A stretch of 64,000 nt of DNA, taken from positions 186,001 to 250,000 of the forward strand of contig DULG01000019.1 in NCBI GenBank assembly GCA_012840485.1, in the 5' to 3' direction. The translations under genes and the position numbers were made by a program. The notes below the pieces were generated by a model. It did no database searches. It worked only from the letters and a program-made list of their open reading frames with translations, and was not told the DNA's origin. Source of the DNA: Clostridia bacterium (GTDB taxonomy: Bacteria > Bacillota > Thermoanaerobacteria > Thermoanaerobacterales > Thermoanaerobacteraceae). Of the stretch, positions 1 to 64,000 are shown piece after piece (positions within the stretch are counted from its first letter, which is position 1; each line of letters starts with the position of its first letter).

Positions 1-110
1 GAAACACTCTTTATTATGCTGGAAAATTCTCTACCCTATTATTTTTATTAGAAGAACTAAACAAAAAATATAAGACTTTAGGAGAACTGATAAAATCAGT
101 TTCCGAATAA
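1..110 (+). CDS. 3' end of a CDS truncated by the window edge (product unknown; tail ...ELNKKYKTLGELIKSVSE)
   Basis: Open plus-strand frame from position 3 to TAA at 108-110; convergent with and slightly overlapping the minus gene ending at 96. Confidence 0.5.
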   Translation, partial: NTLYYAGKFSTLLFLLEELNKKYKTLGELIKSVSE

Positions 111-1172
111 TTTAGAAGACACATATAAGGCTGCAGCCCCACAAGCATTAAAAAAATCCGGCTCATTTTCATAATCCCTTCCCATTGTTGTCATTTTAAA
201 TCCAGATTCTTCGATATATCTTTTAGTGATAGAAGAATCTATAAATTCTATTGTAAATCGTGAAAACACCGGATTTAAAGATATCTGGTCTTTTACTAAT
301 TCTTCTTTTTTCTTCTCCATTGTAGGAAAAACTACAACACAGGAACTATTACACAGTTCTAAAACAGTCATAGTATGGTGACTAATTCCCTGATGTCTCT
401 CTCTTTTATCATTAAACCCAATTCTCGGAATTAGCACAGGTTTACCTCCTAATTTATTTACAGCATCTATTATATGAGCTTGATCTACTCCCGAAAACCC
501 ATATTTAGTACCTGTTCCAACTATTCCCGGTCCCATCGCTACTATCACCACATCTGTTTTTAACACTTCCTTTGAACCTATCAAAGCAGTATAAACATTT
601 ATACACTCATAGTCTCCTCCAAAAGCATGGCCAATTGTAATCGTGTTATCTATTATTCCCCTCATTTTAAGTTCAAAAATCGTCTTGCTAAAACTAATAG
701 GTAGACATCCTCCATCTGTCATCACATATGTAATTTTTAATTTTGGATTTATACTTTTTAACACTAAAGCTACAGGAGCCACCATGCTGTGGAGCTCGCC
801 AACTATTACAGGTAAACCTTCTAAGCTTTTGAAATTTTCAAAAACAGTATGATAAGGACTGTTTTGCTCCTCCATAGTCAACACATTTATCTGAAAAGGC
901 GTATATCTCAATTTCATAATATGCCCATTTCCCACAGCATCGTATTCAGAGTATTTGAGATTTACAAGTATAAAGTCATAGCCACCTGTTCCAAGACTTA
1001 AAAGCCGAGCAGTGCGATTAACATAAACCTTATCCCCTATTTCTATTTTCCCCGTCACATCCTCATAATTTAAAGCCAATGCTTTTTCTTTTTCTGACTC
1101 AACCTCTACAATAGTTATACCTTCTCTTTGTGATACAATTTTACTCACCTTACCAAGATAAATGCTAATCAC
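96..1172 (-). CDS. DUF3866 family protein
   Basis: ORF track 96..1232; GTG start near 1172 preferred because the upstream gene stops at 1174. Confidence 0.7.
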   Translation of the reverse strand: MISIYLGKVSKIVSQREGITIVEVESEKEKALALNYEDVTGKIEIGDKVYVNRTARLLSLGTGGYDFILVNLKYSEYDAVGNGHIMKLRYTPFQINVLTMEEQNSPYHTVFENFKSLEGLPVIVGELHSMVAPVALVLKSINPKLKITYVMTDGGCLPISFSKTIFELKMRGIIDNTITIGHAFGGDYECINVYTALIGSKEVLKTDVVIVAMGPGIVGTGTKYGFSGVDQAHIIDAVNKLGGKPVLIPRIGFNDKRERHQGISHHTMTVLELCNSSCVVVFPTMEKKKEELVKDQISLNPVFSRFTIEFIDSSITKRYIEESGFKMTTMGRDYENEPDFFNACGAAALYVSSKLFGN

Positions 1173-1173
1173 T

Positions 1174-1998
1174 TTAACTTTCTTCCCTTCTTCCCAACTT
1201 ATCGAAATAATTAAAAACTTTGTCCTTTTCAATTAAAGCAGTTAAAGAATATTTTTCTGTAAAAATATGTAATAAAATTAGCAACGCCAGTATTATCAAC
1301 CTGCCATATAAATCAAAAATAAGAATACTGCTTATTCCTAAAGACATCCCCAACACATTTGATCCAGTATCCCCCATCATCACCTTTGCTTTTAAATCCT
1401 CTGGCAAATACACTGCAAGAATCATGACAAGCAAGGCTAAAAAAGAAGGGTGCATTTCCCCGATTACCAGAAAAATTAAAGAAATAACTAAAAAGGTTTT
1501 TCCGCACCTTCCTGGTCGCAAGTCTACAAGGTTTAAGAAATTCGTAAAAAGAGCAATTATCAAGGTATTTATAAATAATTCCTCTATATTATTTTTCCCT
1601 ACATTAAAACTTATAAAAAAAGCAATAAAAATACCTGCTAAAGCCTTTAAACCGCCAGTAGTAGGCTTCCCCTTTAAAAGCATAGTTATATGCCCTTTTA
1701 AACCTCTTACACTTCTATCTCCTAATATATCATCTATAAAACCAACAAAAGAAATTAAAGATAGACTTAATAAAACAACTTCTTGATATTCTACACTAAT
1801 TCCTAGCCCATTGAGAAGCACAATTGACATAAATAAAGCAGGAACAAATACAATTCCTCCACAAACAGGTATCATATTTTTTTTGTAGTTTTCTTTTAAG
1901 CATAAAGGTTTATCTATAATTTTGTAAAAAAATTTTTTTGCTATAAAAGCTATTACTAAAGAAACCGGTATCGCAATCCAAAACACTATCTCACCCAC
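1174..1998 (-). CDS. MraY/WecA-like glycosyl-1-phosphate transferase (membrane)
   Basis: Multi-TM protein with conserved MGDTGSN and FLNLVDLRPGR segments. Confidence 0.75.
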   Translation of the reverse strand: MGEIVFWIAIPVSLVIAFIAKKFFYKIIDKPLCLKENYKKNMIPVCGGIVFVPALFMSIVLLNGLGISVEYQEVVLLSLSLISFVGFIDDILGDRSVRGLKGHITMLLKGKPTTGGLKALAGIFIAFFISFNVGKNNIEELFINTLIIALFTNFLNLVDLRPGRCGKTFLVISLIFLVIGEMHPSFLALLVMILAVYLPEDLKAKVMMGDTGSNVLGMSLGISSILIFDLYGRLIILALLILLHIFTEKYSLTALIEKDKVFNYFDKLGRREES

Positions 1999-2003
1999 TA
2001 TTT

Positions 2004-2684
2004 TTAATTATTTCTTGAAAACAACTTATACACTAATACTTTTAGTATATCCCAAAACTGCTTACCTCTGTGCAGGAAGCCTTTCAAGTTTCTCCCTGTA
2101 ACAGAGTGCGTCATATTCACTTCTACTTCTTTTATTTTGTATCCTTTCTTTAATATATCTATTGTCATACCAACTTCTATCCCAAAGCCTTTATAAAAAG
2201 TTTTTAAACTCTCTAAAACCTCTTTTTTAAAAGCCCTTTGACCTGACAAGACAGATTCAATTTCATATCCTGTAAAGTATTTTACTCCTTTTCTGGCTAA
2301 AGTTTTAACAAGCCCAAATCCAGCTTTTATATTTATTTTTGGAAACTTGGCAATTGTGACATCTGTTTCTCCATTAAGAACAGGTAATATAAGTTTTTTT
2401 ACTTCTCTAGAGGAAAGGCCCACATCTGCATCTAAAAAAACTATCACATCATTTTTAGTGTATTTTAAACCCTCCTTTAGAGCTGTTCCTTTGCCAACAT
2501 TTTTTTTCATATTTACTATTTTAGCTCCTGTTTTTTTAGCCTTATCAGCCGTATCATCAGTAGAACCATCATTTATTACAATGATCTCATCAATTTCTTC
2601 GATGCCTTCCAATCCCTTTATTGTATCAATTATTCTATTTCCTTCATTATAAGCCGGTATTAAAATACTAACTTTTTTATCCAT
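2004..2684 (-). CDS. Glycosyltransferase family 2
   Basis: N-terminal VSILIPAYNEGNRI, VINDGSTDDT, FLDADV motifs. Confidence 0.85.
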   Translation of the reverse strand: MDKKVSILIPAYNEGNRIIDTIKGLEGIEEIDEIIVINDGSTDDTADKAKKTGAKIVNMKKNVGKGTALKEGLKYTKNDVIVFLDADVGLSSREVKKLILPVLNGETDVTIAKFPKINIKAGFGLVKTLARKGVKYFTGYEIESVLSGQRAFKKEVLESLKTFYKGFGIEVGMTIDILKKGYKIKEVEVNMTHSVTGRNLKGFLHRGKQFWDILKVLVYKLFSRNN

Positions 2685-2689
2685 TCTTA

Positions 2690-3604
2690 TCACCTTTTTA
2701 GATTAGTACCAGAAGTCCCAGAACTCACAAAAGAATCAGGCATCAGGTTCACTGCGCTTTGTTTAATTCCATAATTACCCTCTTTGCCTTCCATTACCAT
2801 TATAAGAGATGTTTGCCCTATTATATCCTCCACATTATCTATTGTAGAAATATGTTGCCTTTTATAAGCATCAATATATGAATACTTGGCATCACTTTGT
2901 TCAACACCCACAATGGGAATATTTAATAATTTCACTTGCTTTATAATTGGAATATCTATAGTTGTAACATTGTTATCCTTGTTATTGCTTCCTCCTGCTA
3001 TGATTACAAAATCTGTGTTACCCAAAACCCCTGTAAAATCTATATAACCGTTGCTTTTTAGATAATTTATTAGATCCATATCTTGTCCTGTGACAATTGC
3101 ATTGGCCAATTTTGAAGATACAAATTCATTCAAATTTTTTTCCTCCACTTTAACCCCATATCTGCTAAAGAGAAAATTTATTAAATTTTGTTTGTCTAGT
3201 TCACTTCCCATATTGAAACTTTCTTTTATTACGGTAATAGACTCTATAGTGGCACCTGCTTTTAGTAAAGCATTCCTCATTCCAGAATATACAAACTCAT
3301 TGGTGGTCTCAATGATAGCCACTTTAACTCCAATCAACCTATTAGCCACCAGCTCTGGAAAAATAATTTGATTATATTGATTATAATACCCCATTTGTGT
3401 ATTTAATTCTTGAATAGTGTTTTTTAAATTATTATTCTCCGCCTGCAACTCTTTAAACTTTTGTTCTAATTCATTTATGATTGCCGTCTGTTGCTCTGAA
3501 AAGATTTTTTGACCATCTAACATAAAACCTATAAAAATGCCAATTCCTAAAGCTACAAAAATAGAAGCAATAGTCAAAACGTAGTATTTAATGTTTATAT
3601 TCAT
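2690..3604 (-). CDS. MctB/SteB-like membrane protein (copper transporter family annotation)
   Basis: N-terminal TM plus coiled coil, adjacent to steA-like gene; start moved to ATG with GAGGAGG upstream. Confidence 0.7.
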   Translation of the reverse strand: MNINIKYYVLTIASIFVALGIGIFIGFMLDGQKIFSEQQTAIINELEQKFKELQAENNNLKNTIQELNTQMGYYNQYNQIIFPELVANRLIGVKVAIIETTNEFVYSGMRNALLKAGATIESITVIKESFNMGSELDKQNLINFLFSRYGVKVEEKNLNEFVSSKLANAIVTGQDMDLINYLKSNGYIDFTGVLGNTDFVIIAGGSNNKDNNVTTIDIPIIKQVKLLNIPIVGVEQSDAKYSYIDAYKRQHISTIDNVEDIIGQTSLIMVMEGKEGNYGIKQSAVNLMPDSFVSSGTSGTNLKR

Positions 3605-3615
3605 AAAAATCCTCC

Positions 3616-4737
3616 TCAAAAGCCGATTAAAAGGCGAATTCTAAGTTCCAAAAGCTTTATAAGTTGCTGCATAGGTGGAGAAAAATAAGCTAACACTCCA
3701 AGGGGAATTAATGCCGCCAGTATAATACTTATTATATAAGAAATTTTAAAAGTTTCACGGTACAGTTTATTTACTCCTTTAGCATCAATCAATTTTTCGC
3801 CTACTTTTAGTCGCACTAAAAAAGTGCTGGACATTCCTTTTCTTCCTTTTTCCAAAAAATCAATCATGCTAGAATGGGTACCTACTGCCACAATCAAGTC
3901 TGCACCTTTCTCAAAAGCCAAAAGCATGGCTATATCTTCACTTGTACCAGGAGCTTTAAAAATTTCCGCTTTAAGCCCTAATGCCTCAACCCTCTCTAAG
4001 CCCGGTGCCCTTCCATCGGGATATGCGTGAACAATAATTTCCTTAGCCTTTTTTAAAGCCTCATCGCTTACACTGTCCATGTCTCCAATAACTATATCAG
4101 GGACAAGTCCAAACTCCAAAAGAGCATCTGCCCCTCCATCTACTCCTATTAAAATTGGTTTTACATCGCTTATATACTGTTTGATTGTAAACAAATCCTC
4201 TTTATAATCTTTACCTCTCACAACTACTAGAACATGCCTATTTTTAAAACGGGTTTTGGTATTTGGCAATTCAACGCCACCTAAAATAAAATACTTTTCT
4301 TTTTTGGCATACTCTAATGTATTTTCTATAAATTCATCCAACTGGATTCCTATATTTTCACGGCTTTCCTGTAATTTATAGTTTATAACATCCTTTGTCA
4401 GAAGTTTTCCCCTTTTTATAAAAATTCCATCTTTATATATTTCATTGTCTATTATAGTAATTTTGTCATTTTCTTTTAGCACATCAAAAATATCTTTTCC
4501 GACGTCGTCAATAATAGGAATCCCTGCATCACATAAAATAGAGGGACCTATATTGGGATATTTGCCACTTATAGATTTATCAGCATTTATCACAGCTAAA
4601 ACCTTTTTCTCTACCAAAGATTCAGCAGCTACCTCGTCTATGTCTCTGTGGTCAATTACCGCTATTTCACCTGGATTCAATCTCTTTACCAAATTTTTAG
4701 TTCTTTTATCCATTTTAATCGTACCCGTTATTTGCAT
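3616..4737 (-). CDS. SteA-like / thiamine pyrophosphokinase-fold protein
   Basis: GVDGGADALLEFGLVPDIVIGDMDSVSD motif and C-terminal TM. Confidence 0.75.
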   Translation of the reverse strand: MQITGTIKMDKRTKNLVKRLNPGEIAVIDHRDIDEVAAESLVEKKVLAVINADKSISGKYPNIGPSILCDAGIPIIDDVGKDIFDVLKENDKITIIDNEIYKDGIFIKRGKLLTKDVINYKLQESRENIGIQLDEFIENTLEYAKKEKYFILGGVELPNTKTRFKNRHVLVVVRGKDYKEDLFTIKQYISDVKPILIGVDGGADALLEFGLVPDIVIGDMDSVSDEALKKAKEIIVHAYPDGRAPGLERVEALGLKAEIFKAPGTSEDIAMLLAFEKGADLIVAVGTHSSMIDFLEKGRKGMSSTFLVRLKVGEKLIDAKGVNKLYRETFKISYIISIILAALIPLGVLAYFSPPMQQLIKLLELRIRLLIGF

Positions 4738-4807
4738 AGAAGTTCCTCCATATTACAACATGGATTACCTTTATTATTATAACACAAAAAAAATTTACAT
4801 AAAATAA

Positions 4808-4845
4808 AAAAAAGCGGTATGGTGTTACACCCTTTATCCCGCTTT
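4808..4845 (-). terminator. Intrinsic terminator of spo0A, overlapping its stop codon
   Basis: AAAGCGGG...CCGCTTTTTTTT stem plus U-run on minus strand, with inner GGTGT/ACACC stem. Confidence 0.8.
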
Positions 4846-5616
4846 CATCCCCAACCTTAACTTGTCAGCAATAAGCGCAATAAATTCACTATTTGTCGGT
4901 TTTCCCTTTTCATCATTTATAGTATATCCGAAAAGGTCATTTAAAACTTCTGTTTTTCCTCTGCTCCATGCTACCTCTATCGCATGTCTTATAGCCCTTT
5001 CCACTCTACTGGGGGTAGTATTGTATTTTTCGGCAATTTTAGGATATAGCATTTTAGTCACAGAATTTAAATACTCCATATTGCTTATAACAAGAGATAT
5101 AGCATCTCTTAAATACATATACCCTTTTATATGGGCTGGCACTCCCACTTCATGAATGATCTCTGTAATCATCGCTTCTAAATCGTAATTTTTCTTTGCC
5201 TTTACGACAGGAAAGACGGTCTTTGAAACTACATCTAAATCTGGCTCAATGAGTTCAGAAATTCTTTTAGATAGCATCTCCAAATCAAAGGGTTTTAAAA
5301 TATAATAATCTGCCCCTAGTGCAATAGCGCGTTGGGTTATTTTTTCTTGCCCTACTGCGGATAAAATTAAAATTTTAGGTTTTTTTAATTGCTCTGCATT
5401 TATCTTTTCTAAAACTCCAATGCCGTCTAAATAGGGCATTATTATATCTAAAATTAACAGATCTGGCGATTGATTTTTTATCAACTCAACCGCTTGATTA
5501 CCATCATTAGCAACCCCTACCACCTCAATATTCTCCTGAGTAGATAGGTATTCAGCTAAAATAGTAGCAAATTCTTTATTATCATCCGCTATTCCTACTT
5601 TAATTTTCTTAACCAA
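4834..5616 (-). CDS. spo0A: Sporulation transcription factor Spo0A
   Basis: Receiver domain plus [19 protein letters not shown]-terminal DNA-binding motif. Confidence 0.97.
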
Positions 5617-5700
5617 TTATTTAACCTCCCATTGCTAATATTAGTATATAATATTTATTCTACATAATATTTGAATTTCCTTCTTTTTCCCAAAAATTTT

Positions 5701-7014
5701 TTAGTTGTTTGTAAAAACCTGTTTATTATTAAGCAAAGTATTCATCTCGTTAAGCATCCATTCAGCATAGACAGCATATCCTTTTGTAGGGTCATTCACA
5801 AAAACATGAGTAATTGCTCCCACTAATTTGCCATCCTGAATGATAGGACTGCCACTCATCCCTTGTATTATCCCCCCTGTCTTTTTTAACAAATCCTTGT
5901 CCACAATTTTTACTATCATGCTTTTAGGACTAGGAGTTTCTTGATAGGCCTTTTTAATGATTTCCACATCAAATTCCCTTATGCCACTATTATCAATTGT
6001 AGCCAATATCTTAGCTGGTCCTTCTTTTATTTGACTTTGATAAGCTATAGGAATTTCTCCATACAATTCATTTTTAAAATCCGTATACATGTTACCATAA
6101 ATCCCAAATTGGGTGTTTTTTAATATATTCCCTATTGTATCAATTTCTTCTATAAAAATCCCCTTCAATTCTCCCGGTTTGCTTCTTTTACCTTGGTCAA
6201 CAGAAGTAATCCGTGAATTCATTATTTCTCCATTTTCTACCGATAGCATGTGACCGGTATCTATATCAGTTATAGCATGCCCTAAAGCTCCATACGTGTT
6301 ACTAGCAGGATAATAAAAGGTCAAGGTACCTATTCCAGCAGTATGATCTCTTACCCAAAGGCCTATTCTGTATTGTTTATCTTCTTTTGATTTTACAGGA
6401 TAAATTGCAGTATAAAAGATATTGTTCTTTCTGTTTATTTTTATCTTCAGAGCTTTTCCCTGTAATCGATTAGCAATTTTAGTGATGTCTTCTGCTTGCT
6501 TTATCTCTACTCCGCTGACTTCTAATATTATATCACCTATCTGTATCTTACCCTGCTTATAGGGACTATAAACTTTACCATCTTCCCCCATTATATCTGA
6601 ATAACCTACTACTAATACGCCTTTCGTGTTTAACTTAACTCCAATAGCCTGTCCTCCCGGGACTACCTTTACAGTAGGAACGATGTCAACACTTATATGC
6701 TTTATAGGAAATATACCAAAAAGTTTAAAATCCAAATTTACTGTGCCAGTATTGACAGCTTCTATTGTAATTGGATTTTTTAAATTCAAAATGTTTTTAT
6801 CTTCTGTCTCATTAATTTTTAAAAAGCCCTTTTTATCAGTTTGAAAACTTACTTTTATAGGTATATTAAAGTTGTAATTAACTTTTTCTCCTTGAAAAAA
6901 TTTAAAACTAGAGGGAGTTTTTGCTATATCCTGTATAGGAGTAAAATAATTTGCAAATACTAAAAAAAAGCTTAATAATATAAAAAGTAGCAATTTCAAT
7001 GGTTTTTTTGCCAT
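5701..7014 (-). CDS. spoIVB: SpoIVB peptidase
   Basis: PDZ plus GMSGSPIIQDGKLVGAITHVFVNDPTKGY motif; next to spo0A; start moved to ATG with AGGAAGTGAG upstream. Confidence 0.95.
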   Translation of the reverse strand: MAKKPLKLLLFILLSFFLVFANYFTPIQDIAKTPSSFKFFQGEKVNYNFNIPIKVSFQTDKKGFLKINETEDKNILNLKNPITIEAVNTGTVNLDFKLFGIFPIKHISVDIVPTVKVVPGGQAIGVKLNTKGVLVVGYSDIMGEDGKVYSPYKQGKIQIGDIILEVSGVEIKQAEDITKIANRLQGKALKIKINRKNNIFYTAIYPVKSKEDKQYRIGLWVRDHTAGIGTLTFYYPASNTYGALGHAITDIDTGHMLSVENGEIMNSRITSVDQGKRSKPGELKGIFIEEIDTIGNILKNTQFGIYGNMYTDFKNELYGEIPIAYQSQIKEGPAKILATIDNSGIREFDVEIIKKAYQETPSPKSMIVKIVDKDLLKKTGGIIQGMSGSPIIQDGKLVGAITHVFVNDPTKGYAVYAEWMLNEMNTLLNNKQVFTNN

Positions 7015-7133
7015 TATCTCACTTCCTTTTCGCAGCATAAGTTTAATCTAAAATTAACTTAACCTTTTTCAAAACTTTATATACTGTCAATATATTATCC
7101 AAGAGTAAAAGGAAGTGAGATTCAACTAAAATA

Positions 7134-8834
7134 TTAAATTTTGCTTTTAAATTGAGATGCCATCTCCAATAATTCTTTTGAATGTTCTAAAGTAGTTTGA
7201 GTGACATTTGAGCCTCCCATAATGCGGGCTAATTCTTTTATTTTTCCTTGATAGTCAAGTTTTTCAATTTTTATATAGGTTCTATCATTCTTTGTAATTT
7301 TCGAAATTACAAAATGAGTATCTGCCATAGAAGCAATTTGGGGTAAGTGAGTTACACAGATTAACTGATGTCTTTTAGAAAGATAAGCCATCTTCTCGGC
7401 TACCAATTGAGCAGTTTTACCACTTATTCCTGTATCCACTTCATCAAAAATCAAAGTTGAAATCCCATCCGCAGAAGCTAAAATAGTCTTTAATGCCAAC
7501 ATTATTCGGGAAAGCTCTCCTCCAGAAGCAATTTTGGATAATGGTTTTAATGGCTCTCCTATATTTGTAGAGATTAAAAACTCAGCCTTATCAAATCCTG
7601 TCTCCGTAGGTTCTGACATCTTCTCTATATTTATTTTAAAATAGGCGTTTGACATATTGAGCTCTTTCAATATATCATTTATCTTATTTTCAATAAATCT
7701 AGCTATTTCTCCTCTCTCTAAATGCAATTTATCTCCAATATCTACAATATCTTTCCACAACTTTTGCCTTTTTGCTTCTAATTCCTTTTGCCTCTCTTCA
7801 AAGTTTAATATATCTTCTAATTCCTTCTTTTTATTTTCTTTAAATTCCAAAATATGCTGAATTGTAGGCCCATATTTTCTTTTTAAAGAATTTATTTGAT
7901 CTAACCGTATTTCTATTTCCTCCAAGCTTCGTTGGTCAAAATCCAAACTATTTAGATAATCTCTCACTTGCAAAGCACAATCTTCTAATTCATAACCTAT
8001 ATTTTCTACCTTGTCTTTTAATGGTTTAAGTTTCTCATCTACAGAAAGAGCCGCTTCTAAATTTTTTATCACGATATGGAGATTGTCTAAAATAGAAAAA
8101 CCTTCATCACCTTCATACAGAAGTTTGTAAGCAGAATTTATAGCATTAAACAATTTTTCAAAATTTATCAGTAAGTTTCTCTTTTCTAACAATTGTATTT
8201 CTTCTTCTATACTCAAATTTGCCTTTTCAATTTCTTCAATTTGATATCGCAAAAAATCGATAGCTTCATTTTTTTCCTTTTCATCTTTGAAAAAACTAGA
8301 AATCTGTTTTTCGATATTTTTATACTGTTCTAAAAGTCTTTTAAAATTTCCTTTTAAGGTCTTAAACTCTTGGTCACCAAAATTATCTAAAATAGAAAGA
8401 TGCTTAGTATTGTCTAATAAAAATTGGTGCTCATGCTGTCCTAATATGTCTACCAAAAAAGTGCCTATTTTATTTAAAAAAGAAAGTGGAACCATCCTAC
8501 CATTTATCCTACAATAACTTCGTCCACTCGTTGTAATTTCCCTATTTATTATCAAAGTATCGTCTTCTTCTAAATTTAGACCTGTTTCTTGTAAAAGATC
8601 AGCAATTTTCTCTTTATTAGAGTCCACAAAAAATACCCCTTCTACAACAGCCTTGTCTTCGCCAGAGCGTATTATGTCTTTACTAGCTCGGCTTCCTAAA
8701 AGCAGTAAAACCGAATCAATAACTATGGATTTCCCTGCCCCTGTTTCCCCCGTCAACACATTGAATCCTTCTTCGAACTGTATTTCAGCTTTTTCTATTA
8801 GAGCTACATTCTGTATGCTAAGTGCTAAAAGCAT
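7134..8834 (-). CDS. recN: DNA repair protein RecN
   Basis: Walker A GETGAGKS, coiled coil, ASGGELSRIMLALK, LIFDEVDTGISG. Confidence 0.96.
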   Translation of the reverse strand: MLLALSIQNVALIEKAEIQFEEGFNVLTGETGAGKSIVIDSVLLLLGSRASKDIIRSGEDKAVVEGVFFVDSNKEKIADLLQETGLNLEEDDTLIINREITTSGRSYCRINGRMVPLSFLNKIGTFLVDILGQHEHQFLLDNTKHLSILDNFGDQEFKTLKGNFKRLLEQYKNIEKQISSFFKDEKEKNEAIDFLRYQIEEIEKANLSIEEEIQLLEKRNLLINFEKLFNAINSAYKLLYEGDEGFSILDNLHIVIKNLEAALSVDEKLKPLKDKVENIGYELEDCALQVRDYLNSLDFDQRSLEEIEIRLDQINSLKRKYGPTIQHILEFKENKKKELEDILNFEERQKELEAKRQKLWKDIVDIGDKLHLERGEIARFIENKINDILKELNMSNAYFKINIEKMSEPTETGFDKAEFLISTNIGEPLKPLSKIASGGELSRIMLALKTILASADGISTLIFDEVDTGISGKTAQLVAEKMAYLSKRHQLICVTHLPQIASMADTHFVISKITKNDRTYIKIEKLDYQGKIKELARIMGGSNVTQTTLEHSKELLEMASQFKSKI

Positions 8835-8851
8835 AACAAAACCTCCAACAA

Positions 8852-9307
8852 TCACTTGACCAGCTTTTTAAACTTTTCTAGCAGTTCTTGAAGTGCTTCT
8901 TCATTTCTTACTAAGACGAAAATAGTATTATCTCCTGCTAAAGTGCCCACTATGTCTTTCCAATTTAATGTATCAATAGCTTCTGCAGCTGCTGGTGCTG
9001 TGCCTGATAACGTTTTTACAACTATAATATTTCCTGCATAATCAACACTCACTATAGATTCAGACAATAGGGTCATCAGTCTGTCAGTAATATGACTATC
9101 CACTTTTCCCATAGGAGCATATTTGTACCTTTTTCCGTCCTCAGTTAAAACCTTTATGAGCCTCAATTCCTTTATATCTCTGGAAACTGTAGCTTGGGTA
9201 ACGTCAATACCTTGTTTTTGAAGTTCGGCTGCTAGCTCTTCTTGTGTTTCAATTTCTTTTTCGGAAATTATTTCTAAAATTTTCGCATGTCGTGCTATTT
9301 TCATCAT
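8852..9307 (-). CDS. argR: Arginine repressor ArgR/AhrC
   Basis: [12 protein letters not shown] wHTH and C-terminal [11 protein letters not shown]. Confidence 0.95.
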
Positions 9308-9330
9308 AGTAATTCACCTCTTTTGCCTTT

Positions 9331-10182
9331 TTATCTTTCTGTAAGCTTATCCCTTAACAAGTCAAAGAAATTAGTATTTTTTACTTTGATGAGATTGGTG
9401 TACTCATTGCTTTTTTTGATATATATCACATCTCTATAATCAAGTTTATATCCTTGTTGTCCGTCTGTTGTTATCATCAAATCTTGATTTTCTTCGCTTA
9501 TTTCCAACCTGATGACATCTTCTGAGGAAACTATTATAGACCTTGAATACAAAGTATGAGGACAAATAGGAGTTATTATTATAACTTCCACTGTAGGGTA
9601 TACAATAGGTCCTCCTGCTGAAAGCGAATAGGCAGTCGACCCCGTAGGAGTTGCAATTATAACTCCGTCCGCCAAATAGGTATCTACATAATTATCGTTG
9701 ACATAAGTATTTATGCGGGCCATTCTCGAAAAAGCCCCCCTTGTAATGACAATATCATTTAACGCTCGAAAATTGATCACTTCCATGTCATTTTTGACCA
9801 CATTTGCTTCCAGCATCATTCTTTTCTCTACAGCATATTCTCCTCTGTATATTTTTTCAAGTGCAATAAATACCTCATTTATATCCACATCTGTAAGAAA
9901 ACCTAGATGGCCTAAATTTACAGCAAAAATGGGTGTACCAAAGGGGGCACAAAGCCTTGCTACATTCAAAATTGTGCCATCGCCCCCTAATGCTATAATA
10001 AAATCACATTTACTGTATATATCTGTAGGTTTTCCGCTGTATTCTTCATAACCTATTTTAGAAGCTACTATTTCATTTAGATAAGGCTCAGACTCCTGTT
10101 CTAATAACCATTTTACTACAGATTTTGTCACTTCTAAGTCTTTATCTTTGTTAATATTTGGAATTACGCCAACTTTTTTCAT
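9331..10182 (-). CDS. nadK: NAD kinase
   Basis: GGDGT, NLGHLGFLT, TPTGSTAYSLSAGGPI. Confidence 0.96.
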   Translation of the reverse strand: MKKVGVIPNINKDKDLEVTKSVVKWLLEQESEPYLNEIVASKIGYEEYSGKPTDIYSKCDFIIALGGDGTILNVARLCAPFGTPIFAVNLGHLGFLTDVDINEVFIALEKIYRGEYAVEKRMMLEANVVKNDMEVINFRALNDIVITRGAFSRMARINTYVNDNYVDTYLADGVIIATPTGSTAYSLSAGGPIVYPTVEVIIITPICPHTLYSRSIIVSSEDVIRLEISEENQDLMITTDGQQGYKLDYRDVIYIKKSNEYTNLIKVKNTNFFDLLRDKLTER

Positions 10183-10231
10183 TATAATATCACCACATTT
10201 ATCTTATTCTACAAAAATACAAATTTTCCTG

Positions 10232-11026
10232 CTACAAAATTTTAAATGCCTCTTCTACAATTTTCGTAATGTCAAAATTGTGTTGTTTTTCAATTCCCTT
10301 TTTTCCGTAAATTAAATATTCTATATTGCCTTCTGCCCCTTTTATAGGAGAATAGGTAATACCTATTATACCGTAGTTAAACTTTTGAAACAAAGTCACA
10401 ATTTTTTCAATCACTTCTCTATGAACGGCAGGGTCTCTCACAACGCCTTTTTTACCTACTTTTTCTCTCCCTGCTTCAAATTGAGGTTTTATTAAAGCTA
10501 TTAAATCTCCTATTGGCTTTAAAAATTTATCTGCAGAAGGTATAACAAGTTCAAGGGAGATAAAAGAAACGTCTATTGTGATCATGTCCACTATTTCAGG
10601 CAATGTCTCTAAAAATCTTATATTAGTCTTTTCCATGTTTATGACCCGAGGGTCATTTCTTAAACTCCAATCCAATTGCCCGTATCCTACATCTACAGCA
10701 TATACTTTCAAAGCACCGTGTTTTAAAAGGCAGTCAGTAAAACCTCCTGTGGAAGCTCCAATGTCTAAGGCAATCTTGCCAGTTACATTAATATTAAACG
10801 TTTCTATCGCTTTTTGTAACTTTAGCCCACCTCTACTTACATAAGGTAAAGAATTAGTTTTTACTTCAATTGAAGAATCTATGTTGACAAACTCTCCAGC
10901 TTTTTCAATTCTCTTGCCATCAACATATACTTCTCCTGCCATGATAGAGGCTTTTGCTTTTTCTCTTGAGGAGAAAAAACCTTTTTGAACAAGTAAAACA
11001 TCCAATCTTTCTTTTTTTGAAGCCAT
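10232..11026 (-). CDS. tlyA: TlyA family rRNA 2'-O-methyltransferase
   Basis: S4 domain plus DIGASTGGFTDCLLKHGA. Confidence 0.94.
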   Translation of the reverse strand: MASKKERLDVLLVQKGFFSSREKAKASIMAGEVYVDGKRIEKAGEFVNIDSSIEVKTNSLPYVSRGGLKLQKAIETFNINVTGKIALDIGASTGGFTDCLLKHGALKVYAVDVGYGQLDWSLRNDPRVINMEKTNIRFLETLPEIVDMITIDVSFISLELVIPSADKFLKPIGDLIALIKPQFEAGREKVGKKGVVRDPAVHREVIEKIVTLFQKFNYGIIGITYSPIKGAEGNIEYLIYGKKGIEKQHNFDITKIVEEAFKIL

Positions 11027-11028
11027 AT

Positions 11029-12891
11029 TTACCTCATTTCCTTATATTTTTGTAGTATAGTACTTGCGATAGACTCAGCATCTAAATTGTATTTTTTAAA
11101 CAAGTTTTCTACATCTCCATGTTCTATAAACTTATCAGGAAATCCTAAGCATAAAACTGGTTTGTAAATTCCTTTCGAATTTAAAAGCTCTAATATAGCA
11201 CTTCCAATTCCACCAGCTATGACATTATCTTCTACTGTAACAATAAATTTGACTTTGTTTGAGATATCTAAAATCAGATCTTCATCTAAAGGTTTGACAA
11301 ATCTCAAATTGACAATAAATGGTTGTAAATCAGAAGCTTTTAAAATCTCTTTTGCTTCTAACACCTTTCCTACCATTCTTCCTAATGCAAAAATTGCTAT
11401 TTCTTCTCCCTCAGATACTAACTCTGCTTTTCCAAACTCTATACTGCATTCTCTTGTAATATCGAATTCTCCTGCTTTTCCCCTTGGATACCTTATGGCA
11501 ACAGGAAAGTCAAGATTTCTTGATAATTTAACCATTTCAACTAATTCATTTGCATCTTTTGGAGACATAATCGCTATATTAGGAATTGGCCTTAAATAAG
11601 ATAGATCAAAAACTCCTTGATGGGTTTCTCCATCCTCTCCTACAATTCCTGCTCTATCAATTGCAAAAACAACAGGTAATTTTTGTATACATACATCGTG
11701 TATAAGCTGGTCATAAGCTCTTTGTAAAAAGGTAGAATACACTGCAAAATAAGGTTTATATCCTTGTACTGCCATTCCTGCTGCAAAGGTAGTAGCATGC
11801 TGCTCTGCTATTCCTACATCAAAAAATCTTTCAGGAATCAATTTTGCAAAATGAATAAGCCCTGTTCCCTCTGGCATGGCAGCAGTTATTGCAACAATTT
11901 TGTCATCTTTTAATGCCATTTCAGTAAGAGTCTTTCCAAATACATCAGAATAAGTCGCCTGCCCCTCATTTACAAACTTACCTGTTTGTATGTCAAAAGG
12001 AGCTGCAGAATGAAATTTATCAGGAAATTTTTCTGCAAATTTATAGCCTTTGCCTTTTTTTGTGATAACATGTACTAAAATAGGTCCTTTTATTTTCTTT
12101 GCTCTTTCTAAAACCTCTATAAGGCTATCAACGTCATGTCCGTCAATAGGTCCTAAATATGTAAAGCCCATCTCTTCAAAAAACATTCCTGGCACTACTA
12201 ACTGTTTTACAGAATCCTTAATTCTTTCAATGTATTTATGAAGGCTTTTTCCTATTGGAGGTACAATATTGAGTAAATTATCAACCTCTTGTTTTAATTT
12301 GTTGTAAGTAGGGTCAGTTCTAAGTTTACTTAAATACAAAGATAAACTACCTACGTTTTCTGAAATAGACATCTCATTGTGATTTAGCACGACAATCAAA
12401 TCTGTTTTAGACCTTCCTGCATTATTTAATGCTTCAAAAGCCATGCCACCTGTCAAAGCTCCATCACCGATTACCGCTACAACAGAATATTTCTCGCCCT
12501 TTAAATCTCTTGCCTTGGCAATACCCAATGCTGCAGATATAGAGGTGCTACTGTGACCTGCTCCAAATATATCATGCACACTTTCCGTTCTTTTAGTATA
12601 ACCAGAAAGGCCATTGAATTTCCTTAAAGTATCAAACTGGTCTTTCCTACCTGTAAGCATTTTATGTACATAACACTGATGCCCTACATCCCAGATTATT
12701 TTGTCAACTGGCGAATTAAAAACATAGTGAAGTGCAACTGTAAGTTCAACAATTCCAAGGTTTGAAGCTAAATGACCACCTGTTTTAGACACCTTTTCTA
12801 TTAAAAACTGGCGTATTTCTTCGCAAAGCAGTGGAAAGTCCTTTTTGTCTAATTTTCTTAAATCATAAGGGCTATCAATTTGCTCAAGCAT
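11029..12891 (-). CDS. dxs: 1-deoxy-D-xylulose-5-phosphate synthase
   Basis: Full-length similarity: GHQCYVHKMLTGR, GDGALTGGMAFEALNNAG, GEDGETHQG. Confidence 0.98.
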   Translation of the reverse strand: MLEQIDSPYDLRKLDKKDFPLLCEEIRQFLIEKVSKTGGHLASNLGIVELTVALHYVFNSPVDKIIWDVGHQCYVHKMLTGRKDQFDTLRKFNGLSGYTKRTESVHDIFGAGHSSTSISAALGIAKARDLKGEKYSVVAVIGDGALTGGMAFEALNNAGRSKTDLIVVLNHNEMSISENVGSLSLYLSKLRTDPTYNKLKQEVDNLLNIVPPIGKSLHKYIERIKDSVKQLVVPGMFFEEMGFTYLGPIDGHDVDSLIEVLERAKKIKGPILVHVITKKGKGYKFAEKFPDKFHSAAPFDIQTGKFVNEGQATYSDVFGKTLTEMALKDDKIVAITAAMPEGTGLIHFAKLIPERFFDVGIAEQHATTFAAGMAVQGYKPYFAVYSTFLQRAYDQLIHDVCIQKLPVVFAIDRAGIVGEDGETHQGVFDLSYLRPIPNIAIMSPKDANELVEMVKLSRNLDFPVAIRYPRGKAGEFDITRECSIEFGKAELVSEGEEIAIFALGRMVGKVLEAKEILKASDLQPFIVNLRFVKPLDEDLILDISNKVKFIVTVEDNVIAGGIGSAILELLNSKGIYKPVLCLGFPDKFIEHGDVENLFKKYNLDAESIASTILQKYKEMR

Positions 12892-12900
12892 TTAAAACCC

Positions 12901-13488
12901 TCACTTTCTTTTTTCTCTTTTATTATTTTTATAATCGGGCAAAATCTTTATACCCATGTTTTTTTCTATCCAAGCAAGAATTACAGCAACTGTATAAACA
13001 ATAGACTGGCTTTTAGCTATACCTATATTTTTACCAATAGCTTTTCCTCCAATTGTAATGGCAGATAATAAACCTCCTAAAATCGCAGTATAAAGAGAAC
13101 CTTTGGGCCCCTCAAAAGCTAATTTTACAATTATTGCCATCAGAGCAGCACCAGAAACAATTCCAGAAATATCTCCTACTACGTCATTGCAAAAATTAGC
13201 CACAATATTAGCATTTCTAAGAAGTTTTATGGCTTCCTTTGCTCCAAATACTTTTTTAGCCGCCATTGCATGAAAAGGTTCTTCTCTGCCTGAAATTACT
13301 GCTGTACCTATTATATCAAAAATTATACCAATTAACACTATAAAACCAAGAATACAAAAGGCTACAAGGAGATTGCTCTCTTTTAATGCAACATCAGAAA
13401 AAAAATTTAATATAGTGGCAAGAAAAAAGGTTATAATAGTTATATGTAAAATCCACTTATAATTCGTATTTATGTTTTTATTTTTCAT
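12901..13488 (-). CDS. oapA: OLE-associated protein A-like membrane protein (OapA)
   Basis: 195-aa multi-TM protein with NDVVGD (DxxxD) segment, directly 3' of the OLE RNA and upstream of dxs; ATG at 13488 with AGGAGGT upstream. The ORF-track start at 13584 lies inside the RNA and is rejected. Confidence 0.85.
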   Translation of the reverse strand: MKNKNINTNYKWILHITIITFFLATILNFFSDVALKESNLLVAFCILGFIVLIGIIFDIIGTAVISGREEPFHAMAAKKVFGAKEAIKLLRNANIVANFCNDVVGDISGIVSGAALMAIIVKLAFEGPKGSLYTAILGGLLSAITIGGKAIGKNIGIAKSQSIVYTVAVILAWIEKNMGIKILPDYKNNKREKRK

Positions 13489-13510
13489 AATAAAAAAAAG
13501 ACCTCCTACA

Positions 13511-14115
13511 TGTATAAAGGCAAAGTGGTAGCATATTGGGTAAACTTTGCGGCTTAGGTCCAGTAGGATTTCCCAAGCGGGCACTGAACGTCGCCGTTCA
13601 GCGGTTCCCCTTTAAGCCCGCTTTTACCTTGTCACCAAAGGTAAGACTGGACTACCACTTAGTCCGCACCGTAATCCCCAATATGCCGCCCGACAAGGCG
13701 CAGCCTAGGAGTTTTCCTCAACAGAGGAACCAACCCCTATCCTCTTTTGCAATTCGGGTTTCATCAGCAATAGCCAGTAATTCAAGAGCTCTTTGAATTA
13801 TGGCTTACAACTGATATCCACCCGAATCACTCAAGGCAGGCTACACTGTCCGCAGCTTTATGGCCGCGAGACAGGTTCATCCTACCCCGTAGCCCGTAAA
13901 AGCCACGCAAGTAGGTCTCCGCGGAGGAAGGGTCAACGCCCACATGCCATTGTGGATCGCCCCCCCTCCTTAACTCCCAGCACCAGCCCCCAACTGGGCG
14001 TTGAAAGCCAGCACCAGGAACTTCATCGATGTGCCCTTGACGGATTTTTAGGCCCGTCTTCGGGATTAGCGCCTCTGACTAGGATACTGCACCACTTTGC
14101 CTTTCTTTTCAAGGT
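13511..14115 (-). ncRNA. ole: OLE RNA (ornate, large, extremophilic)
   Basis: About 600 nt GC-rich non-coding block in an AT-rich region; lies between ispA and oapA/dxs as in known OLE loci; 13-bp terminal pairing AAAGGCAAAGTGG (5') with CCACTTTGCCTTT (3') at 14092-14104/13516-13528; promoter just upstream. Exact ends approximate. Confidence 0.88.
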
Positions 14116-14121
14116 ATATTA

Positions 14122-14151
14122 ATTATAACATAATAAAAATGACAATATCAA
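14122..14151 (-). promoter_or_regulatory. Sigma-A-like promoter for OLE RNA
   Basis: -35 TTGATA (14151-14146), 18-nt spacer, -10 TATAAT (14127-14122) on minus strand. Confidence 0.7.
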
Positions 14152-14243
14152 ACCTCTACAAAGTCTGTAGAAGGTTGCTACAGTCATTTAACTGCCAAAA
14201 AACTCATTTCTTTCAAAAAGCATTGTCAATACTCCCTTAAGCT

Positions 14244-15128
14244 TTAGTTTACTCTTTCAATCAAATAATTGGAAAGCTCTTTTAAAAACTCTGCTTTTTC
14301 TCCAAACCTATCTAAAATCTTTACAGCATTCTGTGTAAGCTCTACAACCATCTCATGAGATTTTTCTAATCCAAAAATATTGACAAAAGTAAACTTGCCT
14401 TTTTCTTTATCACTACCTACTTTTTTACCCAATTTTTCCTCTTCTCCTATTACATCCAATATATCATCTTTTATTTGAAAAGCAAAACCTATTAAGCGTG
14501 CATATTCCCTTAAGGCATGAATCTCTTCTTCTGTAGCACCAGCGATGTAAGCTCCTGCACAAACAGACGCTTCTATCAAAGCTCCTGTCTTGTGTTCATG
14601 CATAAATTTTAATTCTTCATAAGTAAGCTCCGTGTTTTGTGAAAGTATATCTACCACTTGCCCACCAATAATTCCTTTACATCCTGAGGCTGTCGCAATT
14701 TCATTGGTAGCTTTCAATATTCCTTCATAATCTTCCGGATGTTCTAAAGCATGTCTTACTAACACTTCATACCCTAAATTTAAAAGTCCATCACCAGCTA
14801 AAATTGCTATAGCTTCCCCATAAACTTTGTGATTCGTGGGCTTTCCTCTTCTTAAATCATCATTATCCATGGCTGGAAGGTCATCGTGAATCAGAGAATA
14901 AGTATGAATAAGTTCAATCGCACAAGCTACAGGAAGAGCTTTTTTTATATCTCCTCCTAAAAGCTCACAAGAAGAAAGGCATAAAACTGGTCTTAACCTT
15001 TTCCCTCCAGCAAATACACTGTAATTCATTGCTTCATAAATTATCTCTGGTTTTTCTTCTATATCAAGTATTCTGTGTAGTTCTTTCTCAACAAGCTGTT
15101 GTTTTTCTCTTAACTTTTCTTTAAACAT
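14244..15128 (-). CDS. ispA: Polyprenyl (farnesyl/geranyl) diphosphate synthase
   Basis: DDLPAMDND and DDILD motifs; start moved to MFKEK with GAGGAAAAGG upstream. Confidence 0.95.
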
Positions 15129-15354
15129 CCTTTTCCTCCTCTTTAAAATCAATTTCTTCATTTTCGTTGATGAGAAGGGTTATCTTTCCTTCAACCTCAC
15201 TTAACCTTTTTTCTAATCTTTTAGAAATTTCAACTCCTTCTTTAAATAAATTAAAAGACTCTTCCAGCATTAAATTTCCTTTTTCTAATATATTCACAAT
15301 TTCTTCTAATCTCATCATTTCTTTTTCAAAGGACAATTCTTCATTCATCTTCAT
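15121..15354 (-). CDS. xseB: Exodeoxyribonuclease VII small subunit
   Basis: [32 protein letters not shown]; next to xseA. Confidence 0.93.
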
Positions 15355-16546
15355 TCACCTCTTGTACTGTGGCTTTAGCTTTGCCATCTTTAAATAAAAT
15401 TTTTATTTCTTCATAAGGCTTTATTTCTTTTACAGAAGAGATAACTCTTTCTTGAACATTTAAGACAATTGTATAGCCTCTCGTAAGCACATTTAGAGGA
15501 CTTAAGGAATTTAATTTTTCTACTAAAATCAAAAAATTATTTCTTTTTTGTTGACATATCGAAGCCATTTGATTATACAGATCTTTTTTTAAATTTTCAA
15601 CCTTGTGTTTTAAAACTTCACTCTTTTTAATAGGGCTGTTAAGATACAAAGCCCTTTTAAGCCCTTCAAATTCTTTTTTCTTGCGATTTAATTCAGCAGT
15701 CATCAAGGTTAATAATTTCGTTTTTAATAAAAACAATTCTCTTTGATAAACTTTTATGTCTGGCACCACAATTTCAGCAGCTGCTGAAGGAGTAGGAGCT
15801 CTTAAATCTGCCACAAAATCAGAAATAGTAAAATCCGTCTCATGACCTACTGCAGAGACAACGGGTAAGCGAGAGGCATAAATACATCTTGCTACCTTTT
15901 CCTCATTAAAAGGCCAAATTTCTTCTAGAGAACCTCCTCCCCTTGCCAAAATAATCACATCAATGTCATTGCGTCTATTTACAAGCCGAAGAGCATTACA
16001 TATATCCTCTGCCGCAGAACTCCCTTGTACCAAAACAGGAACTACTAAAATATCTACTGCGGGATTTCTCCTCCTTGAAATTGTGATGATATCCCGTATC
16101 ACTGCTCCTGTAGGTGAAGTCACTACAGCAATCTTTTTTGGATGTTTAGGAATAGGCTTCTTTTTCTCCGGATCAAAAAGACCCTCTTTTTGTAATTTTT
16201 CTTTTAGCTGATTAAAAGCAAGGTATAAAGCCCCAATACCCTCCGATTGAATAGACTGCACATAAAGCTGGTAAGTACCACTTTTTTCATAAACTGTTAT
16301 TCTACCTGCTGCAATAACTGACATACCTTCCTGTAAGGTAAAATTCAAAAGTCTACTATATTCATTGAACATAACACACTTTAAAGAAGCTATTTCATCC
16401 TTTAAAGTAAAATAAATTCCAGTGCTGTGATATTTTAAATTAGAGATTTCTCCTCTTACTCGGACATTTCTCAAAATTATATCATTGTCCATCATTCTCT
16501 TGATATAGTCCGTTATCTCACTGACGTTAAGTGCTTTTAATTGCAT
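15341..16546 (-). CDS. xseA: Exodeoxyribonuclease VII large subunit
   Basis: OB fold plus [29 protein letters not shown]. Confidence 0.96.
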
Positions 16547-17360
16547 ATTTAAAAGCCTCCAGGGTGTTTTTAAGTATCATAGCTGTCGTCACAGGCCCAA
16601 CTCCTCCTGGAACTGGTGTTACATAAGAACACAAGTCTTTTACAGATTCAAAATCCGCGTCTCCATATATATTTCCATCGTAAACGTTTATACCTGCATC
16701 TATAAGAATTGTCCCTTCTTTAATCATATCTCCCTTTACCAAATTCATTTTTCCGGCTGCCAACACTAAAATGTCTGCTTGTTTAGTATAATAAGCCAAA
16801 TCTTTTGTCTTTGAATGGCATACCGTAACTGTACAATTTTTATCCAATAAAAGCTTAGCTACAGGTTTTCCTAAAATATTGCTTCTGCCTATTACAACTG
16901 CGTGTTTTCCCTCAAATTGAGTATCAATACTTTCTAGAATATGTAAAATTGCTTTGGGAGTACAAGGAACAAAAAGAGGTTTTCCAGCAAAAAGCCTTCC
17001 CATATTATAATTAGATATGCAATCAACGTCTTTATAAGGATTTAGCGTATCGTATACCAATTCAGCATTAAAGTTTTTAGGAAGAGGCATTTCTATCATT
17101 ATGCCGTGGGTATTTTTATCTTCATTTAAAAACTTTAAGGTGTCAAAAAACTTCGACTCTTCACTTTCTGAAAAATAATAGATTTCAGCCTCAATCCCCA
17201 CATTTTCACAAGCTTTAACTTTAGAGTTTGCATAAACTTTTGAAGACTCATCATCTCCAGCCATCAAAATCGCTAATCTGGGCTTGTAACCAAACTCCCT
17301 TATCTCTCTTTTTACCTCTTCTCTTATCTTTTTAGAAATCTCCTTACCATCAATTATCAT
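16527..17360 (-). CDS. folD: Methylenetetrahydrofolate dehydrogenase/cyclohydrolase
   Basis: [32 protein letters not shown]. Confidence 0.97.
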
Positions 17361-17772
17361 TTGATTTACCTTCCTCCAATCCTTTATCCCTTACAAACGC
17401 TCCCAACAAACCATTTATAAACACATGAGAATCTTCTGTACTGTATTTTTTAGCTATTTCTACTGCTTCGTTTATAGAAATATTTACAGGAATATTCCCG
17501 TATTGCATCTCATAAATGCTGCACCTTAAAATAGCCAAATCTATTTTTGGCATGCGGTTAAGAGCCCAATTTTGAGAGTATCTCTCTATTTCCTTATCAA
17601 TTTCCTCTAAATGTTCAATAGCCCCTATTACGGTATTTTCTATGTACTCTTTTTGCTCGCCTGGGTCGTTTTCCTTATAAAAATTCTCAAATATTTTGCT
17701 TATAGGTAGCCTTGAAACGTCGTATTGATAAAGCATTTTTACAACCCATTCCCTGGCTTCTGTTCTGTTCAT
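17350..17772 (-). CDS. nusB: Transcription antitermination factor NusB
   Basis: [27 protein letters not shown]. Confidence 0.95.
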
Positions 17773-17820
17773 TGTCCCAACTCCTTGAATTTTACTTCTT
17801 ACATATATTGTACCATAACT

Positions 17821-17865
17821 CTACTTAAACTAACCCTCTGTCTAGCAGAGGGTTAGTTTAAGTAG
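17821..17865. repeat. 20-bp perfect inverted repeat with 5-nt loop
   Basis: CTACTTAAACTAACCCTCTG-tctag-CAGAGGGTTAGTTTAAGTAG, between asp23 and nusB. Confidence 0.95.
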
Positions 17866-17870
17866 ATATT

Positions 17871-18278
17871 TTAATTTTCCTCTTCTTTAGCTTGCTGTTG
17901 TTTTTTATTTTCCTTATCCATATTTACCCCTTGAACGTGAATATTGACTTCAACAACTTTTAATCCTGTCATATTTTCCACAGCATTTTTAACATTTTCT
18001 TGTACATTCCATGCAACTTCTGGAATTCTAACACCATAATCTACAATTAAGTACAAATCTATTGATACTTCTTTTTCTCCCACTTCTACTTTTACACCTT
18101 TACCTAGATTCTTTCTTCCTAACATTTCAGAAAGTCCGTTTACGACTCCCCCGCTCATTCCAGCCACTCCAGATACTTCCGTTGCCGCCAAGCCAGCGAT
18201 TATACTTACAACTTCTTCTGAAATTTTAATAGTACCTAATTCTTGATTTTCATTATTTAAATTTACATTTTCATCCAT
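17871..18278 (-). CDS. Asp23/Gls24 family envelope stress protein
   Basis: Asp23 fold: ISEEVVSIIAGLAATEVSGVAGMSGG. Confidence 0.92.
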   Translation of the reverse strand: MDENVNLNNENQELGTIKISEEVVSIIAGLAATEVSGVAGMSGGVVNGLSEMLGRKNLGKGVKVEVGEKEVSIDLYLIVDYGVRIPEVAWNVQENVKNAVENMTGLKVVEVNIHVQGVNMDKENKKQQQAKEEEN

Positions 18279-18374
18279 ATATTTCACCCCCTTAAAGAAA
18301 ATTTTTCTAAAGTCAACAAATAACTGTCAAATACATTATACCATAAGTTACTCTATAAAAACAATTTGCTTTCC

Positions 18375-18920
18375 TCACTCTAACCTTGTCATAATCTTAA
18401 TATTGTCCAAAGAGATTCCTGTCTGCCTTGAGACAATTTCTACAATTTGTGCCACTTCTTCTTCTGACAGTTTATCTGCCTGTACAATTACATTTACTAT
18501 ACCATTATCTATCATCACAACTGCATCTTGAAACCCCTTAGCTTTTATCAAATTTTCTATTATCATCTCTTGATTTGTTATTTCTGTAAGTTTTATTATT
18601 TGCCTTTGAGCTTCGTTTCTTGTCGCTTCACTGGTATTTTTATTTTCTACTATTTCTTTTAAAGCATCAATACTTCTACTCCTATTTATTTCTCTTTCTT
18701 CTCTATAAGTAGTAAATATTCCAGTGAAAAGTTTATCTTTTTCTGTACTAGTTTCTTTTGCAGAAGAAGTACTTGTTTGAATAACTTGCGAATTCTGACT
18801 GTACTCATTTTTAGCAGCTTCTTCTTTTTTATTGGTATACCCATAGTTTAAAACAAAAGCAATAGCAATTAGCAAGACAAGGGATATAATCGCTATAAGC
18901 TTTTTTCTCATATAGACCAT
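18375..18920 (-). CDS. spoIIIAH: Stage III sporulation protein AH
   Basis: TM plus C-terminal ring-building domain, end of spoIIIA operon. Confidence 0.92.
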   Translation of the reverse strand: MVYMRKKLIAIISLVLLIAIAFVLNYGYTNKKEEAAKNEYSQNSQVIQTSTSSAKETSTEKDKLFTGIFTTYREEREINRSRSIDALKEIVENKNTSEATRNEAQRQIIKLTEITNQEMIIENLIKAKGFQDAVVMIDNGIVNVIVQADKLSEEEVAQIVEIVSRQTGISLDNIKIMTRLE

Positions 18921-18938
18921 AAAAACTCCTCCCCACTC

Positions 18939-19520
18939 TTATTTTGAAGATATTACCTTTACTTTATAGGCAGGAATCCCCAAAGCAGTTTGAACTGCCG
19001 AAGAAAGTTCGTATCTTAATCTTGGATCTTTTGCTCCATCAGCAACTACAATCACTCCCCTTATTTCTGGCATTTTTCTTTTTAATACAATTGGAGCATT
19101 TTGCCCAGAGGTATCTTGAGAGGTAACTACTCTGTTGTTTGATTCCGTTTGAATGGTTTCTCGAATTCCACCACTGCTATCTTTTTCGCTTGTTGTGGTG
19201 TTAGATTGCACTATATCCATCGCTGCTACTACTTCTTCATCAGAATTTAGTGTTATAAGCACTTCAACGTTTCCCACTCCTTCAATTTTTGATAATATAT
19301 TTTTTAAATCTCTTTCTAATTTTTTGGCATAGTCTTCGCTATCTTTTCCTTTTTGGTCTAAAACCAGTTCTTTGTTATCGTACATATTTGAAGGGCGAGG
19401 TTTTGAAAAAGTACTCGCACCAATCAACAAAATCAATCCTATCAAAAAAACAATTATCAGATTTTCAACTAACTTCTTATTATCTTTTAAAATTTTATCT
19501 TTAAGTTTATTAAAATCCAC
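18939..19520 (-). CDS. spoIIIAG: Stage III sporulation protein AG
   Basis: Operon position and VEVLITLNSDEEVVA...RGVIVVADGAKDP. Confidence 0.92.
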   Translation of the reverse strand: MDFNKLKDKILKDNKKLVENLIIVFLIGLILLIGASTFSKPRPSNMYDNKELVLDQKGKDSEDYAKKLERDLKNILSKIEGVGNVEVLITLNSDEEVVAAMDIVQSNTTTSEKDSSGGIRETIQTESNNRVVTSQDTSGQNAPIVLKRKMPEIRGVIVVADGAKDPRLRYELSSAVQTALGIPAYKVKVISSK

Positions 19521-19538
19521 TCAAGTACCTCCTTTCTT

Positions 19539-20063
19539 TTATTCCTCTTTTATAGTTATATTCTTTAAAGGTACATTATAGAATGCACTGATTGTTTTTT
19601 TAATCTCTTCATAATTAATTTTTTTCTTTTCTGACTTTTCTAATAATATAGTCATCTCTTTTATCTTCCCAAAATCTTTATCCTCTAAGTTTTCAACAAG
19701 TGAAACTTCTATTGTAACTCTGTCAATTTCATAAAGATTTAGAAGTTTCTCTTTAATTTGGTCTATCAGTCTCTTTTTATATTCCGCTACAATTAAATTA
19801 TTTCTCTGTTTTTCTGCTTCTTTTGATATTTGATCTACATTCATGTTTTTCAAAAAATAGTCATTTTTAAATACATAAGCCTCTATATTTGAACCTCCTT
19901 TTAAAAAACTTATCAATGGATTTAAGATAGTTATCATAATTACAAAACCTATCGCAACTTTAGCATATTTTTTTAGGCTGGAGGAAGGAACTAAAAGTTC
20001 TAAAACTATTGAGAGAATTGAAATATAAAGTACCTGCAATATCCAGTTTTTTAAAAACTCCAT
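19539..20063 (-). CDS. spoIIIAF: Stage III sporulation protein AF
   Basis: Operon position; two N-terminal TMs. Confidence 0.9.
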   Translation of the reverse strand: MEFLKNWILQVLYISILSIVLELLVPSSSLKKYAKVAIGFVIMITILNPLISFLKGGSNIEAYVFKNDYFLKNMNVDQISKEAEKQRNNLIVAEYKKRLIDQIKEKLLNLYEIDRVTIEVSLVENLEDKDFGKIKEMTILLEKSEKKKINYEEIKKTISAFYNVPLKNITIKEE

Positions 20064-20071
20064 TGTTTCAC

Positions 20072-21232
20072 CTACCTCAGCATAGTGGTAATATTAGCTG
20101 TTCCTATAATAGCTGTTATTGTAAAGAACATCATCACAGTAACAGATGCCAATACTCCGAACACATAAGTCAAGGAATTAGCTATATCTGAAAGACAATT
20201 TACAATTCTTTTATCAGAAATAGGCTCAATCACTGCTGCAGCAAATCTATAGATAACTATCAATGAAAAAAGTTTTATTAAAGGCATAGCAGAAATTAGC
20301 ACAATTGCTATAAGCCCATAAGTGCCTACTGCTCCTTTTATCAATAGTGAAGCCCCTATAACTGCATCGACACTATCAGATAAAAGCCCCCCTACTACTG
20401 GCAAAAAAGCACCAACTGTATACTTCGCTGTTCTCGATATAACACCATCTGCCATTGAAGAAGATAAGCCCTGTATAGTTATTACTCCCAAAAAAATACT
20501 CAATAAAATTGAAATAGAAGCTGTAGACAAAGTTTTTAAAAAATCCCCCATTTTCTTCAAAGTAAATTTTTCAGAGATGTTTCCTACAATTTTTACAGCT
20601 GTCATGAGCAAAATAATAGGCAATATAAAATCCCTCATCAGATGGGCTATAAACTCAACTGTCACAATGACAACAGGGTGAAAAAACGCTGCAGAGGTAA
20701 AAGCACCTACTGAAACAAGTAAAGTTATAAGTACAGGTAGCATCGATTGCATAAAATCAACCATTCTGTCAATTGCTTCTTTGCCAATTCCTAAAGCTTC
20801 TGTGAAGCTTTTAACCGCTATTACAATAAAAACTATATAGACCGCTAAAAAAGCAATCTCACTTATATTTTCATTTTCAAAGGAACTGTGCAAATTCATT
20901 AATATGCCACCGATTACAGCCAAAATTAAAAGTTGTATCAAAAGTCTCAGAGAAGAATATAACTCTTTAAAAAACAATTTTAATAAATTCTCAAAAATCT
21001 GTTTTACATTAAAAGGTTGTTTCCCTGTTATCACATTTTGTATATAAGTTTTTAAATCGAAATAAGGGAATATATTGCCATTTTTTTGATTAGCCTCTTT
21101 TACAAATTGGTCAATTTTATAGGTATCAACACCTTTTAACTGCACTTCAAGGCTATCTTTTATCGGTTCAGCTTTTGCAGTTGCCATAAAAAATGTAAGG
21201 AAAAACAAAACCATAAAAAATACTTTTTTCAA
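20072..21232 (-). CDS. spoIIIAE: Stage III sporulation protein AE
   Basis: Signal peptide plus multi-TM; operon position. Confidence 0.94.
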   Translation of the reverse strand: MKKVFFMVLFFLTFFMATAKAEPIKDSLEVQLKGVDTYKIDQFVKEANQKNGNIFPYFDLKTYIQNVITGKQPFNVKQIFENLLKLFFKELYSSLRLLIQLLILAVIGGILMNLHSSFENENISEIAFLAVYIVFIVIAVKSFTEALGIGKEAIDRMVDFMQSMLPVLITLLVSVGAFTSAAFFHPVVIVTVEFIAHLMRDFILPIILLMTAVKIVGNISEKFTLKKMGDFLKTLSTASISILLSIFLGVITIQGLSSSMADGVISRTAKYTVGAFLPVVGGLLSDSVDAVIGASLLIKGAVGTYGLIAIVLISAMPLIKLFSLIVIYRFAAAVIEPISDKRIVNCLSDIANSLTYVFGVLASVTVMMFFTITAIIGTANITTMLR

Positions 21233-21244
21233 TCTTTTTACACC

Positions 21245-21631
21245 TCACGGCATTATTGAAAGAATTGTCTCCATAAGAGCTATAATTATTGGGATTGACA
21301 AAAAAACTATTATTATTTTCCCAGCTATCTCTATTTTAGAAGCTAAATTTTTCTCATTTGCGTCGAAACATAGCTGAACTCCAAATTCCGTTATGTAAGC
21401 TATACCAATAATTTTTAAAGTTGTCATAAAATAAATATTGTCAAGTCCGCTTTTTCTAGCAAGGGTGTTTAATACTTCGACAATTGCGTTAAGTTTAGGA
21501 ATAATTATCATAAAGACAATTATACCAGCTATTAAGCTTAAAATTATTGCTATTTCGGGATTTGTCTCCCTTAAAACTGTCAAAATGATTAAAACCACTA
21601 TCCCTAAAATTACAATTTGAAATATTTCCAT
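21245..21631 (-). CDS. spoIIIAD: Stage III sporulation protein AD
   Basis: Operon position; multi-TM. Confidence 0.93.
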   Translation of the reverse strand: MEIFQIVILGIVVLIILTVLRETNPEIAIILSLIAGIIVFMIIIPKLNAIVEVLNTLARKSGLDNIYFMTTLKIIGIAYITEFGVQLCFDANEKNLASKIEIAGKIIIVFLSIPIIIALMETILSIMP

Positions 21632-21639
21632 TTTATCAC

Positions 21640-21837
21640 CTAATGAAGTTGAAATATTGTTTTCACCGCATTAAACAAATTGTTTATCATATTTATCACC
21701 ATCATTAAAACAACAACTATCCCCGCTAATGTTACCATCATAGCCTGTTCTTCTCTGCCTGAACGAATGAGAATCTGATTAAGCACTGTAACTAAAATTC
21801 CAATTGCTGCAATCTTAAAAATTATATCTATGTTCAT
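21640..21837 (-). CDS. spoIIIAC: Stage III sporulation protein AC
   Basis: Two-TM 65-aa protein; operon position. Confidence 0.92.
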   Translation of the reverse strand: MNIDIIFKIAAIGILVTVLNQILIRSGREEQAMMVTLAGIVVVLMMVINMINNLFNAVKTIFQLH

Positions 21838-21849
21838 TCCAATCCTCCT

Positions 21850-22362
21850 CTATAAAAACAATATGATTATTGCCAATCCTGTCAAAACCCCAATATTTTT
21901 ATATAATTTTTCATTTTTTTTGTTCTCTTCCTCAGCACTACTTAGCTGCCTTTTTAAAAGTTCAACAGCTAAGTCAAAATTTTTTTCTTGACTATATACA
22001 TCAGATTTACCAAGACCATATCCAAAAGACCTGAGAATTTCAATATCCTCCTTCTTGAGATAACCACTGTCCCATTCTTTTAAAGCAGCTTCCCATGCTT
22101 CTCCTCCACTGTAACCTTTATTTTCAAGCAATATTTCTGCTGCTTTTATAAAAAGCGGTTTTATACTTTTATCTAAAGAGGAAGAAATTGTTATAAATAT
22201 TTCTGCCATAGGGTCCTTTGAATATGTAACTTCAATTTTACATAGATTCAAAGCTGAAATTAAATTTTTGAGTATGCGAAACCTCATTTTATACTTAAAA
22301 GCTGCCATATATCCTAGAGAAGTAGTAGAAAAAAACACCAATAACATTCCTAATAATTTCAT
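21850..22362 (-). CDS. spoIIIAB: Stage III sporulation protein AB
   Basis: Operon position. Confidence 0.92.
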   Translation of the reverse strand: MKLLGMLLVFFSTTSLGYMAAFKYKMRFRILKNLISALNLCKIEVTYSKDPMAEIFITISSSLDKSIKPLFIKAAEILLENKGYSGGEAWEAALKEWDSGYLKKEDIEILRSFGYGLGKSDVYSQEKNFDLAVELLKRQLSSAEEENKKNEKLYKNIGVLTGLAIIILFL

Positions 22363-23357
22363 TTATTAAGTGTCCCTCCTCTATAGGGTCCTTTAAACAC
22401 TATATCAAAATTTTCATCTAACATTTTTTCTATAGTTCCTGCCCCTAAACGTCTGCTTAAAATTATGTATCGCTGAAAATATTTCAAAGAAATTATTTCT
22501 TTTAAAACAGGTTTTTTCATAAGGTCATCTATGTCATTTGCATGAACAGTAGTTATAATTTTGACACCGGTATTTAATACCTCATGAATTGCTTGTATAT
22601 CTTCCTTTTTACCTATTTCATCTGTCACTATAACTTCTGGAGACATAGATCTTATAAGCATTATCATCCCATAAGCTTTAGGACACCCATCTAAAACATC
22701 AGTCCTTATACCTACATCCATTTGAGGTATACCATTGTGACAACCGGCGATTTCAGACCTTTCGTCTACTACACCTACTTTTTTACCCTTTAATCCCAAA
22801 AAATCTATTCCATTGCTCAAATTCCTTGTTATATCCCTTAAAAGGGTAGTTTTACCACATTGAGGAGGCGATATTATCAGAGTATTATAAATATTCTTAT
22901 ATGGAGTAATCAAATGTTCTATTATCTTTTCTGAAACACCTTTTATTTCCTTCGATATTCTATAATTGTATCCAGAAATATTTTTTAAAGTTTTTATATA
23001 ACCATTTTCCAAAACACATTTTCCTACTATTCCTACCCTATAACCACCTCTTAGGGTTATATAGCCATTGCGTATTTCTTCTTCAAAGGCATAAACTGAA
23101 GATTTTGATATTAACTGAAGAGCTTTTTCACAGTCTTCAAATGTCACTATATACGCAGAAGAAGGAGTAAAGATCAAATTTCCTTCTTTTGATACAAACT
23201 TCTCTTCACTTTTTAAATAAACAGAAAGAGGTTTATTTACCCTCAAACGTATTTCCTCTACCTCCTCTAACTCTTCACAAGGAATCCTTGCAATTGCTTC
23301 TCTCACTGAAGGAGGAAGAGAATAAAGAAGTTCTTCAAAATTTTTTCTTGGGTTCAT
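22359..23357 (-). CDS. spoIIIAA: Stage III sporulation protein AA (ATPase)
   Basis: Walker A PPQCGKTTLLRDI, VDERSEIAGC; start moved to MNPRK with GGAGGG upstream. Confidence 0.95.
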   Translation of the reverse strand: MNPRKNFEELLYSLPPSVREAIARIPCEELEEVEEIRLRVNKPLSVYLKSEEKFVSKEGNLIFTPSSAYIVTFEDCEKALQLISKSSVYAFEEEIRNGYITLRGGYRVGIVGKCVLENGYIKTLKNISGYNYRISKEIKGVSEKIIEHLITPYKNIYNTLIISPPQCGKTTLLRDITRNLSNGIDFLGLKGKKVGVVDERSEIAGCHNGIPQMDVGIRTDVLDGCPKAYGMIMLIRSMSPEVIVTDEIGKKEDIQAIHEVLNTGVKIITTVHANDIDDLMKKPVLKEIISLKYFQRYIILSRRLGAGTIEKMLDENFDIVFKGPYRGGTLNK

Positions 23358-23413
23358 AGACCTGTCCCTCCTTTTGTACAATTATATTTTCGTGGCTATA
23401 TATTTATGAATAA

Positions 23414-23452
23414 AAAAATCCCCACTAACTTTTCGTTAGTGGGGATTTTTTT
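23414..23452 (-). terminator. Bidirectional-looking intrinsic terminator
   Basis: AAATCCCCACTAAC-ttttc-GTTAGTGGGGATTT flanked by A/T runs. Confidence 0.9.
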
Positions 23453-23454
23453 AT

Positions 23455-23904
23455 TTAGTCATCATCATCTACAATCTTTAAATCTTTTACCTTTAAAGTC
23501 GCATTGCAGTGAGGACAAACCAATTCCGCATCTTCATCTTCCAACAATTCCTCTTCTACGCTCATAAGCATATGGCAATTAGGGCACTCTACTTCCACAT
23601 ATTCTTCATAATCTTCCTCGTCCTCATCCTCATCTTCATAATCATAGTCGTAATCATCGTCTTCTTCCTCATAGTCTTCATCGCCATAGATGTGATTTTC
23701 AATTTCAGAGAGGTCCTCATCTATTTCTCCTACATAATCATCTAACTCAGAATGAGAAGCCTCTAATTCATTTATTGCATCTGCAAAATCTTCTAGAGTA
23801 TCTAAAATTGCCAAAATTATTTTTCCTTCTTTTGTGCTGTCATCTATTCCCAAGCCGTCTGCTAATCCTCTCAAGTAAGAAACTCTTTCATTTAAGTATT
23901 CCAT
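23455..23904 (-). CDS. CD1247-like protein with acidic linker and C-terminal zinc ribbon
   Basis: N-terminal helical domain, EDEDYEEEDDDYDYDYEDEDED tract, CPNC...CPHC. Confidence 0.8.
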   Translation of the reverse strand: MEYLNERVSYLRGLADGLGIDDSTKEGKIILAILDTLEDFADAINELEASHSELDDYVGEIDEDLSEIENHIYGDEDYEEEDDDYDYDYEDEDEDEEDYEEYVEVECPNCHMLMSVEEELLEDEDAELVCPHCNATLKVKDLKIVDDDD

Positions 23905-23952
23905 ACTTCATATACCCTCCTTTACAAAATAGTATTTGACAAATTGCTGGGT

Positions 23953-24510
23953 TTATACTCTCTCTAGATATTCTCCTGTCCGTGTATCAATTCTTATTTT
24001 GTCTCCAACATTTACAAATAATGGAACTTGGATGACAGCACCAGTTTCTACAGTTGCCGGTTTAGATCCACCTGTTGCAGTATCTCCTTTAAAACCAGGC
24101 TCTGTCTCTACAACTTCTAATTCAACAAAAGTTGGCGGTTCAACGGAAAAGGCTTCGCCTTTGTAAAACTTTACTGTAACAATCATATTTTCTTTTATGT
24201 ATTTAATTGCATCTTCTACCTTATCGTAATTTAAAGGAATTTGTTCGTAGGTCTCTGTGTCCATAAAATAATAAAGTTCTCCATCATTGTACAAATATTG
24301 CATTTCTCTTCTTTCTATAACTGCTTCCTCAAATTTTTCTGTTGGGCTAAAAGTCCTTTCAATAACTGCTCCTGTCATAACATTTTTTAACTTTGTCCTT
24401 ACAAAAGCTGCTCCTTTTCCCGGTTTAACATGCATAAAATCTACCACTGTAAAAACCTGACCGTCAACCTCAATAGTTACTCCTTTCCTGAAATCGCCTG
24501 CTGCTATCAA
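23953..24510 (-). CDS. efp: Elongation factor P
   Basis: [26 protein letters not shown]. Confidence 0.98.
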
Positions 24511-24528
24511 AAAAATCCCTCCATCACT

Positions 24529-25593
24529 TTAGTTTAATTCAATTAAGTGTTTTGGTGCTTTAGTTAAATTTATAACACCATCTTCTTTTAATAATACCAT
24601 ATCTTCGATTCTTACGCCACCAAAATCGGGAATATATATTCCCGGTTCTACTGTAACAATTGACCCTTCTTTTAAAATTTCTTCTTTTTTGAAAGACAAG
24701 CTTGGTGCTTCATGTACTTCAAGCCCAACTCCATGTCCTAAAGAATGACTGAAATATTGGCCATAGCCCTTTTCTCCAATGACAGACCTTGCAAAAAAGT
24801 CCGCCTCTTTAGAAGTAATACCTGCTTTTATATTTTTTATGGCATTTTCTTGCGCTTCCAAGACTATATTGTATATCTCTTTTTGCTTATCATCTGCCTT
24901 CCCCATCACTATTGTCCTCGTCATATCAGAACAATAACCGGCTACTTTACATCCAAAATCAATTGTAACAAAATCTCCTTTTTCTATAACTTTTTCAGAA
25001 GCTTTACCATGTGGAAGAGAAGACCTTTTGCCTGATGCCACAATAGTATCAAAGGACAGGCCCTCTGACCCTTCTTTTTTCATAAAACACTCCAATTCTA
25101 GGGCAACTTCTTTTTCTCTCATACCAACTTTAATGAAATTCAATATGTGCTCAAAGGCTCTGTCAGTAATATTTTGCGCTTTTTTTATATATTCTATTTC
25201 TTCTTCATCTTTTACCATTCTTAAGGTTTCAACCAAATTGGCTTGGGGTACTAGCTCAATCTCTAAAAAATCTTTTAATTCTCTATACTGTCCATAAGAG
25301 ATACTTTCTTCAAAAGCCAATTTTTTCATTCCCAATGTTTTAATGTATTCTTTTAAAACATCTTTTATGCCAATTTTGTGTTCAACAACTTCAAAATCCC
25401 TAACTTCTTTTTGAGCCTGCTCAGTATATCTTCCATCTGTGATAAAAATAGCCTTATCATGAGTGACTAAAGCTACACTGTCATCTCCAGTAAAACCAGT
25501 AATGTATGTAACATTTACAAACTTATAAATTACAAAAGCTTCTATGTCTTTTTCTTTCATCAAATTTCTTAAATTTTGTAATCGCCTATTCAC
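24529..25593 (-). CDS. Xaa-Pro peptidase (M24B)
   Basis: GCKVAGYCSDMTRTI, GHGVGLEVHEAP. Confidence 0.95.
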   Translation of the reverse strand: MNRRLQNLRNLMKEKDIEAFVIYKFVNVTYITGFTGDDSVALVTHDKAIFITDGRYTEQAQKEVRDFEVVEHKIGIKDVLKEYIKTLGMKKLAFEESISYGQYRELKDFLEIELVPQANLVETLRMVKDEEEIEYIKKAQNITDRAFEHILNFIKVGMREKEVALELECFMKKEGSEGLSFDTIVASGKRSSLPHGKASEKVIEKGDFVTIDFGCKVAGYCSDMTRTIVMGKADDKQKEIYNIVLEAQENAIKNIKAGITSKEADFFARSVIGEKGYGQYFSHSLGHGVGLEVHEAPSLSFKKEEILKEGSIVTVEPGIYIPDFGGVRIEDMVLLKEDGVINLTKAPKHLIELN

Positions 25594-25598
25594 AATTT

Positions 25599-26045
25599 TT
25601 ACCCCCCAATTGAATCCTCTAAAAGCTTCACTGCGTAAAGAGCAAGTACGTAACTGTAAGGTCCAAATCCAGTAATTACTCCTTTACACTTAGAAGCTGT
25701 CACAGAAGTTTTTCGAAACTCCTCCCTACCAAAAATATTAGAAATGTGAACTTCTATTACAGGTACCGAAACAGATCCAATAGCGTCCATAATAGCCAAA
25801 CTGTAATGAGTATAAGCTGCTGGGTTTATAATTATAGCATCGAAATTGTTTTCTGCAGAATGAATTAGATTAATTATTTCTCCTTCACTATTAGACTGCT
25901 GAATCTTTACAGCAATATCTAGTTTTGCAGCCTCTCTTTTTATTAGATTGTTTATTTCATCAAAACTTATATCTCCATATACTTCTTTTTCTCTCTTCCC
26001 TGTGAGATTTACATTGGGACCATGAATTAATAACACTCTTTTCAT
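25599..26045 (-). CDS. aroQ: Type II 3-dehydroquinate dehydratase
   Basis: [24 protein letters not shown]. Confidence 0.97.
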
Positions 26046-26075
26046 AATCTCACCTCACTTTACTTATAATACACC

Positions 26076-27350
26076 TTATTTCCTTATTTGTCCACTGCCT
26101 AAAATTACATACTTATAGGTGGTAAGCTCTTTAAGTCCCATTGGCCCTCTTGCGTGCATCTTTTGCGTACTTATCCCTATTTCTGCTCCAAATCCAAACT
26201 CTCCTCCATCAGTAAATCGAGTAGAAGCATTGACATAAACAGCAGCCGAATCTACAGCTTTTAAAAATCTCATTGCATTTTCATAATTTTCTGTAATGAT
26301 GCTTTCAGAATGACCTGTCGAATACTTTGAAATGTGTTCTAAAGCTTCTTCTATATTCTCTACAACTTTTACAGCTAGTATAAGGTCTAAATACTCTGTT
26401 TCCCAATCTTTGTCTGTAGCTTCTTTAACCTCAGGGCATATTTCTTTTGTAATTTGACAACCTCTTACTTCCACTCCTAAAGATGACAATTGTCTAACCA
26501 TTATAGGCAAAAATTCTTTTGCAACAGCTTTATGTACTAAAACTGTCTCTACTGCATTACATACCCCAGGCCTTTGAACCTTAGCATTCACAATGATATC
26601 CTTTGCCATTTCAAACTTAGCTGTTTCATCTACAAAAATATGGCAATTACCTACCCCTGTTTCTATCACAGGTACTGTAGAATTTTCAATGACATTTTTA
26701 ATAAGACTGGCTCCTCCTCTAGGTATGATAAGGTCAATAAGACCGTTTAACTTCATCATTCGGTTTACTTCTTCCCTGTCAGTATTTTCTATAAGCTGTA
26801 TTGCCCCTTCAGGAATGCCACTTCTCAAAGCTGCTTCAGCAAGAATAGAAGCAATTGCTATATTAGAGTTTATGGCATCACTACCTCCTCTTAAAATTAC
26901 GGCATTTCCTGATTTTAAACAAAGACCTGCAGCATCAGCTGTCACATTAGGGCGAGACTCGTATACTATGCCTATCACTCCAATTGGAACTCTCATTTTA
27001 CCAATCTGAAGTCCATTAGGTCTTTTCCACATCTCTTCTATATTTCCAACAGGGTCTTTTAAAGCTGCAATATCTTTTAGTCCTTGTGCCATAGCTTTTA
27101 TTCTTTTTTCATCCAGTCTTAATCTATCTATAAGTGAAGCTTTCACATTTCTTTTTTCGGCTTCTAAAACATCTTTTTCATTAGCCTCGAGTATTTTATT
27201 TATATTTTTCACTAAAGCCTCTGCCATAGATTCCAAAGCTAAATTTTTTATATTTTCCTCCAATACTGCCATTTTTCTTGCTGCAATCCTTGCCTTTTTT
27301 GCTTTTAACTCAACTTCCATAGCTTTTTCCATAGCTTTCCCCTCTTTCAA
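26076..27350 (-). CDS. proA: Gamma-glutamyl phosphate reductase
   Basis: [25 protein letters not shown]. Confidence 0.97.
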
Positions 27351-28440
27351 GTATCACGAGATTGTCTCTGTGAATTACTTCATCGTAATATTTATAACCC
27401 AATATGGTCTCTATTTCATGAGTTTTACATCCCTTTATCTTTTTAACTTCTTCTGAAGAATAGTTTATGAGTCCTCTTGCAATTTCCTTTTCTTGATAGT
27501 CAATTACTGCAACACAATCTCCCACATCGTAATCTCCTTCAGTTTTTACAATTCCACTGGGCAGCAAACTTTTTCCCTGTTTTACTATAGCTTTTGCTGC
27601 TCCTTCATCAATAAATAGAAAACCACTAACTTTCGCATTAAAAGCAATCCAAATTTTTCTGCTATTTATCGGATTTTTCATGGGCAAAAAAGTAGTACCT
27701 ATCTTTTCTCCACTGACTATCCTGTTTAATACATGGTCAATTTTACCATTTGCAATAATCATCTTGACTCCTGAATTAAAACATATTTTCGCCGCCTGAA
27801 TCTTTGTATACATCCCCCCTGTCCCTCTTTTTGTTCCTGCACCACCGGCAATTTTCAAAAGCTCATCTGAAAACTCTTCCACTACTTCTATTACTTTGGC
27901 ATCTTTATAAAGCCTGGGGTCTTTATCATAAAGCCCGTCAATGTCAGTCAAAATTATTAAAAGGTCAGCCTCAACTAAACTGGCAACTAGAGCAGCCAAA
28001 GTATCATTGTCTCCAATTTTTATCTCATCAACAGTTACAGTATCATTTTCATTTATTATTGGCACAACACCCCATTTTAGTAAATTGGAAAGGGCATAGC
28101 TTACATTTAAATATCTCTTTCTGTCGCTAAAATCCTCCTTTGTCAAAAGAACTTGTGCAGTAATTTTGCCATATTCATTAAAAAACTTTTCATAAATCTC
28201 AATTAAAAGCCCTTGCCCTATAGCTGCTAGAGATTGCTTTTGTGGAATGGTTTTGGGTTTTTCCTTTAGATTTAGCTTTCCCATTCCTGCTCCAATTGCT
28301 CCAGAAGTGACTAGTATCACTTCTTCCCCTCTGTTTAACAGATTGGCAATCTGCCTTACCAATTTTTCCATTATTTCTAAATTCAATTTTCCATTTTCAT
28401 ATGTCAGAGTACTTGTTCCAACCTTTACTACAATTCTCAT
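27310..28440 (-). CDS. proB: Glutamate 5-kinase (with PUA domain)
   Basis: [21 protein letters not shown]. Confidence 0.97.
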
Positions 28441-29306
28441 ACTTCCGACACCCTTTTTGCAATATTAAGATATATCTCTTTTAGTTTCAAAGCATCTTCT
28501 GCCATAGTCCCTCTTGATTCACATATGACAATAGGCTCCATCTTTCTTTCACAGAAAAGCTGTGCTAAAGGTTCAAATTCTGGCCCATATTGAGTGTCTT
28601 TTAATGTCCAATGCCTTTTTTCTCCCTGAACTGTGTATTCAATTCTACTAAAATGGACGTGTATCTTTTTCGCCCTTTCTTTTCCCAAATACTTTTCAAT
28701 AATATCCAAAACCTCTGCATAATCTTCTATAGACTTAAACCTTCCATTATCTCTAGCATGCAAATGGGCAAAGTCTATTGTAGGTATAAGCCTTTCATCT
28801 AACTGGCACAATTCTAATACCTCTTCTAAAGTACCTAATTGGTTTTTCTTTCCCATTGTCTCCGGACACAGGGTTATGTAACTAAGTCCCCTGTTTTCTA
28901 CTTCTTTCAAAATCTCTTTCAGTACCTTTTTTGCTCTTTTTAAAGCTTCTTCTCTTTCTCCTTCTGATGCAGAACCAGGATGAAAAGTAATCCTCTTTGC
29001 CCCCATCCAATTTCCAGCAATTAAACTATCTATCAAATATTTTCTTGAATTTTCTATTTTTACCTCATCTGTAGAAGCCAAATTTATATAGTAAGGGGCA
29101 TGAATAGTGATTGTGATCCCAAAATTTCCTGCATTTTCTCTAAGCTCACGAGCTAAATTTTCACTCATTTTTACTCCTCTAGAAAAAGAGTACTCGTATG
29201 CATCAAGTCCCATATTGTAGAGCCATTCTGGCATCTCAACAGAGGACTTATGCCCTTCCTCATAAAAACTATCGGAAATTCCTGATGGTCCAAACCTTAC
29301 TGTCAA
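28437..29306 (-). CDS. Endonuclease IV-like TIM-barrel protein
   Basis: IHAPYYINLAS, FHPGS, CPETMGK. Confidence 0.8.
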   Translation of the reverse strand: MTVRFGPSGISDSFYEEGHKSSVEMPEWLYNMGLDAYEYSFSRGVKMSENLARELRENAGNFGITITIHAPYYINLASTDEVKIENSRKYLIDSLIAGNWMGAKRITFHPGSASEGEREEALKRAKKVLKEILKEVENRGLSYITLCPETMGKKNQLGTLEEVLELCQLDERLIPTIDFAHLHARDNGRFKSIEDYAEVLDIIEKYLGKERAKKIHVHFSRIEYTVQGEKRHWTLKDTQYGPEFEPLAQLFCERKMEPIVICESRGTMAEDALKLKEIYLNIAKRVSEV

Positions 29307-29312
29307 TTTTTC

Positions 29313-29828
29313 TCATCTCCTCTTAAACCTTATGTAAGCCCTTATAACTTCCTCTGCTACTTCATCAATTGTCATATCAGATACATCAATAGTGTAATCA
29401 GTAAACTTATAAAAAGGTTCTCTCTCTTTGAGCAGTTCTTTTACTTTTCCTTCAGGATTATCTACCATCAAAAGTGGCCTTTCTTTATTTTTTCCTATGT
29501 TCCTTAATATAATTTCTGGCCTAGCTTTAAAACAAATCACAACTCCATTTTTTCTTAATTGTACAATATTTGAAGGATTTAATACAACTCCTCCTCCTGT
29601 AGCAATTACAAAATTTTTTAATCGAGCGACTTTTTTAACTGCTGCCCTTTCCAGTTTTCTAAAATATTCTTCCCCATATTTATCAAAAATATCTGGTACA
29701 GTCATATTTGCCATCTTTTCAATCATTTTATCAGTATCAATGAAGCCAAAAGACATAGTAGTAGCTACTTTTCTCCCAACAGTAGTCTTGCCAGTAGCCA
29801 TGAATCCTGTTAAGACGATATTTTTCAT
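29313..29828 (-). CDS. aroK: Shikimate kinase
   Basis: [18 protein letters not shown]. Confidence 0.95.
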
Positions 29829-29843
29829 TTGTGATTTCCTCCC

Positions 29844-30602
29844 TTAAGGCAACGAAGGTATTTTTTCTTTTAAAATCTTTTCTATAGTGTCGCTTATTAT
29901 CTTATTTACATCTATGTTTTGGGAAGTCGAAGTCTGTTCTCCAATATTTGACTGTCCATTTGATTCTCTATTTTTAGTTTCATCATATAAGGGCTTGAAG
30001 GGATCAACTTTTCCTTTTTGAAACTCTGTAGGTATTGACGTACCTCCACTGTCTTTCATTGAATAAATAAAAGCATTGAGATTTAAAAGAAGATTTTGGT
30101 TACTTTGACCTTTTTCAATGGAAAAACTCTGAATGCTAAAAAGCCTCTTCAAATTTTGCATTTCCTTTAAAAAAGACATAATCTCATCATAATTGCCTAA
30201 AACGACAATATTCACAGGAACTGTAACAAAATCCTCTTTTTTTACATTCCCTCCTTCTTTTTGAGTCTGGTCTACCTTCTCAAAATTTAGGCTTTTTATT
30301 CTCACTCCTGTGTCATTAAGTATTTGCTGTAAATTAAAAAGAAAAATTTCTAAGTCTTTATTTTCCGGTAAAATTTCATTTAGATCTTTTAATTGAATTT
30401 GTTCATTAGCTAAATTTTCTTTTAAGTTTTTGTCTTTCAAATTACTCAGTTGCTGTAAAATTTGTTTTTTACTCTGTAAATCCGCCGATAAATTTTTTAT
30501 CTCTAAAATTTTTGGGGTTAAATAATATTGATAGTAAATAGCGATAACTCCAAATATTATGGCAAAATAAATTAATACCTTTTCTCTCTTCGTAAGTTTC
30601 AT
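29844..30602 (-). CDS. pilO: Type IV pilus PilO-like protein
   Basis: TM plus coiled coil; order pilM-pilN-pilO. Confidence 0.8.
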   Translation of the reverse strand: MKLTKREKVLIYFAIIFGVIAIYYQYYLTPKILEIKNLSADLQSKKQILQQLSNLKDKNLKENLANEQIQLKDLNEILPENKDLEIFLFNLQQILNDTGVRIKSLNFEKVDQTQKEGGNVKKEDFVTVPVNIVVLGNYDEIMSFLKEMQNLKRLFSIQSFSIEKGQSNQNLLLNLNAFIYSMKDSGGTSIPTEFQKGKVDPFKPLYDETKNRESNGQSNIGEQTSTSQNIDVNKIISDTIEKILKEKIPSLP

Positions 30603-31136
30603 TTACGATACCACCTTGATTTTTACTTGCAAAACATATTTTAAAAAGCCTTTATCAGTTGACTCTACAGATACCACTTTAACATCTTCTACATATCCTA
30701 CACTTCTTATATTAAGCATAAATACTGCTATGTCAGACTCTGAAACAGCTTCTCCATTTATTTCTAAAATATTTTTTTCATACTTCAACGATTCAATGGA
30801 CACTTTTTCAGGCATATTTAAAGCTATATCTTCTATCAAAACCACTGCATCCAATTTCTGCTTTCGCAAACTTTCTATTATATTTTTCTTTTTTGCTATA
30901 TAGACATATAAATCCTTTATATTTTTCTCCATCACTGAAATATCTTTAAACTTGCTCAATTCCACCTCTGTGTATTTTAAATCGCTATATAGCTTATTTA
31001 TGTATAAAAGTGGTAAAGCCCAAAATACAGATATCACAACTATAATTAAAAAAAACAAAAAAAGGTTAAATATTTGTTTTTTCTTCTTCATCCTTTGGAC
31101 TTTTAATTCTGTTGGTATAAGATTTATATCCTTCAA
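30603..31136 (-). CDS. pilN: Type IV pilus PilN-like protein
   Basis: N-terminal DINLIPTEL motif plus TM. Confidence 0.85.
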   Translation of the reverse strand: MKDINLIPTELKVQRMKKKKQIFNLFLFFLIIVVISVFWALPLLYINKLYSDLKYTEVELSKFKDISVMEKNIKDLYVYIAKKKNIIESLRKQKLDAVVLIEDIALNMPEKVSIESLKYEKNILEINGEAVSESDIAVFMLNIRSVGYVEDVKVVSVESTDKGFLKYVLQVKIKVVS

Positions 31137-31137
31137 C

Positions 31138-32097
31138 CTATTCCCCCCTCAAAAGGCAGCCGTATGCTGGTAAAAAGTATAAATAATCTTCTACCGGAGG
31201 CATGAAAGCAGGGATTTTAAAATAATTTTCTATGTATTCCTTTAATCCCAAAAGTTTTGACCCACCACCTATGAGAACAATTTTTTGTATGCTTTTATGA
31301 TATGTTGCATAATAAAAGTCAAATATTCTACTAAGCTGCTGAAGCACTTCAGAAAAAGATAAAAATATAGTCTCTTCTATATCCTTATGTCTTTCTTCTC
31401 CAATAATTTTTTTTGTCTTTTTGTACTCCTCTGCTGATTGAAAATTCATATTTAGAGCATTTGCAATTATCTGTGTGATTTTATTTCCACCAAACTCTAT
31501 TCTTCTACTAAAGACATAATTCCCATTGTCAATCACTGTTACATTAGTAGCAGCAGCACCTATATCTATAATTGCTACAATACCCTCAGCCAGTCCTACT
31601 TTTTTATAGGCTTTATAAAGGGAATTGCTATAGACATCAATAGCTTCTAATTTTAATTTTAACATTTCCGACAGCTTAACGTATTTTTCTATTATTTCTT
31701 TTGGTGAAGAGGCAATTAAAACCCTAATTTTTTTATCTTTTTCTCCAAAGGGAGGTAAATATCTATGGTCAATTACATAATTTTCAGCAACAGGAATATA
31801 CTGCTCAATCTCATAGTATAATGCTTTTTCTATTTCTTCCTCTTTCATCGGAGGCAATTCCAAGTCTCTTAGTATATTATAAGAACTAGAAATAGTAAAA
31901 CACACTTGTCTTTCTTTAATGCTATTCTTTTTTATTACTTCAGTAATAGCTTCAACCAATGAGTTCATATCCACAATTTTCCCATCAGTTATAACATTAG
32001 AGGGGGTCTTAATCATTAACCTTTTTCCAAAAAATTTATTTTTCTTTTCCCCTGTCAATATTTTTGTAGTAAGATTCCCTATTTCAATTCCAAGCAT
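31138..32097 (-). CDS. pilM: Type IV pilus assembly ATPase-like PilM
   Basis: Actin-like fold; IDIGAAATNVTVI, GGGSKLLGL. Confidence 0.9.
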   Translation of the reverse strand: MLGIEIGNLTTKILTGEKKNKFFGKRLMIKTPSNVITDGKIVDMNSLVEAITEVIKKNSIKERQVCFTISSSYNILRDLELPPMKEEEIEKALYYEIEQYIPVAENYVIDHRYLPPFGEKDKKIRVLIASSPKEIIEKYVKLSEMLKLKLEAIDVYSNSLYKAYKKVGLAEGIVAIIDIGAAATNVTVIDNGNYVFSRRIEFGGNKITQIIANALNMNFQSAEEYKKTKKIIGEERHKDIEETIFLSFSEVLQQLSRIFDFYYATYHKSIQKIVLIGGGSKLLGLKEYIENYFKIPAFMPPVEDYLYFLPAYGCLLRGE

Positions 32098-32107
32098 TTT
32101 TTACCTC

Positions 32108-32368
32108 CTAATGACGCCTATTATTGTTTACTTTTATAGCAGCCATTGTTATTGCTTTTATTATATCTACTTCAAATTGCCTTACTAATTCATTTGTCTT
32201 TACATAAAGTTCTCCTTCCTCTGTAACCACATACTTGGGAGGTAAATTATTTAAAGCCAAAGCTTTTATATCCATTCTACACCTATCACATTTGCAAACG
32301 TCCAAGTTTTTCAAAACCTTGTCCATCATCTGGTCAACTGCCTCTTCCATGTAATTTTTAAGATGCAT
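32108..32368 (-). CDS. ComFB-like late competence protein
   Basis: CKCDRCRMDIKALALNNLPPKYVV motif; within pil operon. Confidence 0.8.
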   Translation of the reverse strand: MHLKNYMEEAVDQMMDKVLKNLDVCKCDRCRMDIKALALNNLPPKYVVTEEGELYVKTNELVRQFEVDIIKAITMAAIKVNNNRRH

Positions 32369-32382
32369 AAAATCCTCTCCCA

Positions 32383-32916
32383 TCATTTTATTTCCCACTT
32401 AGATATAGTAAGTGGGTTTGGTGATTCTAGATTGATAACCAGTTGAGCATATCCTTCTTTTTTAACGTTTTTATACTCCCCTTCAGAGTATATGTGTATA
32501 GTATAAGTAAGTCTAACATAATTACTGTCTAAACTAATACTTTTCACAGTATACTTCTGACCATTATCTCCTAAATACCCTGTTTGGGGATATTTACTGA
32601 AAACATTTTGCTGAAGGTATGAAGCCACATCTATATAAATGTCTTGTACCAAAATTTCATTTGAAACTTTGCCAGCATTTGAATTAATTTTTGTCCTCGC
32701 TATATTTGACAAAGCATTTAATAAATCAGAATTAAACTCACTCTTTGCTTTTTCTAATCCAGCTTCTGCAGCATAAGTAGCTGATATAGAATTTGCGTAA
32801 GCATAAGACATTTTATAATTAGCAACAGCTACTTCCAATATTGCAACACCTAAAACTGTAAGAATTAAAATTACCATCAGAGTAAAAATTAAAGCAGAAC
32901 CTCTCTCATTGGACAT
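32383..32916 (-). CDS. PilX-like minor pilus assembly protein
   Basis: N-terminal NERGSALIFTLMVILILTVLGVA. Confidence 0.7.
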   Translation of the reverse strand: MSNERGSALIFTLMVILILTVLGVAILEVAVANYKMSYAYANSISATYAAEAGLEKAKSEFNSDLLNALSNIARTKINSNAGKVSNEILVQDIYIDVASYLQQNVFSKYPQTGYLGDNGQKYTVKSISLDSNYVRLTYTIHIYSEGEYKNVKKEGYAQLVINLESPNPLTISKWEIK

Positions 32917-33400
32917 TTATATCACTCTTTCTTAAAAAAACATCAGTGGAAAGTGAAAACTTATTTAAACCCTTATCATCACTTTGTCCGATTATTTCAA
33001 TGTTTATCATGTTACGACTTTTTTGAATTATATTAAATTCGTAAATCTTTACAGCTAATTCATGCCCCTTATTGTCATCTACATATAAAGCATGTTTTTT
33101 ATTATCTAACCGTATAGTAATTCCATTGCTGTCATTCACATCTTTTATTGTCAAGCCATGACCATTATCAATAATAATAACTTCAGAAGGACCTTTTTCT
33201 AGTAATGATACAATATAATTCATTGCAAATCTCACATTCTGCTCTACATCTATGCTATTTTGTGTGCCTGTAAAGGATTTGTATCCTGAATAATACAAAG
33301 AAGAATAAACTCCTATCACAATCCCCAATATAGCTAATGTTACAATAAGTTCTATAAGTGTAAAACCGCCTTCTTTTTTCACCACCATTTTAACCACCAT
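32906..33400 (-). CDS. Type IV prepilin-like protein
   Basis: KKEGGFTLIELIVTLAILG class III signal. Confidence 0.85.
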   Translation of the reverse strand: MVVKMVVKKEGGFTLIELIVTLAILGIVIGVYSSLYYSGYKSFTGTQNSIDVEQNVRFAMNYIVSLLEKGPSEVIIIDNGHGLTIKDVNDSNGITIRLDNKKHALYVDDNKGHELAVKIYEFNIIQKSRNMINIEIIGQSDDKGLNKFSLSTDVFLRKSDINVQ

Positions 33401-34056
33401 GGAACTTTAACACCGGCAATTTCTGAAGCTTTTATTCCTATCTTTTTTAAACTTGTAATTCCCTGTTTTATCATGTCAATAATGGTATCTACTATAATAG
33501 AAAGTTTATTTTTAGTATCCTTATTCCAACCTAATTTAAAAACCACAAAGCCTAAAAACAATAGAGTCCATGTAGCTATTATTATTATTGTTATTAACCT
33601 TACTAAATACTTTATAAAATCACTGCTGCTGTCATTCCCTCCACTTTGGTTTTCCTCAGAAGGCATCACCACAGGTACATATGAGGTTATCTCTGTCTTA
33701 GGTGCAATAGCATATAATGTATAAGCAGGCAATTTTGAATTAATTTTAAAAACTTGTATTTGGTATTCCATAAGTCCATTTCCTAAGTCTATGGGATCTT
33801 TGGGTATTGAAATATTAAAGCCCAAAGGAAGTGAAAAGTTTTCTAAATCTTTATTTGTTGTTATATTTCCCGCCTTTATATTTTCTACGATTGTCTGTGC
33901 AATTGTAGCTTCTTCTGTCTTTATTTTAGAATCAGCAGAAGTAATAGCAGATTGACTAAAAATTCCTAATAACGGTATTGCCACTATTGCAAATATTGCA
34001 ATAGAGACAAGTACTTCTATTAAAGTCATTCCCTTATCATTTTTCAGAAATCTCAT
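33379..34056 (-). CDS. Atypical prepilin-like protein with second C-terminal TM
   Basis: KGMTLIEVLVSIAIF N-terminus; second TM VRLITIIIIATWTLLFLGFVVF and KVPWWLKWW tail. Confidence 0.8.
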   Translation of the reverse strand: MRFLKNDKGMTLIEVLVSIAIFAIVAIPLLGIFSQSAITSADSKIKTEEATIAQTIVENIKAGNITTNKDLENFSLPLGFNISIPKDPIDLGNGLMEYQIQVFKINSKLPAYTLYAIAPKTEITSYVPVVMPSEENQSGGNDSSSDFIKYLVRLITIIIIATWTLLFLGFVVFKLGWNKDTKNKLSIIVDTIIDMIKQGITSLKKIGIKASEIAGVKVPWWLKWW

Positions 34057-34066
34057 AAAATCACTC

Positions 34067-34516
34067 CTAATAATCGCCCTTTATCATAATACGCCCTGTA
34101 GCAGGAAGCACAGTTATATAAATTTCTTTTTTGTCATTTTTTAAAGTTATTGTACAACCTCCATGTGAGGGTACACCCATTTCATTAAACCTTATCTCTT
34201 TTTGTATATTTTTCTCTATTGTGATTCCTGTAGGCAAATCTTTTATCTTGATATTTTTATCGTCCTCATATTTATTTATATAATAGCCGGTTTTATCAAC
34301 TTTTGTTTCAAAATATAAAATTTCTTTATCAAATATGCTCCTCTGCTGTATATACCTCAAATCTTTAACAACCTCTTGGGCTGTTATGGTAAGCCTTACA
34401 TTTGATTTAGAACCATCAAAAAAGTTGGTAGAAGGAATAACTATAAAGGCTATAACAGATAAAACTGCCAAAACTGTTACAAGCTCTATTAAAGTTAACC
34501 CCTCTTCCCCTTTCAT
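34067..34516 (-). CDS. GspH/FimT-like pseudopilin
   Basis: GEEGLTLIELVTVLAVLSVIAFIVIP. Confidence 0.85.
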   Translation of the reverse strand: MKGEEGLTLIELVTVLAVLSVIAFIVIPSTNFFDGSKSNVRLTITAQEVVKDLRYIQQRSIFDKEILYFETKVDKTGYYINKYEDDKNIKIKDLPTGITIEKNIQKEIRFNEMGVPSHGGCTITLKNDKKEIYITVLPATGRIMIKGDY

Positions 34517-34520
34517 AAGC

Positions 34521-35279
34521 CTAACCTCTTATCAGTTTTATATAGAAGTTCAAAATCTCGTAGCCGTACAAGATGGAAATAAGCCAAGCAAGTGAAATAT
34601 AAGGTGCAAAAGAAATGTAATCTTTCCTTCCTTTTATTTTTAAAGCCACAAGTATAGCGCCAGCTAATGCTCCAATAACAACAGAAAGGAAAAGTGTTAC
34701 AATTGTAAGTTTCCATCCTACAAAAAGTCCGATTAATGCCATAAGTTTTATGTCTCCTCCTCCCATCTCTCCTCCTGAAATTAAAGAGATGAGAAGGAGA
34801 ATTCCTCCACCTAACAGCAATCCTATTATGTAATCCATAAAACCATAATTGTACATCAACATTCTAAAAATTATTCCACCTATAAAGCCAGCGATGATGA
34901 TTTTATTAGGTATTATTTTATGTTCCATATCAATAAAACTTATTGAAATCAAGAGAGAAGCTAAAAATATGTAAGAAAAAGCTTTAAAATCCAAACCAAA
35001 TTTATAATAAATTATTAGAAACAAAATTCCAGTAAGGGTCTCAACAACAGGATACCTTATTGAGATTTTTTCTTTGCAATACCTACATCTTCCTTTAAGT
35101 AAAATATAACTCAATATGGGCATTAAATCAATAGCGTTTAACTCATGTTCACATTTAGGACAGTGAGAAGGCGGATAGACTATTGACTCTTTTCTAGGGG
35201 TTCTATATATCACCACATTTAAAAAACTTCCTATAATTGTGCCAAATAAAAATATGAGTATGTAAAGTAGTATTTTCAT
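34521..35279 (-). CDS. pilD: Prepilin peptidase
   Basis: CPKC...CRYC zinc site; FIDMEHKIIPNKI; GGGDIKLMALIG. Confidence 0.96.
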   Translation of the reverse strand: MKILLYILIFLFGTIIGSFLNVVIYRTPRKESIVYPPSHCPKCEHELNAIDLMPILSYILLKGRCRYCKEKISIRYPVVETLTGILFLIIYYKFGLDFKAFSYIFLASLLISISFIDMEHKIIPNKIIIAGFIGGIIFRMLMYNYGFMDYIIGLLLGGGILLLISLISGGEMGGGDIKLMALIGLFVGWKLTIVTLFLSVVIGALAGAILVALKIKGRKDYISFAPYISLAWLISILYGYEILNFYIKLIRG

Positions 35280-35307
35280 AATGACCTCCTAAAAAAATAG
35301 TAAGGAG

Positions 35308-35325
35308 GGCACAAAAATGTGCCCG
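35308..35325 (-). terminator. Hairpin after major pilin gene (terminator/attenuator-like)
   Basis: GGGCACATTTTTGTGCCC with downstream T-rich stretch on minus strand. Confidence 0.55.
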
Positions 35326-35332
35326 TGGGATG

Positions 35333-35659
35333 TTATTTTTTTATATATACCTTATGATTATTATCTAACTCAAATGTTCCACCTTGCTGCGGAGTTGGTA
35401 TTTCGTCAATATAGTCAGGTTTAAGCTCATGTAAATCTGTTGAAGGATACGTTCCTTTCTCAATATAATATCTCTCCACAGCATTTTGTAAAATTTTTAA
35501 ATTTGCCTCATCAGCATTAGTCTTAGCATTTGACAATGAAGTTGTCACTCTTGGCACTGCAATGGTTGCCAGTATTCCTAAAATTGCAATGACAACAATC
35601 AATTCAATTAATGTAAAACCTCTCTCATCCTTGTTTAATGCTTTTACAAACCATTCCAT
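35333..35659 (-). CDS. Type IV major pilin-like / GspG-like protein
   Basis: KDERGFTLIELIVVIAILGILATIAVP. Confidence 0.9.
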   Translation of the reverse strand: MEWFVKALNKDERGFTLIELIVVIAILGILATIAVPRVTTSLSNAKTNADEANLKILQNAVERYYIEKGTYPSTDLHELKPDYIDEIPTPQQGGTFELDNNHKVYIKK

Positions 35660-35686
35660 CCTTTTTCACCCCCTTTCCCAATCGAA

Positions 35687-36898
35687 TTACTTCCCTATGA
35701 AATTGTATAACTCAAACAGTGGCATGATAATTGAGATAACTATAAATCCCACCACTGTAGCTAACATGACAATTATCAATGGTTCTAGTAAAGTTGTCAT
35801 CTGTGACACTGCTGTATCTACTTCTCCATCATAAAAATCAGCAGTTTTATTTAATATGCTATCTAAAGATCCTGAACTTTCTCCTACACTTATCATCTGA
35901 ATTACCATTGGCGGAAAAATGCCAATTCTTTTTAAAGGTTCTGAAAGGGGTAAGCCTTTTTTTACATCCTCTTGAGCTTTCCTAAGACCTTCTGCTACAA
36001 CTGTGTTGCCCACGACTTTTTCTACTACTTCCATTGCCTTAATGAGTGGTATCCCTGCACTTATCAAAGTCCCTAGAGTCCTTGTGAATCTAGAGGTCAA
36101 AATCTTTCTGTTTAAAGGTCCAAAGATTGGCATGTTTAAAAGCATTCTGTCGTAAATATACCTTCCTTGAGGGGTTTTTAAAAAACTAGAACTCAAATAA
36201 GAAAGAATTAAAATTGTCCCTATATACAGGTACCAGTATTGAGATATGGAAGTACTTATAGCAATGAGTATTAACGTAGGCAGTGGCAACTGTGCTCCTG
36301 CATTTTTAAACATACCTACAAAAATAGGTAAAACATTTGTCAAAAGAAAAATAACAACTAATACAGCTACAACAGATACAATAAGAGGATAAGTCAAAGC
36401 AGACTTTACTTTTTGATTTAATTCATTTTCCTTCTCATAGTGGTCCGCCATTTCATTCATTACTTTATCAAGAGTTCCACTCACTTCCCCTACTTCCACC
36501 ATGTTGTACAAAAGCATAGGAAAAACATCACTGTGTCTTTTCATCGCATCAGAAAGAGTTCTCCCTTTCTGAACTTCTTCATAGACTTCTTGCAAAGCAT
36601 TTTTCAGTCTCTTATTCTCTACTTGTTCCCTCATGGTAGCCAAAGACGTCACTATAGGCAGTCCTGCATTTATCAAAGTGGCAAATTGTCTACAGAAGAC
36701 AGCAATATCTTTTACTTTTACTCTTTTAAAAGAAGTAAAATCAAGTATGTCCTGTTTGACTATTTCCTCTCTTATGTCAATTATGTAATAATTCCTCTGT
36801 TTTAAAATATCAATACATTGGCCTTTTGAATCAACCTCCAAAGTCCCTGTAACGAGATTTCCTCCCATATCCCTTGCCCTATATGCATACAACGGCAT
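35687..36898 (-). CDS. pilC: Type IV pilus platform protein PilC
   Basis: T2SSF repeats: FCRQFATLINAGLPI. Confidence 0.95.
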   Translation of the reverse strand: MPLYAYRARDMGGNLVTGTLEVDSKGQCIDILKQRNYYIIDIREEIVKQDILDFTSFKRVKVKDIAVFCRQFATLINAGLPIVTSLATMREQVENKRLKNALQEVYEEVQKGRTLSDAMKRHSDVFPMLLYNMVEVGEVSGTLDKVMNEMADHYEKENELNQKVKSALTYPLIVSVVAVLVVIFLLTNVLPIFVGMFKNAGAQLPLPTLILIAISTSISQYWYLYIGTILILSYLSSSFLKTPQGRYIYDRMLLNMPIFGPLNRKILTSRFTRTLGTLISAGIPLIKAMEVVEKVVGNTVVAEGLRKAQEDVKKGLPLSEPLKRIGIFPPMVIQMISVGESSGSLDSILNKTADFYDGEVDTAVSQMTTLLEPLIIVMLATVVGFIVISIIMPLFELYNFIGK

Positions 36899-36908
36899 AT
36901 AATCACCT

Positions 36909-37958
36909 CTATATCATTCGGGAAAAACTCTCTTGGTCTACACAATAAGTAAGCGCATCCTCTAAAGAAATAATTTCTGCTTTTAAAAGCTGCAAAATAG
37001 ACATATCCATTGTCATCATTCCAAACTTGCTACCTGTTTGAACTGCCGACTGTATCTGGAAAGTCTTCCCTTCTCTTATGAGATTTCTTATAGCAGGAGT
37101 AGCAATCATCACTTCTGTCGCAACTACTCTGCCGCTGTTGTCCTTTTTAGGTATAAGCTGTTGAGAAATAATTCCCTCTAAAACATTGGATAATTGAACT
37201 TTTATCTGCTGTTGTTGATGGGGAGGAAAAACATCAATAATCCTATCGATCGTCTTAACGGCTCCTATTGTGTGAAGAGTGGACAAAACAAGATGTCCTG
37301 TCTCAGCTGCAGTTATGGCAATTTGGATTGTCTCTAAATCCCTCATTTCTCCTACCAGTATCACATCCGGATCTTCCCTTAAAGCAGCTCTTAAAGCAGA
37401 GGCATAAGACACCGCATCATGTCCAATTTCCCTTTGATTCACAATGCTTTTATTGTGCTTGTGCAAATACTCTATAGGGTCCTCCAATGTGAGAATGTGA
37501 CAAGTCCTTTTAGAATTTATCCAGTCCACCATTGCCGCCAGTGTAGTAGATTTGCCACTGCCAGTAGGCCCTGTTACTAGTATAAGCCCTCTTGTCTTTA
37601 AAGCTAAATCTTTTATTATCGGAGGAAGGCCTAACTCCTCTATTGTAGGTATTCTCAAAGCTACAGACCTTATTGCAAGGCTATAACTTCCCCTCTGTTT
37701 ATATACATTTATTCTAAACCTTCCTAACCCTGTAACTGAATAGGACAAGTCAATATCTCCATTTTGTTCTAACTTTTTCAACTGTTCGCTTGTCAATAAA
37801 TCCTTAACTATCTCTTCAATCTGCCCAGGAGTAAAAGGTTCTCCTTCTAATTTTTCTAAATAGCCATTAATTCTGAAAACTGGAGGTACTCCAACTGTTA
37901 TGTGCAAATCTGAAGCTTTTTTTTCAACTACTAATTTTAAAAGTTCCCTTGTATTCAT
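36909..37958 (-). CDS. pilT: Type IV pilus retraction ATPase PilT
   Basis: GPTGSGKSTTLAAMVDWIN, GEMRDLETIQIAITAAETGHLVLSTLHT. Confidence 0.95.
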   Translation of the reverse strand: MNTRELLKLVVEKKASDLHITVGVPPVFRINGYLEKLEGEPFTPGQIEEIVKDLLTSEQLKKLEQNGDIDLSYSVTGLGRFRINVYKQRGSYSLAIRSVALRIPTIEELGLPPIIKDLALKTRGLILVTGPTGSGKSTTLAAMVDWINSKRTCHILTLEDPIEYLHKHNKSIVNQREIGHDAVSYASALRAALREDPDVILVGEMRDLETIQIAITAAETGHLVLSTLHTIGAVKTIDRIIDVFPPHQQQQIKVQLSNVLEGIISQQLIPKKDNSGRVVATEVMIATPAIRNLIREGKTFQIQSAVQTGSKFGMMTMDMSILQLLKAEIISLEDALTYCVDQESFSRMI

Positions 37959-37963
37959 ATCCC

Positions 37964-39640
37964 TCATTCCTCGTAAGTTAATCTTAGCATTTCTTCAACT
38001 GTAGTTTTACCCTGCAAAATAAGCCTTTTGGCGCTTTCTCTCAAGGTCTTCATGCCATTTTTTACAGCCTGCGTTTCAATGACATCAGAAGAAACTTTTG
38101 CATTTATAAGCTCCCTAATATCAGAAATAATTGTCATCATCTCATATATAGGAATTCTACCTCTATAACCTGTTTTATTGCAAACAGGACATCCTTTTCC
38201 CTTGTATAAAGTTATATCCTCATCTTCAGAGATGCCTAAAATCTCTTTTTCCTCTTTAGAAGCCTTATAGGAGATTTTGCAATTATCACATATTTTCCTC
38301 GCCAGTCTCTGGGCAATAACCCCTACTACAGAAGAAGCCACAAGATAAGGCTCTATGCCCATATCTATAAGTCTCGTCACAGCTCCTGCAGCATCATTTG
38401 TATGTAAAGTAGATAACACCAAATGACCTGTTATAGCTGACCGGATAGCAATTTCCGCAGTTTCAGTATCTCTAATTTCTCCAATCATTATTATATCCGG
38501 GTCCTGCCTTAAAATTGACCTTAAAGCAGCTGCAAAAGTAAGCCCCGCCTTTTCATTGACTTGTACCTGATTTATACCTTCCAGCGAATACTCAACAGGG
38601 TCTTCAACAGTTATTATATTGACATTTGGCTTATTAAGCTCTTTTAACATTGCATAAAGAGTAGTTGTCTTTCCACTGCCTGTTGGACCTGTCAAAAGCA
38701 CAATGCCATTAGGCCTTTTTATGAGTTTATCAAAAAGCACCAAGTCTTCTTCCTCAAAACCCAATTGATCCTTTGTCATTATAAAATTTTCTTTGTCCAA
38801 AAGCCTTAACACCAATTTTTCTCCAAAGACTGTAGGCAAAGAAGAAACCCTTACATCGATGTTTTTACCACCTGAAGTAAAATCAAATCTCCCATCCTGG
38901 GGAAGCCTTCTTTCTGCAATGTTCATGTTTGCCATGATTTTTACTCTTGTCACAACAGGGGCATGGGTACTCTTTATGGTCCTCATGGCTTCTGTCAGCT
39001 GCCCATCTATTCTAAATCGAATTCTCAAGTCTTTTTCTGTAGGTTCAATGTGAATGTCAGAAGCTCTATTTTTTATCGCCTGTTCAATTATAGAATTTAC
39101 AAACCGCACAGCGGGAGCATTTTGCACTTCTTCCAAAATTTCATTTGGTATTTCTTGCTGGACTTCACTTTGAAACTCTCTTTTAAAGTCCTGCACTGCT
39201 TTTTCTGCCTGTTCTCTTCCGTAAATTCTGTCTATAGCTTTCAAAATGCTACTTTCAGATGCAATTAAAGGCTTCACATTTTGTTTAGTAATGATTCTCA
39301 CATCATCCAGAGCAAATATATTTAGGGGATCTGCCATTGCTACAAGAATACCATCTTCATCTTTTTTAATAGGAATGATAGTATACCTTTTAGCAACAGA
39401 TTCAGGAATTAACTTTGCTACTTCAGGGTCAATATAGTACTTCTGCAAATCCACATGGGGAATACCTAGTTGAAATTCTAAAACCTCAAGAATTTGATTC
39501 TCTGTAACATAACCCAATTTAGTAAGAATTTTACCTAACTTTTCCCCTGTTTTATTGTGAATCTCTATTGCTTGCTTTAGTTGTTCTTCTGTTATGATAC
39601 CAACTTCAAGTAAAAGTTCCCCTAACTTTTTTTTGGCCAT
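37964..39640 (-). CDS. pilB: Type IV pilus extension ATPase PilB/GspE
   Basis: GPTGSGKTTTLYAML, GEIRDTETAEIAIRSAITGHLVLSTLHTND, C-x2-C zinc site. Confidence 0.95.
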   Translation of the reverse strand: MAKKKLGELLLEVGIITEEQLKQAIEIHNKTGEKLGKILTKLGYVTENQILEVLEFQLGIPHVDLQKYYIDPEVAKLIPESVAKRYTIIPIKKDEDGILVAMADPLNIFALDDVRIITKQNVKPLIASESSILKAIDRIYGREQAEKAVQDFKREFQSEVQQEIPNEILEEVQNAPAVRFVNSIIEQAIKNRASDIHIEPTEKDLRIRFRIDGQLTEAMRTIKSTHAPVVTRVKIMANMNIAERRLPQDGRFDFTSGGKNIDVRVSSLPTVFGEKLVLRLLDKENFIMTKDQLGFEEEDLVLFDKLIKRPNGIVLLTGPTGSGKTTTLYAMLKELNKPNVNIITVEDPVEYSLEGINQVQVNEKAGLTFAAALRSILRQDPDIIMIGEIRDTETAEIAIRSAITGHLVLSTLHTNDAAGAVTRLIDMGIEPYLVASSVVGVIAQRLARKICDNCKISYKASKEEKEILGISEDEDITLYKGKGCPVCNKTGYRGRIPIYEMMTIISDIRELINAKVSSDVIETQAVKNGMKTLRESAKRLILQGKTTVEEMLRLTYEE

Positions 39641-39665
39641 AAAAATACCTCCAAAAATAATAAAG

Positions 39666-39727
39666 CCGACATAAAGCCGGTTGCACCACTGTATCCATGA
39701 GGCATAAAGTGCCCAGATATAGCCTCA
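39666..39727 (-). promoter_or_regulatory. Candidate structured leader upstream of pilB
   Basis: Minus-strand helices TGAGGC/GCCTCA (18-nt loop) and CCGGC-TTTAT-GTCGG followed by CTTTATTATTTTT then the pilB RBS. Confidence 0.45.
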
Positions 39728-39752
39728 CTTCATCTACTCTTTATAAAATATT

Positions 39753-40607
39753 CTACAAATTTTGCGTAATTCCTTCTTTTAAATGCATGTAGACCAAATT
39801 TTTGTCGAAAAATCCCCCTGTCCACAACTTGAAAGAATAATTAGCTTGATTAAGTAGCATAGAAAGTCCATTAGAATACTTTATTCCATTCTTTTTCGCA
39901 TGTTTTAAAAGAGCAGTTTCAAAAGGGTTGTAAATAAGGTCATATACAAATTTAGCCCTTGAAACCACACCTTCACTAGCAGGTGAATCCTCCACATTTG
40001 GATGCATTCCAACACTTGTAGTATTAATTAGCATATCTATTTCTTGTATTTTTTCTACTTCATTTATACTGCAATAATCACAATGAACCTCAAATTCTTT
40101 TTCAACATACTCCGACAAATTTTTTGCTCTTTCAACACTTCTATTGGCAATTACCATGGAATCTATTCCTTCTGAAGCAAGAGCCACACAAATTGCCTTA
40201 GAAGCTCCGCCAGCTCCTAAAACAACAGCTTTTCTTCCTTTTATCTCTTCTCCTAATTCTTTTAAAGAATCTATAAAACCATACACATCCGTATTATAAC
40301 CTTCTAAAACTCCCTCTTCATTTATTACAGTGTTGACTGCTCCAATCTTTAAAGCCTCTTCTGATACAACATCTAAATACTTGATGATATTTTCTTTATG
40401 AGGAACAGTGACATTAAAACCCTTTATCCCTAAAGCCTTAACTCCTTTTACTGCGTCTTCTAATTTTTCAGTCAAAACATCAAAAACAGTATATACGCAG
40501 TTTAAGCCTAACGATTTAAAAGCATAATTATGTATCAAAGGAGATAAACTATGCCCTATTGGATGACCTATGAGCCCATACAATTTGGTTTTAGAATCAA
40601 TTTTCAT
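39753..40607 (-). CDS. aroE: Shikimate dehydrogenase
   Basis: GLIGHPIGHSLSPLIHN, NVTVPHKE, GAGGASKAI. Confidence 0.96.
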   Translation of the reverse strand: MKIDSKTKLYGLIGHPIGHSLSPLIHNYAFKSLGLNCVYTVFDVLTEKLEDAVKGVKALGIKGFNVTVPHKENIIKYLDVVSEEALKIGAVNTVINEEGVLEGYNTDVYGFIDSLKELGEEIKGRKAVVLGAGGASKAICVALASEGIDSMVIANRSVERAKNLSEYVEKEFEVHCDYCSINEVEKIQEIDMLINTTSVGMHPNVEDSPASEGVVSRAKFVYDLIYNPFETALLKHAKKNGIKYSNGLSMLLNQANYSFKLWTGGFFDKNLVYMHLKEGITQNL

Positions 40608-41097
40608 ATCTCTCAATCCTTTTTAACACATGTCTTTCTGCTTTTCTCATAAGTTTTGTCCAACCTAATTCCTCTTTTGACAAGGGTTTTACCAAAATAG
40701 TGTACAAACCTGCCCTTTTGCCCCCCAAAATATCTGTAAATATTTGGTCTCCTATTAAGGCTGTTTCATGGGGCTTTGCATCTAAAATCTTTAAAGCCTT
40801 TTTAAAAGCTCCTTTTCTCGGTTTAATAGCCCAAGCTATTCCTGGTACATCTATTTTTTCTCTAAATTCATTTACTCTTTTTTTGGTATTATTTGAAACA
40901 AGACAAACTCCAAACCCTTCTTTCTTTACCTTTTCCAGCCACTCAATAGTAGTTTTATCAGGAATTTTTGATTCTTTAGGAACTAAAGTATTATCAATAT
41001 CTAAAACAAGATTAGAAATCCCTTTTTCTTTTAACAAATTTAAATCAATTTTATGGATGCTTTCTACAATCATATCAGGAATTAGCTTTTTATACAT
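40597..41097 (-). CDS. YqeG family HAD IIIA-type phosphatase
   Basis: DIDNTLVP, GDQIFTDILGGKRAG. Confidence 0.92.
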   Translation of the reverse strand: MYKKLIPDMIVESIHKIDLNLLKEKGISNLVLDIDNTLVPKESKIPDKTTIEWLEKVKKEGFGVCLVSNNTKKRVNEFREKIDVPGIAWAIKPRKGAFKKALKILDAKPHETALIGDQIFTDILGGKRAGLYTILVKPLSKEELGWTKLMRKAERHVLKRIERYEN

Positions 41098-41414
41098 ATC
41101 TTCACCTCATTTAGTTAAAATTATATAATAAAAAAAAATAAACTGTCAATACAGACAGTTTTACCTTCTTTTTGCATACAAAAAATATAATTATATTAAA
41201 TTTTCATTAATTTAACAATATTTAATAAAAAAAATAAATCTTTTTTCATTTTGCTATTTTAAAAGATAATCCGCTCTTTTCTTTAGAAAGTTTTATTTCT
41301 GCCAGTCGCAAGTTTTGTTGAAAACTTTTACAACTATAGAAAATGCTTTAAATTTTACATTGGGTAAATTATAATTTTTTATTAAAAATGTAACAATTTT
41401 ATGATTTGTGGCAC

Positions 41415-42611
41415 TTATCCCTCAAATGTCCCAAAAATTATTGGTTCTCCATTATTTACCATTAATTTCCCTCGTGCCCATACTTGATACAATTCAATAT
41501 CCGGTGTTAGTACAACAAAATCCGCATCTGAACCTACTTTAATACAACCTTTACGCGGCCACAATTTAAGCACTTTGGCTACATTACTGGTAACAACTTG
41601 AATAGCATCAGCCAATTTTATTCCTTCCTTAAGAACTAAATCTCCTAATTCTTCTAATAGTGAATCTTCATTACCAATCCCTAAACCTATTATGTTACCA
41701 TTTTCATCAAATCGAGGTATGCTTCCATTTCCATCAGAACTTATAGTTATATTATTTAGTTCCACACCAGCATCTAATGCTTCGCGTATTGCTCGACTTG
41801 GTTTAATAGGATCTTTAGAATTTCCCCTTGGGCCTACGCTAGAAGTAATATCTATAAAACCACCATATTTACCCCACTCTATTGCCTGTTTAAATAGCCA
41901 AGGATTGCGATTAAGATGAGTAGGTAAAAATTGTGTAATTGGAATTTCTGTTTCTTTTACAATAGCAAAAAGCATATCTAATCCAGCTTTGCCATCTCCT
42001 ACATGTACGTTTACAATTCCTGCTTTACCGCTTAACATGCCACCTACACGAGCTTCTGCTGCTAATTTTTGTATTTCTTCCCGTAAAGGCTGGGCGGAAC
42101 GATGGTCAGAAATAGCAATTTCACCTGCTCCTATTACTTTATCTATAAGAATTAAATCAGAACGTACACTTCCTGTAATGGTAGGAGTAGGAACTTCATA
42201 AGCACCAGTATAAATATAAGTTGTAATTCCTTCCTCCTCTAAACCTCGTGCTTTAGCAAGTAAACTAGTTACATGCCTTGTAATACCATCTGTGCCAAGA
42301 CAGCCCACCATCGTAGTAATACCCGCTCTAGTTGCTGTAGATAGGGTCACTTCCGGTGTTCTAGTAGCATATCCTCCTTCGCCACCACCCCCTATCATAT
42401 GAACATGCGAATCAATAAAGCCTGGTACCAAAATATAGCCATCTAGTAAAATCTCTTCATACTCCCAACTAACCGGCATTTCTATATGAGGTTCAATTGC
42501 AGCAACTTTTTCTCCTGCTATTAATACATCCTGCTTTCCTAAATCTATCGGTCCTACTATGTGTGCGCCACGTAACACAACAAAAAAAGATTTTTGTTGG
42601 ATGCTTTGCAT
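41415..42611 (-). CDS. iadA: Beta-aspartyl (isoaspartyl) dipeptidase
   Basis: Amidohydrolase GFIDSHVHMIGGGGEGG, SSDGNGS. Confidence 0.92.
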   Translation of the reverse strand: MQSIQQKSFFVVLRGAHIVGPIDLGKQDVLIAGEKVAAIEPHIEMPVSWEYEEILLDGYILVPGFIDSHVHMIGGGGEGGYATRTPEVTLSTATRAGITTMVGCLGTDGITRHVTSLLAKARGLEEEGITTYIYTGAYEVPTPTITGSVRSDLILIDKVIGAGEIAISDHRSAQPLREEIQKLAAEARVGGMLSGKAGIVNVHVGDGKAGLDMLFAIVKETEIPITQFLPTHLNRNPWLFKQAIEWGKYGGFIDITSSVGPRGNSKDPIKPSRAIREALDAGVELNNITISSDGNGSIPRFDENGNIIGLGIGNEDSLLEELGDLVLKEGIKLADAIQVVTSNVAKVLKLWPRKGCIKVGSDADFVVLTPDIELYQVWARGKLMVNNGEPIIFGTFEG

Positions 42612-42913
42612 TTATAATTAGCCCCCTCTTTTCTATTTTTCATACTTAAACAATTCTTAATTTCCTTTATTTTAACCTGTTCGAATTAAAGCGTCTACAA
42701 GAATATACTAACACCAAAATATATACGATAACAAGTTATCTTAGGTTTTTTTATAAATGCCATTGTTAACTACATATTAAGCTACTTATATTATAAATAA
42801 AATATTTTGTAATTAAAATCGGCTTCTTCAAGTTTTTCGTAACTCAAACTGATTATAATGACATATTTATTTGATCACTAGAAAATCAAGAGTAGCTTTA
42901 AAGTTTTAATTTT

Positions 42914-43609
42914 TTACATAGAAAGTTCTTTAAAAAGCTTATTTAAAGCCTTTTTTTCAATCCTTGAAACATAAGAGCGAGATATGCCTAACATCTTTGC
43001 TATCTCCCTTTGCGTCCTAACTTTCCCGTTATACAATCCATATCTCATTTCTATAATTAATTGTTCTCTATTTTTTAATACGCTGTTCATCTTATTGTAC
43101 AACTTCTTAATTTGAAGTTTTTTCTCTACTTGGTCTGATATCTCATCCTCATCTGTACCAAGTACGTCCATCAAAGATATTTCATTTCCTTCTTTATCCA
43201 CTCCAATAGGATCTTGGAGGAAAACTTCTCCTTTCATCTTTTTTTCTGCTCGTATAGCCATAAGTATTTCATTCTCTATGCACTTTGCTGCATAGGTGGC
43301 AAGATGAGTACCTTTAGAAGAGTCAAAAGTATTTATGGCTTTTATAAGACCTATTGTCCCAATAGAAATCAAGTCATCTATGTCCTTTCCAGTGCCACTG
43401 TACTTTTTAACAACATGGGCTACTAATCTTAAATTTCTCTCTATCAAAATATTTCTCGCTTCCTCGTCGCCGTTTTTATATGCTTCTAAATATTTTTTTT
43501 CTTCCTCTGCAGTGAGTGGATTTGGGAAAGAGTTAGTATTTGTCAAATAGCCAAGGTTTAAGATTTCCTTTACAATCGAAGCTAAAATTGCAACAACAAC
43601 TTCCCACAT
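42914..43609 (-). CDS. sigK: RNA polymerase sigma-K factor, uninterrupted
   Basis: DIDDLISIGTIGLIKAINTFDSSKGTHLATYAAKCIENEILM; N-terminal pro-sequence-like segment. Confidence 0.94.
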   Translation of the reverse strand: MWEVVVAILASIVKEILNLGYLTNTNSFPNPLTAEEEKKYLEAYKNGDEEARNILIERNLRLVAHVVKKYSGTGKDIDDLISIGTIGLIKAINTFDSSKGTHLATYAAKCIENEILMAIRAEKKMKGEVFLQDPIGVDKEGNEISLMDVLGTDEDEISDQVEKKLQIKKLYNKMNSVLKNREQLIIEMRYGLYNGKVRTQREIAKMLGISRSYVSRIEKKALNKLFKELSM

Positions 43610-43678
43610 TGCCGCCACCTCTTTAAATCAATATTACACATCTATTATATGTAGCTTAAAAAAAATGGTGCCTGTACA

Positions 43679-45286
43679 TCAGTATTTCATTATTTCTTCT
43701 GCTATTTCTCTAAAAAGAGGAGCAGCTTTAGTTCCTCCCGTATCGCCATTTTTTACAAAAATTGAAATCGCATATTTAGGGTTGTCATAAGGCACAAAAC
43801 CTATAAACCAAGCGTGATATATATTTAGTTCCTTGCTAACTTCAGCTGATCCTGTTTTGCCGGCACTACCATAGATGGTCTCAGCTTTTTTCCCCGTTCC
43901 TTCTGGGTCAACAACCACCTGTCTCATCATTTCCTTTAAAATTTTGGCTGTCCTTTCACTTATTACCCTATAAGACTTTTTCTGAGATAATTTCTTAATT
44001 TCCTTTCCTTCCTCATCAACTATTGCAGTAGCTAATTGCGGAACATTCCTGACACCCTCATTGGCTATCGTTGCAGTTATATCTGCAGCTTGAAGAGGTG
44101 TCATTAAAACTTCTCCCTGCCCTATTGAAAGATTCCCAATTCCAGCTCCATAAGTATCAAACAATTTAGGCAATCTCCCTATCTGCTCAGGTATTGGCAA
44201 ACCATCGTCACTTTCTATCCCAAATTTTCTCGCCATCTCTAAAATATTTTTTGCTCCTGTTATCTGGCCAATTTTTATAAAGGTGGTATTGCAAGAAACT
44301 GCGAAGCCTTTTACAATGTTTATTATCCCATGGCTTTCTCCTTTAAAGTCGTGAAACACTACCCCATTTATATCATAGCTGCCACTGCAATAAAAAGTAT
44401 CCTCTAAATTTACTTTGCCGTATTCTAAGGCTGCTGCAGCCACTATAATTTTAAAAATAGAACCAGGAGGATATCCACAAACAGCCTTATTTATAAATTC
44501 TTCATTGGAGCTATCTAAATAAGCTTGAATATTGTTTTGGTCAAAATTGGGCCTACTTGCCATTGCCAAGATATCTCCTGTCTTTACATCTAATACTACC
44601 ACTGCTCCATCTATTTTATGCTTATCAAGGACATTTTCTACAACCTTTTGTATATGATAATCAAGTGTAGTTTTAACTCCCAGTACTTGCTTCCCAGAAG
44701 TTCTTAACCTAACCCCTAACCCTTTTATATAATCATTTCTATTTCCATCAGTAAAGACTGCAATGCTATCTTCTCCTTTGCTGTTTAATATTTCATCAAA
44801 AGTATCTTCTAGGCCCATTTTTTTATCTCCTAGATATCCTATTACATGTCTTGCCAAAGAGTTATGAGAATATCTTTCAGGCAAAGCTAATTTAAAGACT
44901 CCTATAGGCAATTTGTAATTTGAATTAAATTTACCTTCATACTTCACATAACCTTTTGCACTTTTTAAGGAGTTTAGCACCTCCTCATAGTTTACCTCAG
45001 CAATTTCACTTATAATTTTAGCTGCTTTTTCTTTCTCACTTAGCATTTTAGGTATTGCAAATATGTATTCTTTATAATCTCTATCTGTAAAAGGTATCAT
45101 GTTTCTATCATATATTTCTCCTCTTTTATCTAAAATTTTAAAACTTCTAATTTTTTGTTCTAACGCTTTTTGAGAGTAAAATTCTCCTTTGATTATTTGA
45201 ATGTAAAAAAGTCTTCCAACTAAAGCCATAATAAGAATTGACAACAGTACTTTTAAAAATGTAATTCTTTTATCTTTATGGTACAT
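43679..45286 (-). CDS. Class B penicillin-binding protein (transpeptidase)
   Basis: PGSIFKI, SCN (VSCNTTF), KTGSAE motifs; start moved to MYHKDK with AAAGGAG upstream. Confidence 0.9.
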   Translation of the reverse strand: MYHKDKRITFLKVLLSILIMALVGRLFYIQIIKGEFYSQKALEQKIRSFKILDKRGEIYDRNMIPFTDRDYKEYIFAIPKMLSEKEKAAKIISEIAEVNYEEVLNSLKSAKGYVKYEGKFNSNYKLPIGVFKLALPERYSHNSLARHVIGYLGDKKMGLEDTFDEILNSKGEDSIAVFTDGNRNDYIKGLGVRLRTSGKQVLGVKTTLDYHIQKVVENVLDKHKIDGAVVVLDVKTGDILAMASRPNFDQNNIQAYLDSSNEEFINKAVCGYPPGSIFKIIVAAAALEYGKVNLEDTFYCSGSYDINGVVFHDFKGESHGIINIVKGFAVSCNTTFIKIGQITGAKNILEMARKFGIESDDGLPIPEQIGRLPKLFDTYGAGIGNLSIGQGEVLMTPLQAADITATIANEGVRNVPQLATAIVDEEGKEIKKLSQKKSYRVISERTAKILKEMMRQVVVDPEGTGKKAETIYGSAGKTGSAEVSKELNIYHAWFIGFVPYDNPKYAISIFVKNGDTGGTKAAPLFREIAEEIMKY

Positions 45287-45336
45287 AAAAATTACTCCTT
45301 TCAGGAAAAGTATTCCCAAAAGGAGCAGTTTTTAAC

Positions 45337-46554
45337 CTAATTTTTAATCTCTCTGCAAAGTATATAAAATTCTTCCACAGGATGTTTCATAGGAATTTTC
45401 ACTATCATCTGCGGATGAGGAGCTACCTCAATCTCATTTCCTTCTTCATCCCACATTTTTTCAATTTGCTGCTCAAACTCTACTTTAGGACCCACAATCT
45501 CAATTTTATCTCCCACAAACATCCTGTTTCTTTGCTCTACAACAGCAATTCCTGTATTTGGGTCATAATCTTTTACAATTCCTACAAAATCATGAGTCCG
45601 TATATATTTGGAAGATTCATAATTTTGAGCATCAGGACCTGGTTTACCAAAATAAAATCCTGTGGTAAATCCCCTGTGGCTGGCTTTCGAAACCTCTTTC
45701 AAAAGCTTTTTATCAAAGACATAATTTTCCCCTTTTTCAAGGTAATCGTCAATCGCCTCCCTGTAAGCTCTTGTCACCACAGCCACATAATAGGCACTTT
45801 TGTTTCTTCCCTCAATTTTAAAGCTTGTAACACCTGCACTAACAAGCTGTGGAATGTATTCTATCATACAAAGGTCTTTAGAGTTCATGATATATGTGCC
45901 TCTTTCATCTTCAAAAATTGGAAAATATTCTCCCGGTCTCTTCTCTTCCACAAGATAATATTTCCATCGGCAAGGTTGTGTACATTCTCCTTTATTAGCA
46001 TCCCTTCCAGTTAAGTAATTACTTAAAAGACATCTTCCAGAATAAGAAATGCACATAGCCCCATGGACAAATGCTTCTAACTCTAAACTTAGAGGTGTTT
46101 TCTCCCTTATTTCTTTTATCTCTTTCAAAGACAACTCCCTTGCTAAAATTATTCTTTTTGCTCCTAGCTTATGCCAAAATAGAGCGCTCATATAATTCAC
46201 ATTATTTGCCTGCGTACTTATGTGCACATCCACTTCAGGTGCTACTTCTTTTACTATAGAAAAAACTGCCAAATCAGAAAGGATAATAGCGTCAATTCCA
46301 AGGTCAGTTACTTTTTTAATGTACTCTGGCAATTCTTTTAAATCCTCATTGTGAGGAAAAAAATTTATAGTTATATAAGCTTTTTTCCCATTTTTTCTTA
46401 CATATTTTATTCCCTCTTTTATCTCATCAAGCGTCAACCCTACATAAGCTCTTAAACTGTAGTTTTGTCCGCCAAAGTATACGGCATCTGCACCGTAATT
46501 TATAGCAATTTTTAGTCTTTCCAAATCTCCAACTGGTGCTAAAAGCTCTAACAT
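45337..46554 (-). CDS. Peptidase U32 family protein
   Basis: ELLAPVGDLERLKIAINYGADAVYFGG, EAFVHGAMCISYSGRCLLSNYLTGRDANKGECTQPCRW. Confidence 0.95.
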   Translation of the reverse strand: MLELLAPVGDLERLKIAINYGADAVYFGGQNYSLRAYVGLTLDEIKEGIKYVRKNGKKAYITINFFPHNEDLKELPEYIKKVTDLGIDAIILSDLAVFSIVKEVAPEVDVHISTQANNVNYMSALFWHKLGAKRIILARELSLKEIKEIREKTPLSLELEAFVHGAMCISYSGRCLLSNYLTGRDANKGECTQPCRWKYYLVEEKRPGEYFPIFEDERGTYIMNSKDLCMIEYIPQLVSAGVTSFKIEGRNKSAYYVAVVTRAYREAIDDYLEKGENYVFDKKLLKEVSKASHRGFTTGFYFGKPGPDAQNYESSKYIRTHDFVGIVKDYDPNTGIAVVEQRNRMFVGDKIEIVGPKVEFEQQIEKMWDEEGNEIEVAPHPQMIVKIPMKHPVEEFYILCREIKN

Positions 46555-46556
46555 GA

Positions 46557-47195
46557 CTATACCTCCTTAAAATTTAAAGCAACTCCATCCCCCAAAGGCA
46601 AAATCACAGTGTGCAAAGTCTTATCTTCATTAAGTATCTTTAAAAATTCTCTCATTCTGTAGACAATTGTCCTTCTCTTATGCTTTACATTTTTTTCATT
46701 TACCACATATCCTTTATACAATATATTGTCCCACATGATTATTCCTTCTCTATTTAGAATTCTCTTGATCTCTTTATAAAACTCAATATACTGTCCTTTT
46801 GCTGCATCTACAAAAATTAAATCATATTTATTAGTCAAATTTTGAAGAACTTCTTGCGCTTCTCCACAGATAAGGTCTATTCTATCTTCTACTTTGGCTT
46901 TTTTAAAATTTTCTTTAGCAATCTCTGCTAAATTTATATCCCTCTCAATAGTGACAATATTTGCATTTTTATAAGCATTAGCAATTATTATAGCAGAATA
47001 ACCTATAGCAGTACCTATTTCTAATACTTTCTTAGGCTTTTTTACCTTCACAATAAAGTTTAAAAAAGCTGCAACTTCCGGTTTTGCAATAGGAATATAA
47101 TTTTCTTCAGCAAATTTTCTTATATCCTCTAAATCCTTATATAGATTGCCAGAAAATTCTCTTATAAACTTAATATCATTGGACGTTATTTCCAT
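46557..47195 (-). CDS. O-methyltransferase (SAM-dependent)
   Basis: VLEIGTAIGYSAI, DLIFVDAAKGQY. Confidence 0.9.
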   Translation of the reverse strand: MEITSNDIKFIREFSGNLYKDLEDIRKFAEENYIPIAKPEVAAFLNFIVKVKKPKKVLEIGTAIGYSAIIIANAYKNANIVTIERDINLAEIAKENFKKAKVEDRIDLICGEAQEVLQNLTNKYDLIFVDAAKGQYIEFYKEIKRILNREGIIMWDNILYKGYVVNEKNVKHKRRTIVYRMREFLKILNEDKTLHTVILPLGDGVALNFKEV

Positions 47196-47207
47196 ATTCC
47201 AACCCTT

Positions 47208-48257
47208 TCATTTATTATTTTGCCCTTTTTCAGTTTCTCTTTGGGCTTTTAAATGTTCTTCAAAAGTTTTACTGAAAACATGCGTTCCATCTTTATTTGC
47301 GACATAATAATAAAAATCGTGTTTTTCAGGGTTTAAAGCTGCCTCAATAGATTTAAGACCTGGATTGCAAATAGGACCAATTGGAAGTCCGTAATGCTCA
47401 TAGGTATTATAAGGTGAATCCACTTGTAAATCCTTATATGAAAGCACTTCTTTATGAATTCCTAAAGCATATTCAACTGTAGGGCATAACTCAAGCTTCA
47501 TATTTTTTTTCAACCTATTGTATATTACTCCTGCAATTATAGGTCTCTCTTTATCAACAACTGCTTCTTTCTCCACTATAGAAGCAATTATCATAATCTG
47601 ATCAGGGGTCATTCCAACATTTTTAGCATTGTCCTTTATAGTAGTATTATAAATTTCTTGAAACCTTTTAAGCATGATATTTATTATTTCTTTTTCATCG
47701 GCACTCACAGGTATTAAATAGGTATCAGGAAAAAGATATCCTTCTAACCTATTCGGCCTATCTTTAAGGACATCTTTTAAAAAGTCATAATTAAAAATAT
47801 CATTTTGAGCAATTTCTAAAAATTTGTCTTTATTTACTAAACCTAATTGAGATAATCTATTAGCTATATCTTTTAAAGTATATCCCTCAGGAATTGTAAC
47901 TTTTACAGTGTCTATTTGCGCCTTGCCTGCTAAAATTTTTTTGATTATTTGGTCAGTAGTCATATTGGGACTTAACAAATATTTTCCGGCCTGTAATCTG
48001 CCGTCTGCCTTTAAAACTTTTGCCCTCCATATAAAAAACCATTCATTTTTGACTAAATTATTCGCTTTTAGCAATTTAGCTATCTGAGATGTAGAATAGC
48101 CATTAGGAATATATACTATCTTTTCAGTAGCATTCATATTTGTGGTTACAGGTTGAAAAAGGCTCTGATAATATACAAAAGCAGAAAAAAACAAAAAAAT
48201 TATGACAACTATAATTGCCACAAACATGCTTTTTCTTTTATATTCGACCTTATTCAT
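47208..48257 (-). CDS. mltG: Endolytic transglycosylase MltG
   Basis: ASIVEKEAVVDKERPIIAGVIYNRL, LPIGPICNPG; start moved to MNKVE with GGAGAG upstream. Confidence 0.94.
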   Translation of the reverse strand: MNKVEYKRKSMFVAIIVVIIFLFFSAFVYYQSLFQPVTTNMNATEKIVYIPNGYSTSQIAKLLKANNLVKNEWFFIWRAKVLKADGRLQAGKYLLSPNMTTDQIIKKILAGKAQIDTVKVTIPEGYTLKDIANRLSQLGLVNKDKFLEIAQNDIFNYDFLKDVLKDRPNRLEGYLFPDTYLIPVSADEKEIINIMLKRFQEIYNTTIKDNAKNVGMTPDQIMIIASIVEKEAVVDKERPIIAGVIYNRLKKNMKLELCPTVEYALGIHKEVLSYKDLQVDSPYNTYEHYGLPIGPICNPGLKSIEAALNPEKHDFYYYVANKDGTHVFSKTFEEHLKAQRETEKGQNNK

Positions 48258-48315
48258 CCTATTTCTCTCCTTTTTGTGACTATACATAAATTATATAATT
48301 AATTGAAAATAAAAA

Positions 48316-48341
48316 CAAGTAAGCCATGAAGCTTACTTGTT
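48316..48341 (-). terminator. Intrinsic terminator after queT
   Basis: AACAAGTAAGC-catga-GCTTACTTGTTTTT inverted repeat with flanking A/T runs. Confidence 0.85.
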
Positions 48342-48342
48342 T

Positions 48343-48813
48343 TTATAAAGAATACCTATCCTTTAGCCTTTTATAAACCTCTAACACTACATAACCAAAT
48401 ATACCTGTTACAATCGCCTCACTTATGGCAATATCCACTACTACAATGTAATAGGGTATTTTTAAAAAGTAACTTACCCATATTGATACAATTAAGGCAT
48501 TTAAAATTATAGGTGGCAATATACCTTTGTAAAAAACTTTGCTTTTCGATGTAAGGTACGCAGCGATTAATGTAACCAAACTCCCCCCTAAAATATCTAC
48601 AATTCCAAAGGGGCTACCTATATTAGCTAAAAAGCAACCTATAAAGACTCCCCAAATAGCTGCCGGTTCTACCATAGGTAATATAACTAAAGATTCGGAA
48701 ATTCTAAATTGTATTGGTCCGTAAGAAATGCTACCTAAAAGGATAGTGACAACAAAATAAATTGCCGCAATAACTCCTGCTTTTACAATGTACTTAGTAT
48801 CAAGCTTTTTCAT
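48343..48813 (-). CDS. queT: QueT transporter family protein
   Basis: YGPIQFRISESLVILPMVEPAAIWGVFIGCFLANIGSPFGIVDILGGSLVT. Confidence 0.92.
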   Translation of the reverse strand: MKKLDTKYIVKAGVIAAIYFVVTILLGSISYGPIQFRISESLVILPMVEPAAIWGVFIGCFLANIGSPFGIVDILGGSLVTLIAAYLTSKSKVFYKGILPPIILNALIVSIWVSYFLKIPYYIVVVDIAISEAIVTGIFGYVVLEVYKRLKDRYSL

Positions 48814-49143
48814 TCATTTCATCTCCATCGGTTCCATGACTATTTTTAATATATCGTCCATTATCTTCCCAAAAGTGTACTCTAAAGACAAGTATGAACT
48901 TATCTCTGGATTAAGATTTAATATCTCCCATAGTTTTTCTAAAACTTCTTTTTCTTTAGCATCCACTTTTTCACCAGATAGTTCTTTTGCCTGAATCTCT
49001 AATTGTTTTTTTCTAAAATCCTCTAACATTTTTTTATTTTCTTCACTTTTATTTATCTTTTCATAAGCCTCTTTAAAAGCTTTATATTCTGGCATTTGCC
49101 TTATGGCATTAGCTAATTCATAGGCTTTGTCATAGACGTTCAT
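48814..49143 (-). CDS. YlbF/YmcA-family regulator
   Basis: YDKAYELANAIRQMPEYKAFKEA. Confidence 0.88.
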   Translation of the reverse strand: MNVYDKAYELANAIRQMPEYKAFKEAYEKINKSEENKKMLEDFRKKQLEIQAKELSGEKVDAKEKEVLEKLWEILNLNPEISSYLSLEYTFGKIMDDILKIVMEPMEMK

Positions 49144-49158
49144 AACTGATGCCTCCTG

Positions 49159-50841
49159 CTAAATTTCCATTATGATTGGCAATATCATTGGATTCCTCTT
49201 AGTCTTTTCGTACAGGAAACTGCTTAAGTTGTCCTTTATCATGGATTTTATAGTAGCCCATTCACTAATTTCTTCTTTCCCGCACTTTGACAACACGTCT
49301 CTGACAATATTTTTAGATTCTTCCATTAAATCCTCAGATTCTCTCACATACACAAATCCTCTTGAAATTATATCTGGACCTGCTATAATAGATCCCGTCT
49401 CTTTTGAAATAGTTACGACAACAACTAATAAGCCATCCTGTGCCAAATGCTTCCTGTCTCTTAAAACGATGTTTCCTACATCTCCTACGCCTAGGCCATC
49501 TACTAAAACCTTCCCTGCCGTCACTGTACCTGCAATTCTTCCAGAGTTTTTTGAGAACTCTAATACTGTTCCATTGTCTACAACAAATATATTTTCTGGT
49601 GGCATGCCAAGAGTTTCCGCAAGTTTAGCATGCTGAACTAAATGCCTATACTCCCCATGGACAGGGATAAAAAACTTAGGTTTTATTAAAGCATGAAGCA
49701 ATTTAATCTCCTCTTGACAAGCATGACCAGACACATGAATGTCTGCCAACGCTTCATAGATCACATTGGCACCTTTTTTAAACAATTGATTTATTACGCG
49801 AGAAATAAGTCTTTCATTCCCGGGAATTGGGGATGCAGAGATTATTACCGTATCTCCCGGAACAATTTCAACTTTTTTGTGCTCCGAAGAAGCCATTCTA
49901 GTAAGAGCTGACATAGGCTCTCCTTGACTCCCCGTTGTCACAATTACCACCTTATTGTGAGGTAACTTATTTGCTTCATCTAAGTCTATCAAAAGCCCTT
50001 CTGGAATAATCAAATACCCTAGCTCTACAGCTACATTCACAACATTTAACATGCTTCTTCCTGATATAGCCACTTTCCTCCCATATTTATGAGCCGAATC
50101 TATGATTTGTTGGACTCTGTGAATGTTAGAAGCAAAAGTCGCTACAATAATTCTTTGCTCAGCTTTTCTAAATAAATTGTCAAAAGTCTCTCCCACCGTC
50201 CTTTCTGACATTGTATAGCCGGGCCTTTCAATATTGGTACTGTCACAGAGCATTACAAGTACTCCTTTTTCCCCTAACTGTGCAAAGCGGTGTAAGTCAG
50301 GTACTTCTCCTCCTATAGGGGTAAAATCAATCTTAAAGTCTCCTGAATGAAATACAGTCCCTATAGGAGTGTGGATTGCTAAAGCGGCAGAATCTGCAAT
50401 ACTATGGGAAGTCCTTATAAATTCCACTTTAAACTGACCAATTTCGACAACTTCTCTGGGTTTTACGGTTATCAAAGTGCTATCCTTTAAAATACCCTGT
50501 TCTTTTAATTTATATTCTACTAAACCTATTGTTAAGCGAGTTCCATATACAGGAACATTAAGTTGTTTTAAAACGTAGGGCAACGCTCCAATATGGTCTT
50601 CATGGCCATGTGTCAAAACAATTGCTTTTACTCTTTCACGATTTTTCAATAAATAAGTAATGTCGGGAATGACTAAATCTATTCCCAACATTTCATCATC
50701 CGGGAAAGCGAGACCGCAATCCACAACTATAATGTCGTTTCCGAATTCAAAAACAGTCATGTTCTTGCCGATCTCATTTAATCCGCCCAAAGGAATGATT
50801 TTAAGTTTTGCCTTGTGTGCCAAATACTTATCTCCTTTCAC
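49159..50841 (-). CDS. rnj: Ribonuclease J
   Basis: LTHGHEDHIGALPYVL, SGDFKID, HVSGHACQEE. Confidence 0.96.
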   Translation of the reverse strand: MKGDKYLAHKAKLKIIPLGGLNEIGKNMTVFEFGNDIIVVDCGLAFPDDEMLGIDLVIPDITYLLKNRERVKAIVLTHGHEDHIGALPYVLKQLNVPVYGTRLTIGLVEYKLKEQGILKDSTLITVKPREVVEIGQFKVEFIRTSHSIADSAALAIHTPIGTVFHSGDFKIDFTPIGGEVPDLHRFAQLGEKGVLVMLCDSTNIERPGYTMSERTVGETFDNLFRKAEQRIIVATFASNIHRVQQIIDSAHKYGRKVAISGRSMLNVVNVAVELGYLIIPEGLLIDLDEANKLPHNKVVIVTTGSQGEPMSALTRMASSEHKKVEIVPGDTVIISASPIPGNERLISRVINQLFKKGANVIYEALADIHVSGHACQEEIKLLHALIKPKFFIPVHGEYRHLVQHAKLAETLGMPPENIFVVDNGTVLEFSKNSGRIAGTVTAGKVLVDGLGVGDVGNIVLRDRKHLAQDGLLVVVVTISKETGSIIAGPDIISRGFVYVRESEDLMEESKNIVRDVLSKCGKEEISEWATIKSMIKDNLSSFLYEKTKRNPMILPIIMEI

Positions 50842-50999
50842 TAGATATTATTAGTTTATTTTTATTTTCCCCCGAAAACCCCAAAAAACTTACCCGTACC
50901 TTACATCAGTTAATATAAATTATACTTTATTTAAAGAAATACTTCAACCTCTTTAATGTAAATTATTTTTTAACTAGGCCCAAAATTTTGTTATTGAGT

Positions 51000-51440
51000 T
51001 TAATCATTCTTTTTTCTACATTTGCTGCAATATCCAAAAAATTTAACATTGTGATCTAGTATTTCAAAATCTTTAGTCTCCTCTATTGCCTTCTCTAGAT
51101 CCTCTAAAAGGTCTCCCTCCATCTCAATAACCGCCCCACATTTTAAGCAAATTAAATGGTGATGTTGATGGACCTCATTGTGGTATAGCTCATACCTATT
51201 TCTGCCATCGTCAAAATTTAATTTATAAACAATTCCTAACTCTTCAAATAGCAGGAGAGTCCTGTAAACCGTAGCAAGACCAATTTCAGGATATTTTTGT
51301 CTTACTAAATCGTAAATTTCCTCAGAAGAAAGGTGTTTCTCTCTATTTTCCATAATGACGTCTAATATTACGCGTCTTTGAGTCGTCAATTTATATCCTT
51401 TGTCTTTTAGTTTTTCTTTAAACTTTTCAACTTCATTCAT
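51000..51440 (-). CDS. fur: Fur family transcriptional regulator
   Basis: TTQRRVILDVI, GLATVYRTLLLFEELGIV, HHHLICLKCGAVIE, CSKCRKK. Confidence 0.93.
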   Translation of the reverse strand: MNEVEKFKEKLKDKGYKLTTQRRVILDVIMENREKHLSSEEIYDLVRQKYPEIGLATVYRTLLLFEELGIVYKLNFDDGRNRYELYHNEVHQHHHLICLKCGAVIEMEGDLLEDLEKAIEETKDFEILDHNVKFFGYCSKCRKKND

Positions 51441-51474
51441 TTAACTCACCGCCAAAAAAATATCAATTAATATT

Positions 51475-51503
51475 AGTTTATGATATTCATTTTCAATTGT
51501 CAA
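51475..51503 (-). promoter_or_regulatory. fur promoter with embedded Fur-box-like palindrome
   Basis: -35 TTGACA (51503-51498), 17-nt spacer, -10 TAAACT (51480-51475); TGAAAATGAATATCA (51495-51481) matches TGATAATNATTATCA at all but two specified positions. Confidence 0.75.
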
Positions 51504-51604
51504 ATACTTTTTATCTTCCCATGTAACCATTAATTTTTAAAAACAATTTATATCTCAATTGAGAATATAATTTAGGAGATTAAGAAGTAAATAAATTTTG
51601 GCCA

Positions 51605-51645
51605 ATATAAAATTAAGATATACCACCGCGGTATATCTTAATCAA
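51605..51645 (-). terminator. Intrinsic terminator after DUF1292 gene
   Basis: 13-bp stem ATTAAGATATACC/GGTATATCTTAAT with T-rich tail on minus strand. Confidence 0.75.
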
Positions 51646-51668
51646 TTCCATCTCAATTTTTGATTAAA

Positions 51669-51974
51669 TTACTCTTCATCATCGTCAAAGTCGTCATCAT
51701 CAAAATCTTCATCATCGTAATACTCTTCATACTCTTCAATCAGCTCATTGTATGCTTCAACAGCATCATTAAACTCTTCCTCATCTTCGATCCCTACAAA
51801 AATATCATTGCCATTTTCATCTTGTTCCACTCTCAAGATGTAGGCATCTTCTCCATCTCCATCAACAGGGACCACAACAGCATACCTCGTATCGTCAAGG
51901 TCAAATGATGCTACAAGTTCGAAGTCTACTGGATGGCCGTGTTCGTCGATTAACTGAATGATTTCTGGTTCCAT
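51669..51974 (-). CDS. DUF1292 family acidic protein
   Basis: FELVASFDLDDTRYAVVVPVDGDGEDAYILRVEQDENG; acidic tail. Confidence 0.9.
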   Translation of the reverse strand: MEPEIIQLIDEHGHPVDFELVASFDLDDTRYAVVVPVDGDGEDAYILRVEQDENGNDIFVGIEDEEEFNDAVEAYNELIEEYEEYYDDEDFDDDDFDDDEE

Positions 51975-52051
51975 ATTATTTCACCTCAATTCTACCAAGA
52001 TAATGTAATTGTATAACATACCAAAAAGACTGTCAAGTTTTTAATAAAATT

Positions 52052-52474
52052 TTATTTATTTTTTTTTGAATCTAGATAATTTTGAAGTATAAGGACTGCC
52101 GCCAGCTTGTCAATTACTTCTTTTCTCTTAGACCTACTCATATCAGCCTTTTCTATTAGAACCCTTTGAGCCTCTACTGTAGTAAGCCTTTCATCCCACA
52201 AAATTATTGGCATATCCAAGACGTCTTTTAACTGTTCAGCAAATTTTATAACTTTTTCTCCTTGTGGTCCTAAAGTTCCATTCATATTTTTCGGCAATCC
52301 TATAATTATAATTCCCACTTCATATTCGTTTATTATATGTTTTATTCTTTCAAAGTCTTTTGTGTTACTACTTCTTTTAATAGTTGTAAGCCCCTGTGCA
52401 ATTGTCTCTGACAAATCACTTATAGCTATTCCTATCGTTTTATCACCTACATCTAATCCCATAATTCTCAACAA
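52052..52474 (-). CDS. ruvX: Holliday junction resolvase RuvX/YqgF
   Basis: [29 protein letters not shown]. Confidence 0.95.
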
Positions 52475-52487
52475 AATCTCTCCATTC

Positions 52488-52520
52488 TAAAATTACCTCA
52501 CACAAGGTGAGGCAATTTTA
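52488..52520 (-). terminator. Hairpin after ireB
   Basis: AAAATTGCCTCAC-cttgt-GTGAGGTAATTTTA-like inverted repeat. Confidence 0.65.
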
Positions 52521-52775
52521 TTTTTTCATCGATAAATATTCTTTCAAAAGCTCTTCTACTAACTCATCTCTTTCAATTTTTCTTATTAAATTTCTCGCAT
52601 TTTTATGGCTTGTTATATAAGTAGGGTCTCCAGACAATATATAACCCACTATTTGATTAATTGGATTATATCCTTTTTCGGAAAGAGCTTCATATACCGC
52701 CGTCAATATCTCTCTAACCGTCTTTCTCTCAGTCTCTACATGGTATCTTATAGTCTGCTCATTTTTATCTACCAT
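52518..52775 (-). CDS. ireB: IreB family regulatory phosphoprotein (DUF965)
   Basis: [47 protein letters not shown]. Confidence 0.96.
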
Positions 52776-52848
52776 TATATATCACCTCTAGATACATTTA
52801 ACTACACCTTTATCATACCCTATGTCCCTTTAAATAGTCAAGCTTTTA

Positions 52849-55482
52849 TCATTTTTTTAACTGTTCTTTTATAATTTCAATTGCTTTATTTAAAGCCTCT
52901 TCAATTTTTGCCAGATTTTTGCCCGTTCCTTGAGCCATGTCTGGTCTTCCGCCACCATTTCCTTCCGATATTTTGCACACCTCTTTAATAACCAATCCCA
53001 TGTTTATCCCTTTTTGAATGGCATCTTTAGTAGCCATACCCACAAAGATAGCTTTCTCCGAAACAGAAGAAGCTAATACCACTGCAGCAGTCTTTAACCT
53101 ATCCTTCAAAATATCACCTAAAGACTTTAAAGCCTCACTATCATAATCTTCAACCTTTGAAATAACTACTTTTATGCTATCTAATGAAATAGCAGAATTT
53201 ATTAAATTCTCAGCTAAAATAGATGCCATTTTTATTTTTAATTGTTCTATCTCCTTATCTTTTACCTTTAAACTCTGGTGTAAAATCTCAATTTTCGAAA
53301 CTATCTCTTTATCTTGAGCTTTTAACACGTCAGAAGCCTCTTTTAATATTTCTTCTTTATCTTCCAAATACTTTATTGCAGTGAGTCCCGTTAAAGCTTC
53401 AATCCTTCTTAATCCTGCGCCAACCGCGCTTTCAGATATTATCTTAAAAATTCCTATTTCGTTAGTATTTTTAACGTGAGTTCCACCACAAAGTTCCATG
53501 CTGTAATCATCAATTTTTACAACCCTTACTTTATCTCCATACTTTTCTGTAAAAAGTGCTACTGCTCCTTCCTTCACTGCCTCATCATAAGTTTTTTCTT
53601 CCACGTCAACAGGTAAACTTTGGTATATCTTTTCATTCACTATATTTTCTATTTCCTTTAATTCCTCTTTGGTTACAGCTTGATAATGGGAAAAATCAAA
53701 TCTCAATCTATCATCAGCCACCAAGGACCCTGCTTGATGCACATGATTGCCTAATACTTCTTTTAAAGCTTTATGAAGAAGATGAGTAGCAGTGTGGTTT
53801 CTAGCAGCATTTTTTCTGCTCACCACGTCAATTTTAGCTTTTACTTCATCTCTCACTGAAATTAAACCTCTCTCAATTGTTCCAATGTGTATAAACTTAT
53901 CTCCTACTTTTTTACAGTCTTTTACTCTTACTAAAACATTCTCATTTTCTAAAATACCTCTATCTCCTATCTGTCCTCCACTTTCAGCGTAAAAAGGGGT
54001 GACATCTAAGATTATGCTTATATCATCTCCTGCTTCTGCCTCATCGACTAGTTCTTCCTCTTTTACAATTGCCAAAACTTTTGATTTGCTCTCATATGAA
54101 TCATGCCCTATAAATTTCGTCTTAATATCCCCTAAAGTAGAATATATGTCCTGTTCCCATAGACTATTATCTTCTTTTCTACTGCTTCTAGCTCTTACCC
54201 TCTGTTTTTCTAATTCTTCCTTATATCCTTCTTCATCAACAGCAATACCTGCTTCTTGCAATATCTCTCTCGTCAAATCCAAAGGAAAACCATAAGTATC
54301 ATATAATCTAAAGGCCTTAGAGCCTTCTAATACAGTTTTGCCTTGAGCCTTTAATCCATTTGTATAATCTTGTAAAATTGTAAGTCCTTGGTCTATTGTT
54401 TCCTTAAATCTTTCTTCTTCTAATTTGATTATCCGCTTGATATAGTCATTTCTGTCAATTATTTCAGGATAAGCTTCTCCATAATTTGCAACAACTGAAT
54501 CTACCACTTTATACAGGAAAGTATCATTTATTCCTAAAAGTTTTCCATGTCTTGCTGCTCTTCTTAAAAGCCTTCTTAAAACATAGCCTCTTCCTTCATT
54601 GGAAGGTAAAATACCATCAGATATCATAAAAGTGATTCCTCTTATATGGTCAGTTATTACCCTTAAAGAAACATCTTTTTCTGCATCTTCTCCATACTTT
54701 ACTTCCGCAATTTTAGATACAAAATCTGTTATACCTCTTATTACATCTACATCAAATATACTGTCTACTTCTTGCATTATTGTAGCTATTCTCTCAAGCC
54801 CCATTCCTGTGTCAATATTTGGATTAGGAAGCCTATGATAATTCCCTTGTTCATCTTTATTAAACTGAGTAAAAACTAAATTCCAAAATTCAATAAACCT
54901 ATCGCAGTCACAGCCAACTCCGCAAGTAGGCTTGCCGCAGCCTTTTTCTTCACCTCTATCAAAATAAATCTCTGAAGAGGGGCCACAAGGTCCTGTGCCA
55001 ATCTCCCAGAAATTATCTTCTTTTCCCATCCTCACAATTCTTTCAGGAGGTAACCCAACTATTTTGTTCCAAATCTCAAATGCTTCATCGTCTTCCTCAT
55101 AAATTGATACCCATAACCTGTCAACTGGCAACTTCAAAACTTCTGTTACAAATTCCCAGGCCCAGGAAATAGCTTCTTTTTTGAAATAATCACCAAAAGA
55201 AAAGTTACCCAACATTTCAAAAAAAGTACCGTGACGTGCTGTTTTACCCACTCTTTCAATATCAGGTGTCCTTATACATCTTTGGCAAGTAGTTACTCGT
55301 TTGCTGGGGGGAGTTTCTTTTCCTGTAAAATAGGGTTTTAAAGGAGCCATTCCAGAATTAATTAATAATAAACTTTTATCATTTTTAGGAATTAGAGAAA
55401 AACTTGGTAGTCTCAGGTGCCCTTTGCTTTCAAAAAAGCTTAAAAATTTTTCTCTAATTTCGTTCATCCCGAGTTTTTCCAT
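52849..55482 (-). CDS. alaS: Alanyl-tRNA synthetase
   Basis: Full-length match incl. [40 protein letters not shown]; start moved to [10 protein letters not shown] with AGGAGGATTTTT upstream. Confidence 0.98.
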
Positions 55483-55509
55483 AAAAATCCTCCTTCTAAT
55501 ACAATAAAA

Positions 55510-55529
55510 CCGTCCCAATTGGGGACAGG
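55510..55529 (-). promoter_or_regulatory. Leader hairpin of alaS
   Basis: CCTGTCCCCAATTGGGACGGTTTTATT between promoter and alaS RBS. Confidence 0.55.
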
Positions 55530-55554
55530 CATTTACCCGCTCTTTTGTGAATAT

Positions 55555-55583
55555 ATTATACAAGATTGAAGGTATCAAGTCAA
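55555..55583 (-). promoter_or_regulatory. Sigma-A-like promoter of alaS
   Basis: TTGACT-17 nt-TATAAT on minus strand. Confidence 0.85.
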
Positions 55584-55591
55584 TAATTGGT

Positions 55592-56617
55592 TTATTCCTT
55601 AAAAAAAATTTCTGTTACAACAACCTTTATAGTTGCTACAATAGGTACAGACAGTAAAAGTCCCCAAAATCCAAAGAATTCTTCTCCCGCAACCAATGAA
55701 AAAATTACAGTTATAGGATGAAGTCCTACACTGTCACTAATTACTTTAGGAGTGACAAAAACATTTTCTACTTGTTGTACCAGTATACATACTAGTAATG
55801 CCCAAAAGCCCTTATACAAAGAATCAATGAGCCCAATTAAAACGGCAGGAATAATAGATAAAATAGGTCCTATGTAAGGAATTATATTTAATATTCCTGC
55901 TAATGCTCCTATTAAAAAAGCGTATTTAACTTTAATCAAAGAAAGGCCTACACTTGTAAAAATAGCTACAAAAATAGAGAGATATATTTGCGCTCTTATG
56001 TACTTACTCAAAATTTTGTCTATTTTACTTAAAATGTTAAAAAATTTATCGCTATATCCGGAATAAAAAAACTTTTTAATCTGCCCTTCAAATGCTTCTT
56101 TGTCTTTTAAAAAATAAAATGTTATAATTGGCACAATTATAATATCTACAATGTCTTTTAGCACTGCAAAAGTTGACTTAAAAACAGAATCAACTTGTGA
56201 AGCAAAAATACTATTTAAAGCCTTTATATTTTTATCCAATACTTTTTCAAATTGAGGCGGCAAATAGGAAAAATAATTAAATTTCAATTGATCTAAAAGT
56301 TTTTGGATTTGTTCAGTATAAAAAGGTATCATTTTTATAAAACTTACTAGTTCATTCGCCAAAATAGGTAAAATGTAAAATGAAAAAAATAGTATCACTA
56401 AAGCTACAATTAAAAAGACTAAAAGAATAGACAAAGTTAGAGAAAATCCTTTTAAATTAAAAAATCTGACAAATGGATTTAGCAAATAAGCAATTAATGC
56501 TGAAACAAAAAAAGGGGAAAGTACATTTTTAATACTTACCCAATTTCTTACAAAAAAATATAGTAATCCTATGGCACCTATTATTAAAAAAAGCAGATAT
56601 ACTTTTTTAATTTGCAT
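55592..56617 (-). CDS. AI-2E family transporter
   Basis: Multi-[25 protein letters not shown]. Confidence 0.92.
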
Positions 56618-56634
56618 TTTATCACCTTAAAAAT

Positions 56635-56796
56635 CTATCTAATTTTTATTCTCCTTATTGTACGCCATATCTGTGTCATATTTTTTTCTATCATATCCTT
56701 GTAACGTCTGTATTTTTTCATATCTATTTTAGGAATTATATATGCAGCAGCTACTACTCCTGCCAAAAATCCCTTTATATATTTGTCTCTATTCAT
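56635..56796 (-). CDS. 53-aa YtxH-like small membrane protein (not in ORF track)
   Basis: Manual translation MNRDKYIKGFLAGVVAAAYIIPKIDMKKYRRYKDMIEKNMTQIWRTIRRIKIR; RBS AAAGGAGGG. Confidence 0.75.
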   Translation of the reverse strand: MNRDKYIKGFLAGVVAAAYIIPKIDMKKYRRYKDMIEKNMTQIWRTIRRIKIR

Positions 56797-56849
56797 AAAA
56801 GCCCTCCTTTACATCTAAAATTTCTGCTTATTATAGATTTCCCTTTTTA

Positions 56850-56880
56850 AAATAAAAAATGCACACTTTTTGTGTGCACT
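56850..56880 (-). terminator. Intrinsic terminator after mnmA
   Basis: GTGCACACAAAAAGTGTGCATTTTTT on minus strand. Confidence 0.88.
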
Positions 56881-57974
56881 TATCTAATCTTTTTCTCAAT
56901 TATTCCACCACCTACTACTATATCTCCATTGTAAAAAACCACCGATTGACCGGGAGTTATCGCTCTTTGAGGCTTTAAGAATTTTACTAATACTTTGTCT
57001 TTTTCGTAAGGTTTTATTATAGCTTCTTCTTCTTTGGCAGTATAGCGAATTTTTGCAGTTACCTTCATTTCCTTTTCAAGTCTTTTAATGAAAATAAAAT
57101 TGTTATTTGAGGATATAAGCTCTTCTCCCCAGACATCTTCTTGATGCCCAACAATTACTACATTGTTTTTCACATCTATATCTACAATATATAAAGGCCT
57201 ATCAGAGGATAAACCAAGCCCTTTTCTCTGACCAATTGTATAATGTATTATTCCCTTATGATACCCTAAAAATTTGCCGTGAACATCTCTAAACTCTCCC
57301 GGCTTTATTTTACCTTTTATCTGTCTTTTTATAAATCCGCTGTAATCATTATCGGGAATAAAGCAAATCTCCTGACTTTCTGGCTTTTTAGCAACAGGAA
57401 GCTTTAATTCCTCTGCTAACGCTCTTATTTCTTCTTTTTTGTAAACTCCTAAAGGAAAAAGAGAATGTCGTAACTGGTCTTGAGTTAATCTGTATAAAAC
57501 ATAACTTTGGTCTTTAGAAGAATCTATGCCTTTTTTTAATAAAAATCTTTTTGTTTTTTCGTCATATTCTTTCCTGACATAATGGCCGGTAGCGATATAG
57601 TAAGCTCCCAGCTCAAAGGCTTTCTCTAAAAGTTCCCCAAATTTTATCTGCCTATTACACAACACACAAGGATTGGGAGTTCTTCCTTTTAAATATTCAT
57701 TGATAAAATAACTCACTATTTTATCGTAAAAATCTTGACTTAAATCAATTGTATAGTGAGGTATTCCCAGCATTTCTGCAACCTTCTTAGCATCTTGTGT
57801 AGCCCTTAAAGAACAGCAACTTTTGTCATTGTCAAAAGATTTAGCTTCATGATCTACCCATACTTTCATTGTAATACCTATCACATCAAAACCTTGTTTT
57901 TTAAGAAGATATGCTGCTACAGAACTATCTACGCCTCCACTCATCCCAACTGCTACTTTATTGTTGGTCTCCAT
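56880..57974 (-). CDS. mnmA: tRNA-specific 2-thiouridylase MnmA
   Basis: GMSGGVDSSVAAYLL, TPNPCVLCNRQIKFG, ATGHY; start moved to METNNK. Confidence 0.97.
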   Translation of the reverse strand: METNNKVAVGMSGGVDSSVAAYLLKKQGFDVIGITMKVWVDHEAKSFDNDKSCCSLRATQDAKKVAEMLGIPHYTIDLSQDFYDKIVSYFINEYLKGRTPNPCVLCNRQIKFGELLEKAFELGAYYIATGHYVRKEYDEKTKRFLLKKGIDSSKDQSYVLYRLTQDQLRHSLFPLGVYKKEEIRALAEELKLPVAKKPESQEICFIPDNDYSGFIKRQIKGKIKPGEFRDVHGKFLGYHKGIIHYTIGQRKGLGLSSDRPLYIVDIDVKNNVVIVGHQEDVWGEELISSNNNFIFIKRLEKEMKVTAKIRYTAKEEEAIIKPYEKDKVLVKFLKPQRAITPGQSVVFYNGDIVVGGGIIEKKIR

Positions 57975-58020
57975 GCGATATACAAAATCCTCCTTTAAAA
58001 ATACTAAAATTATTATTTCC

Positions 58021-58470
58021 TTAAATGTAATACATAAAAGCACTTTTTTGATTTAATCGTCTGTAATCATCCACCATATCCTGTAAAGTAATAGAATCTA
58101 TCACCTTGTTTATGCTATCCCTTATTCTTTCCATTACCAGCTTCGTGGGACATCCCCCTGCTCTGCTGCATTCAAAAGGTGTATCTTCTACTACGCAATC
58201 TGCGGGAGCTAGTGAGCCTTCCAATGTCCTTATAACATCTCCTACAGTTATTTTATCAGGAGGTGCCGCCAACATGTATCCTCCCTGTGCTCCTCTTACG
58301 CTTTTTACAAGGTCTGCTTTTCTTAAGATTGCTATAAGTTGTTCTAAATAATGCTCAGAAAGTCCTTCATTTTCAGCAATTGTCTTTAAAGAAATGGGGC
58401 CTTCCCCGTAGTAAAGGGCTAATTCAAACATAGCTTGTATCCCATATCGACCTTTTGTAGATAGTTTCAC
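58021..58470 (-). CDS. Rrf2 family transcriptional regulator
   Basis: MKLSTKGRYGIQAMFELALYYGEGPISLKTIAENEGLSEHYLEQL; three-Cys region CVVEDTPFECSRAGGC. Confidence 0.95.
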   Translation of the reverse strand: MKLSTKGRYGIQAMFELALYYGEGPISLKTIAENEGLSEHYLEQLIAILRKADLVKSVRGAQGGYMLAAPPDKITVGDVIRTLEGSLAPADCVVEDTPFECSRAGGCPTKLVMERIRDSINKVIDSITLQDMVDDYRRLNQKSAFMYYI

Positions 58471-58518
58471 GATTATCCACCCCTGAATTCCTACTATTTT
58501 ACCCGGATTTCAACAAAA

Positions 58519-58547
58519 AGAATACCACTTAAAAAAGTGGTTGTCAA
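58519..58547 (-). promoter_or_regulatory. rrf2 promoter with palindromic operator-like spacer
   Basis: -35 TTGACA (58547-58542), 17-nt spacer, -10 TATTCT (58524-58519); ACCACTT-N4-AAGTGGT at 58524-58541. Confidence 0.75.
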
Positions 58548-58558
58548 CACTTAATTTT

Positions 58559-58990
58559 CTATAATTCTTTTGCTTTATCTTGCAAAGAACCCGGCATCAT
58601 TTGCATTAGTTCTATTCTATTTCCATCAGGGTCTTCTATCCAATATTGATAATTTCCATCTGCCCCCATCATAGGCTGCCCCTTTATTTCCAAGCCTCTC
58701 TTTCTTAGTTCTTCTAATGTAGCAAAAATATCATCTACATGTAGGCACAAATGTTTAAACCCTATCCTTTCATCTTCATCTTTTCCCTTGTCTATCCCCC
58801 CTGGGAAAAGTTCAATGAATTGTCCTTCCACCACTTTTAAGTACACAAGCATTAATTTTCCATTTTCATGGTTAAGCCTAAAAGCTTCTTTTAGTCCCAA
58901 TTTGCCACAGTAAAATTCTAAACTTTCATCAAGGTCTTTAACTTTGTAGGCTACATGTCCTAAACCTATTATCACACTAAAACCTCCCAA
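58559..58990 (-). CDS. VOC/glyoxalase family protein
   Basis: GLGHVAYKVKDLDESLEFYCGKLGLKEAFR; YWIEDPDGNRIELMQ. Confidence 0.9.
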   Translation of the reverse strand: MGGFSVIIGLGHVAYKVKDLDESLEFYCGKLGLKEAFRLNHENGKLMLVYLKVVEGQFIELFPGGIDKGKDEDERIGFKHLCLHVDDIFATLEELRKRGLEIKGQPMMGADGNYQYWIEDPDGNRIELMQMMPGSLQDKAKEL

Positions 58991-59096
58991 AAATATTATT
59001 CCTTTTTATTTTTATTATAACAGTAAATTAATGTTTTTCATAATGCAAAAAAAGGCGTATTTTTTACGCTTCTTCAGACTGTAGACAAACTTTCGT

Positions 59097-59378
59097 AAAG
59101 GAGATATTTTGCATAAGGAGCGACTTGTTACAAAGCGGCCCGGCACTCAAGTAAGAGAGTTTGATATAAGCAAAAATAGAAAAAACAAGCATACTTACTT
59201 GAGTGCCGGGAAACTTAGCAAGACCGAGGGTGGAGGCAGGGCCGAAGCCATGGATGGCGAAGGCGGGCACCTTAAGGCATGGATGCCACCTGACGTAGGT
59301 ACCCTGCCGAAGCCCGAAGGGGAAGCTTATGTTTTGTCGCTTTGGAACATCGGAGCGGCGATGCAAAATATCTCCTTT
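59097..59378. repeat. Nested inverted-repeat element: candidate structured RNA or non-autonomous mobile element
   Basis: 18-bp perfect terminal IR (59097-59114/59361-59378), inner stem 59127-59137/59338-59348, 17-bp perfect hairpin 59139-59155/59194-59210, 7-bp 59235-59241/59302-59308, plus small hairpins. Confidence 0.75.
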
Positions 59379-59406
59379 GAATATTTTTTAACTTTGTCAG
59401 CAAACT

Positions 59407-59434
59407 GAAGAGGCGCATTTTTTACGCCTCTTCA
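59407..59434 (-). terminator. Hairpin overlapping 3' end of racemase gene
   Basis: GAAGAGGCG-TAAAAAATG-CGCCTCTTC inverted repeat. Confidence 0.7.
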
Positions 59435-60486
59435 ATGACTTTTTCTACATATTCAGATGTAGAGCAGGATAAAATCCCTCCATATCTCAGCTTGAACTTT
59501 ATTATATCTCCTACCTTATACGGATATTGGGAATTTGTAACATTGACAATTAAATGGTCACTGCTTGAACCTATTAATTCAATAGAGCTGTCTATAGGAA
59601 TTAGGTCATTCATATTGACATCCTGTTTTCCTATAGCCAAAATTGCCCTTTTCATTATCCCTCTATCCACATATACTTGCCTTTCTCCAAAGGCATCCAT
59701 TCCCAATATACCTCGTGGATAAGAAGGTTTTTCTTTTAATTCGACTATCTGTGCTTCTAAAGTAAATACATCGTCGTAAGTATGGGGAATTCTGTCTCCA
59801 AAAGCCGTTTCCCTACCTAAGACAATAGCTTCTCCTATTCTAAGTTGCGTTATTCCTCTTGGTATAAGACCATTTTGAACTAAGTACAGACTGCTTGAGT
59901 TTCCTCCGGAGACTATATCCAAATTCAAGTTGAATTTTTTGTTGATAGAATTCTTTATTTTCACAAGCTCTTCTAGTATATCTGGCGTAGGGATAACTGA
60001 ACCATAACAAGTTAAATTAGTACCTATTCCTCGAAATTTTATACCTTCTAGTTTTACTATTTGTTCCACTATTGGAATAACATCCTCTTTCAATACGCCC
60101 TCTCTCAAATCCCCCAAATCTACCATTAGGATTATTTCATGAATTTTCCTTTGTTTTTTTGCTTCTTCCGATAGGCTTTTTATTGTATCTATTTCTGAGT
60201 TTAGGCTTATATCTGCATATTTTATAACTTCTTCCACTTCACTTTTCATGGGAATTCGAAGAAGCATTTTAGGTACCGGTATGTGTTGTAATTTTTTTAA
60301 ATTTTTTATACGCGAATCCCCTAACATATCCACGCCGCCTTTTACCATCTCTTCTACCACTTCTGTAATAGCACAAAAAACTTTTGTGACACCTACTACT
60401 TTTATATTTCTTTTTTTGCACAAATTAACTATAGTTTGCGTATTTTCTCGAAGTTTTTCTAAGTTTATTCTTAACAAGGGATACAC
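59422..60486 (-). CDS. Alanine/ornithine racemase family PLP-dependent enzyme
   Basis: PLP racemase fold, VVGVTKVFCAITEVVEEMV; adjacent to oraE. Confidence 0.88.
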   Translation of the reverse strand: MYPLLRINLEKLRENTQTIVNLCKKRNIKVVGVTKVFCAITEVVEEMVKGGVDMLGDSRIKNLKKLQHIPVPKMLLRIPMKSEVEEVIKYADISLNSEIDTIKSLSEEAKKQRKIHEIILMVDLGDLREGVLKEDVIPIVEQIVKLEGIKFRGIGTNLTCYGSVIPTPDILEELVKIKNSINKKFNLNLDIVSGGNSSSLYLVQNGLIPRGITQLRIGEAIVLGRETAFGDRIPHTYDDVFTLEAQIVELKEKPSYPRGILGMDAFGERQVYVDRGIMKRAILAIGKQDVNMNDLIPIDSSIELIGSSSDHLIVNVTNSQYPYKVGDIIKFKLRYGGILSCSTSEYVEKVIEEA

Positions 60487-60502
60487 TTAATCTCCCCCAT
60501 TT

Positions 60503-61846
60503 CTACATTCTAAAGCTGTCTTTAATCAATTTCAGAGCCTCATCAGGGTACTTTTTAGACAAAACACCACAGGCTGCCATAATATAATCTCTGTCAATTA
60601 AAACTTTTGCCGAAGAAGGGGGATAAAGTTCTTTTCCACTTCCCTCATCATTTATATTTTCTAATAACTTTTCCCCTCCCTCAAGTCTTGAAAAAATTCC
60701 ACCAGTACCTATTATCCACTTGATAGCTGTTAAATCTCTTCCTTCAGCATAAAAGGTCTTTCCTGTAGGCCCAAAATAGCTTCCCAATTTACCGGCATGG
60801 CGCTTTACCGCTATTTCTAATGCCTTATTTGCAAGATATAGTACGAATTTCTTTTCTTTATCTGTTTGGGGTATTGGCTTTATATTGTTGATCAGCTCAT
60901 CTGCATTATTAAATTTTTTATAAATATCTTCTCCACACAAATCAAACAAATTCCTTGAATTTACAAATACCCCCAAATCACCCTCTACTGTCCTTTTAGC
61001 TAAGGGTTCTGGATTTACAGTTATCTTCTGTATTTCTTCGCTTCCTTCCGTGACAGAATGCACATCCGTAGTAGCCCCACCTATATCTACTGTCATTAAA
61101 TCACCGATATTGTTGTAAAGAAGGATACAGCATTCCATAACAGCACCAGGCGTCGGTATTATATTACCTGTTACCAATTCTTTTACTTTACTCATTCCCG
61201 GAGCTGTAACAATATGTTTTTCAAAAACTTGTTGAATCATTTTCCTTGTAGGCTCAACATTTAGCCTATCAATTGAAGGATAAACATTGTCTACAATGTA
61301 TACTTCCTGACCGGCTTCTTGAAAAATGTGGGAAATTTCTTCTCTATTTTCTATGTTGCCTCCATAAATTACTGGCACATTCAACTTTAATTCCGCCAAT
61401 TTTTCTCCATTATAAAGAGCAGTTTCTCTATCTCCGTAATCCACTCCACCTGCTAAAAGTATTATGTTTGGTTTTATTTGTTTTATTTTTTCTAAATCCG
61501 TTCTTCTCAGTTTTCCTGCTGTAATAAGTTTTATATTGGCTCCTGCTCCAAGAGCAGCTTCTTTAGCTGCTCTTACAGTCATGTCGTACACTAAGCCGTG
61601 AACAGTCATTTTAAGCCCGCCTGCAGCACTGCTACAAGCAAGCATCTCACCATATACAAAGTCTCCAATCTTACTTTTTAAATCTTCAATGGCGTTTTTA
61701 AGCCCAATGTTCACATCCCCATCTAAGACTGTGGTAGGAGCTATCCCCTGACCTATAAAAACAGGATCACTACCCAGAACAAAAGCATTTACAGTTGTCG
61801 TAGTACTTCCAATCTCAGCTACAAGTATGTCAATTGTTTTCTTCAT
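60503..61846 (-). CDS. MutL/GlmL-like ATPase (B12-aminomutase associated)
   Basis: VAEIGSTTTTVNAFVL, MTVDIGGATTDVHSV; adjacent to oraE. Confidence 0.9.
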   Translation of the reverse strand: MKKTIDILVAEIGSTTTTVNAFVLGSDPVFIGQGIAPTTVLDGDVNIGLKNAIEDLKSKIGDFVYGEMLACSSAAGGLKMTVHGLVYDMTVRAAKEAALGAGANIKLITAGKLRRTDLEKIKQIKPNIILLAGGVDYGDRETALYNGEKLAELKLNVPVIYGGNIENREEISHIFQEAGQEVYIVDNVYPSIDRLNVEPTRKMIQQVFEKHIVTAPGMSKVKELVTGNIIPTPGAVMECCILLYNNIGDLMTVDIGGATTDVHSVTEGSEEIQKITVNPEPLAKRTVEGDLGVFVNSRNLFDLCGEDIYKKFNNADELINNIKPIPQTDKEKKFVLYLANKALEIAVKRHAGKLGSYFGPTGKTFYAEGRDLTAIKWIIGTGGIFSRLEGGEKLLENINDEGSGKELYPPSSAKVLIDRDYIMAACGVLSKKYPDEALKLIKDSFRM

Positions 61847-64000
61847 TTTCCTTTTCCCTTCTTTTTTTAACTAAAAAACTTGCCACTTGATTTCCTTTTG
61901 TACCTCTTCCAAATCCTGCATCAAAGCCAACACTTTTAGCAAGGTCGTTTGTAATTTGCGTACCTCCACCTACTAAAATTACCTTATCCCTTATTCCCTT
62001 TTCTACACAGAGGTCGTGAATTTTTTTCATATTTTTTATATGGACATCATCATGGGTTATTATAGTGCTAACTAAAATAGCATCAGCATTTTCCTCTATA
62101 GCTGCATCAACTAACTTTTCTACAGGGCAAGAAGTACCAAGGTAAGTAAATTTTATGCCATATTTTTCAATTCCGCCGTGTTTTATATCCAAAATCTCTC
62201 TTAAGCCCACAGAATGTTCATCATTTCCTACAGTTGCAGCAACCACCTTCATAGGCTTTCTCTTAACATCTTCTTCTATTTCCTCATCTGAAAGTATTTC
62301 CTCTTGCGGCGGTATTTCTAATTCATTTTTGTCAATAGAAAATTGAACACGCCCTCTTACTTCCACGTACGTTCCCTCTGCAGGATGCATTGGAAGTTTA
62401 CCTAAAACGACTACCTCAGTAAGCCCCAGCTTTTCTGCGTATTTAATAGCAGCATATTCGGCAGTCCTCTCATCTACGGGCAAGAATAAATTCATACTTA
62501 TTATGCCATCTCCTGCCCATTCAACTTCTGGCTTTATTTTATCTCCTTTTCTATACTCCACAGTTTCTTTTAGCCTATTTTCTACATTATCAGCCTCATC
62601 CAATTCATCTATATATTGAATTTTTTCATGTTTACACAAGGTACAGCCATCTATCAAATCGCAAGGCTTATTAATTCCTTCTGGAAGATTATTGTATCCA
62701 AAATGGGAACATACAGGTGCCATGTAGTCTTTATCTCTCTTATAGACAGTTCCCGCACCAATGCCACCATTTATAGTCCTTACTATGCCATCTCCATTTC
62801 TCTCTGGATAATAGCCTGAATCCACAAAGAAACCTGCTTCTACTGCTTTGAAATACCCTCCAACTTCTAAAATTTCCTCCATAAAGAGAATAGCTCTCAT
62901 CTTTAATTCTCTGACTTTTTTCCCTAACTCTCCGTCAAAATTGAGTTTTACCATCTCTTTTAGACCGTCCATACCTATAAGGGCTTGTTTAGCAGTGTTT
63001 ATCGCGTTGATATTGTTGTAATGCCATGGAACATTTCTTCCTTCATCAGGAGTAATAGTACTTTGTATATCGGCCGAAGTCAATCGAGATATTAAAAGGT
63101 TAAGCACATGTGTTACAGTTGCTTCTCTCATATCGTGTTCAATATACTTTGTGTTCATCTGGGCCCTCATTTTATAATCTTTAAAAAGCTGCCTCAAAGC
63201 TACTGCATAAGGCAAATCCAAACGTATGGAAGGAGTTGGTGGAGCATTTGGTGGCACTGTAGATAAGGCTATGTTTTCTGGTTTCATGCCTATTTTTCTT
63301 GAATAAAGTGTATTTATAGCATGTTGCACTAAAAGTTCAGGCATAACTTTCCATCCATATTTTGCTGTTGCATTAGCATTGTGAGCTCCATCAATTTGAA
63401 GTATATTAGCATCTGCCATTATCTTCTTAGCAACTGCTGCATCTACAAAAGACCTTACCATGTTTATATTTCTATAAAGGACATTGTACTGAGGATCTTG
63501 ATGGGCACCATTTACCCCTTCTTCAGCGAACATAACAGCTACTTCAGGACCAGCTATTCCACTTACATAAGAGTGAAAGTTTATAGACCTACCGACCTCA
63601 TCTTCAATTGAATCCAATGCTTTTCTCGTCGCTCTTATTTGTTTTCTCGAAATAGGAACTCCTCCTACACCTTCAGGTGTTCCTTCAATGAGTCCATCAA
63701 AATGGCTTTGTCCTAATGTTCTAATAACCATTATGTGGTCTGCTCCATGCCATGCTGCCATTCTCATGCGCCTTATATCATCTTCAAACCTTCCTGAAGC
63801 TATTTCTGTGGTTATCACACAATCTGGCTGAGGGTCAATGTTTCCAAAGTGTTTTGCAGCAGGTAAAGGAATACCGTTTTTAAGTGGTTTTGAAACCTGA
63901 TAATACTCAAAATCGCCAATTTTGTGTTTACCTACATCCTCTCTCCAGTGCCATCCTCTTCTCCTAGGCACATATTTGTCCAAATCCTTTAAAATTTCTT
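61830..64000 (-). CDS. oraE: D-ornithine 4,5-aminomutase large subunit OraE, 5'-truncated at window edge
   Basis: AAWHGADHIMVIRTLGQSHFDGLIEGTPEGVGG...; B12 domain GNDEHSVGLREILDIKHGG; frame open to edge with ...EILKDLDKYVPRRRGW. Confidence 0.93.
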   Translation of the reverse strand, partial: EILKDLDKYVPRRRGWHWREDVGKHKIGDFEYYQVSKPLKNGIPLPAAKHFGNIDPQPDCVITTEIASGRFEDDIRRMRMAAWHGADHIMVIRTLGQSHFDGLIEGTPEGVGGVPISRKQIRATRKALDSIEDEVGRSINFHSYVSGIAGPEVAVMFAEEGVNGAHQDPQYNVLYRNINMVRSFVDAAVAKKIMADANILQIDGAHNANATAKYGWKVMPELLVQHAINTLYSRKIGMKPENIALSTVPPNAPPTPSIRLDLPYAVALRQLFKDYKMRAQMNTKYIEHDMREATVTHVLNLLISRLTSADIQSTITPDEGRNVPWHYNNINAINTAKQALIGMDGLKEMVKLNFDGELGKKVRELKMRAILFMEEILEVGGYFKAVEAGFFVDSGYYPERNGDGIVRTINGGIGAGTVYKRDKDYMAPVCSHFGYNNLPEGINKPCDLIDGCTLCKHEKIQYIDELDEADNVENRLKETVEYRKGDKIKPEVEWAGDGIISMNLFLPVDERTAEYAAIKYAEKLGLTEVVVLGKLPMHPAEGTYVEVRGRVQFSIDKNELEIPPQEEILSDEEIEEDVKRKPMKVVAATVGNDEHSVGLREILDIKHGGIEKYGIKFTYLGTSCPVEKLVDAAIEENADAILVSTIITHDDVHIKNMKKIHDLCVEKGIRDKVILVGGGTQITNDLAKSVGFDAGFGRGTKGNQVASFLVKKRREKENEENN

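Follow-up and report, generated by a model that had tools for sequence, protein, structure and literature searches.

A full-length OLE RNA gene beside oapA in a Thermoanaerobacter genome

A GC-rich block of about 600 nt in the window (the whole 64,000-nucleotide stretch that was analysed) is flanked by ispA and by the gene of a small membrane protein, and had been read in an earlier note, made from the sequence alone, as an OLE RNA gene. The locus raises the question of whether the block is a complete member of the OLE family, and whether its RNA acts as the published membrane-anchored particle or as a leader of the gene downstream. Few conserved bacterial RNAs that lack a known chemical function are larger than OLE, and every well-anchored copy of it is therefore of use.

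Identity, extent and promoter of the OLE gene

The window was scanned against Rfam with cmscan. The match to RF01071 (OLE) ran from 14111 to 13509 on the minus strand (582.9 bits, E = 2.7e-168; gathering score 50), covered the model end to end (positions 1-616 of 616) and preserved the structure in the alignment, bearing out decisively the identification made in the earlier note. The block itself stood; the ends first given for it (14115-13511) were replaced by those of the covariance-model match. Its description as GC-rich and non-coding also held: GC content was 52.6% for the block vs 33.7% for the window, and the block was the window's most GC-rich 603-nt stretch, about 5.5 sd over the mean. 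Plus-strand frames over it (13536-13796 and 13793-14122) were set aside as mechanical open frames. A genome scan returned a single OLE copy. The host was assigned to Thermoanaerobacter because its oapA was closest, among named relatives, to those of Thermoanaerobacter sp. Bu09 (97%) and T. wiegelii (95%). The features of the locus were as follows:

13509-14111, minus strand: ole, OLE RNA gene of the full-length class (RF01071), single copy
14122-14151, minus strand: candidate sigma-70/sigma-A type ole promoter, TTGATA-18-TATAAT with TG before the -10 box
14244-15161, minus strand: ispA, farnesyl diphosphate synthase, upstream neighbour (NCBIfam NF045485, above cut-off)
13501-13507, minus strand: oapA Shine-Dalgarno AGGAGGU, read from the sequence, 8 nt past the terminal stem
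12901-13488, minus strand: oapA, OLE-associated membrane protein A, 195 aa, ATG start; homologue adjoining OLE, with a weak CNNM/DUF21 match and a model closest to the archaeal CNNM protein MtCorB
11029-12891, minus strand: dxs, downstream neighbour (TIGR00204, 875 bits)
8852-9307, minus strand: argR, same cluster (Pfam PF01316 and PF02863)

The ispA/dxs-type neighbourhood described in the earlier note was thus recovered, with ispA upstream and oapA-dxs downstream. Unpublished data cited in the literature name ArgR as a partner of OLE (PMC12265935). OLE turned up in 56 of the 61 genomes drawn among relatives and in 222 of 300 drawn phylum-wide; all 14 control genomes lacked it. The window copy had the top score in the 300-genome draw. 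PMC11332333 sets the full-length class at 390 bits or more with P7 and P8 present; the window RNA scored 582.9 bits against that cut, on an Rfam model not identical to the published one, and hairpins corresponding to P7 and P8 were present in its alignment. From its sequence, 14111-13509 is a confirmed, ordinary and complete OLE RNA gene with nothing new in kind, and the earlier description of it as another instance of a known family agrees with the full-length match and the adjoining oapA.

The promoter proposed in the earlier note (14151-14122) was present as described, with an extended -10 TG and 11 of 12 consensus matches, and its position was conserved over 89 OLE loci. In 92% of these loci a TATAAT-like box was present in the 34 nt preceding the OLE match, vs 15-35% in windows farther upstream. 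Promoters with 9/12 or more matches were found at 53 of 89 loci vs 6-7 of 89 in the comparison windows, which supports a dedicated, predicted OLE promoter across the family. From the position of the -10 box, the RNA could plausibly start near 14115. The OLE RNA of H. halodurans is reported to have its own promoter and also to be part of a larger operon (PMC9723947).

Elsewhere in the window, a cyclic di-GMP-II riboswitch (39666-39749, minus strand, 67.4 bits) was found directly upstream of two ATPase genes, one PilB/GspE-like (37964-39640) and one PilT-like (36909-37967), and was preceded by an aroE-like gene (39753-40616); these genes were named from their translations. The arrangement suggests c-di-GMP control of a putative type IV pilus operon.

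Long-range helices and dimer-contact loops

The following elements of the RNA were located:

14091-14104, minus strand: terminal stem, 5' arm (probably the published P1), 14-bp pairing with 13516-13529, covarying; absent from the Rfam consensus structure
13516-13529, minus strand: terminal stem, 3' arm (probably the published P1), pairing with 14091-14104, covarying
14062-14077, minus strand: 5' side of P3 (CAGAGG, 14077-14072) and P3.1 (AAUCCC, 14067-14062), from pairing and covariation
13722-13737, minus strand: 3' side of P3 (CCUCUG, 13727-13722) and P3.1 (GGGGUU, 13737-13732)
14039-14058, minus strand: P4 hairpin with conserved A-rich loop (GACGGGCCUAAAAAUCCGUC, fitting the Rfam consensus), dimer bridge B1
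13771-13808, minus strand: P9.3 arm, loop 13794-13784 with self-complementary AGCU inside GAGCUC, corresponding to dimer bridge B3 with its symmetric kissing loop

The earlier note had reported a perfect 13-bp pairing of the two ends. Minus-strand 14104-14092 (AAAGGCAAAGUGG) was indeed perfectly complementary to 13528-13516 (CCACUUUGCCUUU), and with an extra pair (14091 with 13529) the stem is 14 bp long. The minimum-energy fold of the RNA also joined both ends (z = -9.6, 20 shuffles). The covariation comparison suggested in that note was carried out over 89 non-redundant OLE RNAs (<90% alike), in which stem arms were located by an offset-free search and permutations were given equal freedom. 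The longest Watson-Crick run between the ends averaged 8.57 vs 4.89 with ends swapped (permutation maximum 5.34, n=500); permutations ignore the kinship of the sequences, and both pair partners change many times across genera. The outcome was the same at genus level (27 genera). Because runs at the real ends exceeded all swapped-end permutations, the terminal stem is not attributable to chance. Neither end is paired in the Rfam consensus, nor is the P3 region. The published OLE model names P1 and P2 near the two ends, for which reason the stem is very probably P1. Several relatives from the window's group and some thermophile genera had the longest terminal stems (12-15 bp); in gut MAGs 5-7 bp was common.

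P3 and P3.1, of 6 + 6 bp in the window, also covaried (7.2 vs 4.7 permuted; permutation maximum 4.99, n=300; 78 sequences), and their combined length agrees with the 12 bp published for the helix that is proposed to cross the membrane (PMC12265935). Dimer-contact motifs were found for all four loops searched, namely P4 A-rich, P5.1, P6.1 and P9.3 (CUAAAAAU, GCCCAGU, CAAUGGCAUG and GAGCUC, respectively). The P4 A-rich loop is bridge B1 in cryo-EM dimers, and published P9.3 palindromes are GGCC, GAUC and AGCU (PMC12286853). By analogy, we infer that the window RNA would dimerise through these loops. The region at the P5 base, where the OapC kink-turn would lie, aligned to the Rfam consensus.

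The P9.3 region was scored with simple-pattern anchors in 79 non-redundant OLE RNAs (10 further sequences were unscorable), and was 75-91 nt long in 72 and 38-46 nt long in 7, with no intermediates. The seven short forms (at loci L022, L045, L043, L052, L105, L084 and L047) were without the self-complementary P9.3 loop; P4, P5 and P6 motifs were retained in most, L052 being without the P5 motif and L084 without the P4 motif by the patterns searched. On the OapA tree the short forms were scattered; the best tree needed seven changes, of which well-supported branches force two or more. One, from the same genus as the window (L022:1501-2070), scored 541.7 bits, was followed by a full-length oapA and was otherwise a normal OLE RNA. 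In PMC11332333, variant 1 OLE RNAs are described as having P7, P8 and P9 shortened together; the passages on OLE that were consulted do not mention P9.3 being lost by itself, though such a loss may already be known. We lean towards the reading that the P9.3 arm, with its bridge B3 kissing loop, was lost whole more than once in otherwise full-length OLE RNAs, including that of L022. If this is true, bridge B3 would be dispensable for OLE in nature, with P4 and P5/P6 contacts largely kept, and Thermoanaerobacter species with and without P9.3 would be a natural test of the purpose of the arched kissing-loop contact.

OapA linkage, partner proteins and proposed mode of action

The OLE match ends 20 nt ahead of the oapA start codon. 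A GTG-start oapA frame overlapping OLE (12901-13584) was ruled out, as the Shine-Dalgarno sequence stands ahead of the start at 13488, where the alignments also begin. Starting from OLE, an oapA homologue was directly downstream in 50 of 53 loci; starting from OapA in named genomes, OLE was directly upstream in 78 of 80. The remaining two OapA loci (L103 and L106, clostridial genomes) had OLE elsewhere in the genome (at L145 and L146). Among the three OLE loci without an intact adjoining oapA, two were in genomes with OapA elsewhere (G048, with the two genes apart at C85 and C73; G039, at C1 and C5), and the third (L051) had a broken oapA beside OLE. OapA was not found in any of five OLE-less relatives, one of which (G019) is an incomplete assembly. 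OLE and OapA were thus co-present in every intact case checked, reproducing the near-perfect co-occurrence reported in PMC11332333.

Two loci stood apart. At L051:1050-2030, a low-scoring OLE with an internal N run flanked by repeats was accompanied by a frame-broken oapA remnant before dxs; the locus was set aside as an assembly gap or a decaying system. OLE and oapA were also carried by a record titled Pseudomonas sp. ISL-84 (L113), whose OapA groups inside Bacillaceae, and the Pseudomonas label or the assembly is probably wrong.

The CNNM match of the window's OapA (18.9-20.4 bits) was below the Pfam cut-off (28.4), and a sequence search against PDB returned no match. Its structure model (mean pLDDT 77.5, moderate) had archaeal MtCorB as best fold match (probability 1.00, E = 0.02), which hints at a CNNM-like transmembrane protein.

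Genes for the other partners OapB, OapC and bS21 were all found in the genome. The gene order map-oapB-infA of other Bacillota pointed to OapB in L063:4854-5132, between map and infA; its product matched PDB 7k9b ('OLE-associated protein B', E = 7.5e-14) and was not detected by the Pfam KOW profile. OapC was assigned to a YbxF orthologue (L055; best PDB matches YbxF 4lck/3v7e; NCBIfam equivalog NF010124, above cut-off) and bS21 is encoded at L062.

OLE could in principle be a riboswitch-like 5' UTR leader acting in cis on oapA, its conservation reflecting control of that gene, as might be expected of an RNA that ends just ahead of the oapA Shine-Dalgarno and precedes oapA in nearly all OapA-first loci. 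A leader could not act, however, in the four genomes in which both are present and non-adjacent (G048, G039 and those of L103 and L106), and dimer contacts and known protein-binding sites point to a trans-acting particle (PMC12286853, PMC9723947). The reading, which needs OLE to be always in cis, was rejected on these four genomes and is very improbable; because some genomes hold OLE and oapA unlinked, the comparison argues that OLE would act in trans and is not merely an oapA leader. That the window copy is decayed and non-functional is next to inconceivable: nothing was found in favour, and against it stand the highest OLE score in the phylum draw and an intact oapA and promoter.

The end pairing, for its part, might be an intrinsic terminator or processing stem with no role in the folded particle, given an eight-T run about 16 nt past the stem and the 3'-end processing of OLE reported in PMC11332333. 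Against this, the stem encloses about 560 nt and forms no short hairpin, the T run is absent in most relatives outside the genus, and the stem covaries phylum-wide. As a terminator it was rejected, being uncalled by the terminator scan and having arms too distant for a hairpin, and an account without any particle role is unlikely. Particle and processing roles are compatible, and the stem may in addition show where the 3' end is cut.

We therefore prefer the reading in which this full-length Thermoanaerobacter OLE acts as the published membrane-anchored, dimeric RNA-protein particle, and hold it to be highly likely. Evidence at the level of sequence was obtained for the RNA, its long-range helices, promoter, neighbours, partner genes and dimer loops; later steps are carried over from Halalkalibacterium halodurans and clostridial OLE structures. 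By that analogy, OLE would be transcribed both from a promoter of its own and as read-through from the xse-ispA cluster, as in H. halodurans, and two RNAs would join via the P4, P5/P6 and P9 loops (PMC12286853). The dimer would be anchored in the membrane by CNNM-like OapA, with P3 crossing the bilayer or lying along it; OapA-dependent membrane location has been reported, and even for the OLE RNAs already studied, spanning of the membrane is a proposed model (PMC12265935). OapC binds the k-turn (PMC9723947) and bS21 is a reported OLE partner (PMC12054373). With OapB, OapC and bS21 the particle would tune secretion, the balance of metal ions, and growth when cells are stressed by cold, alcohol, Mg2+ or carbon, in line with the phenotypes published for stress, metal ions and secretion (PMC10898510). 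The interest of the locus lies in the question of the family's function and in the P9.3 comparison, the window copy adding no new kind of biology; its thermophilic host may supply particles with enough stability for work on the unresolved 3' domain.

Comparison with known systems

No paper in the literature searched named OLE RNA together with Thermoanaerobacter. The window RNA resembles the OLE family (RF01071) in its full-length match, ispA upstream and oapA-dxs downstream, conserved loops and partner proteins in the genome. It differs in the P9.3 loop, which has the rarer AGCU palindrome and not GGCC, a switch already published (PMC12286853), and in a hairpin at model positions ~199-240 (probably P7), which has a shorter loop with nine model positions missing. 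Homologues of OapA, OapB, OapC and bS21 of the H. halodurans OLE ribonucleoprotein are all encoded here, whereas the host belongs to an anaerobic thermophilic genus. With MpfA/CorC/CNNM magnesium transporters OapA weakly shares the CNNM transmembrane domain, as published (PMC11332333), but it is without CBS or CorC_HlyC domains; because one complete MpfA-type transporter is encoded separately in this genome (L060), OLE is not the sole system of the MpfA kind here.
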